The notes beneath the pieces were generated by a model. It saw only the letters and a list, made by a program, of their open reading frames with translations. It searched no databases and was not told where the DNA came from. A stretch of DNA of 64,000 nt. Origin: Rubrivivax sp. Lineage in GTDB: Bacteria > Pseudomonadota > Gammaproteobacteria > Burkholderiales > Burkholderiaceae_C. The position numbers were made by a program, and so were the translations under genes. The DNA lies in NCBI GenBank assembly GCA_024641945.1, contig JAHECD010000003.1, positions 1 to 64,000 on the forward strand, written 5' to 3'. Shown piece after piece: positions 1 to 64,000 of this stretch; position 1 is the first letter of the stretch, and each line of letters starts with the position of its first letter.

Positions 1-158
1 AAGGCGACTTCGATACGGCGCGGCTCACCGCGGTCTGCCCGCTCGCCGATCTGCATCCAGGCCACCAGCCGACCGGCGGCCCACAGGTGCAGCATGGCGA
101 CGACGACTGCGAGTGCCGCGATCGCACCGACACGGCGCGAACGGCCGGCTGCCTTCAT
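1..158 (-). CDS. DUF3108-type protein, N-terminal part only
   Basis: Only about the first 52 codons lie in the window; the gene continues beyond base 1. The visible part starts with a basic stretch (MKAAGRSRR) followed by one hydrophobic segment at about residues 10-32, then a charged region, so it looks like a signal anchor or signal peptide of an envelope protein. The pattern around HLWAAGRLVAWMQI resembles Burkholderiales DUF3108 proteins, whose function is not established. The ATG at 156-158 on the minus strand is the first start that precedes the hydrophobic segment. The assignment to DUF3108 is recall of family style only; the gene itself seems real because of the codon pattern and membrane segment. 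Confidence 0.55.
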   Translation of the reverse strand, partial: MKAAGRSRRVGAIAALAVVVAMLHLWAAGRLVAWMQIGERADRGEPRRIEVA

Positions 159-280
159 GTCAGTACCGTCTGGACGCCCGAAGGTGCCGGTGCGCCCCTC
201 GAGAGCTGCGGACCCACTGCGCTGGGCATCGTGTCGTTTCGGTCGCTCCGCCCCGAGCTTGGCAGGCCCCGCAACGTGCG

Positions 281-298
281 CACGGGGCGCGCCCCGTG
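281..298. repeat. 18-bp perfect palindrome between two minus-strand genes
   Basis: CACGGGGCGCGCCCCGTG is self-complementary over all 18 bases. It lies in the 273-base gap between the end of the M61 peptidase gene (432) and the start of the DUF3108-type gene (158). There is no T tract, so it is not a standard terminator; it may be a protein site or simply a strong cruciform or hairpin. No gene was seen in the rest of the gap. Confidence 0.4.
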
Positions 299-431
299 GC
301 GAAAGTGCGCGGCCGGCGTTTCGCTGCAGCGATACGGTCGGGTTTCGTGCGACCTTCGGCGCAACACATGGGGGCCGCGATGGGCCTTCGGCGATCAGCG
401 CCTGCACGCATCTTGGGGCAAGTGGTCTTTT

Positions 432-2198
432 TCACGAGCCCAGCCAGTCGCGGCGCAGGGCCATCGCAGCCGTGCTGCCGGCTCGCGCCGCGTCGCAGAC
501 GTCAGGACCCGAGCGCGCGCCCGGCGCGAGCGCCAACGTGACGGTCGGTGCCGCCGCGACCCCGGGTTGCACCTGCAGTTGCCGCACCCGCTGGTCGCGT
601 GTCAGCAGTACCTCGAACGCGCGTCCGGGCACGAGCCACTGGCGCGCATCATCGAAGCGGCGAATGCGCCAGCCGTCGACCGCCAGCAGTTCGTCGCCGG
701 GTGACAGGCCGGCGGCCTCGGCCGCACTGCCGCGCAATACGTGTCGGACCTGGACACCGCTGACCACGCCTTCGCTCAGGCGCAGACCGAGGGCCGCCGC
801 GCCCGTCGCCGGCTCGCTCGCCCAATCCACGCCCGCCGCGGCGAGCAGTGGCTGCAGCGGCAGCTCCGCGGTACCGTGGATCCAGGCGGCCATCTCGGCA
901 TCCATCGGCCGGCCGGCCACGTCGGCCAGCGCCTGTGCGATGTCCGCCTCGCCGACGCCGGTGCCTGCGCAGCGTTGCCAGAGCAGGCACATGACGTCAT
1001 CCAGGCTGCCGCGCCCGGCGGCACGCAGCGTGAGGTCGAATGCCAGCGCCGCCAGCGCCCCCTTGCCGTAATAGCTGACGGTGGCGTTGGGCGTGTTCTC
1101 GTCTGCGCGGTAGTACTTGATCCAGGCATCGAAGCTGGACTGCGCAAGCGAATGGGCGTGCCGGCCCGGAGTCGCAGCCAGGGCGTTCACGGCCTTGGCC
1201 AGGGACTTCAGGTAGCGCGGCACGTCGATCAGGCCGGCGCGCAGAACGAACAGGTCGTCGTAGTACGACGTCACGCCCTCGAAGAACCACAGCAGGTGCG
1301 TCGTGTTCTCGCGGGTGTAGTCCAAAGACATGAATTCACGCGGCCGAAGCCGCTTGATGTTCCACGCGTGGAAGAACTCGTGGCTGATCAAGCCCAGCAG
1401 CGCCGCATAACCATCGCCGCGGTCGGACTCGCCGCGGCGCGGCAAGTCGCGCCGGGCCGCCAGCAGCGCCGTGCTCGAACGGTGCTCGAGGCCGCCGTAG
1501 CCGTCGTCCGCGGCGTGCAGCAGAAAGACGTAGCGGTCGAAGGGCGCTTGCCCGCGGCCGTGCCAGAACCCGATCTGCACGGCGCAGAGGCGGCGTACAT
1601 CCGCCGCCAGCCGCTCGCCGTCGAACGTGGGCCACGCACCGGTGACGACGAGCTCGAAATCGACGCCTGCCACGCGGAAGGCCGTGCGCCAGAACCGACC
1701 GAGCTCGAACGGGTGGTCGACCAGCTCGTCGTAGTCGGCGGCGACCCAGGTGCGCCGCCCCGGACCTTCGGTCATCGCCGTGGCGACCTGCCACCCGCGC
1801 GGCAAGGCGCCGATGCGCAGGGTGTGCGGCTCGTCCTCGCGCCCGTGCACACGCAGGCACAGGCTGGTGCCATTGAAGAATCCGCGCTCGGCATCGAGAA
1901 AAGCGGCCCGCACCGAGGTATCGAACGCATGCACCTCGTAACGCACGACCAGCGCGCGCGCGCCGCTGCAGTCGGCGACCCACGTCGACTTGTCGACCGG
2001 TCGCACGTCGACGGGCTGCCCGCCCTGCGTCGCTGAAAGGCCGACGACGTGGCGCGCGAATTCGCGCACGAGGTAGCTGCCGGGGATCCACACCGGCAGG
2101 CTGAGCATTTGCGCAGCGGCCGGGTGCGCAACAGTGAGGGTGACGCAGTACCGGTGTGCAGCCGGATCGCCGGCATCGACCCGGTACGAGACCGTCAT
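432..2198 (-). CDS. M61 family metallo-aminopeptidase with PDZ domain
   Basis: This 588-residue protein belongs to the M61 (glycyl aminopeptidase) family. The zinc site is visible: HEFFH at residues 273-277 followed by AWNIKRLRP, and the third ligand E307 in the FFEGVTSYY segment. An N-terminal beta domain precedes the catalytic domain, and a PDZ domain follows at about residues 490-560 (GLSPGDELLAVDG). No signal peptide is apparent. The start is taken at MTVSYRVDAG because it overlaps the stop of the upstream DUF3429 gene as ATGA and because family members begin here; 23 more codons are open upstream but look non-coding. It is the last gene of a coupled set with dsbC and DUF3429. The physiological substrate is not known for this family in Burkholderiales. 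Confidence 0.9.
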   Translation of the reverse strand: MTVSYRVDAGDPAAHRYCVTLTVAHPAAAQMLSLPVWIPGSYLVREFARHVVGLSATQGGQPVDVRPVDKSTWVADCSGARALVVRYEVHAFDTSVRAAFLDAERGFFNGTSLCLRVHGREDEPHTLRIGALPRGWQVATAMTEGPGRRTWVAADYDELVDHPFELGRFWRTAFRVAGVDFELVVTGAWPTFDGERLAADVRRLCAVQIGFWHGRGQAPFDRYVFLLHAADDGYGGLEHRSSTALLAARRDLPRRGESDRGDGYAALLGLISHEFFHAWNIKRLRPREFMSLDYTRENTTHLLWFFEGVTSYYDDLFVLRAGLIDVPRYLKSLAKAVNALAATPGRHAHSLAQSSFDAWIKYYRADENTPNATVSYYGKGALAALAFDLTLRAAGRGSLDDVMCLLWQRCAGTGVGEADIAQALADVAGRPMDAEMAAWIHGTAELPLQPLLAAAGVDWASEPATGAAALGLRLSEGVVSGVQVRHVLRGSAAEAAGLSPGDELLAVDGWRIRRFDDARQWLVPGRAFEVLLTRDQRVRQLQVQPGVAAAPTVTLALAPGARSGPDVCDAARAGSTAAMALRRDWLGS

Positions 2199-2656
2199 GT
2201 CCCGCCAGCGGCGATGAAGCAGCACAGCGACGCCACGCCGCTGAGGCGGAAGCGCAACGTGAGCCAACGCTCAAGCCCGTGCAGCGGGTACAGGCGCCGG
2301 TCGACCGCATAACACGCCAGGAGCATCAAACCCAGCACGACGAGCCCGGCGCTGGGCGGCATCATCACGCCCACCCAGGCGCCGAACGTGGGGATCACGC
2401 CCCAGATGAACAGCCGCGGATCGGGCAGCGCCTCGCGAAAGGCCACGCCCCAATGGATGCCGCCCAGGAACGACACGATAGTGGCCCCATAGGCCGCCAG
2501 CCCCAGGGTGACGTAGGGATGTGCCTCCGCATTCACGACCCACACCAGCAGCGCGCCGGTGACAAACGGAATCAGGCCGGCATAGCCCAGCCGCAACGCC
2601 CAAGCCGGCGGCGGCGCACCGGGGGCGTCGGGGAGGGTCGGCGCGAGCACGCTCAC
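2195..2656 (-). CDS. DUF3429 integral membrane protein
   Basis: A 153-residue hydrophobic protein with about five membrane segments, beginning WALRLGYAGLIPFVTGALLV and containing the conserved-looking GGIHWGVAF and WGVIPTFGAWV stretches that I associate with DUF3429. Its role is unknown. The start is a GTG at 2656 that overlaps the dsbC stop (GTGA), and its own stop overlaps the M61 start (ATGA), so the three genes are probably translated in series. The open frame extends upstream into dsbC, but that part reads as an out-of-frame shadow of dsbC. Confidence 0.82.
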   Translation of the reverse strand: MSVLAPTLPDAPGAPPPAWALRLGYAGLIPFVTGALLVWVVNAEAHPYVTLGLAAYGATIVSFLGGIHWGVAFREALPDPRLFIWGVIPTFGAWVGVMMPPSAGLVVLGLMLLACYAVDRRLYPLHGLERWLTLRFRLSGVASLCCFIAAGGT

Positions 2657-3381
2657 GAACGCGACGACTTGGCCAGTTGCTGCTCGAGCCGATCCAGCGG
2701 CACCGCACCGGGCAGGCGCGAGCCGTCCTCGAACACCGCCGCCGGCGTGCCCTGCACGCGGTGCTTCTGGCCCAGCGCGACGTTGCGACCGAGGGCGTCC
2801 GCGTCGCATTTGGCATCGCCGACAGAGGGCGGCAGCTTCTCGCCGATCATCCAATCGCGCCAGGCCTTGCCCGGGTCCTTTGCGCACCAGATGTCACGTG
2901 ACTTGGTGTTGGAGTCCGGCCCGAGGATGGGATAGAGGAACGTATAGATCGTGACGTTCTTCAGCGCCGCGAGGTCGCGCTCGAAACGCTTGCAGTAACC
3001 GCAGTTCGGGTCGACGAAGACCGCCATCTTGCGCGCGCCCGAACCCTGTTTGATGGGGATCGAATCCTTCAGCGGCAGCTTGGCGAACTCGAAGGCGGTG
3101 AGCTTCTCGATGCGCGCCTGCGTGAGATTGGCACGCGACTTGGTGTCGAACAACTCGCCGAAGACGAGGTACTGACCCTGCTCGTCGGCGTAGATGATCT
3201 CGGCGCCCAGGCGCACCTCGTACAGGCCGGGAATCGCGGTCTTCTGGATCTCGTCGATCTTCGGCAGGTTGGGCATGCGCTCGGCCAGCGCCTTGCGGAT
3301 CGCCGCGTCGTCGGCCTGAGCGCCGGCCGCGCCGAGCAGGAGTGCCAGCACGGCAAGGGCCGGGGACAGCTTGGTCTTCAT
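2653..3381 (-). CDS. dsbC: DsbC-like thiol:disulfide interchange protein
   Basis: A 242-residue periplasmic disulfide isomerase. It has a signal peptide (about residues 1-23, cut near AGAQA-DD), an N-terminal dimerisation region, and a thioredoxin-fold domain with the redox motif CGYC at residues 127-130 after VFVDPN. A cis-proline loop is seen near the end (VQGTPA), and two further cysteines (IWCAK and DAKCD) match the second, structural pair of DsbC proteins. It corrects wrong disulfides in exported proteins and is kept reduced by DsbD. It heads a three-gene coupled run with DUF3429 and the M61 peptidase; 13 bases separate it from the flavin hydroxylase gene upstream. Confidence 0.9.
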   Translation of the reverse strand: MKTKLSPALAVLALLLGAAGAQADDAAIRKALAERMPNLPKIDEIQKTAIPGLYEVRLGAEIIYADEQGQYLVFGELFDTKSRANLTQARIEKLTAFEFAKLPLKDSIPIKQGSGARKMAVFVDPNCGYCKRFERDLAALKNVTIYTFLYPILGPDSNTKSRDIWCAKDPGKAWRDWMIGEKLPPSVGDAKCDADALGRNVALGQKHRVQGTPAAVFEDGSRLPGAVPLDRLEQQLAKSSRS

Positions 3382-3394
3382 GGTGATGTCCGGT

Positions 3395-4510
3395 TCAGGA
3401 ATGGAGGGCTCGGGCGGTGAGCAGTTTCTTCACCGGTGGTAGGGCATTGAGCAGACTCAGGCCCCGGTTGCGAAGTTCCTTGGCACCCGGCAGGTCGCTG
3501 GCGAAAAGGTGCAACAGGCCGTCGGTGAGGTGGCCCATGGCCCGCGTGGGCAGGTGGCGCTCGCGGGCATAACGGCGCAGCATCTTTTCGTCGCCCGGCG
3601 TGCGAAACGGCTCGCGCGCGGCCATCACGCGGGCGAGGCATTCCACGTCCGCCAAGCCGAGATTCAGGCCCTGGCCGGCCAGCGGATGCACGACGTGCGC
3701 AGCGTCGCCCAGCAGCACCCAGCCCGGGCCGCACAACGGTTGCGCGCGCGACAGCGTCAACGGCCACGCCGCACGCTCGCTGGAAAGCCGCAGGCCGCCC
3801 GCCGCACCGCCCGTGGCGTCCATCAGCGCCTGCTCGAAGGCCGGCGCCTCCATGGACATCAGCGTTTCGGCGCGATCTGCCGGTACGGACCAGACAAGAC
3901 CATAGGCGTGGCCGGGTTGGGGCCGGTCGAACGGCAGCAACGCCAGCACATCGGGCGCGCGGAACCACTGGCGTGCCATGCCGGCGTGCGGCCGGTCGGC
4001 GACGAGCCGAGCGGCCACGCCGCGGTGGCCGTAGTGCTGCACATCGACGCGCACGCCGAGCGACTTGCGGCTGGCCGAATGCCTGCCCTCCGCCAGCGCC
4101 AGCAGCTTGGCCGGCACGTCGTGGTCGACGTCCGAGACATGCGGCGCAAAACGCAGCGCACTCGCCAGCGCATGGTCGAGTTCGGCGGCATCGACGATCC
4201 AGGTCAGCACGTCCAGGCCCTGATCCCAGGCCGAGAATTCGATCGCGGCACCGTCCACGTCACCCTCGACGTGCATGTCGTAGACAGCGGTCCGCGCATT
4301 CGAGGGCAGCGCATCCCAGACCTTCAGCTCAGTCAGCAGGCACACCGACGTCGCACTCAGCGCATAGGCACGGATGTCGGCCAACGGTGCGGCGGCCACG
4401 GACGCGGCCTCGCGCTGCAGCGCCACTTTCATGCCCTGGCGCGCGAGCGCCAGGGCCAGGCTCATGCCGACCGGGCCCTTGCCGCGAACGCAGACGTCGA
4501 ATTGCTTCAT
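3395..4510 (-). CDS. UbiH/UbiF/COQ6-family FAD monooxygenase
   Basis: A 371-residue flavoprotein hydroxylase. The N-terminal dinucleotide motif reads VRGKGPVGMSLALALARQG (residues 6-24), and the family FAD motif GDAAHVVHPLAGQGLNLGL lies near residues 266-284. Members hydroxylate the ubiquinone ring during biosynthesis; which ring position this one acts on cannot be told from the sequence. The start MKQFDVCVRG at 4510 fits the family; ten upstream codons are open. A TACAAT box (4521-4526 read on the minus strand) ends about ten bases before this ATG, so the transcript may have almost no leader. It is divergent from the MOSC gene and probably cotranscribed with dsbC. Confidence 0.85.
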   Translation of the reverse strand: MKQFDVCVRGKGPVGMSLALALARQGMKVALQREAASVAAAPLADIRAYALSATSVCLLTELKVWDALPSNARTAVYDMHVEGDVDGAAIEFSAWDQGLDVLTWIVDAAELDHALASALRFAPHVSDVDHDVPAKLLALAEGRHSASRKSLGVRVDVQHYGHRGVAARLVADRPHAGMARQWFRAPDVLALLPFDRPQPGHAYGLVWSVPADRAETLMSMEAPAFEQALMDATGGAAGGLRLSSERAAWPLTLSRAQPLCGPGWVLLGDAAHVVHPLAGQGLNLGLADVECLARVMAAREPFRTPGDEKMLRRYARERHLPTRAMGHLTDGLLHLFASDLPGAKELRNRGLSLLNALPPVKKLLTARALHS

Positions 4511-4578
4511 GTGTCGGCGGATTGTAGGCAGCGGGCACAATCAGCGCCCCGCCCAGAAGCAAACCCAACGCCCCCGCC

Positions 4579-5436
4579 GTGAGCGACTTCACCTGCACGC
4601 TGTCCTCGATCCACGTCCACCCGGTCAAGAGTTGTGCCGGGGTCGCACTGCGCGAGGGCCTGCTCATCGAATCCGGGTTCGAGTTCGACCGCGCCTGGAT
4701 GGTCGTGGATGCCCGGGGAGAGATGGTCACGCAGCGCGAACAGCCCCGGCTGGCGCTGGTGCAACCCAAGCTGCGCCTGAACGACGTGCAGTTGCGAGCG
4801 CCTGGCATGTTGGCGTTGCACCTGGCGATGGATGCGGTGGAGGCGGCGACGCGCGTGAGCATCTGGGGCGACGTGGTGCGCGCCTACGACATGGGCGCGC
4901 TGGCGTCCCAGTGGTTCAGCGACTACCTGGCGGTTCCTGGGCTGCGCCTCGTGCGCTTCGATCCGGACTACGAACGCCTGTCCGACCCCGCGTGGACCGG
5001 GGGGTTGTCGGCATCCAACGCGTTCAGCGACGGTTTTCCGCTGCTCGTGACATCGACGGCGTCGCTCGCCGAACTGAACCGGCGCCTGGCGCAGGCGGGC
5101 GTGCCGCCGGTGCCGATGGAGCGCTTTCGCCCCAATCTCGTGCTCGACGGGCTGCCCGATGCCCACGGCGAGGATTTCATCGACCTGCTGGAAATCGTCG
5201 CGCCCGAGGGGCCGGTGGTACTGAAGCTGGTCAAGCCCTGCGCCCGCTGCACGATCCCCGACGTGGACCTGGAGACTGCAGCACAGGGGCACGCCGTCAC
5301 TGACGTGCTCTTGCAGTACCGCGCCGACAAACGGGTCAAAGGCGGCCTCACCTTCGGCATGAATGCGGTCATCGTCTCGGGCATCGAGCACACGCTGGCG
5401 GTGGGCGCCGCGGTCTCCGCGACGATCGCATTTTGA
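4579..5436 (+). CDS. MOSC domain protein with N-terminal beta-barrel domain
   Basis: A 285-residue protein with the MOSC N-terminal barrel (IHVHPVKSCAG at residues 11-21) and a C-terminal MOSC domain. The conserved cysteine region KPCARCTIPDVD lies near residue 220. Proteins of this layout (YcbX and mARC relatives) use the molybdenum cofactor to reduce N-hydroxylated compounds; that role is inferred from the family. Start is GTG at 4579, the first start giving the conserved N-terminus. The stop overlaps the start of the EamA gene (TTGA), suggesting coupling. It is divergent from the flavin hydroxylase across a 68-base gap. Confidence 0.88.
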   Translation: MSDFTCTLSSIHVHPVKSCAGVALREGLLIESGFEFDRAWMVVDARGEMVTQREQPRLALVQPKLRLNDVQLRAPGMLALHLAMDAVEAATRVSIWGDVVRAYDMGALASQWFSDYLAVPGLRLVRFDPDYERLSDPAWTGGLSASNAFSDGFPLLVTSTASLAELNRRLAQAGVPPVPMERFRPNLVLDGLPDAHGEDFIDLLEIVAPEGPVVLKLVKPCARCTIPDVDLETAAQGHAVTDVLLQYRADKRVKGGLTFGMNAVIVSGIEHTLAVGAAVSATIAF

Positions 5437-6350
5437 TCGCCAGCACCGCGCGGAGACTGCCGAGCTGGCAGCTCTTCGTGGTGGCCGTGCTGATCTGGGG
5501 CACCACCTGGCATGCCATCGTCCACCAGCTGCAGGGCGCAACGCCGGAACTCGGCGTCACGGTGCGTTTTGCGCTCGCCGGTGCGGTCTGCCTGGCCTGG
5601 GCCGCCTGGCGCGGTGAGCGCTGGCGCGTCACGCCTCGGGAACATGGGTTGCTCGCCTTTCAGGGCGTCTTCATGTATTCGGTGTCCTACCTTTGTGTCT
5701 ACCACGCCGAGAAACACGTGCCCTCGGGGTTGGTGGCGGTGGGCTACAGCGCGTCGCCTCTGGTCAACGGGCTGGCCTCGCACTGGCTCTGGGGCACCCC
5801 GTTGCCCCGGCGTTTCCTGGCCGGCGGCGTGTTGGGCGTGCTGGGCGTGGGGCTGATCTTCTGGCACGAATTCGGCGCCATCGCGGCCGGTGGCAGCGCG
5901 GCGCTGGGTGCGTCGTTCACCGCGGCGGCGGTGCTGCTGGCATCGGTGGGCAGCCTGGCGTCGTCGCGCAACCAGCACCTGGGCCTGCCGTTCTGGCCGG
6001 CGCTCGGCTGGGGCATGCTCTACGGCGCCGCGTTGAGCGGCCTCATCGTGCTGGCAACCGGCCAATCCGTCGAGTTGCCGACGGCACCGGCATGGTGGCT
6101 CTCGCTGGTCTACCTGGCCGTGGCCGGCTCGGTCATCGCGTTCGCCTGTTATCTGGCGCTGCAGCACCGTCTGGGCCCCGGCCCGGCCTCGATGATCGGA
6201 GTGGCCACGCCGGTGCTGGCGCTCGTGGTGTCGGCCTACTTCGAAGGGTACCGCCCCGACGTTCTGGCCCTTGCCGGCGTCGCGCTGGCCGTGGCGGGCA
6301 ATGTGCTCAGCCTGATGCCGCGGGCCGGCATGCGCAGGCCGAGCGCCTAA
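5433..6350 (+). CDS. EamA-family (DMT) transporter
   Basis: A 305-residue integral membrane protein with about ten hydrophobic segments arranged as two EamA repeats: the first begins LFVVAVLIWGTTWHAIV, the second contains WPALGWGMLYGAALSGLIVL. Drug/metabolite transporters of this type export amino acids, nucleotides or other small molecules, and substrate cannot be predicted. The start is a rare TTG at 5433 overlapping the MOSC stop; the next in-frame ATG would remove the first membrane segments. The final codon overlaps a TAAAAT box that could be the -10 of ychF. Confidence 0.85.
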   Translation: MIASTARRLPSWQLFVVAVLIWGTTWHAIVHQLQGATPELGVTVRFALAGAVCLAWAAWRGERWRVTPREHGLLAFQGVFMYSVSYLCVYHAEKHVPSGLVAVGYSASPLVNGLASHWLWGTPLPRRFLAGGVLGVLGVGLIFWHEFGAIAAGGSAALGASFTAAAVLLASVGSLASSRNQHLGLPFWPALGWGMLYGAALSGLIVLATGQSVELPTAPAWWLSLVYLAVAGSVIAFACYLALQHRLGPGPASMIGVATPVLALVVSAYFEGYRPDVLALAGVALAVAGNVLSLMPRAGMRRPSA

Positions 6351-6353
6351 AAT
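6348..6353 (+). promoter_or_regulatory. candidate -10 box of ychF
   Basis: TAAAAT lies 40 bases before the ychF ATG and overlaps the TAA stop of the EamA gene. No convincing -35 is seen at 16-18 bases upstream, so this is a weak call. A GAGAG Shine-Dalgarno-like stretch lies just before the ychF start. Confidence 0.35.
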
Positions 6354-6392
6354 TCCGGCTTTCGCCGTCCGCGGCCCCCACCCGAGAGTTCC

Positions 6393-7483
<1,091 letters not shown>

Positions 7484-7487
<4 letters not shown>

Positions 7488-8398
7488 CGCCCGCGCCGCC
7501 AGACACGGTTGCACTCTGCGCCGGCGGGCCGCGCCTGAGCCCGATCGTCGCGGGGGCCTGGCGCCTGGCCGAGTGGGGGTGGACGCCGCAGGAAGCGCTG
7601 ACCTGGATCGAACAATGCGCGGAGCTGGGCGTGAGCAGCTTCGACCACGCGGACATCTACGGCGGGTATGGCGTCGAAGGCCGCTTCGGCGAGGCGCTGG
7701 CCCTTGCGCCATCGCTGCGGGAACGGCTGCAGATCGTCACCAAGTGCGGCATCAAGCTGATCTCGCCGGCGCGGCCGGCGCATCGCTTCAAGAGTTACGA
7801 CACTTCGAGTGCGCACCTCGTGCGCAGCGTCGATAACTCGCTTCGTGCGCTGCGCACCGACCGCATCGACCTGCTGCTGATCCACCGCCCCGACCTGCTC
7901 ATGGACGCGGGGGACATTGCGCACACCGTGGACGGGCTGAAGCGCGCGGGCAAGGTGCTGCATTTCGGCGTGTCCAACTTCACGCCGGCGCAGTTCGAGC
8001 TGCTCGATGCGGCAACGCCGCTGGCCACGAACCAGATCGAACTGCATCCGCTGCAATTGGCGCCCCTCACCGATGGCACGCTCGACCAGGCCCAGCGGTT
8101 GCAGCGCCGGCCGATGATCTGGTCGCCGCTGGCAGGCGGGCGACTGCTGGGCGGCGACGAGAGCGACGCCGCCCAGCGCGTGCGCTGGGTGCTGGGTTCC
8201 CTGTCGTCGCGCCTCGGCGTGTCGCCGGCAACCCTCGCGTGTGCGTGGCTCCTGCGCCACCCCAGCCGTCCGGTACCCGTGTCGGGTACGCGTCGGATCG
8301 AGGCGCTGCGGCAGGCCGTGGCCGCCCTGTCGCTGCGCCTCGATGCCGAACATTGGTATGAACTCTGGCAGGCGGGGAGCGGGCACGAGGTTGCCTGA
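7484..8398 (+). CDS. aldo/keto reductase
   Basis: A 304-residue NADPH-dependent aldo/keto reductase of the YdhF-like group. The catalytic tetrad is complete: D54, Y59 ([10 protein letters not shown]), K87 (KCGIK) and H134 (LLIHRPD). The C-terminal cofactor loop [12 protein letters not shown] is also present. Physiological substrate unknown. The start is GTG at 7484 overlapping the ychF stop; no better start exists downstream before the barrel begins. About 65 bases separate it from the hybrid kinase. Confidence 0.9.
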
Positions 8399-8464
8399 CA
8401 AGCTGGCTCGGAGGGTGCTTGGTGACCTGTCGCGCAGGGGATGCGCGGTGGTACGCTGATCGGC

Positions 8465-11400
8465 ATGAACCCGATGCCCGAACAGCGGCCCTTGGCGCCG
8501 TCACGCGCTGCCTGGGTTGTGTTGCTGACGGCAGCCGCTTACACGATCGTGGGGTGGCTGGCACTGCAACTCGCGGTCGATTCGGGCTACGCGTCGCCGA
8601 TCTATCCGGCCGCGGGCATCGGCCTTGCGGCCACACTGGCCTTCGGACGCTTTGGTGCCGTGGGTACCGGCATCGGTGCGCTCGCCGTCAATCTGATTCA
8701 CACGGCATCGATTGGGGCGACCGACCCCGTCAGCGCGCTGGTGGTGCCCTTGATCAGCGGCCTGGGCGCCCTGGCGCAGGCCGCGCTGGGCGCCGTGCTG
8801 GTGCATCGTTTCGTGGCGCAACCGCTGACCTTGCGCGAGCCACGCGACATCCTTCGCTTCAGCCTGTTGGGCGGCATGCTCGCCTGCCTCGTCAATTCGT
8901 CGCTTTCAACGGCCGCGCTCGGCATCACCGGCGCCGTTGCGGTCCCCTCGCTGGCTTTCACCTGGTGGACCTGGTGGGTCGGCGATGTACTGGGCGTGCT
9001 GATCGGTGCGCCGATCGCGCTCACCCTCGTGGGGCAGCCCCGCAGCGAATGGATCGCACGTCGCCTGAGCGTGGGCGCGCCGATGCTCGTCGGCACTCTG
9101 ATGCTGGCGGGCGCATCGGCCCTCTTCCAGCACTGGGACCGGCAACGCATGCGCGAGACCTTCGAGCACGGCGCAGCCGACGTCGCAAGCGACATGGCGG
9201 ATCGGCTCAACGTCGCGCTGGGGGCCCTGCAGGCTGTTCACGGGACATTGGCCAGCACGCCCGACCCAGGCCGTGCGGCGCTGCATCAGGCCGCCGACTG
9301 GTGGCTGACACACTCTGCCGGCATCCAGGCTATCGGACTCAGTGAACGCGTGACCCGTTCCGAGGTTCCGGCGCTGGAGGCGCGCGCGCACTCGGAGGGC
9401 CTTGCCAACTACCGTGTCTTCGATCGCGCGGATGCCACTCCCGATGCCGGCGCCGACGTGGTTGCCATTCGGGCTATCGAGCCGCTGGACAGCAATGCCG
9501 CTGCGCTGGGCGTGAATGCGATGTCGATTCCGGCCGCTCGCGAGGCGATGGTGGCGGCCGCACGCACGGGCGAGGCCGTATCGACGCGAGGCTTCCAGCT
9601 GACCCAGGCCGGTCGCGCGGGCGAGACGGGCGCCGTGGTCTATCGGGCGCTGTACCGCGGGGAGCCCACCACCGAGAACGAGCGCATGGCGCAGTGGCGC
9701 GGGGTGGCCTTCGTCACGCTGCAACTCGACCGCCTGCTGCAGTCGAGCAGTGGGCACGCTGGACAGGCGCTGGGTTGGTGCCTCGTGGAGTCGGCCGATG
9801 GCGGGGTTCGGCGGCTCGCGGGCCCGGCAGGCTGCGAGATCCGGTCGCGAACAGACTTCCACCTCCAAAGCGCCCTGTCCTTCGCCGGCCAGCCCTGGGA
9901 ACTCTGGGTCAGCGGCAACTCGCGCGACCTGCCCGGGGGCACGCAATCCGGCGCCTGGCTGTTTTCGCTTGTGGGTCTGGTGGCAACGTCACTGCTGGGC
10001 ATGCTGCTGCTGACGGTGACCGGGCGCGCGCGGCGCATCGAACTCGCGGTCGAAGAGCGCACGCGCGCACTCAGCGGCGAGATCCAGGAACGACGCAGTG
10101 CCGAGGAGGCGCTGCGCGACAGCGAGCAGCGACTGCGCGACATCCTCGACCACGTGCCCATCGGTGTGCTTTTCATCGATACGCACGGCGTCGTGCTCGA
10201 CACGAATCCGAGCCTGTGCCGGATGGTCGGCCGCACCGCGGAGCACCTGCGCAACACGACCGTGATCGAGCTGATCCACCCCGAGGACCGCGAACCCAAT
10301 CGAACAGCCCTTCGCGATCTGTTGGCTGCACGCATGCCGCTCGCGCGGCGCCAGCTGCGGCTGTTGCGCGCGGATGGCGGCGCCGTGACCGTGCGCGCCG
10401 CGCTCAGCCCGCTGCGCGACACCTCCGGGCGTGTGGACCGACTCGTGGTCGTGGTGGAGGACATCACCGAGCATCTGCGCCTGGCCGAGACCGAACGCGC
10501 GCGCGACGAGGCACAAGCGTCGAACCGCGCGAAGAGCGACTTCGTGTCACGCATGAGCCACGAGCTGCGCACGCCGCTGAACGCGATGCTCGGATTTGCC
10601 CAGTTGCTGGGGATGGACCGCCGGCCCGCGCTGGCACCCCACCAGCTGGGCTGGGCCACGCAGATCCAGCATGCGGGGTGGCATCTGCTGGACATGATCA
10701 ACGACACACTCGACCTGTCGCGCCTCGAGGCCGGATTGGTGCAGCTCAATGCGCGCGCGCTCGAACTCGGCCCGATGGTCGATGCAACGATGGCGCTGCT
10801 GTCTGCCGCAGCCAGCAAACGAAACGTACAGGTGGCGGTGGCGCTGGCGCCCGAGGCGCAGGCCGTGATGGCCGACGAGACACGATTGAAGCAGGTGCTG
10901 ACGAACCTGTTGTCCAACGCCGTCAAATACAACCGCGACGGCGGCGAGATTCGCATCAGCTCGCGGCTGGCAGACTCTCAAACGGTAGAAATCAGCGTGC
11001 GCGACACCGGCATGGGCATGTCGTCGTTGCAGCTGGCTTCACTGTTCCAGCCCTACAACAGGCTCGGCCGCGAAACCACCTCGATCGAAGGCACGGGCAT
11101 CGGTCTGGTGATCAGCCGCCGCCTGGCCGAAGCCATGGGCGGGTCGCTCGACGCAACGAGCAGCGAGCACGAGGGTTCGCTGTTCACGCTGTGCCTCCCG
11201 CGCGCCTCGTTCAGCGACACCGGCACGCTCGTCGCCAGCGCAGGCGAGGAGGCCGTACCGCTGTACCAGCGCCGCATCGTGCACTACATCGAGGACAACG
11301 AAACGAACATCGAGGTCATGCGGGGCATCCTGGCGCAGCGGCCGCAGGTCACGCTCGAAGTCTCGATGACCGGACTGGACGGGCTGGCGGCCGTGCGCCA

Positions 11401-11656
11401 GCGCCGTCCTGACCTGATCCTGCTGGACATGCATCTGCCCGACATCGGTGGGCTCGAACTCCTGCGGCACCTCAAACGCGATGACGTCATCGCCGATATT
11501 CCAGTGCTCGTGGTCTCGGCGGATGCCACGCCGGCGCGCATCGAGCAGGCCCTCACGCTGGGCGCGGCCCACTACCTCACCAAGCCGGTCGACCTGGGCA
11601 GCTTCCTGCGCACGCTCGACGAGGCGCTGGCGGAGTTGGATACACGCTGGGGCTGA
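8465..11656 (+). CDS. hybrid sensor histidine kinase (MASE1-CHASE-PAS-HisKA-HATPase-REC)
   Basis: A 1063-residue membrane sensor. Domains in order: MASE1, a block of hydrophobic helices at about residues 10-215; a periplasmic CHASE domain at about 250-430; a membrane helix near 505-525; a PAS domain at about 560-680; HisKA with phospho-acceptor H699 in SHELRTPLNAM; an ATPase domain ending near 910; and a receiver domain with phospho-acceptor D988 in LILLDMHLPD. The ligand is unknown. No response regulator or output gene is adjacent, so it is an orphan whose phosphate must leave the internal receiver through a remote Hpt protein or act within the kinase. Start chosen at MNPMPEQR; an ATG 24 bases upstream is also possible. 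Confidence 0.88.
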   Translation: MNPMPEQRPLAPSRAAWVVLLTAAAYTIVGWLALQLAVDSGYASPIYPAAGIGLAATLAFGRFGAVGTGIGALAVNLIHTASIGATDPVSALVVPLISGLGALAQAALGAVLVHRFVAQPLTLREPRDILRFSLLGGMLACLVNSSLSTAALGITGAVAVPSLAFTWWTWWVGDVLGVLIGAPIALTLVGQPRSEWIARRLSVGAPMLVGTLMLAGASALFQHWDRQRMRETFEHGAADVASDMADRLNVALGALQAVHGTLASTPDPGRAALHQAADWWLTHSAGIQAIGLSERVTRSEVPALEARAHSEGLANYRVFDRADATPDAGADVVAIRAIEPLDSNAAALGVNAMSIPAAREAMVAAARTGEAVSTRGFQLTQAGRAGETGAVVYRALYRGEPTTENERMAQWRGVAFVTLQLDRLLQSSSGHAGQALGWCLVESADGGVRRLAGPAGCEIRSRTDFHLQSALSFAGQPWELWVSGNSRDLPGGTQSGAWLFSLVGLVATSLLGMLLLTVTGRARRIELAVEERTRALSGEIQERRSAEEALRDSEQRLRDILDHVPIGVLFIDTHGVVLDTNPSLCRMVGRTAEHLRNTTVIELIHPEDREPNRTALRDLLAARMPLARRQLRLLRADGGAVTVRAALSPLRDTSGRVDRLVVVVEDITEHLRLAETERARDEAQASNRAKSDFVSRMSHELRTPLNAMLGFAQLLGMDRRPALAPHQLGWATQIQHAGWHLLDMINDTLDLSRLEAGLVQLNARALELGPMVDATMALLSAAASKRNVQVAVALAPEAQAVMADETRLKQVLTNLLSNAVKYNRDGGEIRISSRLADSQTVEISVRDTGMGMSSLQLASLFQPYNRLGRETTSIEGTGIGLVISRRLAEAMGGSLDATSSEHEGSLFTLCLPRASFSDTGTLVASAGEEAVPLYQRRIVHYIEDNETNIEVMRGILAQRPQVTLEVSMTGLDGLAAVRQRRPDLILLDMHLPDIGGLELLRHLKRDDVIADIPVLVVSADATPARIEQALTLGAAHYLTKPVDLGSFLRTLDEALAELDTRWG

Positions 11657-11737
11657 CCGCCCATGGGTCGCCTCGGCGGCGACATGTGGCTAGACTGCGT
11701 GCATGCACGGCACGGCCCTTTTCATCGGTGACCACCT

Positions 11738-11752
11738 CGCACGCAGCGTGCG
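11738..11752. repeat. 15-bp inverted repeat upstream of hpd
   Basis: CGCACGC-A-GCGTGCG is a perfect inverted repeat with a one-base centre, 84 bases before the hpd start codon. A TAGACT -10-like box at 11691-11696 lies upstream, so the repeat would fall in the 5' leader if that box is used. It could be an operator or part of a leader structure. It has no T tract. Confidence 0.35.
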
Positions 11753-11836
11753 CGGTCTTCCGTGCGCTCCCCCGGCCCGGCAAGAAATGTCCGTTCATTG
11801 CCGCTTCATCCAGCCGACTTGCCAAGGAGCAGATAC

Positions 11837-12919
11837 ATGGCCGACCTCTACGACAACCCGATGGGGTTGATGGGATTCGAGTTCGTCGAATTCGCCTCAC
11901 CCACACCGGAGACCCTGGAGCCCCTCTTCGAGAAGATGGGCTTCACGCTGGTCGCCCGGCACCGATCCAAGGACGTGGTGCTTTACCGCCAGGGCGACAT
12001 CAACTTCATCGTCAACCGCGAGCCGCGCAGCCTCGCCGGCTACTTTGCCGCCGAGCATGGGCCGTCGGCGTGCGGCTTGGCCTTTCGCGTCAGGGATTCG
12101 CACAAGGCCTATGCGCGCGCCCTGGAACTTGGTGCGCAGCCGGTCGAGATCCCGACCGGCCCGATGGAGTTGCGCCTGCCCGCGATCAAGGGCATCGGTG
12201 GCGCGCCGCTGTACCTGATCGACCGCTACGAGGACGGCAAGTCGATCTACGACATCGACTTCGAGTTCGTTTCGGGTGTCGACCGCCATCCGCGGGGCCA
12301 CGGCCTGCGCCTGATCGATCACCTCACTCACAACGTGTACCGAGGGCGCATGGCCTTCTGGGCCGGCTTCTACGAGCGGCTGTTCAATTTTCGCGAGATT
12401 CGCTACTTCGACATCAAGGGCGCGCACACCGGCCTGACGTCGAAGGCGATGACGGCGCCTGACGGCAAGATCCGGATTCCGCTGAACGAGGAGGCCTCGC
12501 GGGGCGCCGGGCAGATCGAAGAGTTCCTCATGAAGTTCAATGGCGAAGGCATCCAGCACGTGGCGCTGCTCACGGACGACCTGAAGACGACGATCGACAG
12601 CTTGGCGTTGGCGGGCGTGCCGCTGATGTCCGCGCCCAACGACGTTTACTACGAGATGCTGGCCGAGCGCTTGCCCGGCCACGGCGAGGACGTGGCACAG
12701 CTTCAGACACGCGGCATCCTCCTCGACGGCAGCACATCGGGTGGCCAGCGTCGGCTGCTCCTGCAGATCTTCTCCGAAACGCTGCTGGGCCCGGTGTTCT
12801 TCGAGTTCATCCAACGCAAGGGCGACGACGGGTTCGGCGAAGGCAACTTCAAGGCACTGTTCGAGTCACTCGAACGCGACCAGATCCGCCGCGGGGCCTT
12901 GCAGGTCGACGGCGACTGA
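11837..12919 (+). CDS. hpd: 4-hydroxyphenylpyruvate dioxygenase
   Basis: A 360-residue iron dioxygenase that converts 4-hydroxyphenylpyruvate to homogentisate in tyrosine breakdown. The three iron ligands can be placed: H162 ([13 protein letters not shown]), H241 (GIQHVAL) and E323 ([18 protein letters not shown]). Both vicinal-oxygen-chelate domains are full length. The start is the ATG at 11837, with AAGGAG seven bases upstream (11824-11829); 25 upstream codons are open but lack a ribosome site. No homogentisate dioxygenase or fumarylacetoacetase gene is adjacent, so the pathway is split in this genome. Confidence 0.96.
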
Positions 12920-12938
12920 CAGGCCGCCGGGCCAGCGT

Positions 12939-12960
12939 GCAGGGCACGCGCGCGCCCTGC
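12939..12960 (+). terminator. hairpin after hpd
   Basis: GCAGGGC (12939-12945) and GCCCTGC (12954-12960) form a 7-bp all-matched stem with an 8-base loop, 20 bases after the hpd stop codon. There is no T run after it, so intrinsic termination is doubtful. It could still protect the 3' end of the hpd transcript and separate it from the SOS promoter downstream. Confidence 0.35.
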
Positions 12961-13067
12961 CCGTCATCGGCCCGGGCCGTGGCCGGATGCAGAGGCACCC
13001 GGCGCGAACGCGGAGCTGGCCGCCGCGGTGCGTTCGTGCCCCTCACCGCAATTTGCGAACATCCGGG

Positions 13068-13096
13068 TTGCGCAAAAAACTGTATGTCTATACAGT
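13068..13096 (+). promoter_or_regulatory. promoter overlapping the SOS box
   Basis: TTGCGC at 13068-13073 and TACAGT at 13091-13096 are separated by 17 bases, a sigma-70-like arrangement. The -10 hexamer lies inside the right arm of the LexA-type palindrome, so a bound repressor would block RNA polymerase. This is the only promoter-like sequence seen in front of the two small genes. Confidence 0.6.
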
Positions 13097-13097
13097 T
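13078..13097. promoter_or_regulatory. LexA (SOS) box
   Basis: AACTGTATGTCTATACAGTT has two perfect 8-bp inverted arms (AACTGTAT and ATACAGTT) around a 4-base centre. It contains the CTG-N10-CAG core of the gamma- and betaproteobacterial LexA operator, whose consensus is close to TACTGTATATATATACAGTA. The A+T-rich palindrome stands out in a very G+C-rich neighbourhood. It lies 20 bases before the ATG of a 27-codon gene that has a strong ribosome site. LexA binding is inferred from the match. Confidence 0.85.
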
Positions 13098-13117
13098 GTC
13101 TGCGAATCGAGGTGACC

Positions 13118-13201
13118 ATGAAGACCCCAGCACGCCAGCACTACCGCCCCGGCAACTTCCGCCAACCGAACTGGCTGCGACGCATCTGGCTCTGGTTCTG
13201 A
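13118..13201 (+). CDS. SOS-controlled 27-residue cationic Trp-rich peptide
   Basis: The frame encodes 27 residues: the N-terminal part (MKTPARQHYRPGNFRQP) is basic and polar, and the C-terminal ten residues (NWLRRIWLWF) are aromatic and hydrophobic. There is one Lys and five Arg and no acidic residue, giving a net charge near +6. A Shine-Dalgarno element GAGGTGA (13109-13115) directly precedes the ATG at a good spacing, and the LexA box ends 20 bases upstream. The stop is followed after 14 bases by the 65-codon gene. I do not recognise the family. Short, SOS-induced, membrane-active peptides such as TisB and DinQ of E. coli are functional precedents, but no sequence relationship is claimed. 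It could also be a leader peptide for the next gene. Confidence 0.6.
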   Translation: MKTPARQHYRPGNFRQPNWLRRIWLWF

Positions 13202-13215
13202 CCTTGGGTGCTGCC

Positions 13216-13413
13216 ATGAAAGCGCCCCTGCTCCACCGTGTCCTTGCACGGCCCCCAGACGGCGAACCCCAGACGCCCACAGGCCCGGCGATAGGTGGCG
13301 ACCAGACGTTCGTCTGGCAGAGCCGCTTTGGCCGCATGGTGATCGAGGTGGTGGGCGCCCAGGCCTATGTCAATGGGAAGTTGGTCGAACCGGCCCTTCC
13401 CGAACGGGGCTGA
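13216..13413 (+). CDS. 65-residue protein of unknown function, second gene of the SOS unit
   Basis: The predicted protein is 65 residues: a basic Pro/Gly-rich start (MKAPLLHRVLARPPDGEP) and a compact C-terminal half with alternating hydrophobic residues (FVWQSRFGRMVIEVVGAQAY then VNGKLVEPA), which looks like a small beta-hairpin fold. No membrane segment or signal peptide is seen. The start ATG lies 14 bases after the stop of the 27-codon gene; a weak GGGTG lies before it, so it may depend on translation of the first gene. I do not recognise the family. Linkage to the LexA box suggests a damage-response role. A longer frame in phase extends upstream, but that part has no ribosome site and covers the promoter and the first gene. 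Confidence 0.6.
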   Translation: MKAPLLHRVLARPPDGEPQTPTGPAIGGDQTFVWQSRFGRMVIEVVGAQAYVNGKLVEPALPERG

Positions 13414-13657
13414 CGGCCCTTCCGGCGGCAGCGGAGGCGACAGGCCTACACCGCGGCGGTCCCAGCCGACCATGCAATTCCAGGGCCCGCACTGAAACGA
13501 GCAGTAAGTCACGAAATGGCCGTCTTGCGGGGCGTTGTGTCCTCGCGGCGGACTGTTGCGGCGAATGGCGGCCTCGTCACGAAGACACATCGTGTTTCAA
13601 GTAGAACGCGGGCCCGCACTACCTTTGAGCTTTGAAAACATTCCAGCCCCGCACCTG

Positions 13658-14350
13658 ATGTTCGGTCGATCCAAACCCGTCGTCTTTGATCCCTATAGAC
13701 GGCGCCGCTCCCCCTTTCGCCCCCCTGCGTGGTTGGTACTGCTGCTGAGTGGCGTCGTGGTCGGTGCCGGCGGCGTCATCGTCGCGCAACAGCGCTATCT
13801 TCCGCCTCGCTTGTCGGCCAGCGCTTCCGCGGAACTTCGAAGTGCCTACGATCGCGCCGACGCTGAACGCCTTCGGCTCCAGGCCGCGCTGGCAGCGACC
13901 GAGAAGCGCCTGGCGGCCACGCTGGCAGAGAAGAGCGCTCTCAATGACGACCTGGCCCTGAGCCGCGCCACCGTCGATCAATTGCGCGGGGATCTGACCT
14001 CGGTCGTGGCGTCGCTCCCGCCGGACCCTCGAACCGGCGTCGTCGAGGTACGCGCCGGGCGGTTCTCGTCCGAAGGAGGCCGCCTCATCTACGACGTGGT
14101 GCTGACACGCGAGCGCAATGCCGGCAAACCGATGCCAGGGGTCATGCAACTTCTCGTCGCCGGCGAGACCGAGCGTGGCGCGGAGTCGACCGTGAGCCTC
14201 AAACCGGTGACGCTCTCGGTGTCCGGCCATGAGGTGCTGCGCGGCAGCCTTCCGCTGCCTGCAGGGTTCCGGCCACGCCAGACCACGATCCAGGTGCTTG
14301 ACCGAGGCGCCGGCAAACTGCTCGGCATGCGGGTCCTGCCGGTGAAGTGA
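13658..14350 (+). CDS. DUF6776-like membrane-anchored coiled-coil protein
   Basis: A 230-residue protein with a basic N-terminus (YRRRRSPFRP), one membrane helix at about residues 24-45, a charged heptad-like coiled coil at about 52-117, and a C-terminal beta-rich domain of about 105 residues (GRLIYDVVLTRERNAGKP through RPRQTTIQVLDRG). The C-terminal pattern recalls the Burkholderiales DUF6776 family, usually found near bactofilin genes, but no bactofilin gene is adjacent here. The topology suggests a single-pass inner-membrane protein with its C-terminus in the periplasm. Start chosen at MFGRSKPVVFD; 41 codons are open upstream without a clear ribosome site. Its stop overlaps the next start (TGATG). 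Confidence 0.65.
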   Translation: MFGRSKPVVFDPYRRRRSPFRPPAWLVLLLSGVVVGAGGVIVAQQRYLPPRLSASASAELRSAYDRADAERLRLQAALAATEKRLAATLAEKSALNDDLALSRATVDQLRGDLTSVVASLPPDPRTGVVEVRAGRFSSEGGRLIYDVVLTRERNAGKPMPGVMQLLVAGETERGAESTVSLKPVTLSVSGHEVLRGSLPLPAGFRPRQTTIQVLDRGAGKLLGMRVLPVK

Positions 14351-14733
14351 TGGAACCGTCGACCACTTTGGCCCGTATCCAGGTGGATGCGGATCTGCCC
14401 GACATCACGCCGGCACAAAGCTTGACGGGGTGGCGGCGCGAACTGTGCATCGAGTTACTGGGCGACGGCGGCGCACGGATATTCGTACGCGCCGTTGAGC
14501 GCAGCTCATTCAAGGCGGCCGACCTGCAGCGTGGAGTCCTCTTTCACCGCCTCGATTCGAGGTTCACCGATCTGACAGGGTGCATGCAATCGCAGCACGC
14601 CGAACTCGTACACCTCGCCGAAACGGCACGGCGGTTGCAGCCCGAAAGGGCGAATCTCTTTGTAGCGCTGGAATACGACCGTACGTCGTGGGAGCGTGTG
14701 CAACACGCCGTCGACCGATGGGCGCGCCGCTGA
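14350..14733 (+). CDS. small protein of unknown function
   Basis: A 127-residue soluble-looking protein with no recognised domain, signal peptide or membrane segment. It begins MEPSTTLARIQVDADLPDIT and has a central region (GWRRELCIELLGDGG through RGVLFHRLDSR) that could be an alpha/beta fold. The ATG overlaps the stop of the DUF6776-like gene as TGATG, which supports a coupled two-gene unit and that the frame is real; a GTG one codon earlier is also possible. A function partnered with the coiled-coil membrane protein is a guess from the coupling alone. Confidence 0.5.
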   Translation: MEPSTTLARIQVDADLPDITPAQSLTGWRRELCIELLGDGGARIFVRAVERSSFKAADLQRGVLFHRLDSRFTDLTGCMQSQHAELVHLAETARRLQPERANLFVALEYDRTSWERVQHAVDRWARR

Positions 14734-15154
14734 CGTGCGTGCTTCCGGCCATGGGAAGCCAAAACGGCCAGATGGTGGCGTCCTGGTCTCTCGCCACGCC
14801 CGTCCCCTCCACGCAGGGCAGGCCGGCCATGGCTTCGTTTCGCCGGTGTTCGGCGTCGACTCAACCCGAGGACGACCAGCCTCTCTCAACAGTGAGATTT
14901 TCGGGCTGACACGGCAGATGGGCCGGTGCGTCGAAGGCGGTGCGCTATCGGTTCCGGCATCGAACCAGCAGAGGATCCGGGGCCGCGTACAAAGGGTGGC
15001 CTCGGCGCTGCCGTCCTCGGCGGTGGTACAGCCAGCGGTCGTTCCGCGGCCCGGTAAATCGGCCCAGTTGTCGCTGGTGAACGGGTTCAGCGACCGCCCC
15101 GGATCGAGAGCGCCATTGAAATGTTAGTAATTGCTCTCATGTTCTAGAGTCAAT
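14734..15154. other. 421-base stretch without a convincing gene, upstream of rpoH
   Basis: No frame here has a ribosome site, a recognised domain or credible codon use; the open frames on both strands look like chance frames in G+C-rich DNA. One small hairpin can be drawn: GTCGCTG (15070-15076) with CAGCGAC (15088-15094) around an 11-base loop. The last 40 bases turn A+T-rich and lead into the rpoH control region. The stretch may hold an upstream rpoH promoter or an RNA gene; neither is demonstrated. Confidence 0.5.
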
Positions 15155-15181
15155 TCAGCACTCGCTGGTTGAGAGTGCTAA
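15155..15181. promoter_or_regulatory. CIRCE element (HrcA operator) in front of rpoH
   Basis: TCAGCACTC (15155-15163), nine bases, and GAGTGCTAA (15173-15181) match the CIRCE consensus TTAGCACTC-N9-GAGTGCTAA at 17 of 18 arm positions, the single difference being the second base of the left arm. CIRCE is the operator of the heat-shock repressor HrcA. It ends 42 bases before the rpoH ATG, and a TAATAT -10-like hexamer (15179-15184) overlaps its right arm. This predicts that HrcA represses the sigma-32 gene here. Confidence 0.85.
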
Positions 15182-15223
15182 TATTTGCGGAACCGAAAGG
15201 TACGGGTTAACTCCAAGAGAGCC

Positions 15224-16150
15224 ATGAACGCCAAATCCGCTTCCACTGCCCTGTCTGTCCGCGATCCGTGGTCGATGGTGCCATCGTTGGGCAACCTCGA
15301 TGCGTACATCAGTGCCGTGAACCGCCTGCCGATGCTGACCCAGCAAGAGGAGGTGTCACTCGGCAAGCGCCTGCGCGAAAGTGGAGATATCGAGGCCGCC
15401 GGCCGGCTGGTGCTTTCGCATCTGCGGTTGGTGGTATCCGTCTCGCGCCAGTATCTGGGTTACGGGCTGCCGCAGGGCGACCTGATCCAGGAAGGCAACG
15501 TGGGCCTGATGAAGGCCGTGAAGCGCTTCGACCCGGAACAGGGCGTGCGGCTGGTCAGCTATGCGCTGCATTGGATCCGGGCGGAAATCCACGAGTACAT
15601 CCTCAAGAACTGGCGCATGGTCAAGGTCGCCACGACCAAGGCCCAGCGCAAGCTTTTCTTCAACCTGCGCTCGATGAAACAGGGGTTCCGGGCCGATGCG
15701 GTCGACGGCGACACGCATCGCAATACGTTGACACCGGCGGAGGTCGACATCGTCGCGCGGGAGTTGAACGTCAAGCCTGAAGAAGTTCTCGAAATGGAAA
15801 CGCGGATGTCCGGCGGCGACATTGCGCTCGAGCCGCAGAACGACGACGGCGAAGATGAATTTGCCCCGATCGCGTACCTGGCCGACGACCGCAACGAGCC
15901 GACGCAGGCGCTGGAATCACGTCATCGTGACTGGCTTGCCAGCGACGGCATCTCCAAGGCCCTCGACGTGCTGGACGAGCGCAGCCGCCGCATCGTCGAG
16001 GAGCGCTGGCTCAAGGTGAACGATGACTCGTCTGGTGGCATGACACTGCACGAGTTGGCTGCCGTGTACGGTGTGAGCGCAGAGCGCATCCGTCAGATCG
16101 AAGTGGCAGCGATGAAGAAGATGCGCAAGGCGCTCGACGTCAACACCTGA
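15224..16150 (+). CDS. rpoH: RNA polymerase sigma-32 (heat-shock) factor RpoH
   Basis: A 308-residue group 3 sigma factor. Region 2 is clear (LIQEGNVGLMKAVKRFDPEQG and SYALHWIRAEIHEYILKNWR), followed by the RpoH box QRKLFFNLR near residues 140-148, the hallmark of sigma-32. Region 4 ends with the helix-turn-helix LHELAAVYGVSAERIRQIE. It directs transcription of chaperone and protease genes. Start chosen at MNAKSASTALS (15224) with AAGAGAG upstream; a TTG 39 bases earlier is open but precedes no conserved residues. The CIRCE element upstream suggests HrcA control. The gene converges on the Sco gene with a hairpin between. Confidence 0.96.
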   Translation: MNAKSASTALSVRDPWSMVPSLGNLDAYISAVNRLPMLTQQEEVSLGKRLRESGDIEAAGRLVLSHLRLVVSVSRQYLGYGLPQGDLIQEGNVGLMKAVKRFDPEQGVRLVSYALHWIRAEIHEYILKNWRMVKVATTKAQRKLFFNLRSMKQGFRADAVDGDTHRNTLTPAEVDIVARELNVKPEEVLEMETRMSGGDIALEPQNDDGEDEFAPIAYLADDRNEPTQALESRHRDWLASDGISKALDVLDERSRRIVEERWLKVNDDSSGGMTLHELAAVYGVSAERIRQIEVAAMKKMRKALDVNT

Positions 16151-16180
16151 CGACCGCCATCGCGCATCAGACCGACTCCA

Positions 16181-16198
16181 GCGGCCCTTCGGGGCCGC
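16181..16198. terminator. UUCG-loop hairpin between rpoH and the Sco gene
   Basis: GCGGCCC-TTCG-GGGCCGC forms a 7-bp stem with a TTCG tetraloop, 30 bases after the rpoH stop and 3 bases before the convergent Sco stop. No T tract follows on either strand, so efficiency is uncertain. Position between convergent genes suggests a shared two-way terminator. Confidence 0.55.
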
Positions 16199-16201
16199 GC
16201 C

Positions 16202-16846
16202 TCATTGCGGCTCTGCGAGCAGCAGCTTGATGTCGTGCACGAGCGCCGGTGCGCCGGTGCCGTAGCGTGTGAAGAGACGGACACGGCCCTTCGCGTCAAA
16301 GATGTAAGAGCCGGCCGTGTGGTCCATCAAGTAACTGCCTTCGGTCTTGCCCGGCACCTTGGCAAAGAAGACCTTGAAGTTGCGCGCCACCGTCTTGATC
16401 TCGTCGAGCGTTCCCGTGAGCGCGACGAAGCTCGGATCGAAGGCCGTGACGTAGGCCTTGAGGATTTCTGGCTTGTCGCGCTCGGGGTCGACCGTGACGA
16501 ATACGCCTTGCACTCGCGCACCGTCGGCGCCGAGCTCGCCCTTCACCGCCGCCAGCTCGGCCATCGTGGTGGGGCAAACATCCGGACACTGCATGTAGCC
16601 GAAGAAGACGACGGTGACCTTGCCCTTGAAATCCGCCAGCGTGCGGCGATTCCCGTCGGCATCGGTCAGGGACAACTCGCGTGCGTAGTCCGCACCGGTG
16701 ATGTCGATCGACTTGAACGGCTCGCCGTGCTTGGGTGGCGCAGCGTCTGCACCTGTCGTACCGCCCTGGCGATTGCAGGCACCCAGCATCGACGCCAGTC
16801 CGACGACGAACGATGCAATCACGAGACGACGAAAGAGGCTATCCAT
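16202..16846 (-). CDS. Sco/SenC copper chaperone for cytochrome oxidase
   Basis: A 214-residue thioredoxin-fold protein that delivers copper to the CuA site of subunit II. The copper ligands are present: CPDVC at residues 87-91 and H176 in MDHTAGSY. An N-terminal hydrophobic segment ends in MLGACN, giving a lipobox-like LGAC, so it is probably a periplasmic lipoprotein. The start [10 protein letters not shown] lies inside the end of ctaB with a 28-base overlap. It is the last gene of the ctaA-ctaB-Sco group, which is standard for betaproteobacterial oxidase clusters. Confidence 0.92.
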
Positions 16847-17739
16847 GGGCTTAGGTAGTGGTCCAGCAACAGAGCCGCAAACAACAGCGACAGGTGCCAG
16901 ATGGAAAATCGAAAGGTCTTCCGCGCCAAGGCGTCGCTGTAATCGCGCCAGAGCTGAAAGGCATAGAGGATGAAACCCGCGCCGAGTACGACGGCTGCAG
17001 CCAGGTAGAGATACCCGCTCATGCGAAAGACGAAGGGCAACAACGTGGCCGCAAAAAGCACCAGCGTATACAGCAGCACCTGCAGACGCGTGAATTCCGA
17101 CCCATGGGTAACCGGCAGCATCGGTAGACCCGATTTGCGATAGTCCTCCACGCGGTACAGCGCCAGCGCCCAGAAATGTGGTGGCGTCCAGAGGAAGATG
17201 ATCAGGCACAGGATCAACGCCTCGGGGCCGACATCGTTGCGCATCGCGGCCCAGCCCAGAACGGGTGGCATCGCTCCCGACGCGCCGCCGATCACGATGT
17301 TCTGTGGCGTCAGCGGCTTGAGTACCACCGTGTAGACGACGGCATAGCCGACGAAGGTGGCGAAGGTGAGCCACATCGTGAGCGGGTTGACCCAAAACCA
17401 CAACATTGCGCTTCCCGCACCGCACAGCACACCCGAAAAGCTGAGCGTCTGCGCCAGACTGAGTTCGCCCTTGGCAGTGGCGCGCCACGCCGTGCGCGCC
17501 ATGCGGGCGTCGATCTGTTGCTCGATCAGGCAGTTGAACGCCGCAGCTGCACTGGCGACCAGCCAGATGCCCGCGGTCGCGGCGCCTGCCAGCCGCAAAT
17601 CGGGCAGGCCGGGCTCGGCGAGCAGCATGCCGATGACGGCGCAGAAGACGATCAGCTGCACCACGCGCGGCTTGGTCAACGCGTAGTACTGCGACCAACG
17701 CGAAGCGCTCGGCTGGGGTCGTGCAAGGGTCTGCGACAT
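16819..17739 (-). CDS. ctaB: protoheme IX farnesyltransferase (heme O synthase)
   Basis: A 306-residue UbiA-family prenyltransferase with about nine membrane helices. It adds the farnesyl group to heme b, giving heme O, the precursor of heme A for the aa3 oxidase. The polyprenyl-binding motif is seen in [19 protein letters not shown] near residue 70. The start [11 protein letters not shown] at 17739 lies 13 bases after ctaA; the 16 codons open upstream overlap ctaA and look non-coding. The end overlaps the Sco gene. Confidence 0.95.
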
Positions 17740-17752
17740 GGAAGGAGAGATT

Positions 17753-18895
17753 CTAGGCAGGCGTGTTCGGCAACGCCCGCAGGTCATGGCTGGCGGCAGG
17801 TGAGCGAGCGAACAGACGCGCCAACAGCGACGCCGTCACGCCGACCATGGCCGCCGCGCCCGCCGTATGTGCCAGGGCCGCGATGAGCGGCCATCCCAAC
17901 ACGACGTTGGACAGCCCACTCGCGAGTTGCCACAGGGCGAGTGCAGCCAGCGTGAGGGCATAGCGCCTCGGTACGGCACCCCCAGCGGCATGCAGCCGCC
18001 ACGCGAATGCCAGCATGGCCGGCAGCAACAGGAAAGCAAAGATCCGATGCACCATGTGCACCGCCACCAGCGCCTCGCGCGAGAGAAAACCTCCATGCCC
18101 GGCGCGCCCGAGCTCGCGCAGCAGCGTGAAGCCTTCGGCGAAGTTCATGTTCGGCCACCACTGGCCATCACATTGCGGGAATCCGGTGCACGCCAGCACG
18201 GCGTAGTTGGTGGACACCCATCCTCCGAGGGCCATCTGGACCCAAACCATCCCAGTGACGAGGTACGCGCCGCGCGCGAGCGCGGGCGTCAAGGACAGTG
18301 GCTGACTCCGCCACGCCTCACGCTGCACGACGAGCAGCGCGAGAAGAACCAGGCCGCCCAGAAGATGCAGGGTGACGATGGCCGGATAGAGCTTGAGCGT
18401 CACGGTGAATTTTCCGAACAAGCCCTGCACGATGACCCAGGACAGCGTTGCGGTCGACCACCATGGCGACAGTGGAAGGCGCCGCCTCTCGATCCAGGCC
18501 ACAACGGCAGCCACGAGAATCAAGGCCCCCACGATCATGGCGAGATAGCGATGGATCATCTCTATCCACGCCTTCGCAAACGTGACCGGGCCCGTCGGCA
18601 TCGTGGATTGCGCCGCGTGGATCTCATCATGCGCGCCGAATGGGCTGGCCTCGGCATAGCACCCCGGCCAATCCGGACAACCAAGTCCCGAATCGGTGAG
18701 CCGTGTGAAGGCGCCGAAGACGATGAGGTCGAAAGTCAGAAAGGCCGTGAATGCCGTCAGCGCCGCAACGCGCCAGGCCACGTCCTTGCCGCGTTGTCGT
18801 CGCCAGACCCAGGCGAGTGGCAACAGCGTCAGCATGCCTGCCCAAAGCGCCATGCGCAGGGCCGGCGAAAAGTCGACGAGCGCCCCTGCCTGCAC
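17753..18895 (-). CDS. ctaA: heme A synthase (COX15/CtaA family)
   Basis: A 380-residue membrane protein with eight helices that oxidises heme O to heme A. Conserved histidines are visible in [26 protein letters not shown] and LAHTAGAA, and the paired extracytoplasmic cysteines in [11 protein letters not shown] and [12 protein letters not shown]. The start is taken as GTG at 18895, two bases after the stop of the preceding gene, which keeps the LVDFSPALR segment typical of relatives; ATG at 18852 is the alternative. It lies between the Sco-like membrane gene and ctaB. Confidence 0.93.
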
Positions 18896-18897
18896 GG

Positions 18898-19530
18898 TCA
18901 GCGTCCCGCGGTGTCCCAGCCGGCTGAGGCCCGCAGCAGGCGCTCCAGGTCGCGCTTCAGCCGCATGGGGTCGGGATCGCGGGGCGTTCGCATCATCCAC
19001 TCGCCCATGGGATCGACGATGTACAGATGATCTTCCAGAGCCTGGCCCTTTTCGGGTTCCAGCCAGCGCGCGAGGTCGGCACGCGGCACACGCAGGACGT
19101 GAGCCGCCTCGCCGCGGCCGAGCGCCGCCAGAAGTTCGGGCTTCACCGGCAGGTCGTCGTCGATCAGCCAAACGCGGTCGACGCGGTCGCGGTCGCGGCC
19201 CATCATTTCGCGCCACTGCCTCTGGACGAACAGGCGCCTGTCGCAGGCGGCGTCGCAGGCGCCCGACCCGACCGAGATCAGCAGCCACTGCCCCCGCAGG
19301 CTCTTCGCCACGACAGAAGCGCCCTGGAGGTCGCGCACGGGCAAGGCATCGGGCAAGGGGCGCGTGGGCAGGATCAATGTGCTGTAGTTGGTGCGACCTT
19401 CGGGCCGGATCACGAAATACGTCAGATAGGACGCCACTACCGGTGCCGCGCAGACCGCCAGCACAAGCAACATCTTGATGCGTCCGGACGTTGTGCGGCG
19501 GCCCAGCGCTTGTGCATCGACCGTGGGCAT
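18898..19530 (-). CDS. Sco-like membrane protein of the oxidase cluster
   Basis: About 210 residues with one N-terminal membrane helix (KMLLVLAVCAAPVVASYLTYFVI) and a periplasmic domain of thioredoxin type. It has a CxxxC pair in GSGACDAACDRRLF, resembling the Sco copper motif, but the paired histidine is not evident. Proteins of this kind are regularly found between surf1 and ctaA in Burkholderiales and are thought to help oxidase assembly; the exact role is not known. The start is uncertain: ATG at 19530 follows the SURF1 stop, while ATG at 19608 would add 26 residues overlapping SURF1. Confidence 0.8.
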   Translation of the reverse strand: MPTVDAQALGRRTTSGRIKMLLVLAVCAAPVVASYLTYFVIRPEGRTNYSTLILPTRPLPDALPVRDLQGASVVAKSLRGQWLLISVGSGACDAACDRRLFVQRQWREMMGRDRDRVDRVWLIDDDLPVKPELLAALGRGEAAHVLRVPRADLARWLEPEKGQALEDHLYIVDPMGEWMMRTPRDPDPMRLKRDLERLLRASAGWDTAGR

Positions 19531-19555
19531 CGTGTGCACGGTCAAGCCCAGAGGT

Positions 19556-20287
19556 TCAAGGTTGCTCTGGCCGAGAGCGCCGCGGGCGGATGATTTGGAA
19601 CCAGACATAGAGGATGACCGTCAGCGCGCTCAGCGCAAACCATTGGAAGGCGTAGCCGTAATGCATGTGCACGTTGGCCGCTGGCAGCGGCCAGTCGCGA
19701 AGCAGTCCGTCCGAGGGTGCGCCCGGGCGATCGAGCAATTGCACCGAGAGAGGCCGAAGGGCAAGGCGTGTCTCGCGGGCGAACTCCACCAGATCGATAT
19801 TTTGCCGGATTGCCCCCGTGGACGCAGAGTCGAACTCATACAGCCGCCCCGGCGGCGGGGCGATCCGCCCGACGACTTTTACGCTGGATTCTGGCAATGG
19901 TTGGGCGGACACCCGCGTCCGATCGAGCTGATCTCGCGGCAGCCAACCGCGCTGCACCAGCACGGAGGTTCCGTCCGCCAGCGCCAGCGGCGTCACGACG
20001 ATAAAACCGACGCGGCCCGCCATCGGCCGGTTGTCGAGATAGACGGTATATGAAGCCAGCCAGCGACCTTCGAGTTGCACGGGACGGTAATGCTGCGCAT
20101 CGGCGGCCGCCTGAGAGCGGGCAAGTTCATCAGTGTGCACCGGCGGCAGATTTCGACGTGTGTCGATCTCATGCTGCACCGCGAGCTTGCCACTTGCACG
20201 GTCGAGTTGCCAGACGCCCAGCCGCGCGGTCACGCCGGACAGCGCCAGCGCCGCCAGCAAGACGACGGCGCGGGATCTCCTCATCAC
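19556..20287 (-). CDS. SURF1-family cytochrome oxidase assembly protein
   Basis: A 243-residue protein with membrane helices at both ends (about residues 6-24 and 210-230) and a periplasmic domain between, the usual SURF1 topology. The family motifs LGVWQLDRASGK near the start, GRWLASYTVYLDNRP, and the C-terminal YGYAFQWFALSALTVILYVWF are clear. SURF1 helps insert heme A into subunit I. The start is MMRRSRAVV at 20287, with a second ATG one codon later. Only 39 bases separate it from the divergent twin-transmembrane gene. Confidence 0.92.
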   Translation of the reverse strand: MMRRSRAVVLLAALALSGVTARLGVWQLDRASGKLAVQHEIDTRRNLPPVHTDELARSQAAADAQHYRPVQLEGRWLASYTVYLDNRPMAGRVGFIVVTPLALADGTSVLVQRGWLPRDQLDRTRVSAQPLPESSVKVVGRIAPPPGRLYEFDSASTGAIRQNIDLVEFARETRLALRPLSVQLLDRPGAPSDGLLRDWPLPAANVHMHYGYAFQWFALSALTVILYVWFQIIRPRRSRPEQP

Positions 20288-20326
20288 GAAAGCACCCCGG
20301 TCGCACGGGTGAAATAATCTGCAGCC

Positions 20327-20551
20327 ATGCGAATCATCATCGTGATCATGCTCGTCGCCGTACTTGGTGCATTGGCCAGCGCCGGCTTGCTGATGCTGCG
20401 CCGCGGCGGCGACGACCGCGAAAAGCGCAATTCATCCATGGCCCACGCGCTGGCGCTGCGTGTGGCACTGTCGATCGGATTGTTCCTGTTCATCCTGTTG
20501 GCGTGGGCCATGGGCTGGATCAACCCGACGGGCCTTCCGATTCCTTCATAA
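20327..20551 (+). CDS. twin transmembrane protein (DUF2909-like)
   Basis: A 74-residue protein with two hydrophobic helices (about residues 2-23 and 45-64) separated by a charged loop (RRGGDDREKRN). Such small genes are conserved inside Burkholderiales cytochrome oxidase clusters, between ctaE and surf1 and on the opposite strand, as here. The name twin transmembrane protein reflects topology; the function is unknown, though position suggests oxidase assembly. A shared terminator follows before the convergent ctaE gene. Confidence 0.8.
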   Translation: MRIIIVIMLVAVLGALASAGLLMLRRGGDDREKRNSSMAHALALRVALSIGLFLFILLAWAMGWINPTGLPIPS

Positions 20552-20570
20552 GCCCGTCGGCGGCGCAATA

Positions 20571-20596
20571 AAAAACGCCGCGCGAGGCGGCGTTTG
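20571..20596. terminator. bidirectional intrinsic terminator
   Basis: AAACGCCGC (20573-20581), a 5-base loop and GCGGCGTTT (20587-20595) form a 9-bp stem whose ends are A and T runs on both sides (AATAAAAAACG before, CGTTTG after). It lies 20 bases after the twin-transmembrane gene and 26 bases from the convergent ctaE stop, so it can serve both strands. Confidence 0.8.
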
Positions 20597-20621
20597 TCGC
20601 AGCGTCAACGCACCGCGTTCC

Positions 20622-21506
20622 TCAAAGCCAGTACACCAGGAAGTACAGGCCGAGCCAAACGACGTCGACGAAGTGCCAGTACCAGGCTGCGCCCTCGAAC
20701 CCGAAATGGCGCTGTGGCGTGAAATGACCCTTCATCAGCCTCAGCGTGATGAAGGTCAGCATCAACATGCCCACGAAGACGTGAAAACCGTGGAATCCCG
20801 TCAGCATGAAGAATGTCGAGCCATAGATGCCGGAGCTGAGCTTGAGGTTGAGTTCGCTGTAGGCGTGCGAGTACTCGTAGCCCTGGACAAACAGGAACGT
20901 GATGCCCAGCGCCACCGTGATCCACATCCAGAAGATCGTCTTGCCGCGTGCGCCAGCGAGCAACGCATGGTGCGCGATCGTCAGCGTGAGCCCCGACGTG
21001 AGCAACAAGGCCGTGTTGATCGTCGGCAGCCAGAAAGGCCCCATCGTGCCGAAAGGCTCGACCGTGCCAGCCGGCGAGGCTGTCGCGCCACCACCGGCGC
21101 TCGGCCAGACCGCCTTGAAATCAGGCCATAGAAGCTGGTGATCAAGATTGCCGAGCATGGGCAGTGCGTGTACGCGAGCCCAGTACAACGCGCCGAAAAA
21201 GGCTGCAAAGAACATCACTTCCGAGAAGATGAACCAGCTCATGCTCCATCGGAAAGATACGTCGATGCGGTCGGAGTACATGCCGCCTTCGCTCTCGCCG
21301 ATCGCCTGGCGGAACCAGCGGAACATCACCGTGAGCCAGACGATCACGCCGGCCAACAGTACATAGGCGCCCCAGCCGTTGCCATTGACCCATTGCCCGG
21401 CGCCGAAGATCAACAGAAACAGGCCGAAGGCCATCTGCACCGGATGCTGCGACGGCGATGGAACAAAGTAGTAGGGCGCGCTGCCCGATGGCGTCATGGC
21501 CGACAT
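20622..21506 (-). CDS. ctaE: cytochrome c oxidase subunit III
   Basis: A 294-residue membrane protein with seven helices and the subunit III signatures: YYFVPSPSQHPVQM at the start, SWFIFSEVMFFAAFFGAL, GFHGFHVFVGMLML and AAWYWHFVDVVWL near the end. It is part of the aa3-type oxidase complex. The start MSAMTPSGSAP at 21506 has GAGGAGAG upstream; the 21 open codons before it are not conserved. It follows the DUF2970 gene by 46 bases and ends the first oxidase transcription block. Confidence 0.96.
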   Translation of the reverse strand: MSAMTPSGSAPYYFVPSPSQHPVQMAFGLFLLIFGAGQWVNGNGWGAYVLLAGVIVWLTVMFRWFRQAIGESEGGMYSDRIDVSFRWSMSWFIFSEVMFFAAFFGALYWARVHALPMLGNLDHQLLWPDFKAVWPSAGGGATASPAGTVEPFGTMGPFWLPTINTALLLTSGLTLTIAHHALLAGARGKTIFWMWITVALGITFLFVQGYEYSHAYSELNLKLSSGIYGSTFFMLTGFHGFHVFVGMLMLTFITLRLMKGHFTPQRHFGFEGAAWYWHFVDVVWLGLYFLVYWL

Positions 21507-21552
21507 GGAATCACTCTCCTCGAAACTGAATCTCTGAATCGTTCTGGTGCCG

Positions 21553-21798
21553 CTACCCTGCGGCGACACCGCTGCCCACCACCCAGCGCACCAGCATCAC
21601 GAGCACGCCGATGAAAAGCGCTGCGCCGATGACACCGGCCACGATGACGTGCACGGGGTTGAGTTTCTGTACGTCGCTCTCGTAACCGGCGCGCTTTCGG
21701 ATGCCGAAGAACGACCAGGCCACTGCCTTGGCCGTCTGCAAGAAGGACGACGATCTGGACGCGGCATCGCGCAGGCCGCCACCCGGGGCATTGCTCAT
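21553..21798 (-). CDS. DUF2970 small membrane protein of the oxidase cluster
   Basis: An 81-residue protein with a soluble N-terminal half (SFLQTAKAVAWSFFGIRKR) and one membrane helix (about residues 50-75, VHVIVAGVIGAALFIGVLVML). DUF2970 proteins commonly sit between ctaG and ctaE in betaproteobacteria; the function is unknown, with oxidase assembly inferred from position. The ATG overlaps the ctaG stop as ATGA, so translation is probably coupled. Confidence 0.85.
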   Translation of the reverse strand: MSNAPGGGLRDAASRSSSFLQTAKAVAWSFFGIRKRAGYESDVQKLNPVHVIVAGVIGAALFIGVLVMLVRWVVGSGVAAG

Positions 21799-22394
21799 GA
21801 TCGTGCTCCTGCGGCGCGGGCAGCCGCATCGACGCGACCCTCGGGCGCAGGCGGCGTACGCCCGCCGACCTCGAAGAAGGTATACGACAAGGTGATGGTG
21901 GTGACGTCGCGAGGAAGCTTGCTGTCGATATAGAACACGACGGGCCACGTCTTCGACTCGCCAGGCCCCAGCGTGTGCTCGCTGAAGCAGAAGCACTCGA
22001 CCTTGTTGAAGTGTCCGCCCGCCTGCATGGGGGCATAGCTCGGAATGGCCTGCGCAACCATCGTCCGGTTCTGGATATTCCTGAACTCGTAGTTGACGGT
22101 CGTCAGCTCGCCAGGGTGTACCTGGATCGAGTGCACCGCCGGCTTGAAATCCCATGGGCCACGCGCATTGGCGTCGAACTCGACCGTCACGGTGCGGCTG
22201 AGGTCCACCTGCGAATTCCTCGACGCCCGTCCGCCCGACTCGGCACGCTCGGACAGCGCCAGCACATTGATGCCCAGCGCATTGCAGATGGCGCGGTACA
22301 TCGGCACGAGCGCATAGCCGAAACCGAACATCGCTGCGGCGACGACGAGCAGCTTGGTCAGCATGCGGCGGTTTTCGGCGGTGAGAATCGTCAT
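21795..22394 (-). CDS. ctaG: CtaG/COX11 copper chaperone
   Basis: A 199-residue single-pass membrane protein that delivers copper to the CuB site of subunit I. The membrane helix is at about residues 12-32 and the copper motif CFCFSEHTL lies in the periplasmic domain, after GHFNKVE. The start MTILTAENRR at 22394 overlaps the stop of the 37-residue assembly gene (ATGA), and the end overlaps the DUF2970 start. Full length for the family. Confidence 0.95.
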   Translation of the reverse strand: MTILTAENRRMLTKLLVVAAAMFGFGYALVPMYRAICNALGINVLALSERAESGGRASRNSQVDLSRTVTVEFDANARGPWDFKPAVHSIQVHPGELTTVNYEFRNIQNRTMVAQAIPSYAPMQAGGHFNKVECFCFSEHTLGPGESKTWPVVFYIDSKLPRDVTTITLSYTFFEVGGRTPPAPEGRVDAAARAAGARS

Positions 22395-22504
22395 GGACCG
22401 AGCCACCACACCTTCGCGACAAAACCGATTGCGAAGATCACCGCGGCCGATGCCAGGATCAGCGCCAGCCGGACATTGGCCTTGCGTTGCGACTCGGTGG
22501 TCAT
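22391..22504 (-). CDS. cytochrome oxidase small assembly protein
   Basis: A 37-residue protein: a short charged start (MTTESQRKANVRL) and one membrane helix (ALILASAAVIFAIGFVAKVWW). Tiny genes of this type lie between ctaD and ctaG in Burkholderiales and are annotated as oxidase small assembly proteins. It starts 22 bases after the ctaD stop and its stop overlaps the ctaG start, which supports translation. The reading frame is open farther upstream, but that part overlaps ctaD and is not conserved in style. Confidence 0.8.
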   Translation of the reverse strand: MTTESQRKANVRLALILASAAVIFAIGFVAKVWWLGP

Positions 22505-22526
22505 GTCGATGGCCCGAGAAGTCCGA

Positions 22527-24152
22527 TCAGCCGATGACCTTGGTGGCCGTCGCGTTGAGCTTGGGCGGCGTCTCGAAGGTATGCCACGGTGCCGGCGACG
22601 GCACTTCCCATTCGAGACCTTCGGCGCCTTCCCACGGCTTCTGCGGCGCCGGCTCACCCTTGCCGCGCATCATCGGGACGACGACGAACAGGAAGAAGTA
22701 GACCTGCGCGAATCCGAACATGAACGCACCCACCGAGGCGAGCGCATTGAAGTCCGCGAACTGCATCGGATAGTCGGCATAACGGCGTGGCATGCCGGCC
22801 AGGCCGAGGAAGTGCATCGGGAAGAAGGTGACGTTGAAGGCAATCAGCGACCACCAGAAGTGGATCTTGCCGCGTGTCTCGGAGTACATCACGCCGGTCC
22901 ACTTGGGGCCCCAGTAATAGACGCCCGCGAACAGCGCGAACAGCGAGCCGGCGACCAGCACGTAGTGGAAGTGCGCCACCACGTAGTAGGTGTCCTGCAG
23001 TTGGGTGTCGATCGGCGCCATGGCCAGGATCAGGCCGGTGAAACCACCCATCGTGAACACGAACAGGAAGCCGACCGCCCACAGCATCGGGGTCTCGAAC
23101 GTCATCGAGCCGCGCCACATCGTCGCCAGCCAGTTGAAGATCTTCACGCCCGTCGGCACCGCGATCAGCATCGTCGCGTACATGAAGAAAAGCTGACCCG
23201 TCACCGGCATTCCGGTGGCGTACATGTGGTGCGCCCAGACGATGAAGGACAGGATCGCGATCGACGCCGTGGCGTACACCATCGACGCATAGCCGAACAG
23301 GGGCTTGCGTGCAAACGCCGGGATGATGGCGCTGACGATGCCGAAGGCCGGCAGGATCATGATGTAGACCTCGGGGTGACCGAAGAACCAGAAGATGTGC
23401 TGGTACATCACCGGGTCCCCGCCACCGGCCGGGTTGAAGAACGACGTGCCGAAATGACGATCGGTCAGCGTCATCGTGATGGCGCCGGCGAGCACCGGCA
23501 TCACCGCGATCAGCAGGTAGGCCGTGATGAGCCATGTCCAGGCGAACAACGGCATCTTCATCAACGTCATGCCAGGCGCACGCATGTTGAGGATCGTGAC
23601 GATAATATTGATCGAGCCCATGATCGAGCTCGCACCCATGATGTGCATGGCGAAGATGCCGGCGTCCATCGATGGGCCCATCTGCAGCGTGAGCGGTGCA
23701 TAGAGCGTCCAGCCGGCGGCAGGCGCACCGCCCGGCATGAAGAACGAACCCACGAGCATCGTGGCCGCCGGGATCAGCAGCCAGAAACTCAGGTTGTTCA
23801 TGCGCGCGAATGCCATGTCCGCGGCGCCGATCTGCAACGGGATCATCCAGTTCGCGAAGCCCACGAAGGCCGGCATGATGGCGCCGAACACCATGATCAG
23901 GCCGTGCATCGTGGTGAGCTGGTTGAACAGCTGCGGGTTCACGAACTGCAGGCCGGGCTGGAACAGCTCGGCGCGAATACCCAGCGCCAGCACACCACCC
24001 ACCATCAGCATGGTGAAGCTGAACAGCAGGTACATCGTGCCGATGTCCTTGTGGTTCGTCGCAAACAGCCACCGGCGCCAGCCATGCGGGTGACCGTGGG
24101 AGTGATCGTCGTGCCCGGCCGCATGGCCGTGATGGTCAAGTACTGCGCTCAT
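22527..24152 (-). CDS. ctaD: cytochrome c oxidase subunit I
   Basis: A 541-residue heme-copper oxidase subunit with twelve membrane helices. The N-terminus is histidine-rich (HHGHAAGHDDHSHGHPHG) before the family start FATNHKDIGTMYL. Metal-site motifs are intact: MHGLIMVFGAIMPAF (heme a ligand), WFFGHPEVYIMILPAFG (CuB histidine and cross-linked tyrosine) and VVAHFHYVL (heme a3 ligands). It binds heme a, heme a3 and CuB and reduces oxygen while pumping protons. It lies 37 bases after ctaC. The N-terminal histidine cluster might bind copper or zinc, which is speculative. Confidence 0.97.
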   Translation of the reverse strand: MSAVLDHHGHAAGHDDHSHGHPHGWRRWLFATNHKDIGTMYLLFSFTMLMVGGVLALGIRAELFQPGLQFVNPQLFNQLTTMHGLIMVFGAIMPAFVGFANWMIPLQIGAADMAFARMNNLSFWLLIPAATMLVGSFFMPGGAPAAGWTLYAPLTLQMGPSMDAGIFAMHIMGASSIMGSINIIVTILNMRAPGMTLMKMPLFAWTWLITAYLLIAVMPVLAGAITMTLTDRHFGTSFFNPAGGGDPVMYQHIFWFFGHPEVYIMILPAFGIVSAIIPAFARKPLFGYASMVYATASIAILSFIVWAHHMYATGMPVTGQLFFMYATMLIAVPTGVKIFNWLATMWRGSMTFETPMLWAVGFLFVFTMGGFTGLILAMAPIDTQLQDTYYVVAHFHYVLVAGSLFALFAGVYYWGPKWTGVMYSETRGKIHFWWSLIAFNVTFFPMHFLGLAGMPRRYADYPMQFADFNALASVGAFMFGFAQVYFFLFVVVPMMRGKGEPAPQKPWEGAEGLEWEVPSPAPWHTFETPPKLNATATKVIG

Positions 24153-24189
24153 TGCGTTACCTCGATTTCAATGACTTTGCGGACGGCGC

Positions 24190-25365
24190 TCACTTGCGCG
24201 CGGCGACAACTTCGGCGGGTTGAACCGCCTGTCCGGTCTTGTTCGACCAATTGTTCTTGGTGTATGTGATCACCGCCGCGATCTCGGTGTCGGACAGCGA
24301 CTTCCAAGACGGCATCGCGCCGTTGTTCTGGCCGTTCAGAAGCACCATGATCTGCTTGGTCTTGTCGGCGTCCTGAACCACCGCGGCGCCGTCGAGCGGC
24401 TTGATCGGCCCCGCGCCCTTGCCGTCCGGGCGATGGCAGGCCGCGCAATTGGCGTTGTAGACCTTCTCGCCGCGCGCGATCAGGTCTTCGAGCTTCCACA
24501 CCTTGGCCGGGTCGTCCGCGGCCGCAGCCATCGCCTTCTTCTTGTCATCGACCCACTTCGCATAGTCGTCATGGCTCAGCACCTTGACGTGGATCGGCAT
24601 GTAGGCGTGCTCCTTGCCGCACAACTCGACACACTGACCGTAGAAGTCGCCTGTCTTGTCCGCACGGAACCACGTGTCACGCACGAATCCCGGGATCGCA
24701 TCCTGCTTGACGCCAAAGGCCGGCACCATCCACGAATGGATGACGTCGTTCGCTGTCGTCACGACACGAATCTTGCGGTCGACCGGCACCACCAGGGGGT
24801 TGTCCACCTTGAGCAGGTAGTCGTCAGTGGCCTCGGGACGGCCGGAATCGGACATCGCCCGCTGCTTCAGATCGAGTGCCGACAGGAAGCCGATGCCCTC
24901 GCCTTCGCCCTTGATGTAGTCGTAGCCCCATTTCCACTGGTACCCCGTGGCCTTGATCGTGATGTCGGCATTGGAGGTGTCCTTCTGTGCAACCACCGTC
25001 CGGGTTGCAAGTGCCCCCATTCCGATGACGATCACAAACGGAACGACCGTCCAGGCGATCTCGACCGCCACGCTTTCGTGGAAATTCGCCGCCTTGTAGC
25101 CAAGCGATTTGCGGTGCTTCAGGATCGAATAGAACATGACCCCGAAGACGGCGATGAAGATCACCGTGCAGATCACCATCATGATGACGTGCAGCGAATG
25201 GATGTCAGACGCCATGCGGCTCGCAGCCGGATGCAGGTCGATCTGGTTCGTCGACGGCCCGCCAGGCAGGTCGTTGACGGCTGACGCCGCCTGCGCAAAC
25301 AGCGAAGTGCCGAGCGCAAGGCTCCAGCGGGACAGGGACGACCGAAGCAGGGACATCGTTTTCAT
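24190..25365 (-). CDS. ctaC: cytochrome c oxidase subunit II with fused cytochrome c domain
   Basis: A 391-residue periplasmic-facing subunit. It has a signal peptide ending near AQAASA, two membrane helices, a cupredoxin domain with the CuA ligands C245, C249, H253 and M256 (QCVELCGKEHAYM), and a C-terminal c-type heme domain with CAACH at residues 307-311. The fusion makes this a caa3-type oxidase. The start at MKTMSLLRSS overlaps the DUF2244 stop (ATGA); MSLLRSS three codons on is possible. First catalytic subunit in the operon. Confidence 0.96.
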   Translation of the reverse strand: MKTMSLLRSSLSRWSLALGTSLFAQAASAVNDLPGGPSTNQIDLHPAASRMASDIHSLHVIMMVICTVIFIAVFGVMFYSILKHRKSLGYKAANFHESVAVEIAWTVVPFVIVIGMGALATRTVVAQKDTSNADITIKATGYQWKWGYDYIKGEGEGIGFLSALDLKQRAMSDSGRPEATDDYLLKVDNPLVVPVDRKIRVVTTANDVIHSWMVPAFGVKQDAIPGFVRDTWFRADKTGDFYGQCVELCGKEHAYMPIHVKVLSHDDYAKWVDDKKKAMAAAADDPAKVWKLEDLIARGEKVYNANCAACHRPDGKGAGPIKPLDGAAVVQDADKTKQIMVLLNGQNNGAMPSWKSLSDTEIAAVITYTKNNWSNKTGQAVQPAEVVAARK

Positions 25366-25928
25366 CTTGGATCTTCAGACGGAAATGCAGAGGGCGGCAG
25401 GCTGCGCGCTGATCGCAGCGCGAGCCGGAGTTCATTGGCAAGTGTCGGGCGCAGTTCCGGGCGCAGAAAGCGACCGACGAGAACACGATGGCCCTGCCCG
25501 GAGATTTCGACCAGCGATCCTTCGCCGTGCCGCGGCTCGACAGAGACCCACTCGGCGCGGAATTCCGTCATCACGGTTCGGCTCCCGTTGGACTGCTCCA
25601 CTTGCAGCGTCTGGCCTGTCAGCGTGAGCAGGTCTCCGTCGCGCACGTGGCGCGCGAACATCAGCATCGCCGCGCCGACCGCCAGCAGTTCCAGCCCGGC
25701 AAAGGCCAGGACCACGGTCGCGCCGTGAAATGCGAAAGGGGTCGCGATGACCATGGACAAGCCACAAAGCGACAAGTAGACGGCCCCCAGTTGGGCCGGC
25801 GTCATCGAGCAATTGCGGCGCAGCACCCATTGAACGCCAGCATCGATGCCGGCACGCCCGAGACGCCAACCCGCCGCAGGCGAAGCCGCGGTGCCGGTCC
25901 AGGGTGAGGGTGAGATCGCTACCGACAT
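25362..25928 (-). CDS. DUF2244 membrane protein, first gene of the oxidase operon
   Basis: A 188-residue protein with two membrane helices (about residues 45-88: LGAVYLSLCGLSMVIATPFAF and LAFAGLELLAVGAAMLMFA) and a C-terminal soluble domain with the charged GRFLRPELRPTLANELRLAL end typical of DUF2244. The function is unknown; it is routinely coupled to ctaC in betaproteobacteria, and here the stop overlaps the ctaC start. The oxidase operon promoter should lie in the 122 bases before it (25929-26050), where no clear hexamers were seen. Confidence 0.85.
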   Translation of the reverse strand: MSVAISPSPWTGTAASPAAGWRLGRAGIDAGVQWVLRRNCSMTPAQLGAVYLSLCGLSMVIATPFAFHGATVVLAFAGLELLAVGAAMLMFARHVRDGDLLTLTGQTLQVEQSNGSRTVMTEFRAEWVSVEPRHGEGSLVEISGQGHRVLVGRFLRPELRPTLANELRLALRSARSLPPSAFPSEDPR

Positions 25929-26050
25929 TGCAGAGGCAGATTCATGTGCGTGCTGTGACCGAAACAGCCGCCCCGATGGCAGCCGCCGGACGGCAAGGTC
26001 GCCACCTCGCCAAAACGACCGGGAATTCTAGCGTAGGTATCAGTGCCGAC

Positions 26051-26959
26051 TTATCTGGAGGGACGAGCACGGCGGGCTTTCACCATGGCCCGCATATCGG
26101 CGAGTTCCACACGGGATTCGGCAGCCACACGCGCCCGCGGCAGCGGCTTGAATGCGTGTCCGTAGACGATCTCGAAATCGAGTTCGAGCCTGCCTGCCGG
26201 GCCGCGAGCGGCAAGGCCCGCAAGCGCGTCGATCCATCTCGCCCGCCAGCGGGGTGTACGCAGCCCGGCGAACCTGCCGCTGGCGGCGTTCGCGCCGAGT
26301 GATCTCAGCTCCAACAAGGCCGAGTCGGCGTTGGACCACGTCAACGTGATCGTCTCCTGGTCCATCACCGGGTCGGCAAAACCCGCTTCGACGAGCATGT
26401 CGCCGAGGTCGTGCATGTCGACCAGCGGTCCCATCGGAGGGCCCCATCCCGAGCGCTCGTACAGGGCTCTCAATTGCGGCAATGTGCCGGGGCCGAGTGT
26501 GGAGAACATGAGGAAACCGTCGACCGCCAACGCACGATGCCACCGCGCGAATGACTCGAGTGGATTGAAGACCGTGTGCAGTGACATGTTGGACCACACC
26601 AGGTGCGCCTGGCCGTCGGCGACCTGCTCCACACGCTGCGGCGCCGACGGCGCACGCCATCGGCTCGGCGACCACCATGGCAATGACTGCCGGCCGGGGG
26701 GCGCAGGCTCCACGGTGATGCGGCGCGCGCGAGGGTAGGCGGCCGCCAGTCGGTCCTGACCGCCGCCGATGTGCGACCACCAGTCGAGCACGCACCCCGG
26801 TTGCAACCGGATGATCGACAAGCGCTCGCCCATCCGACGCGCCACCTCGCTGTGAAGCCAGGGTGCCGTGGGGGCACGTTGCAGGCGCCTCACCACGCGG
26901 GCGAGCGCCACCGCATCGACGCCGTGTCGAGGCGTCGCTGAAGGGGTCGCACCGGCCAT
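26051..26959 (-). CDS. bioC: BioC-like SAM methyltransferase with degenerate motif I
   Basis: A 302-residue class I methyltransferase-fold protein. The overall pattern (VWSNMSLHTVFNPLESFARWHRALAVDGFLMFSTLGPGTL) matches BioC, which methylates malonyl-ACP to start biotin synthesis. The usual SAM-binding glycine motif is altered: where VLDLGCGTG is expected, this protein has VLDWWSHIGGGQD. No biotin genes are adjacent. The start MAGATPSATPR at 26959 is supported by a TATACT box (26966-26971 on the minus strand) that ends six bases before it. Divergent from comF. The BioC name is moderate confidence; a related malonyl or other O-methyltransferase is the alternative. Confidence 0.7.
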   Translation of the reverse strand: MAGATPSATPRHGVDAVALARVVRRLQRAPTAPWLHSEVARRMGERLSIIRLQPGCVLDWWSHIGGGQDRLAAAYPRARRITVEPAPPGRQSLPWWSPSRWRAPSAPQRVEQVADGQAHLVWSNMSLHTVFNPLESFARWHRALAVDGFLMFSTLGPGTLPQLRALYERSGWGPPMGPLVDMHDLGDMLVEAGFADPVMDQETITLTWSNADSALLELRSLGANAASGRFAGLRTPRWRARWIDALAGLAARGPAGRLELDFEIVYGHAFKPLPRARVAAESRVELADMRAMVKARRARPSR

Positions 26960-26963
26960 CTGG

Positions 26964-26978
26964 GCAGTATATTGACGT
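26964..26978. promoter_or_regulatory. shared divergent promoter box between bioC and comF
   Basis: Within GCAGTATATTGACG the plus strand reads TATATT (26968-26973) six bases before the comF GTG, and the minus strand reads TATACT (26971-26966) six bases before the bioC ATG. The start codons are only 19 bases apart, so the two -10 boxes overlap. Either both messages are leaderless or the true start codons are farther inside. No good -35 hexamers were found. Confidence 0.5.
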
Positions 26979-27689
26979 GTGTCCAACCCTGAAGAGTCCG
27001 CTGTCGAACACCGCCCGTGGCGGGTTCCGAGCCAGTGCGAGGTCTGCCGTCGCTGGAGTCGCGAACGAATCTGTATCGACTGCGTCACGCGATTCGCACC
27101 GGCCACGCCGCGTTGCGAGGCCTGCGCAGTGCCGCTGGCGGGTGCCCGGTTGTGCGGCGAATGCCTGCGCCAGCCCCCAGCGTGGTCGCATGCCATCGCA
27201 GCGGCAGACTACGACTTTCCGTGGGATCGTCTCGTCATCGATTTCAAGTTCCATGGCAAGGTCGAACTCGCCTCCGCGCTCGCGCAGCGACTCGCGGGCG
27301 CCGTGAAGACGAGCGCAAGCTTGCCGGCCGTCGACATCGTCGTGCCCATACCGTTGTCGGCGTCGCGGCTGGCCGAGCGCGGATTCAACCAGGCATGGGA
27401 ACTGGCCCGGCGTGTCGCGCGCATTCTCGGCTTGCCCGCCGACGCCGCGGTGCTGCTGCGACCGCTGGACACGGCCCACCAGGCCGATCTGCCACGGGCG
27501 CAGCGCGCCGTCAATTTGCGCGGCGCCTTCATGGTCGACCCGCGCCAAAGGCTGCGTGTGCAAGGCTTGAAGGTGGCTCTCGTCGACGACGTGCTGACCA
27601 CCGGGGCCACCGCACGCGAAGCGGCTGCCGCCCTCCTGCGCGCAGGTGCGGCCGGCGTGCAGGTGTGGACCTTGGCGCGCACACCCTGA
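26979..27689 (+). CDS. comF: ComF-family phosphoribosyltransferase-like protein
   Basis: A 236-residue protein with an N-terminal zinc-ribbon region carrying paired cysteines (C20/C23, C32/C35, C46/C49, C59/C62) and a C-terminal phosphoribosyltransferase domain with the PRPP loop VALVDDVLTTGATAREA. ComF proteins help import of single-stranded DNA during natural transformation. The family motif FKFHGK and the RGFNQAWELAR stretch are present. Start is GTG at 26979. It is divergent from the bioC-like gene, a common Burkholderiales arrangement, and followed by trmL after 7 bases. Confidence 0.9.
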   Translation: MSNPEESAVEHRPWRVPSQCEVCRRWSRERICIDCVTRFAPATPRCEACAVPLAGARLCGECLRQPPAWSHAIAAADYDFPWDRLVIDFKFHGKVELASALAQRLAGAVKTSASLPAVDIVVPIPLSASRLAERGFNQAWELARRVARILGLPADAAVLLRPLDTAHQADLPRAQRAVNLRGAFMVDPRQRLRVQGLKVALVDDVLTTGATAREAAAALLRAGAAGVQVWTLARTP

Positions 27690-27696
27690 GCGTCCC

Positions 27697-28167
27697 ATGT
27701 TCAACATCGTTCTCGTCCAGCCCGAGATTCCGCCCAACACTGGCAACGTGATCCGCCTGGCAGCCAATACCGGCTGCGCGCTGCACCTCGTCGAGCCGCT
27801 GGGATTTCGCATGGACGATCCGCTGCTGCGGCGTGCGGGCCTGGACTATCACGAGTACGCGCCCGTGCGCCGGCACCGGTCGTGGGACGCCTTGTTGGAC
27901 ACCGAACGCGCCGATGCACAGCGCATGTTCGCGTTCACCACCCGGGGGACCGCTGCCATGTCCGACGTGGTCTGGCGCCCCGGGGACTGGTTGGTCTTCG
28001 GCAATGAAACTTCGGGCCTGCCCGCCGGGCTTCGAGACTCGTTTGCGCCGGCCCAGCGCGTGCGCCTGCCGATGCGCCCGGGGCAGCGAAGCCTCAATCT
28101 GAGCAATGCGGTCGCGGTCGTCGTGTTCGAGGCGTGGCGCCAGAACGGCTATGAGGGCGCTGGTTGA
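27697..28167 (+). CDS. trmL: tRNA (cytidine/uridine-2'-O-)-methyltransferase TrmL
   Basis: A 156-residue SPOUT-class enzyme that methylates the ribose of the wobble base of some tRNA-Leu. The trefoil-knot motifs are intact: PEIPPNTGNVIRLAANTGC near the start, FGNETSGLP in the middle and LPMRPGQRSLNLSNAVAVV near the end. The ATG at 27697 gives the conserved MFNIVLVQPEIP start, 7 bases after comF, so the two are likely cotranscribed. It converges on gpsA. Confidence 0.94.
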   Translation: MFNIVLVQPEIPPNTGNVIRLAANTGCALHLVEPLGFRMDDPLLRRAGLDYHEYAPVRRHRSWDALLDTERADAQRMFAFTTRGTAAMSDVVWRPGDWLVFGNETSGLPAGLRDSFAPAQRVRLPMRPGQRSLNLSNAVAVVVFEAWRQNGYEGAG

Positions 28168-28231
28168 TGCAGGACCCTCCACCCGCCAGAGAGATCCGCG
28201 TCCGGACTCCCCGATAGAGATGCGCGGAGCG

Positions 28232-29239
28232 TCAATCTTCCGGTCGCGACCCGCGTGCCATCAACACGGCGACGGCTCCGGTTGGCGACATCCGCCCCTC
28301 GAGCACCTCGACGACGGCCTGGGTGATCGGCATCTCGATACCGTGTGAACGCGCCCGGTTCAGCACCGTCGCAGCGCTGTACACACCCTCGGCCACGTGG
28401 CCGATGCTGGCCAGTACCTGATCCAGGGATTGCCCGCGCGCCAGCATCTGGCCGACCTGCCGGTTGCGCGACAGCGCCCCGGTGGCGGTCAGCACCAGAT
28501 CCCCCAGCCCGGACAGGCCCATGAACGTCGAAGCCTGCGCACCGAGTGCAACGCCCATGCGCGTCATCTCGGCGAGGCCTCGTGTAATGAGGGCGGCACG
28601 TGCATTCAGGCCTGGCACACCCGCGCCGGCTTCGCCTTGCTCGGCCAAGCCATCGAGGATGCCGGTGGCGATGGCCATCACGTTCTTCACCGCGCCGCCG
28701 ACCTCGACGCCAGTCGGGTCTGCCGAGGTGTACACACGCAGCGTGTCGCCATGAAAGGCGTCGACCACGCGGGCGTTCAAGCCCGCGTCGGTGCTCGCCG
28801 CCACCAGCGCCGTCGGCTGGCCCCGAGCCACCTCGATCGCGAAGCTCGGGCCTGACAGCACACCTGCCAGCGCGCCGAGGCGTTCCTGGCGCGAGATCTC
28901 GTGACCCAACGCGCCGGAACCCGCTTCGAACCCCTTGCACAGCCATACGGCCGGTGCTTCGGCTGGCAACCAGCGCAGCGTCTCTCGCAAGCCGCTCATC
29001 GGCGTTGCGATCACGACCAGATCGGCAGCCTCGGACTGCAGCACGTCAGTCACATCGCTGGTGACCCGCAGGGCTGGCGGAAGCGCCACGCCCGGCAGGT
29101 AGCGCGCGTTCTCGCCCACGCGCCGCATTTCGGCGGCCTGTCCGGCGTCACGGGCCCAAAGCACCACGTCGTGCGCCCTTGCGGCGCGGCTCGCCAATGC
29201 CGTGCCCCAGGCACCCGCCCCGAGCACGGCAATCCTCAT
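28232..29239 (-). CDS. gpsA: NAD(P)-dependent glycerol-3-phosphate dehydrogenase
   Basis: A 335-residue enzyme that makes sn-glycerol-3-phosphate from dihydroxyacetone phosphate for phospholipid synthesis. The nucleotide-binding motif [10 protein letters not shown] starts at residue 7, and the catalytic region [19 protein letters not shown] and the [14 protein letters not shown] stretch are complete. The start [11 protein letters not shown] at 29239 fits the family. It follows secB by 22 bases in the conserved order rhodanese-grxC-secB-gpsA. Confidence 0.96.
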
Positions 29240-29261
29240 CGGCGCACGCCTCGAGGCGACG

Positions 29262-29735
29262 TCAGTTGGCGCTCGTGATGATGCTCGAACCGTTGCCCGG
29301 CGCAGCCGCCTGGGCCTGCTGGGCTTCGAACATGGCCTGGAAGTTGACCTCGGTGAGCAGGATGGGCGGGAATCCGGCTCGTGTGCAGACGTCGGAGACG
29401 ATCGCACGCAGGTACGGGTAGATCATCTGCGGGCAGACCACGCTGACGATGCCCTGCGCCTGCTCTTCGGGGATGTTGCGCATCTCGAAGATGCCGGCCT
29501 GCTTGGCCTCGACGAGGAACAGCACCTTGTCCGCCACCTTCGTGGTGACCGTTGCCGTCACACAGACTTCGACGATCCCCTCGGCCACCGGCTCGGCACT
29601 CATGCCCAGGCTGATGTCGACCTGGGGTTGTGTCTGCTCGAGCAGGATCTGCGGCGAGTTCGGCTGCTCCAGCGACAGGTCCTTGAGGTACATGCGCTGG
29701 ATCTGGAATACAGGGGCGTTGTCTTGGTCGGCCAT
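29262..29735 (-). CDS. secB: protein-export chaperone SecB
   Basis: A 157-residue cytosolic chaperone that holds secretory precursors unfolded and passes them to SecA. Family motifs are clear: [22 protein letters not shown] at the start and [32 protein letters not shown] near the end. Full length. It sits between grxC and gpsA, the usual proteobacterial arrangement. Confidence 0.97.
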
Positions 29736-29823
29736 GGTGATAGGGGTCTCGTGAAATGGCCGCGCAGCCGGGGCAGCCGCGCAGGGCAGCCGGTGATTAT
29801 CGCCGGTGCCGCGATGCCGGGCC

Positions 29824-30078
29824 TCAGGCCAGGAGCGTCGCGAGTTCGCCCTTCTGGTCGAGATCGACGAGGTCGTCGCAGCCCCCCACGTGACGGTCCC
29901 CGATGAAGATCTGAGGCACCGTGCGGCGGCCCGTGATCTCCATCATCTGCTGACGGGCTGCCGGGTCGAGGTCTACACGGACCTCATCGATCTGGTCGAC
30001 CCCGCGCTCCTTGAGCAACGCCTTTGCGCGAACGCAGTAGGGGCAGACCAGGGTCGTGTACATCTTGACGGCGTTCAT
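29824..30078 (-). CDS. grxC: glutaredoxin 3
   Basis: An 84-residue dithiol glutaredoxin with active site CPYC at residues 12-15, the cis-proline segment RRTVPQIFI and the glutathione-binding GGCDDL near residue 66. It reduces disulfides using glutathione. The ATG at 30078 follows the rhodanese gene by about 100 bases, and secB lies 88 bases downstream. Confidence 0.96.
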
Positions 30079-30179
30079 GCGTGCGGACCAGTGACAAAAA
30101 GGAAAATTGTCGTGCAGGTGCTGCGATCCTGCCCGGGCGCCCGTTCAAGACCCCGGGCGAGCCCCTTCGATAAGGCCGC

Positions 30180-30596
30180 CTACTTGGCTGCGGCCTTCTC
30201 CGTCGGAAGATTCGCCTCACGCCAGGCTGAATTGCCGCCGGCCAGCGGCTGCACATTCTGGTAGCCGATTTTCCGCAGGACGGCTGCGGCGCGGTTCGAA
30301 CGCGCGCCGGAGGCGCACATCACGATCAGCGGCAGCGCCTTGTTGGCCGGGAGGTCCTTCGAATTCTCGAGCGAGCCGAGCGGGACATTGCGTGCGCCGA
30401 CGGCATGCCCCGCCGCAAACTCCGCCGGCTCGCAGACGTCGATCAACACACCCTTCTCGCGGTTGATCAGACGCACGGCCTCGTTGGTGCCGATCGCACC
30501 GCTCCGAGCGCCACCCTTGAGCACCGGCCAGACGAGCAAGGCGCCGGATACGAGGGCCACGACGAAGAGCAGCCAGTTGTCGACAAAGAAATTCAC
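30180..30596 (-). CDS. membrane-anchored rhodanese-domain protein
   Basis: A 138-residue protein with one N-terminal membrane helix (about residues 7-24) followed by a single rhodanese domain. The active-site cysteine is C94 in VMCASGARSNRAA. It corresponds to the YibN-like proteins encoded next to grxC and secB in many proteobacteria. Sulfur transfer or a role at the membrane linked to protein export is possible; neither is shown here. Divergent from gpmA across 67 bases. Confidence 0.92.
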   Translation of the reverse strand: MNFFVDNWLLFVVALVSGALLVWPVLKGGARSGAIGTNEAVRLINREKGVLIDVCEPAEFAAGHAVGARNVPLGSLENSKDLPANKALPLIVMCASGARSNRAAAVLRKIGYQNVQPLAGGNSAWREANLPTEKAAAK

Positions 30597-30627
30597 GTGA
30601 GCCTGTCAGATCGTGGAAACCGCGGAT

Positions 30628-30635
30628 TATAAAAT
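30628..30635 (+). promoter_or_regulatory. candidate -10 box of gpmA
   Basis: TATAAAAT lies 28 bases before the gpmA ATG in an A+T-rich patch (GATTATAAAATTTCAGATC) between the divergent rhodanese and gpmA genes. No strong -35 is seen; CTGTCA at 30603-30608 is the nearest but the spacing is too long. A CACCTCCT stretch downstream lies on the wrong side to be a ribosome site. Confidence 0.45.
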
Positions 30636-30663
30636 TTCAGATCACCTCCTCACGGCAGACCCC

Positions 30664-31407
30664 ATGCACAAGCTCGTTCTGATCCGCCACGGCGAGTCCG
30701 CCTGGAACCTCGAAAACCGGTTCACTGGCTGGACCGACGTGGGCCTGACGCCCACGGGCATCGACCAGGCACGGCAGGCCGGACGCCTGCTCAGGGAGGC
30801 CGGATACGAATTCGACGTGGCCTACACGTCGGTGCTCAAGCGGGCCATCTGGACCCTGTGGCACTGCCTCGACGAGATGGACCGTACCTGGCTGCCGGTG
30901 CGCAACGACTGGCGCCTGAACGAGCGTCACTACGGGGCGCTGCAAGGGCTCAACAAGGCCGAAACGGCCAAGAAGTTCGGCGACGACCAGGTGCTCGTCT
31001 GGCGCCGCAGCTACGACACGCCGCCGCCCGCGCTGGAGCCGTCGGACCCGCGCAGCGAGCGCAACGACCTGCGTTACGCCCGCCTGGCGCCGGGCCAGGT
31101 CCCGCTCACCGAGTGCCTGAAAGACACCGTGGCGCGTGTCTTGCCTTGCTGGGACGAGTGCCTGGCGCCGGCGATCCGGGCCGGCGAGCGGCTCGTCATC
31201 GCCGCACACGGCAACAGCATGCGTGCCCTCGTGAAATACCTGGACGGCATCTCCGACGACGCCATCGTCGGCCTGAACATCCCGAACGGCATCCCGCTCG
31301 TGTACGAACTCGACGCCAACCTCGAGCCGATCCGGAGCTATTACCTCGGCGACGCCGAGGCCGCTGCCAAAGCCGCCGCCGCGGTGGCGAACCAGGGCAA
31401 GGCATAA
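30664..31407 (+). CDS. gpmA: 2,3-bisphosphoglycerate-dependent phosphoglycerate mutase
   Basis: A 247-residue glycolytic enzyme that interconverts 3- and 2-phosphoglycerate. The phosphorylated histidine is H9 in [10 protein letters not shown], and the second catalytic region [16 protein letters not shown] is present, as is [17 protein letters not shown]. The ATG at 30664 gives the conserved [11 protein letters not shown] start; 17 upstream codons are open but cross the promoter. It is divergent from the grxC-secB-gpsA block. Confidence 0.97.
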
Positions 31408-31422
31408 GGCCGGCCTGCAGGC

Positions 31423-31439
31423 TGCCGCGAGACGCGGCA
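31423..31439. terminator. short hairpin between gpmA and the HD-GYP-like gene
   Basis: TGCCGCG (31423-31429) and CGCGGCA (31433-31439) form a 7-bp stem with a 3-base loop, between two convergent genes. There is no T run on either side, so this is a weak terminator call. Confidence 0.35.
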
Positions 31440-31468
31440 CGCGCCCCGACCCCGTGCGCCGTGGCCCG

Positions 31469-32638
31469 CTACGGGTCGACCAATCCGTAGACCTGCTCCG
31501 GCAGCACACGCGGCAACCCGACACGCTCGGTCAGAGGGCCGGTGATCGCATACTCGGATTGCGACGTGTCGCGCCGTGGCGTGTCGCGGCAAGGCTTGCC
31601 AGCAGCGTCCAGCAACGCTGCCACCGTGGGAGCATTGCCTGCCGCGCTGCGCTGGACCACGACCGCGGCGTCGCCGTTGCGCAGGCGCACGAAGTCACCA
31701 GGCGGATAGATTCCCAGCGCCTTGATCAAGGCGCCCGCCACGGGGCCGCCCTGCTCCGCCTGAAACAACTGGCGCGCCGCAACCTGCGGAACGAGTGGCG
31801 TGCGCAAGGCCCGCGGGCTCACCTTGGCCATGAAGACGTCGGACGCACGCAACACACGCACGAGGTTTGACACTTCCGCCAGCGCCCTGGGGTAACCACC
31901 GCCACCCGGTTGCTCGTGATGGTCCTCGACAGTCGCCAGCCAGTCGGACTCCGCCACGCCGCTGTCGCGCAGCATTTGCGCGGACCGCTGCGTATGGGTG
32001 CGGATGAGGTCCATCTGCTTCTTGGTCGGTGGGTCGTGCTGCTCGGCCATCTGCGCCTGCAACTCGGTCATCGACACGTTCATCGTCAGCGCGGCACGCA
32101 TCAGGCACTGCACCTGCGCTGCCGGCCATTCGAGCTGGCGCGCACAGAACAACGCCACCGTGGCCGTGTGCAGCGCATGGGTCAACCCGTACAGCGCGAA
32201 GCGGCGGTCATCCTGACGCATGCACAGAAACAGCGCGGCGTCCGGATGTCTGTCGACGAGCGCGACATGCTCGTCGGCAAACGCCTCAATGCGCGGCGCC
32301 AGATCCACCTCGCGTCCGACCAGGCGCAGCAGCGAGTCGAGCTCCCAGGTCCGCTGCTCCCAGCGGTCGAACAGCGTGCGCTTGCGCGCACTCGGTGTAG
32401 CCGAAGCACCCCCTGCGGCGGTGGCCGCCAATTGCTCGCGCGCGGCCTGCGCGTCGGCATATTCCACGCAGGCCCCACGTTCGAGCAGCGCCTGCAACTG
32501 ACGCACGTCCACCACACGCTGGCCGGCCGCCAGCAGAAGGCGGCCATTGGCGTCGAGCACCTTGAACGGCAGCGGCGCGCCGGGCGACATCAATGCGCTC
32601 ACCTCGGCCAGCGGCACCCGGCGCGCCTCGGTAGTCAT
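31469..32638 (-). CDS. HD-GYP-like protein with degenerate metal site
   Basis: A 389-residue protein with an N-terminal region of about 90 residues and an HD-GYP-like helical domain at about residues 140-330. The cyclic-di-GMP phosphodiesterase motifs are damaged: the HD dyad expected near residue 187 is replaced by LTMNVSM, and the later HHExxDGxGYP reads HHEQPGGGGYP (residues 240-250). Catalysis as a phosphodiesterase is therefore unlikely; it may be a binding or scaffold protein. The start MTTEARRVPL overlaps the stop of the PRPP-synthetase-like gene (ATGA). Last gene of the phosphorylase operon. Confidence 0.8.
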   Translation of the reverse strand: MTTEARRVPLAEVSALMSPGAPLPFKVLDANGRLLLAAGQRVVDVRQLQALLERGACVEYADAQAAREQLAATAAGGASATPSARKRTLFDRWEQRTWELDSLLRLVGREVDLAPRIEAFADEHVALVDRHPDAALFLCMRQDDRRFALYGLTHALHTATVALFCARQLEWPAAQVQCLMRAALTMNVSMTELQAQMAEQHDPPTKKQMDLIRTHTQRSAQMLRDSGVAESDWLATVEDHHEQPGGGGYPRALAEVSNLVRVLRASDVFMAKVSPRALRTPLVPQVAARQLFQAEQGGPVAGALIKALGIYPPGDFVRLRNGDAAVVVQRSAAGNAPTVAALLDAAGKPCRDTPRRDTSQSEYAITGPLTERVGLPRVLPEQVYGLVDP

Positions 32639-33525
32639 GCGTCGCTCCAGCGCAGCGAAGCCAGCGCGGCGGCCAGCATCGGGACGACCGACACCACGTT
32701 GCTCGCATGCGGCACGCAGTCCGTGCTCCAGACATGGCGCACGCCGGCGACACGCAGCTGCTCGACGGCGTCGCCGACAAAAAGCCCATGGGCCACCGCC
32801 ACGTCGACGCTTGCAGCGCCGCGCGCCAGCACGCCGCGGGTGGCCTGCACCAGCGTGCGCCCGGTGCTGGCGACGTCGTCGAGCAGCACGACGGAGCGCC
32901 CGGCAACGTCCACGTCGGGCAATGCCACCTCGACATCGCGGTCGCCGTGGCGCTGCTTGTGGCACACGGCGTGCGACAGCCCCGGCCGCGCCGCCGCGGC
33001 GCGTACCCATTGCGCCGCCTCTTCGTCCGGCCCGATCAGAAGCGCCCCCGGGACCTGCCGCGCGATCCAGTCGCCGAGCAGCGGCGCCGCCGTCAGCGCG
33101 ATGCCGCGCCGGCCAGGCACCACGTCGTCCATCGTCGGCACACGGTGCAGATGGGGGTCGACCGTGATCACGGCATCGAACCACGCTGCCAGCGCCCGGC
33201 CCAGGTGACGCTGGCTCACCACCTCGCCGGGGCTGAACTCGATGTCCTGTCGCATGTACGCGAGATAAGGGCACACGAGTGCCAGACGCTGCGCCCCGAG
33301 CTCGCGTGCGCCGGCAGAGACCAGCATCAGCTGCACGATCTTCTCGTCGGGCTGCTGCAGGCCGCGCAGCAGTGCGACCACGGGGGGCAATCGCGGCGGC
33401 AGGCGCAGCCGGCTCTCGCCATCGGGGAATCGGTGGCGCTCGATCAGGGCCAGCGGCCAGCCCAGCGCTTCGGCCAGACGCCGCGCCATCGCGGCCTCAT
33501 CGTCGAAAGCCAACAACAGGCTCAT
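32635..33525 (-). CDS. short PRPP synthetase-like protein
   Basis: A 296-residue member of the ribose-phosphate diphosphokinase family. Two phosphoribosyltransferase-type folds are seen, with the PRPP loop VVLLDDVASTGRTL at residues 212-225. Other family marks are CPYLAYMRQD (85-94) and DPHLHR (123-128), the latter replacing the longer loop of classical PRPP synthetases, as in short archaeal-type enzymes. It is probably not the housekeeping prs. Start at MSLLLAFDDE (33525). It lies 139 bases after the phosphorylase gene and is coupled to the HD-GYP-like gene. It may turn ribose phosphates released by the phosphorylase into PRPP. Confidence 0.82.
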   Translation of the reverse strand: MSLLLAFDDEAAMARRLAEALGWPLALIERHRFPDGESRLRLPPRLPPVVALLRGLQQPDEKIVQLMLVSAGARELGAQRLALVCPYLAYMRQDIEFSPGEVVSQRHLGRALAAWFDAVITVDPHLHRVPTMDDVVPGRRGIALTAAPLLGDWIARQVPGALLIGPDEEAAQWVRAAAARPGLSHAVCHKQRHGDRDVEVALPDVDVAGRSVVLLDDVASTGRTLVQATRGVLARGAASVDVAVAHGLFVGDAVEQLRVAGVRHVWSTDCVPHASNVVSVVPMLAAALASLRWSDA

Positions 33526-33664
33526 TCGCAAACCTTTCCGCCGAGCACTCGAGTATCCGCCCGCGACCACCAAGTCGCTCCCAATCGACGGCACAGGGCA
33601 CGAACGTCAGATACGTCGCGGACGGGCGGCAGGAGGGAAGGCACGTGCGGTGCGCAGAGAGCGC

Positions 33665-35227
33665 TCAAGCCGGGTCACCCGGCAGCCCGACATAGCCGCG
33701 CGGCAACTGGTCGGCCGTACCCACCCGAAAGCCGCTGTCGTCCTGCGCCATGCGGCGCGCAAAATCCAGGTCGGCATCGAACTGGGCATGCAGCCGGTAC
33801 AGCGCTTCACCGTGCCGGACCGTGTCGCCCAGTTTGAAACGCAGGTCGACACCCGCCCCAGGCACCTGCGGCGCACCGCTCAGCCGGGCAATGCGGGCCA
33901 GGCGCAGGTTGTCGATGCCGATGACCACGCCGTCGGCAGGTGCCGGCACGTCGAAGACCAGCGCGCCCGGGCATAGCACCGTCTCCTGCCGGCCCTGCGC
34001 GTCGATGATCGCGTTCATGCTTTCCAGTGCGCGCCCTGACTCGAGGATGTCGCGGGCGATGCGGTAACCGTCGCCGCCGCGCACGTCGGGGTCGAACTCG
34101 ATCACGCGCCCGGCCAGGCGCAACGCCTTCTGGCGCAGGTCCTGCGGCGCCGCCGGATCGTTGGCCAGCACCTGCATCACGTCGCGTGCCTCGAGCACCG
34201 GGCCGATGCCGCGGCCGATCGGCTGGCGGCCGTCGGTGATGACCACGTCGAGTTCCAGGCCGAGGCGCAAGCCGACATATTCGAACAGCCGCTTCAGCCG
34301 TTGCGCCGCCGGCATGCTGCGCACCTTGGCGGTCGGGCCGACGGGAATGTCGAGCACCAGGTGGGTGGATCCCGCGGCGATCTTCTTCGACAGGATCGAC
34401 GCCACCATCTGCCCCGGCGAGTCGATCGCCAGCGGCCGCTCGACGGAAATCAGAATGTCGTCGGCAGGGCTCAGGTCGGCCGTACCGCCCCAGGCCAGGC
34501 ACCCATGCGTGGCACGCGCGATCTCCTTCAGGCGTTCGAGCGGCAGCGCCACCTGTGCCAACACCTCCATCGTGTCGGCCGTGCCGGCCGGCGAGGTGAT
34601 CGCACGCGATGACGTCTTCGGGCACAACATGCCATGTGCCGCAACGATGGGCACGACCAGCATCGACGTTCGGTTGCCCGGGATGCCGCCGATGCAATGC
34701 TTGTCGACGACCGGGCCGGCGCCCACCTCGTGCCGCCAGTCGATGCGCTGGCCGACGGCGATCATCGCCTCGGTGAGGTGGCGCACCTCGTCCCGATCGA
34801 GCTCGAACTGGTTGGTCGCCACGACGAAGGCCGCGAGCTCGATCTTCGAATAACGGGCCGCCGCGATGTCGCGCACGATGGCATGAAGGTCGTCGCGTTC
34901 GAGCCGCTCGCCTGCGATCTTGCGGTGCAGCGCCGCGATCGACGCCGGCGGCTCGGCATGCTCGATGATCGCCGGATGGCCCGGCTCGACGTCCATGCGC
35001 TTGAAGGCGTCCTCCGACAGCCCGAGTTCGCGCGGCTCGACGATGCAAACGTCGTCGACCACGTTCAGCACGGCCACGATGGTCTTCCCGTTGGCCTGCA
35101 CCCGCACCTTGGCGAGGGCCTGGAATCCGGCTGCGCGCACGACCGGGCAATCGCGGTGCAGGAACACCACGCTCTCGCGCCAGGTGTCGATGCCGACGCG
35201 ACGGATCGCCAGCGTCGGGGCGCTCAT
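33665..35227 (-). CDS. AMP/thymidine phosphorylase family protein
   Basis: A 520-residue enzyme of the long, archaeal-like branch of the thymidine phosphorylase family. It has an extra N-terminal domain of about 85 residues, then the phosphorylase core with [14 protein letters not shown] and [20 protein letters not shown], and a C-terminal beta domain. Members act on thymidine or, in archaea, on AMP, CMP and UMP, releasing ribose 1,5-bisphosphate. The start [12 protein letters not shown] at 35227 fits the family. It heads the operon with the PRPP-synthetase-like and HD-GYP-like genes. Which nucleoside or nucleotide is used cannot be read from the sequence. Confidence 0.85.
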
Positions 35228-35354
35228 CACGTCACGAGGCGCCGGCGGTTCGGCGCGGCCTGGGTGGGTGGTGTGTGCATGACTGCAGCGTAGCGCGACC
35301 ACGGCTGCGGTGCACTACCCCTCGCGCACGCACATGCCGGCCGACTACGCTCGC

Positions 35355-36086
35355 TCATCCCAGCGTCTCGGCGATTTGCGCACGCAGCGCCTGCGCCAGG
35401 GCACGCCGATCGGCATGCGCCGTGCCCTGCGCCGGCAGCACCGACAGCCGCACACGCAGGCCGTCGGCGCAGGCCAGCATCCACAAACTGCCGGCGATGG
35501 TGGTGTCGCCGACGAACTGCGCGGCCGCGCTGATGGCGGCGGTCGAGTCGGAGAACCGGATCGCCACAGGCTGCACCGGGGTCGCGGTGGCGATCGCCGC
35601 CTGGAGCAGGTTCGCATGGAAGGGCAGCAGGGTGTGGCCGTCGGCCGTCGTGCCTTCGGGGAAGACCGCGACCGTGTCGCCGGCCTGCAGCGCTTCGGCC
35701 ATCTGGTGCACGACCCGCATCGCATCGCGCCGGCGTTCGCGCTCGATGTACAGCGTGCCCCCGGCGCCGACCAGCCGGCCGATCAACGGCCAACGCTGTA
35801 CATCGGCCTTGGACACGAACCGGGCCTCGGGGCACACCGAATGAATCGACATGATGTCGATCCAGGACACGTGGTTCGACACGACGAGCTTCGCGCCGGG
35901 GCGAAAGGCCCCTTGCACGTCGAGGCGCAAACCCAGAAGGCGCAGCGTGCCAGCCGACCACCAGCGCACACGCTCGTGCCGCTGCGCCCGGCCGAGCGAC
36001 GGGAATAGCAGCAGCACGATGGCCAGGCCGTGCAGGCCGTGCAGCACCACGCGCAGGAGACGCCACGCGGCGCGCAGCCGGCGCAT
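35355..36086 (-). CDS. 1-acyl-sn-glycerol-3-phosphate acyltransferase (PlsC-like)
   Basis: A 243-residue membrane-bound acyltransferase with an N-terminal helix (about residues 13-29) and the family motifs NHVSWID (H72, D77) and FPEGTT (142-147). It probably acylates lysophosphatidate, or another lyso-lipid. Its ATG overlaps the pyrX stop as TGATG, so it is the last gene of the pyr operon. The link to pyrimidine genes may only be shared growth-rate control. Start [10 protein letters not shown] at 36086. Confidence 0.88.
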   Translation of the reverse strand: MRRLRAAWRLLRVVLHGLHGLAIVLLLFPSLGRAQRHERVRWWSAGTLRLLGLRLDVQGAFRPGAKLVVSNHVSWIDIMSIHSVCPEARFVSKADVQRWPLIGRLVGAGGTLYIERERRRDAMRVVHQMAEALQAGDTVAVFPEGTTADGHTLLPFHANLLQAAIATATPVQPVAIRFSDSTAAISAAAQFVGDTTIAGSLWMLACADGLRVRLSVLPAQGTAHADRRALAQALRAQIAETLG

Positions 36087-37414
36087 CACCCCGCGTCGGA
36101 TACCGACGTGTGTGCGACCGTACCGGCGACCAGTGTGGCGCGCACCCGTCCCGGCAACTCGAAGCCGCCATGTTCGAAACCGAACGGCGTGTGTTTGCCC
36201 TGACTCAGCAGCGCCTCCGGCGTCACGGTCCAGCGCGCCGCGGGGTCGAACACGCACACGTCGCCCACGCCGCCTTCGACGAGCCTGCCGGCGCTCGCGG
36301 CCAGCGAACCCAGCGCCTGCCCGAGCACCCGCACCGGCCCGCAGGTCACCACCGACAGCGCGCGCTGCAGCCCCGCGTCACCGCGGATGTCGTCGCCGCC
36401 CCACTTGAGCGCCAGACTCAACAGCAGTTCGAGCCCGGTGGCGCCGGGCGTGGCCTCGGCAAACGGCAGGTTCTTCTCGTCGGTGCCGACCGGCATGTGG
36501 TCGCTCACCAGGGCGTCGATGGTGCCGTCGGCCAGCCCCGCGCGCAGCGCGTCGCGGTCGCGCGCCTGGCGCAATGGCGGCGTGACGCGCATCGCGGCGT
36601 CGAAGTAGCCGATGTCCATATCGGTGAGATGCAGCGAATTGATGCTCACGTCCGCCGTCACCGGCAGGCCCTCGGCCTTGGCCACGCGCACCAGGGCCAC
36701 GCCGGCGGCGCTCGACAGACGGCACAGGTGCACGCGTGCGCCGGTGCCCCGCACGAGTTCGAAGATCGTATGCAGCGCGACGGTCTCGGCCGCCACCGGC
36801 ACGCCGGACAACCCAAGCCGCGTGGCGATGGCGCCGCTCGCGGCGACGCCGTGGCCGAGCCAGCGGTCCTGCGGGCGCAGCCACACCGTGTAGCCATAGG
36901 TCGACGCATATTGCAGCGCGCGCTGCAGCACCAGCGTGTCGGCGACGGCCTCCTCGGCTTGCGAGAAGCCCACGCAGCCGGCCTCGGTGAGTTCGGCCAT
37001 CTCGGTGAGCGCCTCGCCCTTGAGCCCGCGTGTCAGCGCGCCGAGCGGGAACAGGCGGCACCGGCTCAACTTGCGCGCCCGGAACTTGAGCATCTCCACC
37101 AGGCCCGGCTCGTCGAGCGTGGGGTCGGTGTCCGGCGGGCACACGAGACTCGTCACGCCGCCGGCCGCGGCCGCGTTGAGCTCGCTCTCGAGCATGCCTT
37201 CGTGCTCGAGGCCGGGCTCGCGCAGGCGCGCCGCCAGGTCCACGAGGCCCGGCGCGACGATGCACCCGGCGGCATCGATCGTCCGATCGGCGTGGAAATC
37301 GCCGCCCACGGCACCGATGATCACGATGCGGCCGGCCGCGATGGCCACGTCGGTGCGCTCGTCGCGCCCGGTCGCCGGGTCGACGACACGGCCGTTCCTG
37401 ATGACGATCTTCAT
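36086..37414 (-). CDS. pyrX: dihydroorotase homologue without catalytic histidines (PyrX)
   Basis: A 442-residue dihydroorotase-family protein. The metal motif DxHxHxREPG reads [10 protein letters not shown] (residues 59-68), so both zinc-binding histidines are replaced, by A61 and R63, while [11 protein letters not shown] near the C-terminal third is kept. In Pseudomonas and relatives such inactive homologues, called PyrC' or PyrX, are needed to assemble active aspartate transcarbamoylase with PyrB. The gene overlaps pyrB by 4 bases (ATGA), in line with that role. A separate active dihydroorotase must be encoded elsewhere. Confidence 0.92.
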
Positions 37415-38373
37415 GCCTCGTTCCCCGCGATGATCGACATCACTGCCATGCGCACCGCGATGCCGAACGTCACCTGCGGCAGGATCACGCTGTGGTTACC
37501 GTCGGCCACGGCAGAGTCGATCTCCACGCCGCGGTTGATCGGGCCGGGGTGCATGACGATGGCGTCCGGATGGGCCAGCGCCAGCTTCTCGGGCGTGAGC
37601 CCGAAGCTCTTGGCGAACTCGCCCGCGCTGGGCAGCATCGCGCCGCTCATGCGCTCGTTCTGCAGGCGCAGCATGATGATCACGTCGGCGCCGCGAATGC
37701 CCTCGGCCATGTCGTGGCACACCCGCACCCCCATCTCGCGCAGGTCGCCCGGCACCAGCGTCTTCGGGCCGACGACGCGGATTTCGGGCACGCCCAGCGT
37801 GGTCAGCGCGTGGATGTCGGAGCGCGCCACGCGCGAATGCACGATGTCGCCGACGATCGCCACCGTGAGCTGCGTGAAATCCTTCTTGTAGTGGCGGATC
37901 GTGTACATGTCGAGCAGCCCCTGCGTGGGGTGCGAGTGGCGGCCGTCGCCGGCATTCACCACGTGCACGTGCGGCGCGCAATGCTGCGAGATCAGGTAGG
38001 GCGCGCCGCTCTCGGAGTGGCGCACGACGAACATGTCGGCATGCATCGCGGACAGGTTGGCGATCGTGTCGAGCAGGCTCTCTCCCTTGGCCGTGCTCGA
38101 ACGTGCGATGTCGAGGTTGATGACGTCGGCGCTCAGGCGCTTGGCGGCGATCTCGAACGTGGTTCGTGTACGCGTGCTGTTCTCGAAGAACAGGTTGAAC
38201 ACGCTCTTGCCGCGCAGCAGCGGCACCTTCTTGACGTCGCGCTCGTTCACGCTCAGGAAGGTGCCCGCGGTATCGAGGATCTGCGTCACGACGGCCTGCG
38301 GCAGGCCCTCGATCGACAGCAGGTGGATCAGCTCCCCGTGTTTGTTGAGCTGCGGATTCCGTCTGGACAGCAT
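37411..38373 (-). CDS. pyrB: aspartate carbamoyltransferase
   Basis: A 320-residue catalytic subunit of the first committed step of pyrimidine synthesis. The carbamoyl-phosphate motif [13 protein letters not shown] is near residue 65, and [17 protein letters not shown] and [12 protein letters not shown] are intact. The start is taken at ATG 38373 ([19 protein letters not shown]), sharing one base with the pyrR stop; a GTG one codon earlier is also possible. It should form a dodecamer-like complex with PyrX. Confidence 0.96.
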
Positions 38374-38870
38374 CACGTGAGTGCCTCGACCTCGAAGGTG
38401 AACAGCCCGCCGGGGTCGCGCGCCAGCGACAGGCGCTGGTTGGACGGCAGCTCGATCGTTGCTGCGGCGTAGGCGGCGGCGATGGGCAGTTCGCGCCCGC
38501 CGCGGTCCACCAGCACGGCCAGTGCCACGCTGGCGGGTCGGCCGAAATCGTAAAGCTCGTTCACCGCGGCGCGGATGGTGCGCCCAGTGAACAGCACGTC
38601 GTCGACGAGCACGATGTGCTGCCCGTCGACGGCAAACGGCAAGCTCGTCGCATCAGTGGCCGACGACAGCCCGCGCGAGCCGAAGTCGTCGCGGTGCAGC
38701 GTGCTCGAGATCACGCCATGGGTGCCGGGCAGATGCAGGTCGTTCTGCAGCCGCTCGGCCAGCCACGCGCCGCCCGACCAGACCCCCACCAGCACGGCAC
38801 CTTCGGGCATCAGGGCACGCACGCCTTTGCGCAGGTCGGCGTACAGCGATTCGGCGTCAAGGTTCAGCAT
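38373..38870 (-). CDS. pyrR: PyrR bifunctional regulator / uracil phosphoribosyltransferase
   Basis: A 165-residue phosphoribosyltransferase-fold protein with the PRPP loop [18 protein letters not shown]. PyrR binds pyr mRNA in Bacillus to control attenuation, or acts as a uracil phosphoribosyltransferase; the RNA-binding role in proteobacteria is not well established. No clear attenuator was seen upstream, since pyrR overlaps ruvX by 14 bases. It directly precedes pyrB. Confidence 0.93.
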
Positions 38871-39336
38871 CGTCGTCGTCCAGGCTCCGGAAATACTGTT
38901 CGAGGATCAGCGCGGCAGCCGCGGCGTCGGCATCGGGTGCGCCCATGGCCAGCGCCTCGGTGGTCGTGTAGCGCTCGTCCACCTCGTGCACCGGCAGCCC
39001 GAAACGGCCGTGCAGCTGGCGCGCAAAACGCTGCGCGCGGCGTGTATTGTCGTGTGGCGCCCCGTCGGGATGGAACGGCACCCCGACGACCAGCGCGTCG
39101 GGCTGCCACTCGGCCACGAGGGCGGCAATGGAGGCAAAACGGGCGTCACCCTCGGCCGCCAGTGTCTTGAGCGGCCATGCCGACTTGAGCAACGTGTTTC
39201 CGGTGGCAACGCCCACGCGGCGGGTGCCGTAGTCGAAACAAAGGAAGGACTGCACGCGGGGCCGGGGAACGCCCGGTGGGTTCACGCCGCCGCCCCATGC
39301 GTCGACCGCCCGCACTTCGTCACGCGTGGCCTGCAT
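38857..39336 (-). CDS. ruvX: RuvX/YqgF family nuclease-like protein
   Basis: A 159-residue RNase H-fold protein with FDYGTRRVGVATGN near residue 35, VVGVPFHPDGAPHDNT, and VDERYTTTEA with the conserved acidic residue. It is thought to process the 5' end of pre-16S rRNA. The start at 39336 overlaps the algH stop; a GTG at 39255 (before SFLCFDYG) would give the shorter, standard N-terminus and cannot be excluded. It lies between algH and pyrR, a common order. Confidence 0.92.
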   Translation of the reverse strand: MQATRDEVRAVDAWGGGVNPPGVPRPRVQSFLCFDYGTRRVGVATGNTLLKSAWPLKTLAAEGDARFASIAALVAEWQPDALVVGVPFHPDGAPHDNTRRAQRFARQLHGRFGLPVHEVDERYTTTEALAMGAPDADAAAAALILEQYFRSLDDDDAEP

Positions 39337-39904
39337 CCGTACTCAGCATGCGCGGGTCGATGCCCAGCAACGACAGTGCGCGGTCGTAGCGCTGCTCGCA
39401 CGGCGTATCGAAGATCACGGCCGGATCGGCGTCCACCGTCAACCAGCCGTTGCGGCCGAGTTCGTCCTCGAGCTGCCCGGCCGACCAGCCGCTGTAGCCC
39501 AGCGTGACGAGCACTCGCTTCGGGCCGGCGCCATTCGACATCGCCTCCAGCACGTCCTTGCTCGTCGTCATCTCCAGACCGCCCCCGGGGATGACGAGGG
39601 TGGAGGTGTACGGGCTCGCGTTCATGCCGGTGGTCTCGTGCAGCACGAAGCCGCGCTCGGTCTGCACCGGCCCGCCGAAATACACCGGCTGCTCCGCCAG
39701 TTCTTCGCGATCGAGCGACAGCTCGACCTTCTCGAACAGGCTCTTCAGCTTGATGTCGATCGGCTTGTTGATGACCAGCCCGAGCGCACCCTTTTCGTTG
39801 TGCTCGCACATGTAGACCACGCTGCGCGCGAAGTTGTCGTCCGCCATGCCGGGCATGGCAATCAGGAACTGGTTTGTCAGGTTGATCTGCTCGCCGGTGG
39901 ACAT
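39320..39904 (-). CDS. algH: YqgE/AlgH family protein
   Basis: A 194-residue protein with the family marks NQFLIAMPGMADDNFARSVVYMCEHN, GALGLVINKP and LGYSGWSAGQLEDEL. AlgH was first linked to alginate control in Pseudomonas, but its biochemical role is unknown. A TAGAAT box read on the minus strand (39911-39916) ends six bases before the ATG, so the message may be leaderless. It heads the algH-ruvX-pyrR-pyrB-pyrX-acyltransferase run. Confidence 0.94.
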   Translation of the reverse strand: MSTGEQINLTNQFLIAMPGMADDNFARSVVYMCEHNEKGALGLVINKPIDIKLKSLFEKVELSLDREELAEQPVYFGGPVQTERGFVLHETTGMNASPYTSTLVIPGGGLEMTTSKDVLEAMSNGAGPKRVLVTLGYSGWSAGQLEDELGRNGWLTVDADPAVIFDTPCEQRYDRALSLLGIDPRMLSTDAGHA

Positions 39905-39938
39905 GCCGGAATTCTATTCCGCGGCGACACTAGGGCCC

Positions 39939-41435
39939 GTGCAACGACCTCCCGCTCCCAAGTCCCTCGGCAGTGCGCTCGTGTGGCTGCGCCGCGACCT
40001 GCGCACCGACGACCACGCGGCGCTGTACCACGCGCTGCGCAGTGCCGGCCGCGTCTGGTGCGCCTTCGTCTTCGACCGCGCGATCCTCGACCCCCTGCCG
40101 CGCGCCGACCGGCGGGTGGAATTCATCCGCGACAGCCTCGCCGGCCTGGATGCCGCACTGCAAGCGCTGGCGCTGTCGCATGGTGTCGAAGGGGCCGGGC
40201 TGATCGTCCGCCATGGCCTGGCGGTGGACGAGATCCCGGCGCTGGCCACGCAACTCGGCGTGCAGGCGGTATTTGCCAACCACGACGACGAGCCGCAGGC
40301 GATCGCGCGCGACGTGCAGGTGCGCGGGCGCCTCGCCGAAGCCGGTGTCGTGCTGCATACCAGCAAGGACCACGTGATCTTCGAGCGCTCCGAGGTGCTT
40401 ACCGGTGCCGGCACGCCTTATGGCGTCTTCACGCCGTACAAGAACGCCTGGCTGAAGAAGCTCGACGACTACTTCATGCGCGCCTACCCGGTGGCCCACC
40501 ACGCCGCGGCGTTGGCGCCGCTGCCCGCGGGCGTGGCCGGCGGCGTGCCCGCGCTGCAGCAGATCGACTTCGAGCGCACCAACCTGCATACGCTGCGCCT
40601 GCCCAGCGGCAGCGCCGGGGCGCAGGAACTGCTGGCCGAATTCGTCGACGAACGCATCGACCGCTACGACCAGGCGCGTGACTTCCCCGCCGTCAAGGGG
40701 CCGAGCTATCTCAGCACGCACCTGCGCTTCGGCACGGTATCGATCCGGCAACTGGTGCGCGAGGCCTGGCAACGCACGCAGGCCGGTTCGCGCGGCGCCG
40801 AGGTCTGGCTGTCCGAGCTGGTCTGGCGCGACTTCTACCACCAGGTGCTGCACCACTACCCGCATGTCGTGGGCGGCGCCTTCAAGCCCGCCTACGACCG
40901 CATCAGGTGGGAGAAGGGCAAACATGCCGACGCCCTGTTCGCCGCCTGGTGCGAAGGCCGCACCGGCTACCCGCTGGTGGACGCGGCGATGCACCAGATC
41001 AACCAGACCGGTTATATGCACAACCGGCTGCGCATGGTGGTGGCCAGCTTCCTGACCAAGGACCTCGGGATCGACTGGCGTCGTGGCGAGGCCTACTTTG
41101 CGACGCACCTGAACGATTTCGACCTCGCCGCCAACAACGGCGGCTGGCAGTGGGCCGCCTCGACGGGGTGCGATGCACAACCGTACTTCCGCATCTTCAA
41201 CCCGGTGAGCCAGAGCGAACGTTTCGACGCCGGCGGCAGGTTCATCCGCCGCTACCTGCCGCAGCTCGCCGACCTGCCCGACAAGGCGATCCATGCACCG
41301 TGGCTGGCACGGCCGCTCGAACTGGAATCGGCACGGGTCTCGCTCGGCACGAACTACCCGTTGCCGGTGGTGGCGCACGACGAAGCGCGCGCACGCACGC
41401 TCGAGCGTTATGCCGTCGTGAAAGCGGCCGGCTGA
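39939..41435 (+). CDS. phrB: deoxyribodipyrimidine photolyase
   Basis: About 498 residues, a class I CPD photolyase of the cryptochrome/photolyase family. It repairs UV-induced pyrimidine dimers using light and FAD. Visible motifs: ALVWLRRDLRTDDHAAL at the start (antenna domain), LSELVWRDFYHQVLHHYP, and NGGWQWAASTGCDAQPYFRIFNP in the FAD domain. The GTG at 39939 is preferred because the alternative ATG at 39903 overlaps the divergent algH start; either is possible. No light-response regulator was seen next to it. Confidence 0.93.
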   Translation: MQRPPAPKSLGSALVWLRRDLRTDDHAALYHALRSAGRVWCAFVFDRAILDPLPRADRRVEFIRDSLAGLDAALQALALSHGVEGAGLIVRHGLAVDEIPALATQLGVQAVFANHDDEPQAIARDVQVRGRLAEAGVVLHTSKDHVIFERSEVLTGAGTPYGVFTPYKNAWLKKLDDYFMRAYPVAHHAAALAPLPAGVAGGVPALQQIDFERTNLHTLRLPSGSAGAQELLAEFVDERIDRYDQARDFPAVKGPSYLSTHLRFGTVSIRQLVREAWQRTQAGSRGAEVWLSELVWRDFYHQVLHHYPHVVGGAFKPAYDRIRWEKGKHADALFAAWCEGRTGYPLVDAAMHQINQTGYMHNRLRMVVASFLTKDLGIDWRRGEAYFATHLNDFDLAANNGGWQWAASTGCDAQPYFRIFNPVSQSERFDAGGRFIRRYLPQLADLPDKAIHAPWLARPLELESARVSLGTNYPLPVVAHDEARARTLERYAVVKAAG

Positions 41436-41450
41436 CGCAACGGGTGCCGC

Positions 41451-42488
41451 TCAGCCGCCGGCGTCACCCACGAAGCGCGCCACGAGTGGTGCGTAACGCA
41501 GCGGCCACGCACGCAGCAGGCTGTCATCGCCCACGAAGACGCTGCGCAGGAAGGCAAAAGACAAGGCCTTCGTCGCCGCCTTGAGCTTCGGATTCAAATC
41601 GACGCCGCCGGTGCCCGGCCGGTCGGTGAAGACGCTGTGCGAGCCGCCCTCGAAGACTGCCAGCAGCTTGCGCGGCCCCGCGGTGGCGTCGAAGACCGCC
41701 ACGCGGTCGGCGGCGGCGCTGTAATAACCGGGGATGCGGATCACGTCGTCGGTGGCCGTGATGTGCAGCGTGGGCACCGTCACGCCATCGAGAACACGGC
41801 GCGGATCGGTCTCGCCATAGAAGGGCGGCGCGGAAATCACGATCGCCGCCTTGATGCGCGGGTCGCGCAGGTCGAGCACGCGACCGCCACGCTGCACGTG
41901 GGCGCCGGCCGCCAGCAGCGTGGTGTTGGCCCCGTACGAATGCCCCGCCGCGACGATGCGCGTGGCGTCGATGCGCACGCCGGCGGCGTCCGCCAGCAGT
42001 TGGTCGAGTGCAAAGCTCAGGTCGCGCACGCGGTCGATGGCCTCGTGGTCCTGGGCAGCCTCGTGCAGGCGGCCGACGAGCGACAGCGGGTTGCCGAACC
42101 ACAGGCTGCGGTCGCTGCCCACATGTTGCAGGTGCAGGCTCGCCACGCCCTGGCCCGCCCAATGGCGGCCCAGATAACTGTAGCCCGCGCGCGAGCCGCC
42201 GATGCCGTGCGAGAAGACCACCAGCGGCACGGGATGGGCGGCCGTGGCCCCGGCGGGGAGGTACAGCCGCACGGGCACCGCGCGCTGGCGGACCGGGTCG
42301 ACCCAATCGAAGTCCTGGATCGTGAAGGCCGCCTCGGCCTCGTGGCCGGCACGGGACGACTCCACTTCGGGCGCGTCGACGGCCCGCGCGGCCTGGGTCA
42401 AGCCCGGCGATGCAACAGCGGCAGCGAGCAGCGCCAGCATGCAGACCGTTCGGCGCGAAAGGCCTGGCGCGTGTATCCGACGTGTCAT
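41451..42488 (-). CDS. secreted alpha/beta hydrolase at the end of the efflux operon
   Basis: A 345-residue exported hydrolase. The signal peptide is about residues 1-36, with an RR pair before the hydrophobic core (LSRRTVCMLALLAAA), which could be Tat- or Sec-type. The oxyanion segment FSHGIGG (92-98) and nucleophile elbow GHSYG (S184) resemble platelet-activating-factor acetylhydrolase or dienelactone hydrolase relatives, and a late GGSHSVF gives the likely catalytic histidine. The ATG overlaps the stop of the RND pump gene (ATGA), so it is translated with the pump. The substrate is unknown; an ester or lactone toxic compound also handled by the pump is a reasonable guess. Confidence 0.85.
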   Translation of the reverse strand: MTRRIHAPGLSRRTVCMLALLAAAVASPGLTQAARAVDAPEVESSRAGHEAEAAFTIQDFDWVDPVRQRAVPVRLYLPAGATAAHPVPLVVFSHGIGGSRAGYSYLGRHWAGQGVASLHLQHVGSDRSLWFGNPLSLVGRLHEAAQDHEAIDRVRDLSFALDQLLADAAGVRIDATRIVAAGHSYGANTTLLAAGAHVQRGGRVLDLRDPRIKAAIVISAPPFYGETDPRRVLDGVTVPTLHITATDDVIRIPGYYSAAADRVAVFDATAGPRKLLAVFEGGSHSVFTDRPGTGGVDLNPKLKAATKALSFAFLRSVFVGDDSLLRAWPLRYAPLVARFVGDAGG

Positions 42489-45400
42489 GTTCGGCCCTCC
42501 TTCGGGGAAATCGGGGGAATCGGCGCGACCACCGGCGCGGGCGGTGTCGGCGCCGCCTTCTGCGCCGCCGCACGGCGCCGGAACGGCCGGCTCGCCAGCT
42601 GCTCCGCGTCGTCGACGAACGTGAACAGCACCGGGATCACGAGCAGGCTCAGGAAGGTGGAGGTGATGAGACCGCCGATCACCACGATCGCCATCGGCGA
42701 GCGGAAGCTCGGGTCGACACCGATGCCCAGCGCGATCGGCATCATGCCCGCGGCCATGGCGATGGTGGTCATGACGATCGGGCGCGCGCGTTTGCTGCAG
42801 GCGTCGAGGATCGCGTCCCAGCGGTTCAGCCCATGTTCGCGCCGCGCGAGCACGACATAGTCGATGAGCAGGATCGAGTTCTTCGTCGCGATGCCCATCA
42901 GCATGATGAGGCCGATCATCGAAGGCATCGAGATCGCCGTGTGCGTGATGAAGAGGGCGAGAAACGCACCCGGCACCGACAGCACCAGCGCTCCCAGGAT
43001 CGTCACCGGCTGGATGAAATCCTTGAACAGCAGCACCAGCACGATGTAGATGCACAGCACCCCCGTCAGCATGGCCAGGCCGAAGCTCTGGAAAAGCTCG
43101 TTCATCGCCTCGGCGTCGCCCACGGCGGTGACCGAGATGCCGGGCGGCAGGTTCTTCAGGCTCGGCAGCGCCAGCGCCGTCTGCTCGACCTCGCCGAGCG
43201 GCTGGCCGTTGAGCTCGAGCTCGAAATTGATGTTGCGCATGCGGTCGTAGCGGTCGATCTGGGCCGGCCCGCTGTCGATGCCGATCGTGGCCACGCTGGA
43301 CAGCGGCACCGGCCCGCGCGCGCCAGGCACCGGCAGGCGCGACAGCAGGTCGAGATCGCCGCGCGCATCGGCACGCAGGCGCACGACGACCGGCACCTGG
43401 CGCTGGCTCAGGTTGAGCTTGGGCAGCGCCTGGTCGTAGTCGCCCGAGGTGGCCACCCGCAACGTGTCGGCGATCGCGGCCGAGGTCACGCCCAGGTCGG
43501 CCGCCCGCGCGCTGTCGGGGCGCACGATGAGTTCCGGACGCACGAGGCTCGAGCTCGACGTGACGTTGCCGATGCCTGGGATGCCGCGCAGTTCGCGCTC
43601 CACGAGCCGGCCGTGCTCGGCCAGCACGCGGCCGTCCTCGCCGGCGAGCACGAGCACATACTTCTCCGACGACCCACCGAAGCCGACCTTCACGCGCGCG
43701 CCAGGTATCGCCGCCACGGCCTCGCGCAACTGGGCCTCGATCTGCTGCTTCTTCAGGCCCGGGCGCTGTTGGCGCGGCGTCATGTTGATCGTCAACGTGG
43801 CCTTGCGTACCTCGGCCGCACCGCCGGGCGCAAACGGGTCGCTGCCGGTCGCGCCGCCCCCGATCGCCGTGTAGACGAGCTTGACGTGGGGGTTCTTCTG
43901 CACCGCCACGCGCGCCTGCTCCGCCGCTGCGTAGGTCTGCTCGAAGGTGCTGCCCGGCGGCAGCGTCACCATGACCTGGGTCTGGTTCAGGTCGTCCGGC
44001 GGGATGAACCCGGTCGGCAGCAGCGGCACGAGCCCGAGCGAGCCCCCGAAGAATACGGCCGCCGCCAGCATCGTGAGCACGCGGTGCTTCAGGCACCAGG
44101 CCGCCCAGCCCCCATAGGTGCTGAGCCAGCGCGGCGTGTGGTATCCCGACTTCGGCGGCTTCAGGATGTAGGCCGCCATCATCGGCGTGAGCATGCGCGC
44201 GACGACGAGCGAGAAGAAGACGGCGATCGCCGCGGTCCAGCCGAACTGGACGAAGAACTTGCCGGGCACGCCGGCCATGAAGGCCGTCGGCAGGAAGACC
44301 GCGATCAGCGTGAAGGTGGTGGCGATGACCGCCAGGCCGATCTCGTCGGCCGCTTCCATGGCCGCCGCGTACGGCGTCTTGCCCATGCGCAGGTGGCGCA
44401 TGATGTTTTCGATCTCGACGATCGCGTCGTCGACCAGGATCCCGACCACGAGCGACAGGCTGAGCAGCGTGACGACGTTGATCGTGAAGCCGAAGACATA
44501 GTGCATCACCGCAAACGACGGGATCACGCTCAGCGGCAGCGCCGTCGCGGCGACGAGCGTGGCGCGCCAGTCGCGCAGGAAGAGCCACACCACCAGCACC
44601 GCGAGCGCGGCGCCCTCGTACAGCAGCGCCATCGAGCCTTCGTAGTTCTCCTGCACCGGGTCGACGAAATTGAACGCCTCGACGATCTGGATGTCCGGAT
44701 GCGCGGCCTCGAGCCTGCCAAGCTCGGCACGCACGCCGGCCGCGGTATCGACCTCGCCCGCGCCGAGCGAACGCACGATCTCGAAGCCGACCACCGGCTT
44801 GCCATCGAGCAGCGCGGCGCTGCGCCGCTCGGCCACGGTGTCGGCCACCGTCGCCACCTGGTCGAGGCGGATGCGCCGGCCATCCGACAGCGCGATCTCC
44901 ATGCGCCCGAGTTCGGCGGCCGTCTGCACGGTGGCAATGGTGCGCACCGACTGCTCGGCGCCACCGACGTCGACCCGCCCGCCCGCGGCTTCCTGCTGCA
45001 CCGCGCGCAACTGACGCGAGATGTCGGCCGCCGTGGCATTCAGTGACAACAGGCGCGCCGGGTCGAGCTCGACGGCGACCTCGCGTGTGACGCCACCCAC
45101 CCGCGAGACGGCGCCGACACCGCGCACGCTGAGCATGGCCTTGGCCACCGTGTTGTCGACGAACCAGCTCAGCGCCTCGTCGTCCATGCGTGTGGAGGCC
45201 ACGGTGTAGGTGAGGATCGGCGCCCCCGCCAGATTGACGCGGGCGATGACCGGGTCGCGCAGGTCGCCGGGCAGGTCGGAGCGGATGCGCGAGATCGCAT
45301 CACGAACGTCGTCCACGGCCTCCTGCGTGGGCTTCTCGAGGCGGAATTCCACCGTGATGGTGGCCGTGCCGTCCTGCACCGTGGTGTAGATGTGCTTGAT

Positions 45401-45628
45401 GTTCTGCAGCGTGGCGACCGAGTTCTCGATCTTGCGCGCGACCTCGGTCTCCATCTGCGCCGGCGCGGCACCGGGCAGCGATGCCGTGATCGTGACCGTG
45501 GGCAGGTCGATGTCGGGGAAGTTCTGGATCTTCATCGAGCGGAAGCCCATCAGGCCCACGAGCGTGAGCATGACGAACAGCAGCACCGACGGGATCGGGT
45601 TGCGGATGGACCATGCGGAGACGTTCAT
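42485..45628 (-). CDS. RND efflux pump, inner-membrane transporter (HAE1 type)
   Basis: A 1047-residue AcrB/MexB-type transporter with twelve membrane helices in two repeats and large periplasmic loops. It begins MNVSAWSIRNPIPSVLLFVM, the usual start. Family segments include LVVGILVDDAIVEIENIMRHL in the first half with the paired acidic residues of helix 4, and GVDPSFRSPMAIVVIGGLITSTFLSLLVIPV near the end. It uses the proton gradient to export hydrophobic or amphiphilic compounds. Twelve bases separate it from the membrane-fusion gene upstream. Confidence 0.95.
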   Translation of the reverse strand: MNVSAWSIRNPIPSVLLFVMLTLVGLMGFRSMKIQNFPDIDLPTVTITASLPGAAPAQMETEVARKIENSVATLQNIKHIYTTVQDGTATITVEFRLEKPTQEAVDDVRDAISRIRSDLPGDLRDPVIARVNLAGAPILTYTVASTRMDDEALSWFVDNTVAKAMLSVRGVGAVSRVGGVTREVAVELDPARLLSLNATAADISRQLRAVQQEAAGGRVDVGGAEQSVRTIATVQTAAELGRMEIALSDGRRIRLDQVATVADTVAERRSAALLDGKPVVGFEIVRSLGAGEVDTAAGVRAELGRLEAAHPDIQIVEAFNFVDPVQENYEGSMALLYEGAALAVLVVWLFLRDWRATLVAATALPLSVIPSFAVMHYVFGFTINVVTLLSLSLVVGILVDDAIVEIENIMRHLRMGKTPYAAAMEAADEIGLAVIATTFTLIAVFLPTAFMAGVPGKFFVQFGWTAAIAVFFSLVVARMLTPMMAAYILKPPKSGYHTPRWLSTYGGWAAWCLKHRVLTMLAAAVFFGGSLGLVPLLPTGFIPPDDLNQTQVMVTLPPGSTFEQTYAAAEQARVAVQKNPHVKLVYTAIGGGATGSDPFAPGGAAEVRKATLTINMTPRQQRPGLKKQQIEAQLREAVAAIPGARVKVGFGGSSEKYVLVLAGEDGRVLAEHGRLVERELRGIPGIGNVTSSSSLVRPELIVRPDSARAADLGVTSAAIADTLRVATSGDYDQALPKLNLSQRQVPVVVRLRADARGDLDLLSRLPVPGARGPVPLSSVATIGIDSGPAQIDRYDRMRNINFELELNGQPLGEVEQTALALPSLKNLPPGISVTAVGDAEAMNELFQSFGLAMLTGVLCIYIVLVLLFKDFIQPVTILGALVLSVPGAFLALFITHTAISMPSMIGLIMLMGIATKNSILLIDYVVLARREHGLNRWDAILDACSKRARPIVMTTIAMAAGMMPIALGIGVDPSFRSPMAIVVIGGLITSTFLSLLVIPVLFTFVDDAEQLASRPFRRRAAAQKAAPTPPAPVVAPIPPISPKEGRT

Positions 45629-45640
45629 CGTGGCCGGCGC

Positions 45641-46762
45641 CTACTTGCTGGCCTGTGCGCCAGACGCTGCATCGACCACGCGCACCGTGTCGCCGTCGCT
45701 CAGGAACGCGCCGCCCTGCGCCACGACCCGTGCGTTGGGTGCCAGCCCGGAGGTGATCTCGATGCGCGCCCCGTCGCGCCGGCCGACCCCCACCTTGACC
45801 TGCGTGACCTTGCCGTCGGCGCCCACCGTGAAGACGTAGCTGAAGCCGTCGCGCAGCAGCACGGCGCTCTGCGGCAGCGCGAGCGCCGGCGTCGAGCCGA
45901 GTTCGAATTCGCCGCGCGCGAACATGCCCGCGCGCGCCGTGCCAGGCGTCGGCAGGTCGACGTAGACGATGCCATTGCGCGTGGCCGCATCGACGGTCGG
46001 CGCGACCATCCGCACCTTGCCTGACACCGGCTGCCCACCCGGCGGCACCACCTTCACCGCCTGGCCGCGGGCGATGCGCACGAGGTCGACCGACGCCACC
46101 TCGGCACGCCACTCCAGCCGCCCCTGGCGGATCAGGCGGAACAGTTCCTGGCCTGCCGGTACGACAGCGCCCACGGTCGCGGCACGCGCCGAGATGACAC
46201 CGCTGTCCGGCGCCAGCACCTGGGTCTGGCGCAGCCGCACCTGCTGCACGCGCGCCGCCGCGCGCTGCGCCTCGAGGCGCGCCTGGGCCGTGCGCTCGGT
46301 GGTGAAGTACTGATTGATCTGCTGGGCACTCAACGCCCCGGTGGCCTGCAGGTCGCGCGCGCGCTGGGCATTGGCGGCGGCATCTGCGAGCGTGGCCTCG
46401 GCCTCGGCAACGGCGGCGCGCGTCTGCGCCAGATCGGCTTGCGCCACGTCGGACGTGAAGACGGCCAGCACCTGCCCGCGTTTGACCGCGTCGCCGACGT
46501 TGACCCGCACATCGGACAGGCGCGCGCCGTTCACTTCGGCGCCGACGATCGCCTCCTGCCAGGCGGCGATGTTGCCGTTGGCGGCCACACGCAGCGGCCA
46601 CGCGGCCGTCGCCGGCTGCACCACCGTGACACTCAGGGCCGGCTTCGGCGCGCTCTTTGCATCGCCAGCCTTGTCATCGGCCGCATGGACGGCCAGCCCG
46701 GCAGCCAAGAGCAGGCCCGCTGCGCCCAGGGCAGCGGCGATCGAAGGAAAAAATCGTTTCAT
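45641..46762 (-). CDS. RND efflux membrane-fusion (periplasmic adaptor) protein
   Basis: A 373-residue adaptor linking the pump to the outer-membrane channel. It has a signal peptide (about residues 1-27, ending AVHA), a biotinyl-lipoyl half-motif (WQEAIVGAEVNGARLSDVRVNVGDAVKRGQVLA), an alpha-helical hairpin and a beta-barrel region. The start MKRFFPSIAAALG at 46762 is chosen for the signal peptide. It follows the outer-membrane gene by 16 bases. Confidence 0.93.
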   Translation of the reverse strand: MKRFFPSIAAALGAAGLLLAAGLAVHAADDKAGDAKSAPKPALSVTVVQPATAAWPLRVAANGNIAAWQEAIVGAEVNGARLSDVRVNVGDAVKRGQVLAVFTSDVAQADLAQTRAAVAEAEATLADAAANAQRARDLQATGALSAQQINQYFTTERTAQARLEAQRAAARVQQVRLRQTQVLAPDSGVISARAATVGAVVPAGQELFRLIRQGRLEWRAEVASVDLVRIARGQAVKVVPPGGQPVSGKVRMVAPTVDAATRNGIVYVDLPTPGTARAGMFARGEFELGSTPALALPQSAVLLRDGFSYVFTVGADGKVTQVKVGVGRRDGARIEITSGLAPNARVVAQGGAFLSDGDTVRVVDAASGAQASK

Positions 46763-46778
46763 CACGGTATCTGGCCTG

Positions 46779-48266
46779 TCATGGGGCACGCGGCGCCGGT
46801 GTGGCTGCTGCCTGTGTTTCCGACCAACCCCCACCCAGCGCCCGATACAGCGCGATCCACGCCGCCACGCGTTCGCGCTGCAGGTCGATCAGCGCGCTGT
46901 TCGCTGCGACTGCCGTGCGGCGGGCGTCCTCCAACTCGAACACGCTCGCCAGCCCGCCCTTGAAGCGCGCCTCGGTGGCGCGGAACGAACTGTCGAAACC
47001 CTCGGTGGCGACCCGGGCGTCCTCCTGACGTGCGGCGGTGCTCTGCAGCGCGACCATCGCCTCCTCGACCTCGCGCACCGCCGTGCGCAGGCGCGCCTGG
47101 TATTGCACGACCGACTCGTCGTACGCGGCACGCGCGGCATCGAGGTTCGCGCTGCGGGTGCCGCCGTCGAAGATCGGGAACGTCACCTGCAGCGGCCCGA
47201 TCGTCCACGTGCTGCCGTTCACCGAGCCGGCACCGGTGGAGATGCCCATCGCACCGACGCTGCCGGCCAGGCTCACCCGCGGCCAGCGTCGTGCGTCGGC
47301 GATGCGCTGGTCCGCGGCCGCGGCCTCGACGGCCAGCGCCGCTTCGGCCAGATCGGGACGCTGTGCGAGCAACGCAGCCGGCACGGTGTCGAAGGCGATC
47401 GGCGCCGGCTGCGGCAGGCGCGCGCGGCCGGGTTCGAGCTGCAAACGCAGCGCGGCCTCGTCGGCCGCCGTCAGCGCGACGAGCGCCTTGACCAGCGCAT
47501 CGCATTGCGCGCGCTGCGCAGTGACCTGCGCACGGCCCTGGGCGGCGCTGGCGCGCGACAGCGCCGCCGTCGCCGGGGCCAGCAATCCGGCAGCCGCACC
47601 CTTGTCATTGACACGCGCCGTTTCGGCGCGCGACGCGGCGTCGACCTGCGACTGGCCGAGTTGTGCCTCGCAAGCACGCAACGCCAGGTAGCTCGAAGCC
47701 GCCTCGGCCGCGACCGAGACCCTTGCGGCATGCCATGCGGCCTGGGCCCCCTCGAGCCGGGCCTGACCCGCGTCCCGAGCGGCGCGGCCGGCGCCGAAGA
47801 GATCGATCTCCCAACTGGCCTGCAGGCCCGCGGTGGTCGTGGTGGCCAGCGCAGCGCGAGGTTCGGCGCGCCCGCGCCCGGCACTTGCACCCGCATCGAC
47901 CAGCGGCAGCAGAGCCGCACCCGCCGCCACCCGCGCCGCACGTGCCTGCGCGATGCGCGTCGTGGCCGATGCAAGTGAAGGGCTGGCACGCTGCGCGGCG
48001 TCGACGATCGACAGCAGCACCGGGTCGTCGAACTGCGACCACCAGCGCAACAGATCGGTGGGCTGGCCGGCATGGGGCAATGGCGCGCTCCACGCCGATG
48101 CTGGCACGCCGGGCCCGGCCGCCGCTGCAGCGGCCGCGTGCGCAGGCGCCGCAGGTGCCGCGGGTGTCGGTGACTGGCCGAAGAGCGGCACGGCGCAGCC
48201 GGCGAGCGACAGCAGCATCGACACCGCCAGCGCCGTACCGACCATCAGTGTTCGGTGGGAAGTCAT
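46779..48266 (-). CDS. NodT-family outer-membrane efflux lipoprotein
   Basis: A 495-residue TolC-like channel protein. The lipobox is LSLAGC, with the acylated cysteine at C24, and two outer-membrane efflux repeats follow (AARVAAGAALLPLVDAGASAG and the FPIFDGGTRSANLDAARAAYDESVVQYQ region). It provides the outer-membrane exit for the pump. The start MTSHRTLMVGTAL at 48266 overlaps the stop of the TetR gene (ATGA), so regulator and pump are coupled. Confidence 0.93.
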   Translation of the reverse strand: MTSHRTLMVGTALAVSMLLSLAGCAVPLFGQSPTPAAPAAPAHAAAAAAAGPGVPASAWSAPLPHAGQPTDLLRWWSQFDDPVLLSIVDAAQRASPSLASATTRIAQARAARVAAGAALLPLVDAGASAGRGRAEPRAALATTTTAGLQASWEIDLFGAGRAARDAGQARLEGAQAAWHAARVSVAAEAASSYLALRACEAQLGQSQVDAASRAETARVNDKGAAAGLLAPATAALSRASAAQGRAQVTAQRAQCDALVKALVALTAADEAALRLQLEPGRARLPQPAPIAFDTVPAALLAQRPDLAEAALAVEAAAADQRIADARRWPRVSLAGSVGAMGISTGAGSVNGSTWTIGPLQVTFPIFDGGTRSANLDAARAAYDESVVQYQARLRTAVREVEEAMVALQSTAARQEDARVATEGFDSSFRATEARFKGGLASVFELEDARRTAVAANSALIDLQRERVAAWIALYRALGGGWSETQAAATPAPRAP

Positions 48267-48970
48267 CTTTGATTCTTTCTGGTTCGGCGCACGGACAGGC
48301 TCTCCAGGCGACGACGTTTTTCGGCCTCGAACATCGACAAGCCGAACATCACGAGCCGATCGGCCCATCGATCGAGCGCACCGGGTTGATCATGCAACTG
48401 CGGTGCCAGCTGGTCCGTGACGTCGCGGCCCAGGTGCAGGTGGACCCCCAGCCCGGTCAGGCAGACGGCGAGCCGCAGCACGTCGTCATCGGCGCGGGTC
48501 AGCCCGAGATGGCGGCACAACAGCGCCACCAGCGCGTCGTGCAGCGGGCGGAGGCTCTGCGCCACACCCAGCGGCCACAGCCCCGTGGGTTCGAGCATTT
48601 CGCGGAAATGCAGCTTCATGCACAGGCGCGCCTCGTCGCCCACGCGCAGCGGCTCCAGGAAACTTTCGTAGAACAGGCGCAAGGCCTCGGCCAGTGGCAT
48701 GTCCGCATCCGCCAGGCGCGCCACGTCGGCACCCGCCGCATCCAGCGGCTCCAGGAAGACGGCGCGGTACAGCCCGGCCTTGTCGCCGAAGTAGTAGCTG
48801 ATGGCAGCGACGTTGACGTCGGCGACCTCTGCCAGCTCGCGTGTCGACGTGCGCGCAAATCCCTGCCGCGCGAAGAGGTGCAAACCGGCACTCAGCAGCC
48901 TCGCACGCGACGCCTCTCCATCGGTGCGGGGTGGTCGCGTGGCGGTCGAACTCGACGACATGGATGGCAT
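48263..48970 (-). CDS. TetR-family regulator with CerR/CecR-type C-terminal domain
   Basis: A 235-residue repressor. The N-terminal helix-turn-helix is typical of TetR (RARLLSAGLHLFARQGFARTSTRELAEVADVNVAAISYYFGDKAGLY), and the C-terminal part, with MKLHFREMLEPTG, resembles the DUF1956/CerR domain. It probably represses the efflux operon and itself, with an inverted repeat twelve bases before the start as operator. The start MPSMSSSSTATRPP at 48970 or the ATG three codons later is likely; longer open frame upstream crosses the operator. It is the first gene of the operon. Confidence 0.9.
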   Translation of the reverse strand: MPSMSSSSTATRPPRTDGEASRARLLSAGLHLFARQGFARTSTRELAEVADVNVAAISYYFGDKAGLYRAVFLEPLDAAGADVARLADADMPLAEALRLFYESFLEPLRVGDEARLCMKLHFREMLEPTGLWPLGVAQSLRPLHDALVALLCRHLGLTRADDDVLRLAVCLTGLGVHLHLGRDVTDQLAPQLHDQPGALDRWADRLVMFGLSMFEAEKRRRLESLSVRRTRKNQR

Positions 48971-48981
48971 GCTAGTCGATA

Positions 48982-48997
48982 AATCAAACGATTGATT
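48982..48997. promoter_or_regulatory. candidate TetR operator
   Basis: AATCAA-ACGA-TTGATT is a perfect 6-bp inverted repeat with a 4-base centre, in an A+T-rich island just before the TetR gene. Flanking bases extend partial symmetry (GATAAATCAA and TTGATTGAC). The position, 12 bases upstream of the start codon, fits autorepression. Confidence 0.6.
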
Positions 48998-49096
48998 GAC
49001 TTGCGATGAAGCCTGCCATGGCGTGGGGTCATCCGTCTTGCCGACTGGCACCAACGCGCCCGATGCTGGCGAGCACCGGGCGGGCTGTGCTTGCCG

Positions 49097-52000
49097 TCAG
49101 AGCGGGGCCGGCGCGCTCATGCGGCGGGCATGGCGCGCGACGAGCGACAGGAGCTCCTCTTCGCCGTAGGGCTTGCCCAGGTAGTGGTTCACGCCCAGTT
49201 CATTGGCGTAGTCGCGGTGCTTCTGCGCAATGCGCGAGGTGATCATGATGACCGGCAGGTCGGCCAGGCGCGCGTCGGCGCGCAGGTTGCGCACGAGATC
49301 GAAGCCGTCCATGCGCGGCATCTCGATATCGCTCAGCACCACCGCGGGCTTTTCTTCCGCCAGGCGCTCGAGCGCGTCCATCCCGTCCTTCGCCGTCGTC
49401 ACGCGGTAGCCCTCGCGGACGAGCAGGCGCTGCGTCACTCGGCGCACCGTGAGCGAATCATCGACCACGAGGATCAGCGGCGCGGCCGGGGCCTCGGGTT
49501 CCACCGCCACCGGCACCACGGTATCGGCGGCGGGCGCGCGCAGCCGGGCGCGGGCGGCATCGCCGTAGAGCGCTGCGAGCGCGACCGGGTTGTAGATCGG
49601 CGACACCGCGCCGGACGGCAGCAGCGTCATGCCGGCCAGCCCGGGCAAGCGCGCGAGTTGGGGGCCGAGGTTCTTGACCACGACTTCCTGGTTGCCCACG
49701 ATCTCGTCGACATGCAGGGCCACACGCTGTGCCGCGCTGCGGATGACGACCACCGGAACCGTGCGGCCCGCCACCGCGCCACGGGGCTCGCGGTCGAGCA
49801 ACGCACCGAGCCAATGGAAGGGCACGGCCACGTCGCCCAGCATCCAGGTGCCGGCCGCATAGGCCTGCTCGACCTCGTCGACACGCACGCGGCGCACCAC
49901 CTCGACCAACGTCGACGGCACGGCCACGGTCACGTCGCCGCAACGCAGCAACACGACCTGCGTCACCGCCGTCGTCAGCGGAAGCACGAGCCGAAAACGT
50001 GTGCCGTGGCCGGGCGTGCTGTCGGTTTCGATGCGCCCACCCATGGCCACGACCTCGGAACGGACGATGTCCATGCCGACACCGCGGCCCGCCAGTTCGG
50101 TGACCGAGTGCGCGGTGCTGAACCCGGGCGTGAAGATGAAATCGGCCAGCTCGGCATCGCTGGGCGCGGCGTCAGCGGCCAGCAGGCCGGCTGCAACGGC
50201 GCGTTCGCGGATTCGCTCCAGGTTCAGGCCCGCGCCGTCGTCACGGAATTCGACCGCGACCTCGTTGCCCTCCTGGTGCAGCGCAATCGTGATCGCGCCG
50301 GTGGACTCCTTGCCTGCCGCCACGCGCGCGGCCGGCGCCTCGATGCCGTGGGTCACGCAGTTGCGCAACAGGTGCTCGAAGGGCGCGGTCATGCGGTCGA
50401 GCACACCGCGGTCGATTTCGATCGAGCCGCCGACGATGTCGAGCTTGACCTGGCGCTGCGTCTCCTTGGCGGCCTGCCGCACGACGCGGTAAAGACGTTC
50501 GGACAACGCCTCGAACTCGATCATGCGGGTACGGAGCAGGTCGTCCTGCAGCGACCGCGTCAGCCGTGCCTGGTCGGCCAGCTGGTCTTCGGTGGACTGC
50601 AGCGTGCGCTGCAGGCTGCGCTGCACCGTGGCCACGTCGTTCACCGACTCGGCCAGCATGCGCGTGAGTTCCTGGAAGCGCGTGAAGCGGTCCATCTCGA
50701 GCGGGTCGAACTCGGCCGAAGCGGCCTTCGCCGCTTCCATGCGAGAGCTGATCTGTGACTCGGCCTGCACCTCGATGTCGCGCAGCTGGCTGCGCATGCG
50801 GTCGAGGTTGTCGGTCAGGTCGGACAGGCTCGACTTGAGCTGCCCGACGTCGGACTCCATCCGGGCGCGCGCAATGCTCACCTCGCCCGCCTGGTTGACC
50901 ATGCGGTCGAGCAGCGCGGCGCGCACCCGTACGGCTGCGGTCGACACGGCCGGCGCACGCTCCTGGGCCTCGACGGGCAGTGACGCGTCGAAGGCCGTGA
51001 ATCGGCTCCAGTCGACCGGCGGCGCGGCCAGCGGCAACGACGTAGCGACGTCCGCCAGGTCGTCCGCGGCCAACGCGGGTTCTTCTGCGCAGGGCCCATC
51101 GGGCACGTCGTCGAGATCCACGCCGGCGGGTTCTTGCGCGATCTCGACCACGGGCGGGCTGCTGGGCTCGACCGGCTCCGACACCAACGCCTGTACCGGC
51201 ATCGGTTCCGGCGCAACAACGGGCGCGGCCTCCGGCGCCGGGGCCGGCTGCTGCGCGGCGGCCGCCAACGCTGCACGCAACGCGGTGAAGTCGTTCTCGA
51301 TGGCATCGACTTGCGCGACCAGCGGATCGACGTCAGCAGGCTTGATGTCCGCGTCCGCGAGCAGATGCTCGATCGACGTCTCCAGGCGGTGGGCGCGCTC
51401 GCCAAGCCGCATGGCACCGGCCAGGCGCGCACCCCCCTTGAAGGTATGCAGCGTGCGCATGCACGCCGCGGCGGCGCCGGGATCGGCCGCCCGGTGGGCC
51501 CACTCTCGCATGCGCGAGTGCAATTGCGGCAACAGTTCCTCGGCCTCTTCCGCGAAGATCGGAAACAGGTCCGGGTCGATCGAGTCGTCGGCCCCCGCGA
51601 AGGCGGCATCCAGATCGTGGGCCGCGCCACGGTCGCTGGCCGCCAGGAGAGATGGGGCGGGCACATCGCCACCCAGGGAGCCCCCGGAGGATTCGGCGAA
51701 TGAAACGCTGGTGTCGTCCTCCTTGAAATCCGGCAGGTCTGGCAGTGCATCCCTATCGGACACATCGCTGCCCGCGGGCATCGGTTCGGGCTGGTGGTCG
51801 TCGAGGCGTTCCACCAGCCCAGGCGTGACGGACTTCAGGAAACCGGCAGCGAACTGGTGCAGCAGGCGGCGGATCTCGTCGGCCGCCTCGTTGTAGAGGT
51901 CGGGTTCGCCGGGTGACAGGCCGTTGGTCTCGTTCGAGCGCATCAGCGCATGCTCGAGCGCTCGCGCAAGCGTCGACAAATCTGCAAAGCCGACGGTGGC

Positions 52001-55000
52001 CGAACTGCCCGCCAACGAGTGCGCCAGCACGACGGCATCTTCGCCCGGAGGGCCGGACAGCGCGGTGGACCATTCGGCAAGCTCGATGCTCAACCGGCGG
52101 GACAACTCGTCTGCCTCGTTCAGGAAGATATTGAACATCGCCAGTTCGATGCGCAACGGGCCGATGACCTTGACCTGCTCCTCCTCGAAAGGCATCGGCA
52201 GCGAATCGAATGCACTCGGCGCGGCATCGGCCCCGTCGCTCGCGGCGGTCGCTTCGTCGAAGGCCGACATGTCGAGTTCGATCGTCTCGATCGTCGGCGC
52301 GGGCGCTTCGTCGCGCAGTCCCTCGGCCGGCATCGGCAGCCAAGGCACCGTGGCCATCATGCCGATATCGGCCGGCTCCGGTTCGTGCACCGGCGGCGGC
52401 GGCGGCGCGACCGGGGTCGGCGCAACCGAGTCGAGATCGCCGAAGTCGAGCGCAAATTCCGGCGCGGGGGGCGCCTCGACATGCCGCCGGACGTCGCCAT
52501 CGGGGCGCGTCGCGGTGACGTCCAGATCGGGCAGCTCGAACGTGCCGAGGTCCAGTTCCTCCGCGGCCGGCAAGTCCGGCACGGCGTCGGCGAGCTCGCG
52601 CAATTCCGGCACCTCGGACACCGGCTCCAGGTCGGTCGATACGACCTCGGGCAAACGGGCCTCGACGGCATCGTCCGCTGCTGCGGCGGGAGCGGGTACC
52701 GGTGGCGCATCGACCGATGCGGGTGCCGGCTCCGCCGGAATCGACGGTTGTGCACCCGGCTTTTCGATCGCCTCGACACGCCCGGCGGTGCGCAACGCAT
52801 CGGCGGCATTCACGACCGGCGCCGGTCGGTGCCCGTCGTCGCGGCCGTCGGCGATGGCATCGACCCATTCGCCCATGTAATCGAGCGCTTGCCGGGTCAC
52901 CCCGAGCAGCGGGACGTCCATCGCGGCATTCTGCGCAAGGCGTGCGTTGTACAACTGCTCGCAGGCCCAACCGGCTTCGCCGAATTCGCCCAAACCCACC
53001 ATGCGGGCGCTGCCCTTCAGCGTGTGGAAGGCGCGGCGCACGGCCGTCATTTCGCCCAGGTCGGCGCCGCTGTCGCGGTCGGCCGCGATCAGGCGCTCGA
53101 GTGCCTGGCGCGCCTCCTGCATGACTTCGCGCGCCTCTTCGATGAAGACCTCGCGCATCTCGCTGTCGTCGCCCGGCGCGGGCAAGGGAGCCGCCGCGGG
53201 CAGCGGCGGCGGCGCGAACGGCGCAGCCAGCGCCTGCATCGTCTGGGCGAGGTCGGCGCGCAAGGCGCGGCGCTCGCCTTCGTCGGCGGTCTGCTTCAGG
53301 GCGGCCTGCGCCGAGCTCATCGCATCGGCCAGCGAGCGCTCCTCGGCAAGCATGGCCTGTTGCGCCAGGCGGCCGAACTGGCTCGCCAGCACATCGTCGG
53401 ACACCTCGTTGCCAGCCGCCGCACGCGCCAGCTGTTCGGCGCGGTCGGCCAGGTCCGGGCCCGGTGCGGAGTTGGAATCGGCGAAGGCCGGCGTGCGCTC
53501 GGCCTGGCCCATCACGGCGCGCAGGTTGCCCGTGGCGGGATCGAAGGTGAACAGCGACTTGGCGAGCTGGGGCTGCACGCTCAGCATGTCGATCAGGAAG
53601 CTCAGCGCGCCCAGGTTCTCGGCCAGCCGGTCGAACGTGCCGGCACCGATGGCCTGGTGTGCATCGACCTCGGTCTGCGCCAGCGCGTCGACGTCGTCGC
53701 GCATGCGAAGCACGGCCGCCGACGCCTGGTCGAGGCCCAGCACCGACAGCACGCCGCGCATCGACGACAACTGCGCCGGCACCGGATACAGCACATCGCG
53801 TTTGGCGGGGTCGCGGAAATACTGGTCGATCTCCTTCTCGACTTCGGACAGCGAAGCGCGCAGTTCCTGCACGACGCTGCCCATGGTCTGGTGGTCGGAG
53901 ACGCGGCGATACAGCTCCTCCATCCAGGTGTCGAGCGGCAGCGGCTCCGCGCCGCGGCGCACGTCCTGCACCCGTTGCGCGAGGCGTTTCACGCGCTGCT
54001 CGAGCTCGGGGTGATCGAGTTCGACGTCCTCGAGAGAGGCCTCGAGGTAGAGCACGCTGGTCGCGACTTCCATCGCCAGCGGCGCTGCGGGCGATTGGCC
54101 CGACTGCACGGTCTGTGCGGCAACGCCGGACAACGCCTGTGCCAGTTCATCGCCGGCGGGGTAGAGCCTGCGCAGCGAGTCACCGACGAGCGAGAACGTC
54201 TCGTTCAGGGTCGAGACGCGGTGCATGTCGGCGCCGGCCACGGCCGACCATGCTTCGCGCGCCGCCGACACGCGCTTGCGTGCCTGCACGATCCACGCAG
54301 GGTCGTAGCGGCCGAGCGGGGAGGCATCGTAGTCCGGCAATGCCTCTGCACTGTCGAGGGCCCAGGCTTGCCGCACGGCGTCCAGGCGCGGCGCGGGGTG
54401 TTCGGCGCTCGGCGCCGCGGCACGCGCGCAGAAGAAGAGCAGGTCCTGCGCCAGGCGCTCGGAGACATCGGCCGCATTGGCGCTGGCGCGCGCCTGGGCC
54501 AGCAGGCGTGGCGCGGCGCGCTTGACGAAGACATCACCACGCAGCAACCCCGCCGCCTGTGCCTGGAAGAGCGCCGCGGCCAGACGCCACAGCGTGGCCG
54601 GACGGCCCTGGCTGCCCGCGCCGAGGCTGGCGCAAAGGTCGCTCATGCGCCGCAGCGTCGTGCGGTCCGGACTGCGCATCAGGCGCAGCATCAGCGGCTC
54701 CATCGAATTGCGCACGGAGGCGTCGACCGGGCGCGGCTCGACACCGGCCTCGGCCGGCAATTCGCGCCAGCGCCATTCGCGGCCCCACAGGTCGGCAGGA
54801 TGCACGCGGTCGGCGCCCGCGAGTTCTTGCACGGCGCGGTACTGCGGGAAAAGCGCGACCCCGGCCACCGCCTTGCCCGCAACGAGGCGCGCCATGTAGT
54901 CCAGCAAGGCGAACGAGGCATGCTCGATAACATCGACGGCCTGCGTCGTGGCCCGTGCCGGGCGCTCGATCATGCGTTGTACGGCCGCCTCGCTCGCACG

Positions 55001-55261
55001 CAGGAGCTGCGCCGGAACGACCATGCCGACGAGGGCCAGCGCGCCACCCGCCTGGTGCAACTGTGCACGTGCGCCTTGCAGCACCGACGGGTCGACCGTG
55101 TCGACGTCCGATCCGAGGATCGATTCGGATTCCTTCAGGTGCCGTCGCAGCGCCTTGTGCGCATTCTCGAGCGAGCGCCGGACTTCGTCCTGCACCCAGG
55201 ACAATGCGCTCACATCGTCGACGCCTTGCTGCATCGCTTGTTTGGGAAGTGGGGAGTTCAT
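49097..55261 (-). CDS. chpA: ChpA-type chemosensory hybrid histidine kinase of the type IV pilus system
   Basis: A 2054-residue CheA-like kinase. Hpt domains with intact histidines are seen at H746 (AFHTLKGSAR), H1081 (LAHSLAGSSA) and H1272 (LHTFKGGAR); earlier repeats in the first 700 residues are degenerate. A Pro/Ala/Asp-rich linker occupies about 790-1010. Then come the dimerisation region, ATPase domain (FEHLLRNCVTHGIEAP and GRGVGMDIVRSEV), a CheW-like domain and a C-terminal receiver with D1978 (LSDIEMPRMDGFD). With PilJ, PilI, PilG and PilH it controls twitching motility. Start MNSPLPKQAMQQ lies 16 bases after pilJ. Two proline-rich blocks may vary in length between strains. Confidence 0.92.
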   Translation of the reverse strand: MNSPLPKQAMQQGVDDVSALSWVQDEVRRSLENAHKALRRHLKESESILGSDVDTVDPSVLQGARAQLHQAGGALALVGMVVPAQLLRASEAAVQRMIERPARATTQAVDVIEHASFALLDYMARLVAGKAVAGVALFPQYRAVQELAGADRVHPADLWGREWRWRELPAEAGVEPRPVDASVRNSMEPLMLRLMRSPDRTTLRRMSDLCASLGAGSQGRPATLWRLAAALFQAQAAGLLRGDVFVKRAAPRLLAQARASANAADVSERLAQDLLFFCARAAAPSAEHPAPRLDAVRQAWALDSAEALPDYDASPLGRYDPAWIVQARKRVSAAREAWSAVAGADMHRVSTLNETFSLVGDSLRRLYPAGDELAQALSGVAAQTVQSGQSPAAPLAMEVATSVLYLEASLEDVELDHPELEQRVKRLAQRVQDVRRGAEPLPLDTWMEELYRRVSDHQTMGSVVQELRASLSEVEKEIDQYFRDPAKRDVLYPVPAQLSSMRGVLSVLGLDQASAAVLRMRDDVDALAQTEVDAHQAIGAGTFDRLAENLGALSFLIDMLSVQPQLAKSLFTFDPATGNLRAVMGQAERTPAFADSNSAPGPDLADRAEQLARAAAGNEVSDDVLASQFGRLAQQAMLAEERSLADAMSSAQAALKQTADEGERRALRADLAQTMQALAAPFAPPPLPAAAPLPAPGDDSEMREVFIEEAREVMQEARQALERLIAADRDSGADLGEMTAVRRAFHTLKGSARMVGLGEFGEAGWACEQLYNARLAQNAAMDVPLLGVTRQALDYMGEWVDAIADGRDDGHRPAPVVNAADALRTAGRVEAIEKPGAQPSIPAEPAPASVDAPPVPAPAAAADDAVEARLPEVVSTDLEPVSEVPELRELADAVPDLPAAEELDLGTFELPDLDVTATRPDGDVRRHVEAPPAPEFALDFGDLDSVAPTPVAPPPPPVHEPEPADIGMMATVPWLPMPAEGLRDEAPAPTIETIELDMSAFDEATAASDGADAAPSAFDSLPMPFEEEQVKVIGPLRIELAMFNIFLNEADELSRRLSIELAEWSTALSGPPGEDAVVLAHSLAGSSATVGFADLSTLARALEHALMRSNETNGLSPGEPDLYNEAADEIRRLLHQFAAGFLKSVTPGLVERLDDHQPEPMPAGSDVSDRDALPDLPDFKEDDTSVSFAESSGGSLGGDVPAPSLLAASDRGAAHDLDAAFAGADDSIDPDLFPIFAEEAEELLPQLHSRMREWAHRAADPGAAAACMRTLHTFKGGARLAGAMRLGERAHRLETSIEHLLADADIKPADVDPLVAQVDAIENDFTALRAALAAAAQQPAPAPEAAPVVAPEPMPVQALVSEPVEPSSPPVVEIAQEPAGVDLDDVPDGPCAEEPALAADDLADVATSLPLAAPPVDWSRFTAFDASLPVEAQERAPAVSTAAVRVRAALLDRMVNQAGEVSIARARMESDVGQLKSSLSDLTDNLDRMRSQLRDIEVQAESQISSRMEAAKAASAEFDPLEMDRFTRFQELTRMLAESVNDVATVQRSLQRTLQSTEDQLADQARLTRSLQDDLLRTRMIEFEALSERLYRVVRQAAKETQRQVKLDIVGGSIEIDRGVLDRMTAPFEHLLRNCVTHGIEAPAARVAAGKESTGAITIALHQEGNEVAVEFRDDGAGLNLERIRERAVAAGLLAADAAPSDAELADFIFTPGFSTAHSVTELAGRGVGMDIVRSEVVAMGGRIETDSTPGHGTRFRLVLPLTTAVTQVVLLRCGDVTVAVPSTLVEVVRRVRVDEVEQAYAAGTWMLGDVAVPFHWLGALLDREPRGAVAGRTVPVVVIRSAAQRVALHVDEIVGNQEVVVKNLGPQLARLPGLAGMTLLPSGAVSPIYNPVALAALYGDAARARLRAPAADTVVPVAVEPEAPAAPLILVVDDSLTVRRVTQRLLVREGYRVTTAKDGMDALERLAEEKPAVVLSDIEMPRMDGFDLVRNLRADARLADLPVIMITSRIAQKHRDYANELGVNHYLGKPYGEEELLSLVARHARRMSAPAPL

Positions 55262-55277
55262 CGGTCGGCCACCCGGA

Positions 55278-57602
55278 TCACGCGACCTTGAACCGCGCCA
55301 CCGATGCGCGCAGATCCTCGGCCGTGCGGGAGAGTTCGCGCACCATCTGCGCGGTCGATTGCGTGCCCTCGCTGGTCTGCTCGGTGACCGCGAAGATGTG
55401 CTGGATGTTTGCGGCGACCACGTTGGCCGAGCGGGCCTCTTGCAATGCCTGTGACGAGATGCGCTCGATCAGCGCCGAGAGCTCGCGCGTGACGCGGTCG
55501 ATGTCGCCGAGCGCGGAGCCGGCCGCGTCGCTCAGGCGCGCGCCCTCGACCACGCCGTTCGTCGAGCGCTCCATGGCGGCCACGGCGTCCTGCGTGTCGG
55601 TCTGAATGGTGCGTACCAGCGCCGAGATCTGGCGTGTCGCATCGGCCGAACGTTCGGCCAGGCGCTGCACTTCTTCCGCCACGACCGAGAAGCCGCGACC
55701 GGCATCACCGGCCGAAGCGGCCTGGATGGCCGCGTTCAGCGCCAGCACGTTGGTCTGCTCGGTGATGTCCGAGATCAGTTCGGTGATCTCGCCGATCTCC
55801 TGCGACGACTCGCCCAGCCGCTTGATGCGCTTGGACGTGTCCTGGATCTGGTCGCGGATGGAGTTCATGCCGCCGATCGTGTTCTGCACCGCAGTCAGAC
55901 CGGATTCGGCCGCCTGGAGCGACTGACGTGCCACCTGCGCGGTGCGCTGCGCCTGGGCCGACACCTCGTTGATTCGCCCGGCCATCTGCAGCACCGATTC
56001 GCCCGTGTCCCGGATCTCGCGCAGCTGTTCGGCCGAGGCGGCCAGCAGTTCGGTGGACGTCTGCTCCACCTGCTGCGTGGTGTCGGTCACGCGCTCCACC
56101 GTGCTTTGCACCTGCGACACCAGGGTGCGCAGCTCTTCCACCGTGTAGTTCACCGAATCGGCAATCGCGCCGGTGATGTCCTCCGTCACCGTCGCCTGCT
56201 GCGTGAGATCGCCCTCGGCGACCGTCTGCAATTCGTTCATCAGGCGAAGAATGGCCGCCTGGTTGGCGTCGTTCACGCGCTTGGCTTCCTGCTCCTGGCG
56301 CTCGGCCTCGGCACGCTGCATGTCGGCCGCGCTGGAGCGCGTGACCTGGTCGTGCACGAAGAGGCGCAGCAGTCCGGCACCGCCGGCCAGCATCAGCAGG
56401 GCCGAGAACACGGCGACGGCCAGGTGCAGCGGCCCGAATCCACCGGCGACCGACAAGCGTTGCTGCAACTCGTCGAGTCCCTTGCGAAGCGGCTCGCTGT
56501 CCTTCAGGATTGCCGACTGTGCCTGCCGCGTGGCGACGAGGTTCTGCAGGTTGCCCAGGATCGCACCCGCCTGATTTCGCATCTCGGCGTACTGACCCGC
56601 CAAGGTCTTGAGGCGCTCCGACGTGGCACCGTCGCGCGTGCCCGGCAGGCGCATCTCGGGGTTGCCCGAGGCCAGCCCTTCGCTCAGCTCGCGAAACTGG
56701 TTCAGGTCCTTGCCGAGCAGGAAAACCGCCTCGGGGCTCACGCCCTCGAGCGTGAGGAATTCATTGGCACTCTTGCCGATGCGCTGCGTCAGCATGACGA
56801 GCTGGCCCGTTGCGGCCAGTTCGGCCGGCGTGCCACCGTTCTGCAGTTTCGTCGCGGCCAGCGCCTCGGCGGTCTCGAGCAGCTCGCTCGACTGGCGGTT
56901 GATCGCGCGCAGCGCGACACCGACCTGCGTGAGGGTCTTTTCCTGCGCCAGAACGAGGCCTGCATTCTTCTCGGCGCGGTCGGCCAGCGTGACGAGCGGA
57001 TCGACGGCGTCCATGAACGGCGGCGCCACCGCGTCGATGTCGGCGTCGCCCGTGCGCAGCGCGCGCAGGTTCTTGGCCAGCACCTGGGAACTGTCGCGCA
57101 CTTCGGCAAAGGCCGGAATGCTGCCCACGAGGGCCTGGGTCACCGACTTGGCAAGCCGCTGCGACTGCATCTGCGCCTGGCCCGTCGCGCCGATCTGGAC
57201 GGCGGCGCGGTTCGACGCGCCGATGCCCAGCACGATGGCCGCGGTCAGCAGCAACATGCCGAAGACGACCATGCCGAACAGGATGCGCTGCTGCATCGCC
57301 ACCGGCTGATTGCCGATGAACGGCAGGCCGGCGGGCAGCGGTGCGGGCACCGGGCGATCTTCGGCCAACGCACGCGTATCGCCGAAGCCGGTGCCCATCT
57401 CTGAAGGGGCCGCCTCGGAGATGATGGACGAGTCCGGCGACTGCGCCAGCGTGGTCATCGCTGCGCGATCGGCGGCGCGTGTGTCGATTTCATCGTCGAT
57501 GCCGGGGAGCGACGGGGTGTCGTCCTCGAACGGCGCGGTCAGTGCGGCGTCGGCCGGTTCGTCGTGTGCCCCGCGGGACTTGAAACGATCGATGAAACCC
57601 AT
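55278..57602 (-). CDS. pilJ: methyl-accepting chemotaxis protein PilJ
   Basis: A 774-residue receptor. An acidic cytoplasmic start of about 80 residues precedes the first membrane helix ([21 protein letters not shown]), then a periplasmic region with two PilJ-type repeats, a second helix ([21 protein letters not shown]) near residue 390, and a cytoplasmic signalling domain with the hairpin tip [17 protein letters not shown]. It senses surface contact or pilus state and feeds ChpA. The start [11 protein letters not shown] at 57602 has AAGGA upstream; the 51 codons before it overlap pilI and are not coding. Confidence 0.93.
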
Positions 57603-57642
57603 GATCTGAAATCCTTCCGTTGTGGCCGCTGCGGGCCACAGG

Positions 57643-58182
57643 TCACGCGGCAAGCGGTGCCGCGATCGAGAGAAACTGTTCGTGGATCGCCAGTTCCGCG
57701 AGGTCGAGTTCCTGCCACGGCCGGCCCTGTTCGTCGCGCCATTGGCGGCGCGCAAACGCAGGCAGACCCGGGGCGGCAGGGTCGGCGGTCATCTGGTCGG
57801 CATGGCGAAGGCCGGCCAGGCGGTCCACCCGCAGCGCACACAGCGCTCCGAGCACGGGATTCAAAGCCACCAGGCGGGCCGCGTCGCGACCGGCGATGTC
57901 GGCAGGCACCTCGGGGCGCAGGCCCAGGAAGGCGCCGAGATCGACCACACCATGAAGCCCGCCGCGCAGGTTGGCGACACCGCAGAACCACGGGCGTGTA
58001 TGGGGCAGCGCACGCAGCCCGGCGGCCGAGAAGATCTCTCCCGCCTGGTCCAGCGGCAGAAGGAACCCACCGCCACCCGCCTCGACGGCCAGCCACGAGG
58101 TGCGGCGCTCTTCCGTGCGTGCAGCCTGCATCCGCTCGGCCAGCCGCGCCTGGAGTTCACGCAAAGCTTCGCGTTGTGCCAT
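57643..58182 (-). CDS. pilI: CheW-like adaptor PilI
   Basis: A 179-residue CheW-family coupling protein linking PilJ to ChpA. The CheW fold is indicated by [32 protein letters not shown] and [14 protein letters not shown]. Part of the pilG-pilH-pilI-pilJ-chpA operon; it starts 62 bases after pilH. Confidence 0.93.
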
Positions 58183-58244
58183 GGCTTATTGCCGGACGTG
58201 CCGGCAGGGTTCGAGCGAACGGGGGTCGGCGGGCTGAACGTAGA

Positions 58245-58610
58245 TCATTCGAGGGACTTGATCTTGGCGATCAGTTCGTCACCGTCGACCGGCTTGACGA
58301 TGTAGTCACGTGCACCCTGGCGCATACCCCAGACCCGGTCGGTTTCCTGGTTCTTGCTCGTGCACATGATGACGGGGATGGTCGACCAGCGCGGGTCGCG
58401 CGTGATCGCACGCGTGAGCTGGAAACCGTTCTGGCCCGGCATCACGACATCCATCAGGATCAGGTCGGGCGACTCCTCGGCCAGACGGCGCAGGGCGTCT
58501 TCGCCGTTCTCTGCCGTTCGCACGGCATAGCCGCGGCGCGTGAGCAGGCCGCTGACGTGGTGCAACTCGGTCTTCGAGTCGTCGACGAGGAGGATCTTGT
58601 GGATCGGCAT
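58245..58610 (-). CDS. pilH: response regulator PilH
   Basis: A 121-residue single receiver domain. The acidic pocket is D10/D11, the phospho-acceptor D53 (LILMDVVMPGQNG), and the conserved lysine near residue 105 lies in IVKPVDGDEL. It takes phosphate from ChpA and acts as the phosphate sink or retraction-side output of the twitching system. Start MPIHKILLVDDS at 58610, 35 bases after pilG. Confidence 0.95.
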   Translation of the reverse strand: MPIHKILLVDDSKTELHHVSGLLTRRGYAVRTAENGEDALRRLAEESPDLILMDVVMPGQNGFQLTRAITRDPRWSTIPVIMCTSKNQETDRVWGMRQGARDYIVKPVDGDELIAKIKSLE

Positions 58611-58645
58611 CGGGGGTTCCTGCGGATCGGGTCGGATTGGCGCCG

Positions 58646-59044
58646 TCAGTTCACCACGGACCGGAACTGCTCGACGGCGCGGAGCAGCTGCTCCTTGGTG
58701 AAGGGCTTGGTGAGGTAGTCCTGACTGCCCACCATGCGGCCACGCGCCTTGTCGAACAGCCCGTCCTTGCTGGACAACATGATGACCGGCACATGGGCGA
58801 ACTTGGGATTTCGCTTGATGATCGCGCAGGTCTGATAACCGTCCAGACGCGGCATCAGGATGTCGCAGAAGACGATATCCGGCGCGTGGTCGTTGACCTT
58901 GGACAAAGCGTCGAAGCCGTCTTCGGCAAGCACCACGACATGGCCGCCCTGGCGCAGGAAGATCTCGGCGCTGCGGCGTATCGTGTTGCTGTCGTCGATG
59001 ACCAGCACGCGGGCCCCGGGGGGCGTTTCGATCTCGTTTTGCAC
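58646..59044 (-). CDS. pilG: response regulator PilG
   Basis: A 132-residue single receiver domain. The phospho-acceptor is D61 (IVFCDILMPRLDGYQ), with VLVIDDSNTIRRSAEIFL at the start and YLTKPFTKEQLL at the end. It is the partner output of PilH in pilus control. The start is taken as GTG at 59044, with GGAG eight bases upstream; a longer frame upstream is open but lacks a ribosome site. First Pil gene after the rubredoxin gene. Confidence 0.93.
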   Translation of the reverse strand: MQNEIETPPGARVLVIDDSNTIRRSAEIFLRQGGHVVVLAEDGFDALSKVNDHAPDIVFCDILMPRLDGYQTCAIIKRNPKFAHVPVIMLSSKDGLFDKARGRMVGSQDYLTKPFTKEQLLRAVEQFRSVVN

Positions 59045-59170
59045 CTTCGCGTTCTCCTGCAGCGTCGTCCGGCCGAGGTGCAATCTGATCCATGACCGTC
59101 GGGTGGGGCCCCGATCGGCGGGTGCGCCCTTGGCGGGCTGCATCCGCCGGCGGCGCGAACGCCCGGCTTT

Positions 59171-59344
59171 CTAGATCTGCACCATCTCGAAATCTTCCTT
59201 GCGAGCACCGCACTCCGGACAGGTCCAGTTCATCGGCACGTCGGCCCAGGCGGTGCCTGGAGCGATGCCATGTTCGGGGTCCCCTGCGGCTTCGTCAAAG
59301 ATCCAGCCACAGATCAGGCACATCCAGGTACGCGCGTCACTCAC
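59171..59344 (-). CDS. rubredoxin
   Basis: A 57-residue iron protein with the four iron ligands in two pairs, C9/C12 (MCLICGW) and C42/C45 (WTCPECGARKEDFEMV). It carries electrons in small redox chains; the partner is unknown. Start is GTG at 59344. It lies upstream of pilG in the same direction, an arrangement repeated in many beta- and gammaproteobacteria. Divergent from thiD over 153 bases. Confidence 0.95.
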   Translation of the reverse strand: MSDARTWMCLICGWIFDEAAGDPEHGIAPGTAWADVPMNWTCPECGARKEDFEMVQI

Positions 59345-59362
59345 GATAGAAGCTTCGGATCA

Positions 59363-59384
59363 CTACAATGGTCGATGATTGTAG
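59363..59384. repeat. inverted repeat upstream of rubredoxin
   Basis: CTACAAT (59363-59369) and ATTGTAG (59378-59384) form a 7-bp inverted repeat with an 8-base spacer, 19 bases before the rubredoxin start. Read on the minus strand, TACAAT at 59383-59378 could be the -10 box of the rubredoxin-pil transcript. The dyad could therefore be an operator over the promoter or two overlapping -10-like boxes. Confidence 0.4.
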
Positions 59385-59389
59385 CCACC

Positions 59390-59418
59390 CGCATTTGCAG
59401 AAAAGCACGCATTTGTAG
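59390..59418. repeat. two 11-base direct repeats between rubredoxin and thiD
   Basis: CGCATTTGCAG (59390-59400) and CGCATTTGTAG (59408-59418) are direct repeats differing at one base, with an 18-base period. They are close to where the -35 region of the minus-strand promoter would be. They could be binding sites for an activator; this is not shown. Confidence 0.35.
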
Positions 59419-59447
59419 GCACATACGCAACGATCCTAAGGCTCCGC

Positions 59448-59453
59448 TATAAC
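59448..59453 (+). promoter_or_regulatory. candidate -10 box of thiD
   Basis: TATAAC lies 44 bases before the thiD ATG, in the A+T-rich region shared with the rubredoxin promoter. The -35 is not convincing. Confidence 0.35.
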
Positions 59454-59497
59454 TTCTGAAAGGCGCTCCGGATCCCTCCGCGGGCGGCCGTTTCCCG

Positions 59498-60469
59498 ATG
59501 CATCCCGAACCCCACGACAGTGCCGCGCCAGAAGAGGCGGCCCAGGAGCCCGCACCCCCCGCGTGCGTGTTGACCTTCAACGTGAACGACGCCAGCGGCG
59601 CTGGTGGCCTGGCCGGCGACGTGGCGACGATAGCCGCGATGGGCGCGCATCCGCTGCCCGTGGTCACGTCCATCGTGATGCGTGACACGGCGGAGGTCTT
59701 CGATCACCACCCGATCGACGACGAAGCTGTCACCGAGCAGGCGCGAACGATCCTCGAGGACGTCACGATCTCCGGATGGAAGGTCGGCTTCCTGGGCTCG
59801 GCCGACATCGTGAGCGCCGTGGCCGAGGTGCTTTCCGACTATTCGGAAATTCCGCTCGTCGCCTATATGCCAGACCTGTCCTGGCTCGACGAGGACCAGC
59901 TGCAGCCCTATCTGGACGCCTACCGCGAACTGATCCTGCCGGCGACCGAAGTGCTCGTGGGCAACCACAAGACGCTCACCGACTTTCTGTTGCCCGAATG
60001 GGACAGCGAGCGCCCGGCATCGGCACGCGAACTGGCCGTGGCGGCCGGCGAGCGCGGCACGCGGTACGTGCTCGTTACCGGCATCATGCTGCCGGCCAAG
60101 GTGGGCAAGGATGGCACGGAGCAATTCATCGACAACGTGCTGGCCTCGCCGCAGGGCGCCTTGACGGGCGAGAAGTTCGAGCGCTTCGACGCCGGGTTCG
60201 TCGGCGCCGGCGAGACACTCTCGGCCGCGCTGGCGGCGCTGCTGGCGGCCGGCAGCGAACTGCAGGCCGCCGTCGGCGAAGCGCTCGCCTTTCTCGACCA
60301 GAGCCTGGACGCGGGTTTCAGGCCCGGCATGGGCAATATCGTGCCCGACCGGTTCTTCTGGGCCCTGCCGCCGGCCGAGGAGGGCGACGAGCCGCCCACC
60401 GGCGGATCGTCCTTCGAGGACCCCGACGAAGGCCACAACGGAAAGGGAGCACCGCGCCGTGTCCACTAA
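59498..60469 (+). CDS. thiD: hydroxymethylpyrimidine/phosphomethylpyrimidine kinase (ThiD-like)
   Basis: A 323-residue ribokinase-fold enzyme of thiamine synthesis that phosphorylates the pyrimidine moiety. The family region [27 protein letters not shown] is present, with N and D where others have AGSDPSGGAG, and the anion-hole region [21 protein letters not shown] replaces the classical GTGC. These changes make it a slightly divergent ThiD; activity is likely but not certain. ATG at 59498. Its end overlaps hemL by 11 bases; the C-terminal 40 residues are acidic and look extra. Confidence 0.85.
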
Positions 60470-61748
60470 CGAAGAGCTGTTCGCACGTGCGCAGCGGGTC
60501 ATCCCGGGCGGCGTCAATTCGCCGGTGCGTGCCTTCCGGGCCGTCGGCGGCACGCCGCGGTTCATCCAGCGCGCCGAAGGCGCCTATATCTTCGACGCCG
60601 AAGGCAAGCGCTATATCGACTACATCGGGTCCTGGGGCCCGATGATCCTCGGCCACGGGCACCCGTCCGTGCTGGAGGCCGTGCAGAAGGCGGCTGCCGA
60701 CGGGTTCAGCTTCGGCGCGCCCACGGAACGCGAGATCGAACTCGCCGAGACCATCATCGGCCTGGTGCCGAGCGTCGAGCAGGTGCGCCTGGTCAGTTCG
60801 GGCACCGAGGCCGGCATGAGCGCGCTGCGGCTCGCACGCGGCGCGACGGGACGCAGCAAGATCGTCAAGTTCGAGGGCTGTTACCACGGCCACGCCGATG
60901 CGCTGCTGGTCAAGGCCGGCTCGGGGCTCGCGACCTTCGGCCACCCCACCAGTGCCGGCGTGCCGCCGGAGGTCGTGCAGCACACGCTGGTGCTCGAGTA
61001 CAACAACGTTGCCCAACTCGACGAGGTCTTCGCCACGCAGGGCGGCGAGATCGCCTGCGTGATGATCGAGCCGATCGCCGGCAACATGAACTTCGTGCGG
61101 GCCAGCGTGCCGTTCATGTCGCGTCTGCGCGAGCTCTGCACGAAACACGGTGTGCTGCTCGTCTTCGACGAGGTGATGACGGGGTTCCGCGTCGCACTCG
61201 GCGGTGCGCAAAGTGTCTACGCCGGACTGATCCCGGGTTTCAGGCCCGACATGAGTGTCTTCGGCAAGGTCATCGGTGGCGGCATGCCGTTGGCGGCCTT
61301 CGGCGGCACGCGGGACGTGATGTCGATGCTGGCGCCCCTCGGCCCGGTCTACCAGGCCGGCACGCTGTCGGGCAACCCGGTGGCCACCGCGTGCGGGCTG
61401 GCCACGCTGAAGGAAATCGCGAAACCCGGCTATTTCGACGCGCTGTCGGCACGCACCCGGTCACTCGTCCAAGGCCTGACACAGGCGGGCAAGTCCATCG
61501 GCATCCCGCTGGTGGGCGACAGTGAAGGCGGCATGTTCGGCTTCTTCTTCGCTTCAGAACTGCCACAGAACTACGGCGTGGTGATGGGCACCGACAAGGA
61601 GCGATTCAACCGCTTCTTCCACGGCATGCTCGACCGCGGCGTGTACCTGGCGCCCGCGCTGTACGAAGCGGGTTTCGTCAGCTCGGCGCACTCCGCGGCA
61701 GACATCGCCGCCACCGTGCACGCGGCCGAAGAGGCGCTGCGCGGCTGA
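60459..61748 (+). CDS. hemL: glutamate-1-semialdehyde 2,1-aminomutase
   Basis: A 429-residue PLP enzyme that makes 5-aminolevulinate for heme synthesis. The PLP lysine is K270 in [11 protein letters not shown], and [27 protein letters not shown] and [16 protein letters not shown] are intact. The start is GTG at 60459, inside the end of thiD, with GGAGCACC upstream. The product feeds the heme A pathway encoded by ctaA/ctaB elsewhere in the window. Confidence 0.97.
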
Positions 61749-61767
61749 CCGCTGGCGCCGGCCGCCC

Positions 61768-61796
61768 TGTCCGTGCGCAGGGTCGGCTTCTAGAAT
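61768..61796 (+). promoter_or_regulatory. candidate promoter of mpl
   Basis: TGTCCG (61768-61773) and TAGAAT (61791-61796) are 17 bases apart. The start of transcription would fall at about 61803, two bases before the mpl ATG, so the message could be leaderless. No Shine-Dalgarno element is present in the short gap. The -35 match is weak. Confidence 0.5.
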
Positions 61797-61804
61797 CCCG
61801 ACCC

Positions 61805-63166
61805 ATGCACCTCCACATCCTGGGCATCTGCGGCACGTTCATGGGCGGGCTGGCCGCGCTGGCCCGCGAGGCGGGCCACAAGGTCACGGGCTGCGACACC
61901 AATGTCTACCCGCCGATGAGCGACCAGTTGCGGGCGCTCGGCATCGAGCTGATCGAGGGCTTTGGCGCGGACCAGATGGCGCTCGCGCCCGATGTCTTCG
62001 TCGTCGGCAACGTCGTCACGCGTGGCAACCCGCTGATCGAGGCGGTGCTCGATGCCGGCGCGGCCTACACGAGCGGGCCGCAGTGGCTGGCCGAGCACGT
62101 GCTGTTCGGGCGCCACGTGTTGGCTGTCGCGGGCACACACGGCAAGACCGGCACCACGTCCATGCTGGCGTGGATCCTCGAATTGGCGGGCCTGAAGCCG
62201 GGGTTCCTGGTGGGCGGCGTTCCGCAGAACTTCGATATCTCGGCGCGCCTCGGCGACGGCGCCACCTTCGTCATCGAGGCCGATGAATACGACACCGCGC
62301 TATTCGACAAGCGCAGCAAATTCGTTCACTACCGGCCGCGCACGGCGATCCTGAACAACCTCGAGCATGACCACGCCGATATCTTCCCGGATCTGGCGGC
62401 GATCGAGACGCAGTTCCATCACCTCGTGCGCACGGTGCCGTCGACCGGGCGGCTCGTGGTGAATGCACGCGACGAGGCGCTGCAGCGGGTGTTGCAGCGC
62501 GGCTGCTGGAGCGACGTGCAGCGCTTCGGCACGCGGCGCGAAGAGCCGGGCGGCTTGTGCGCCCGCGGCGAACCGCATGCGTTCGACGTGCTGCGCGGCA
62601 GCCTGCGCATCGGGCGGGTCGACTGGGAGCTGATCGGCGAGCACAACCAGTTGAACGCGCTCGCGGCGATCGGCGCGGCCGAGCATGTCGGCGTGGCGCC
62701 CGAGGATGCGGCGTCCGCGCTCGGCAGCTTCCGCAACGTGCGCCGTCGCATGGAATTGCGCGGCGAGATCGACGGTATCAAGGTCTACGACGACTTCGCG
62801 CACCATCCCACGGCGATGCGCAGCACCGTCGACGGCCTGCGGCGCAAGGTCGGCATCGACCGGATCCTGGCGATTTTCGAACCACGCTCCAACACCATGA
62901 AGCTCGGCACCATGAAAGCGCAGCTGCCCTGGGCGCTGGAAGAGGCCGACCTCAGCTTCTGCCTGCAGGGCAATTACGGCTGGAGCGCCCACGATGCGCT
63001 GGCCCCGATGGGGCACCTGGCGGTGGTGGCCGACTCGGTCGATGCGCTCGTGGCGCAGATCGTCCAGGTGGCGCAGCCGGGCGACCACCTGCTGTGCATG
63101 AGCAACGGAGGGTTCGGCGGCATCCACGCCAAGCTGCTCGACGCGTTGAAGGCACGCGCCCGGTGA
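61805..63166 (+). CDS. mpl: UDP-N-acetylmuramate:L-Ala-gamma-D-Glu-meso-DAP ligase
   Basis: A 453-residue Mur-ligase-family enzyme that recycles the tripeptide of old peptidoglycan by joining it to UDP-MurNAc. The ATP loop is GTHGKTGTTSM from residue 110, and the later EADEYDTALFDKRSKFVHY and YDDFAHHPTAM stretches are typical. It begins with the MHLHILGICGTFMGGLA dinucleotide motif. The downstream esterase start overlaps its stop. Full length. Confidence 0.96.
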   Translation: MHLHILGICGTFMGGLAALAREAGHKVTGCDTNVYPPMSDQLRALGIELIEGFGADQMALAPDVFVVGNVVTRGNPLIEAVLDAGAAYTSGPQWLAEHVLFGRHVLAVAGTHGKTGTTSMLAWILELAGLKPGFLVGGVPQNFDISARLGDGATFVIEADEYDTALFDKRSKFVHYRPRTAILNNLEHDHADIFPDLAAIETQFHHLVRTVPSTGRLVVNARDEALQRVLQRGCWSDVQRFGTRREEPGGLCARGEPHAFDVLRGSLRIGRVDWELIGEHNQLNALAAIGAAEHVGVAPEDAASALGSFRNVRRRMELRGEIDGIKVYDDFAHHPTAMRSTVDGLRRKVGIDRILAIFEPRSNTMKLGTMKAQLPWALEEADLSFCLQGNYGWSAHDALAPMGHLAVVADSVDALVAQIVQVAQPGDHLLCMSNGGFGGIHAKLLDALKARAR

Positions 63167-63750
63167 CCCTGACGCACCTGCTTTACCTGCATGGGTTTCG
63201 CTCCTCGCCGCAATCGGCCAAGGCGCGTCGGCTCGAGGCCTGGCTGGCAAGCCATCGGCCCCGCGTCCATTGGTGGTGCCCGCAGCTGCCGCCGTCGCCA
63301 CGCGCGGCCATGGCCCAGGTGATGGGCGGCATCGCGGCATGGCCGCGCGAATCGTCGGCAGTGGTGGGCAGCTCCCTCGGCGGCTTCTACGCGACCGTCG
63401 TGGCCGAGGCCACCGGCTGGCCGGCCGTGCTGCTGAACCCGGCCATCGAACCTGCGCGCGACCTCGAGAAGTACATCGGCGAACAGACGGCCTTCCATGC
63501 CCCGGAGGAGCGGTTCTTCTTCCGTCCTGAATTCATCGACGAATTGCGCGCGATGGCGCCGGGCCCGATTTCGCGGCCCGGGCGCTACGCCTCGGTCATC
63601 GCCAAGGGCGACGAGGTGCTCGACTGGCGCGAGATGACCGCGCGCTATCCCGGTGCCCAGATCCGCCTGCTGGACGGCGGCGACCACGCATTGAGCGACT
63701 TCGACGACCACCTCCCCTTCATCCTGGACCACCTCGACCCATGCGACTGA
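63163..63750 (+). CDS. YqiA-like esterase
   Basis: A 195-residue alpha/beta hydrolase. It begins LLYLHGFRSSPQSAKA, with the nucleophile elbow VGSSLGGFYA (S71) and the late GGDHALSDF carrying the likely catalytic histidine. YqiA/YcfP-type proteins hydrolyse short esters. The start is GTG at 63163, overlapping the mpl stop; the end overlaps the SDR gene by 10 bases, so three genes appear coupled. Confidence 0.9.
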   Translation: MTLTHLLYLHGFRSSPQSAKARRLEAWLASHRPRVHWWCPQLPPSPRAAMAQVMGGIAAWPRESSAVVGSSLGGFYATVVAEATGWPAVLLNPAIEPARDLEKYIGEQTAFHAPEERFFFRPEFIDELRAMAPGPISRPGRYASVIAKGDEVLDWREMTARYPGAQIRLLDGGDHALSDFDDHLPFILDHLDPCD

Positions 63751-64000
63751 AACACAAGGTCTCCATCGTCACCGGCGCGGCGCAGGGCATCGGCCTGGCA
63801 ACCGCGCTGAAATTCGCCGAAGAAGGCGCCACCGTGGTCGTCTGCGATCTCAGGCCCGAGGGCGTCGACGCTGCCGTCGCGCTGGTGCGCGCACGGGGCG
63901 CGCAGGTCATGGGCTTTGCACTCAACGTCACCGACCGGCCCGCGCTCGATGCCATGGCGGCGGCCGTGAAGGAGCGCCATGGCAGCATCGACGTGCTGGT
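63741..64000 (+). CDS. SDR-family oxidoreductase, N-terminal part only
   Basis: The first 86 codons of a short-chain dehydrogenase/reductase; the gene runs past the window end. The nucleotide motif TGAAQGIG is at residues 11-18 and VVVCDLRPEG follows the second strand; NVTDRPALDAMAAAV leads on. It resembles FabG-type 3-oxoacyl reductases, but the catalytic tyrosine and lysine are outside the window. The ATG at 63741 overlaps the esterase stop. Confidence 0.85.
   Translation, partial: MRLKHKVSIVTGAAQGIGLATALKFAEEGATVVVCDLRPEGVDAAVALVRARGAQVMGFALNVTDRPALDAMAAAVKERHGSIDVL

Follow-up and report, generated by a model that had tools for sequence, protein, structure and literature searches.

The window analysed here is a stretch of 64,000 nucleotides from Rubrivivax sp., and at 13,068 to 13,413 it carries a promoter overlapped by a LexA-type operator, a ribosome binding site and two small genes, which we call ORF1 and ORF2. 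The promoter, the box, the ribosome site, the genes of 27 and 65 codons and the 14-base gap from the ORF1 stop to the ORF2 start were all found where a preliminary description of this DNA had placed them. The features are as follows.

13068..13073, + strand: -35 element TTGCGC, read directly; across 62 ORF1 promoters, its TTGC stays equidistant from the box
13078..13097 (core 13080-13095), + strand: LexA operator AACTGTATGTCTATACAGTT, from direct reading and matrix score
13091..13096, + strand: -10 element TACAGT, which the right operator half supplies; homologous promoters keep the register
13109..13115, + strand: ribosome binding site GAGGTGA, read directly
13118..13201 (27 codons and stop), + strand: ORF1, a 27-residue cationic microprotein, MKTPARQHYRPGNFRQPNWLRRIWLWF, from the 31-row alignment A5 and dN<dS
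13216..13413 (65 codons and stop), + strand: ORF2, 65 residues, a flexible tail and a predicted five-strand beta core (residues 22-57), from alignment A4, dN<dS and AlphaFold2

The operator has the layout AACTGTAT-GTCT-ATACAGTT over 13078-13097, with perfect 8-bp arms, and TTGCGC is separated from TACAGT by a spacer of 17 bases. Over 62 promoters of ORF1 homologues, this arrangement (TTGC-N2-N17-TACAGT) lies in a preserved register relative to the box, and the TTGC of the -35 element recurs with base counts of T54, T48, G53 and C49. Since the register is constant, LexA would cover the -10 element. A simple scan of 12900-13700 called no sigma-70 consensus promoter, and no terminator was called over the same interval. 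An operator of the CTGT-N8-ACAG type, lying over a promoter, is present at 13078-13097; this motif is described as valid for most beta-proteobacteria, and the consensus is given for the beta and gamma classes (PMC3323433).

The preliminary description had called the box LexA-like for its perfect arms and CTG-N10-CAG core and had proposed scoring it with a betaproteobacterial LexA matrix. We used a matrix independent of the finding, for which 30 lexA promoters of the window's genus supplied 58 sites (45 distinct); a LexA match was present in 41/41 genomes searched, 30 loci were used, and one doubtful site of 1.7 bits was retained. The box scored 23.9 bits, the best site of the window, with the second-best in the 64 kb at 11.4 bits, and its assignment to the LexA type was thus confirmed. 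With the same matrix, the genome's own recA box reached 16.8 bits and its imuA box, just ahead of the imuA start, 24.4 bits, while its lexA has two boxes. The loose core CTGTN8ACAG occurs at 11 sites in the 5.0-Mb genome versus 24 for the reversed control pattern; as it is not enriched, the core by itself says little, and the matrix was used instead. Among these 11 sites, TAT and ATA arms are both present only in that of the window. When up to two mismatches were allowed, CTGTATN4ATACAG gave one occurrence in the window, an exact one, for 0.23 expected, and at least one occurrence in 22/100 shuffled windows.

Two further LexA-like boxes were noted elsewhere. One, CTGTACAGGCATACAG (L023, G000:C198, box at 2055), lies about 200 bases ahead of a frame for a TIR-domain protein, and the other, CTGTTTTTTCATACAG (L022, G000:C157, box at 1975), falls inside a frame with phage-type integrase domains, in its upstream part. 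Integron integrases under SOS control are known.

Judging coding and regulation from the sequence, we consider it near certain that ORF1 and ORF2 are real genes. Only pairs at 72-99 percent DNA identity were used for dN/dS, and among these pairs, which are not independent, dN was lower than dS in 15/15 usable pairs for ORF1 and in 18/18 for ORF2. Homologues of ORF1 are 26-40 residues long. In alignment A5 (31 of 32 candidates, with L038 excluded and L082 retained), M1, P11, P17 and W26 are invariant, and tryptophan is the second-to-last residue in 31/31. All 31 carry a net charge of +3 to +6, and none has a transmembrane-like 19-mer (top 19-residue hydropathy mean, 0.10; none reaches 1.6). The last 11 residues have a favourable interfacial energy, with a median of -4.85 kcal/mol.

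Alignment A4 of ORF2 comprises 48 rows out of 58 distinct candidates. Three were excluded as near-duplicates of retained rows (L002, L006, L038), one because its start is uncertain (L076), and six as lacking a good start, weak or partial (L012, L017, L066, L085, L090, L091); L082 was kept off the ORF2 list by an in-frame stop inside the ORF2 frame. The 48 homologues have an average net charge of about -2.9. In the AlphaFold2 model of the window's copy, pLDDT block means are 88-90 over residues 31-60, and this copy is predicted to be all beta. The tail carries QxxLxL in 36/48 homologues (shuffled tails: mean 2.0, maximum 6) and the wider [QEH]xxLxL in 44/48 (shuffled: mean 5.0, maximum 10); QLxLxL itself occurs in 5/48, position 2 being variable. 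In the window, ORF2 has QTPTGP in place of its relatives' QxxLPL, and the motif is also missing from ORF2 of L007, L060 and L089. Four UmuC partners that were inspected carry QATLDL, QGELAL, QSELDL and QGELDL in their C-terminal part.

ORF1 was found in 45/60 genomes of the genus and, at E up to 0.01, in 60/299 genomes of the family, spread over 35/141 genera; without seven weak matches, the family count is 53/299. Among 300 genomes of the order, it gave three matches, namely the window's own genome, one of the same family and one weak partial match. ORF2 was present in 17/61 relatives, every one in the window's genus, and in 27/299 family genomes from 20/141 genera, a few of these matches being weak or partial, while among the 300 order genomes, at least 9 of them listed as the same family, it was found in the window's own genome only. 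Thirty-six ORF2 loci lie on named contigs, with labels including Rubrivivax, Rhizobacter, Piscinibacter, Methylibium and Aquabacterium. Some genomes hold several copies of the ORF2 family, such as Methylibium rhizosphaerae C1-9, with three scaffolds (L036, L038, L056), and G106, with four matches.

The LexA box is kept together with both genes. Counting each distinct 80-base stretch once, we found sites of at least 12 bits (lexA matrix) in 63/69 stretches upstream of ORF1 and in 56/61 upstream of ORF2, against 1/707 and 1/463 control windows, respectively, from the same loci. A LexA-type box (CTG-N10-CAG with at least three of six inner bases) lies upstream of 62/63 first-in-unit ORF1 copies and of 57/62 ORF2 homologues, the remaining five having none. 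The preliminary description had named the joint conservation of frames and box in related genomes as a sequence-based test of its reading, and these counts are in agreement with it. The simple pattern with at least three inner bases, sought within 350 bases upstream, gave 29/31 for ORF1 (control windows, 1/267), 46/48 for ORF2 (0/395) and 19/19 for stand-alone ORF1 (1/75). The operator is thus conserved with its gene across species. Furthermore, at least two matrix sites are present in 29/63 ORF1 promoters, and 23 pairs are spaced by exactly 18 bp, which points to a tight repression of ORF1; no second matrix site was seen in the window's own promoter.

Regarding gene order (ARRANGEMENTS), ORF1 is upstream of ORF2 in 30 of the 62 ORF2 loci and downstream in 7; the remaining 25 have no ORF1 nearby. 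Out of 70 non-redundant ORF1 homologues, 63 are the first gene of their unit and the other 7 come after ORF2; in 34/70, no ORF2 is nearby. The two-gene unit that had been proposed therefore holds for the window but not as a fixed unit, since ORF1 is wider than ORF2, often stands alone and can swap places with it. Within the family, ORF1 is present in 18/27 genomes with ORF2 versus 42/272 others (Fisher p = 3e-8, uncorrected for shared ancestry), which leaves 9/27 ORF2 genomes without it; within the genus, it is present in 16/17 versus 13/20 (p = 0.037, likewise uncorrected for shared ancestry). The spread of ORF1, and the fact that ORF2 mostly occurs with it, suggest that ORF2 was added to the more widespread component, ORF1.

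It had also been stated that no known SOS gene is adjacent. This is correct in the window, as lexA, recA, Pol IV and imuA are on other contigs, but not in some relatives, where umuD-umuC follows ORF2. We counted umuC after ORF2 in 9/62 ORF2 loci; a umuD homologue follows ORF2 in nine loci, the umuC start being visible in eight and the ninth contig ending earlier. By Pfam, L043 has both UmuD and UmuC, L053 has UmuD and L057 has UmuC. No CTG-N10-CAG site lies within 450 bases past ORF2 in any of the nine umuD loci, which suggests one LexA-controlled transcript running from ORF2 into umuD-umuC. UmuC was not found in the window's own genome, whose two Y-family matches are Pol IV and a weak match beside imuA.

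Several observations concern the surroundings of these genes. Directly after umuC of the ORF1-ORF2-umuD-umuC unit of L043 lies a frame of 274 residues (L043:5130-5954), uracil-DNA-glycosylase-like by eye and with no NCBIfam match. An ORF2-umuD unit is found on a contig labelled as a Silanimonas sp. MAG (L041), and its umuD shares 76 percent identity with the umuD on a Rubrivivax-labelled contig, reflecting either horizontal transfer or a binning error. ORF2 adjoins a conserved relaxase-type gene in five loci (by Pfam match in L075, by similarity to L075 in the rest); in L072, L075, L080, L085 and L094, ORF2, which has a LexA box of its own, neighbours MobC-like and relaxase-type genes, and these loci may thus be mobilisable elements with an SOS gene. 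An SRAP gene is near ORF2 in L060, and L038 and L056 hold related frames. In the window, the frame at 13655-14350, on the same strand after ORF2, has a sub-threshold DUF6776 match (E 0.00095) and no NCBIfam match, and we saw no sign of its being part of the SOS unit. Insertion linked to tRNA genes was rejected, as a tRNA gene occurs in 8/56 loci scanned.

In Pfam, NCBIfam, PADLOC and PHROGs, both proteins are indeed unrecognised, as had been described, except for weak matches that mostly concern a single member and that we take as chance. For ORF1, these are PglL_A (Pfam, window copy, E 0.19) and four PHROGs families with one member each among the 31 homologues, best phrog_10931 at 0.003; the 31 homologues had no NCBIfam and no PADLOC match. 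For 16 ORF2 proteins, they are S4 in Pfam (searched at E up to 1; one member only, E 0.075), VioB in NCBIfam (one member, 0.13), PDC-S05 in PADLOC (one member, 0.0073) and four PHROGs families with one member each, best 0.16; the window's ORF2 had no Pfam match. Neither of the window's two proteins matched the SulA profile. The best PDB sequence-profile match of ORF2, GAPDH at 0.044, is likewise attributed to chance, ORF2 had no clear structural relative among the 486 chains compared, and its derivation from a piece of UmuD was rejected (hhalign probability 0.3 percent). ORF2 gave no match in plasmids or phages (one homologue as query for both) or in viral contigs, and ORF1 none in phages and one poor match in plasmids, inside tss genes. 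On these searches, a phage, plasmid or viral origin was rejected. In the literature covered, outside which most subscription papers fall, nothing was recognised as the ORF1/ORF2 pair. The claim of an undescribed system thus becomes that of an apparently undescribed conserved pair of LexA-controlled microproteins, with ORF1 as the core.

Considering all the above results, the stretch is almost certainly a LexA-repressed SOS transcription unit that would be induced on DNA damage. In the undamaged cell, a LexA dimer would sit on the operator that doubles as the -10 element and so block the promoter; upon damage, RecA-stimulated self-cleavage of LexA would free the promoter, and both microproteins would be made. 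What they may do is a more tentative matter. For ORF2, we put forward a role as an accessory factor of translesion synthesis, a suggestion that we prefer for this protein but hold to be less likely than not, and that draws on its apparent shared LexA transcript with umuD-umuC in some relatives and on its usual QxxLxL tail, a motif of the sliding-clamp type, beside a small beta domain. With its QTPTGP, the window copy is not covered by the clamp idea, and here the beta domain, or an action on ORF1, may be what matters. As the wider and main component, ORF1 is possibly a tightly repressed cationic checkpoint peptide, an assignment that we regard as slightly more doubtful than that of ORF2. Its C-terminus, P-x-W-L-R-R-x-W-x-W-[FL], would dock on a membrane surface or a protein partner, and the docked peptide might hold back growth or division during repair. 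This role is proposed by analogy and from the want of a clear SulA: the SulA profile (PF03846) has no match in the window's genome and matches in 21/299 family genomes, 15 over the cut-off with a best E of 2.6e-6. Twenty of these 21 lie in open frames of 246-387 residues, and the one that was classified is ImuA; the window's own ImuA is also a weak SulA match. Taken as a whole, a LexA unit with ORF2 as translesion accessory and ORF1 as checkpoint peptide is the best explanation we can offer, and we rate it slightly short of evenly balanced.

A rather unlikely alternative is that ORF1 is a membrane-active SOS toxin of the TisB/DinQ type, for which there may be an RNA antitoxin, while ORF2 is a protein that binds ORF1 as antidote or partner; the outcome would be growth arrest and persistence, not a division checkpoint. 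The 27 residues of ORF1, as in DinQ, its positive charge and its Trp-rich interfacial C-terminus are consistent with such a peptide, as are the negative charge of ORF2 and its occurrence mostly with ORF1, and the tandem operators suggest a harmful product. However, none of the 31 ORF1 homologues has a transmembrane-like stretch, and with 34/70 ORF1 copies having no ORF2 near, ORF2 cannot be an antidote whose linkage is obligate. Nor do we find a sign of the RNA: the predicted folding of the transcript region does not exceed that of shuffled sequences (z 0.40) and Rfam gave no match at gathering scores over 11000-16500, for which reasons a known RNA at the locus was also rejected.

ORF2 could instead be a DinI/ImpC-like modulator of RecA or of UmuD cleavage, by which the SOS response would be tuned, with ORF1 as a small co-factor. 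A small acidic protein encoded just ahead of umuD in one LexA unit recalls the impCAB layout, and the five loci with adjoining relaxase-type genes would fit this picture. Yet none of the 16 ORF2 proteins matched the DinI profile in Pfam, and the all-beta model of the window's ORF2 differs from DinI, which has an alpha/beta fold, so that we judge this reading improbable. That ORF1 is a leader peptide controlling translation of the next gene, with no functional product of its own, might be thought from its short, Trp-rich sequence ahead of another gene in the window. It is very hard to sustain against amino acids conserved through divergent DNA, a fixed C-terminus, and copies that have no ORF2 near or come after it. 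Finally, a chance palindrome with spurious small frames, for which one may cite the lack of enrichment of the loose core and the 138 frames of at least 25 residues in 8000-19000, is a practically negligible possibility given the conservation counts of frames and box, the dN<dS results and the matrix scores.

Beyond the explanation that we prefer, a LexA unit with a translesion accessory and a checkpoint peptide, one may imagine that the SOS response has a further, unannotated arm throughout the family. In it, ORF1 would be the missing checkpoint peptide of a family with no clear SulA, one with no transmembrane helix, and ORF2 a mobile clamp-docking adaptor that couples ORF1 to umuDC polymerases and mobilisable elements; we consider this extension unlikely.

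ORF1 and ORF2 are new families, while the kind of system, small SOS genes under LexA control, is already known. On our reading of the locus, they belong to the bacterial response to DNA damage and would have been overlooked there. Gene callers often skip proteins of fewer than 30 residues, and a conserved SOS gene can for this reason stay unseen over dozens of genera. ORF1, found in most genomes of the genus and putatively under tight LexA control, is a directly testable candidate for what restrains division after DNA damage in a family with no clear SulA. Likewise, ORF2, apparently on one transcript with umuDC in some relatives, could be a new part of the mutagenic-polymerase machinery.

Several known systems invite comparison. 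The clamp-binding tail of the Hda type is QLxLxL. The flexible N-terminal Q-x-x-L-x-L of most ORF2 homologues, a putative clamp-binding motif, resembles it, but ORF2 is far smaller, its position 2 varies and the window copy is without the motif. In impCAB of plasmids, a small ImpC gene lies ahead of UmuDC-like polymerase genes in one LexA unit. In some relatives, the ORF2 gene too precedes umuDC-type genes in one apparent LexA unit; in contrast, ORF2 has no DinI family match, is predicted to be all beta and usually has a clamp-type tail. Additional accessory proteins are a feature for which impCAB is cited (PMC7092418). The hypothetical-protein genes hypA and hypB are predicted to be LexA-controlled in beta-proteobacteria, hypA reportedly having no homologues beyond multi-chromosome beta-proteobacteria and hypB being exclusive to Burkholderia (PMC3323433). 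The distribution of ORF1 and ORF2 looks different from that described for hypA and hypB, whose identity with ORF1 or ORF2 is conceivable. DinQ (27 residues) and TisB of Escherichia coli are SOS-induced small membrane peptides, DinQ being under antisense RNA control (PMC3567139). ORF1 shares the size of DinQ and a LexA-type control; DinQ, however, is a hydrophobic single transmembrane peptide, whereas ORF1 is a hydrophilic protein whose Trp-rich tail is interfacial, and its region had no RNA match in Rfam. As a short peptide under a LexA operator, ORF1 agrees with the SidA/DinQ/TisB type, but it is without the transmembrane helix. SidA of Caulobacter crescentus is a LexA-controlled division inhibitor of 29 residues that is made on DNA damage, resides in the inner membrane and acts on FtsW (PMC4211646). 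ORF1, which has no transmembrane-like stretch, is like SidA a microprotein of fewer than 30 residues under a LexA-type operator.
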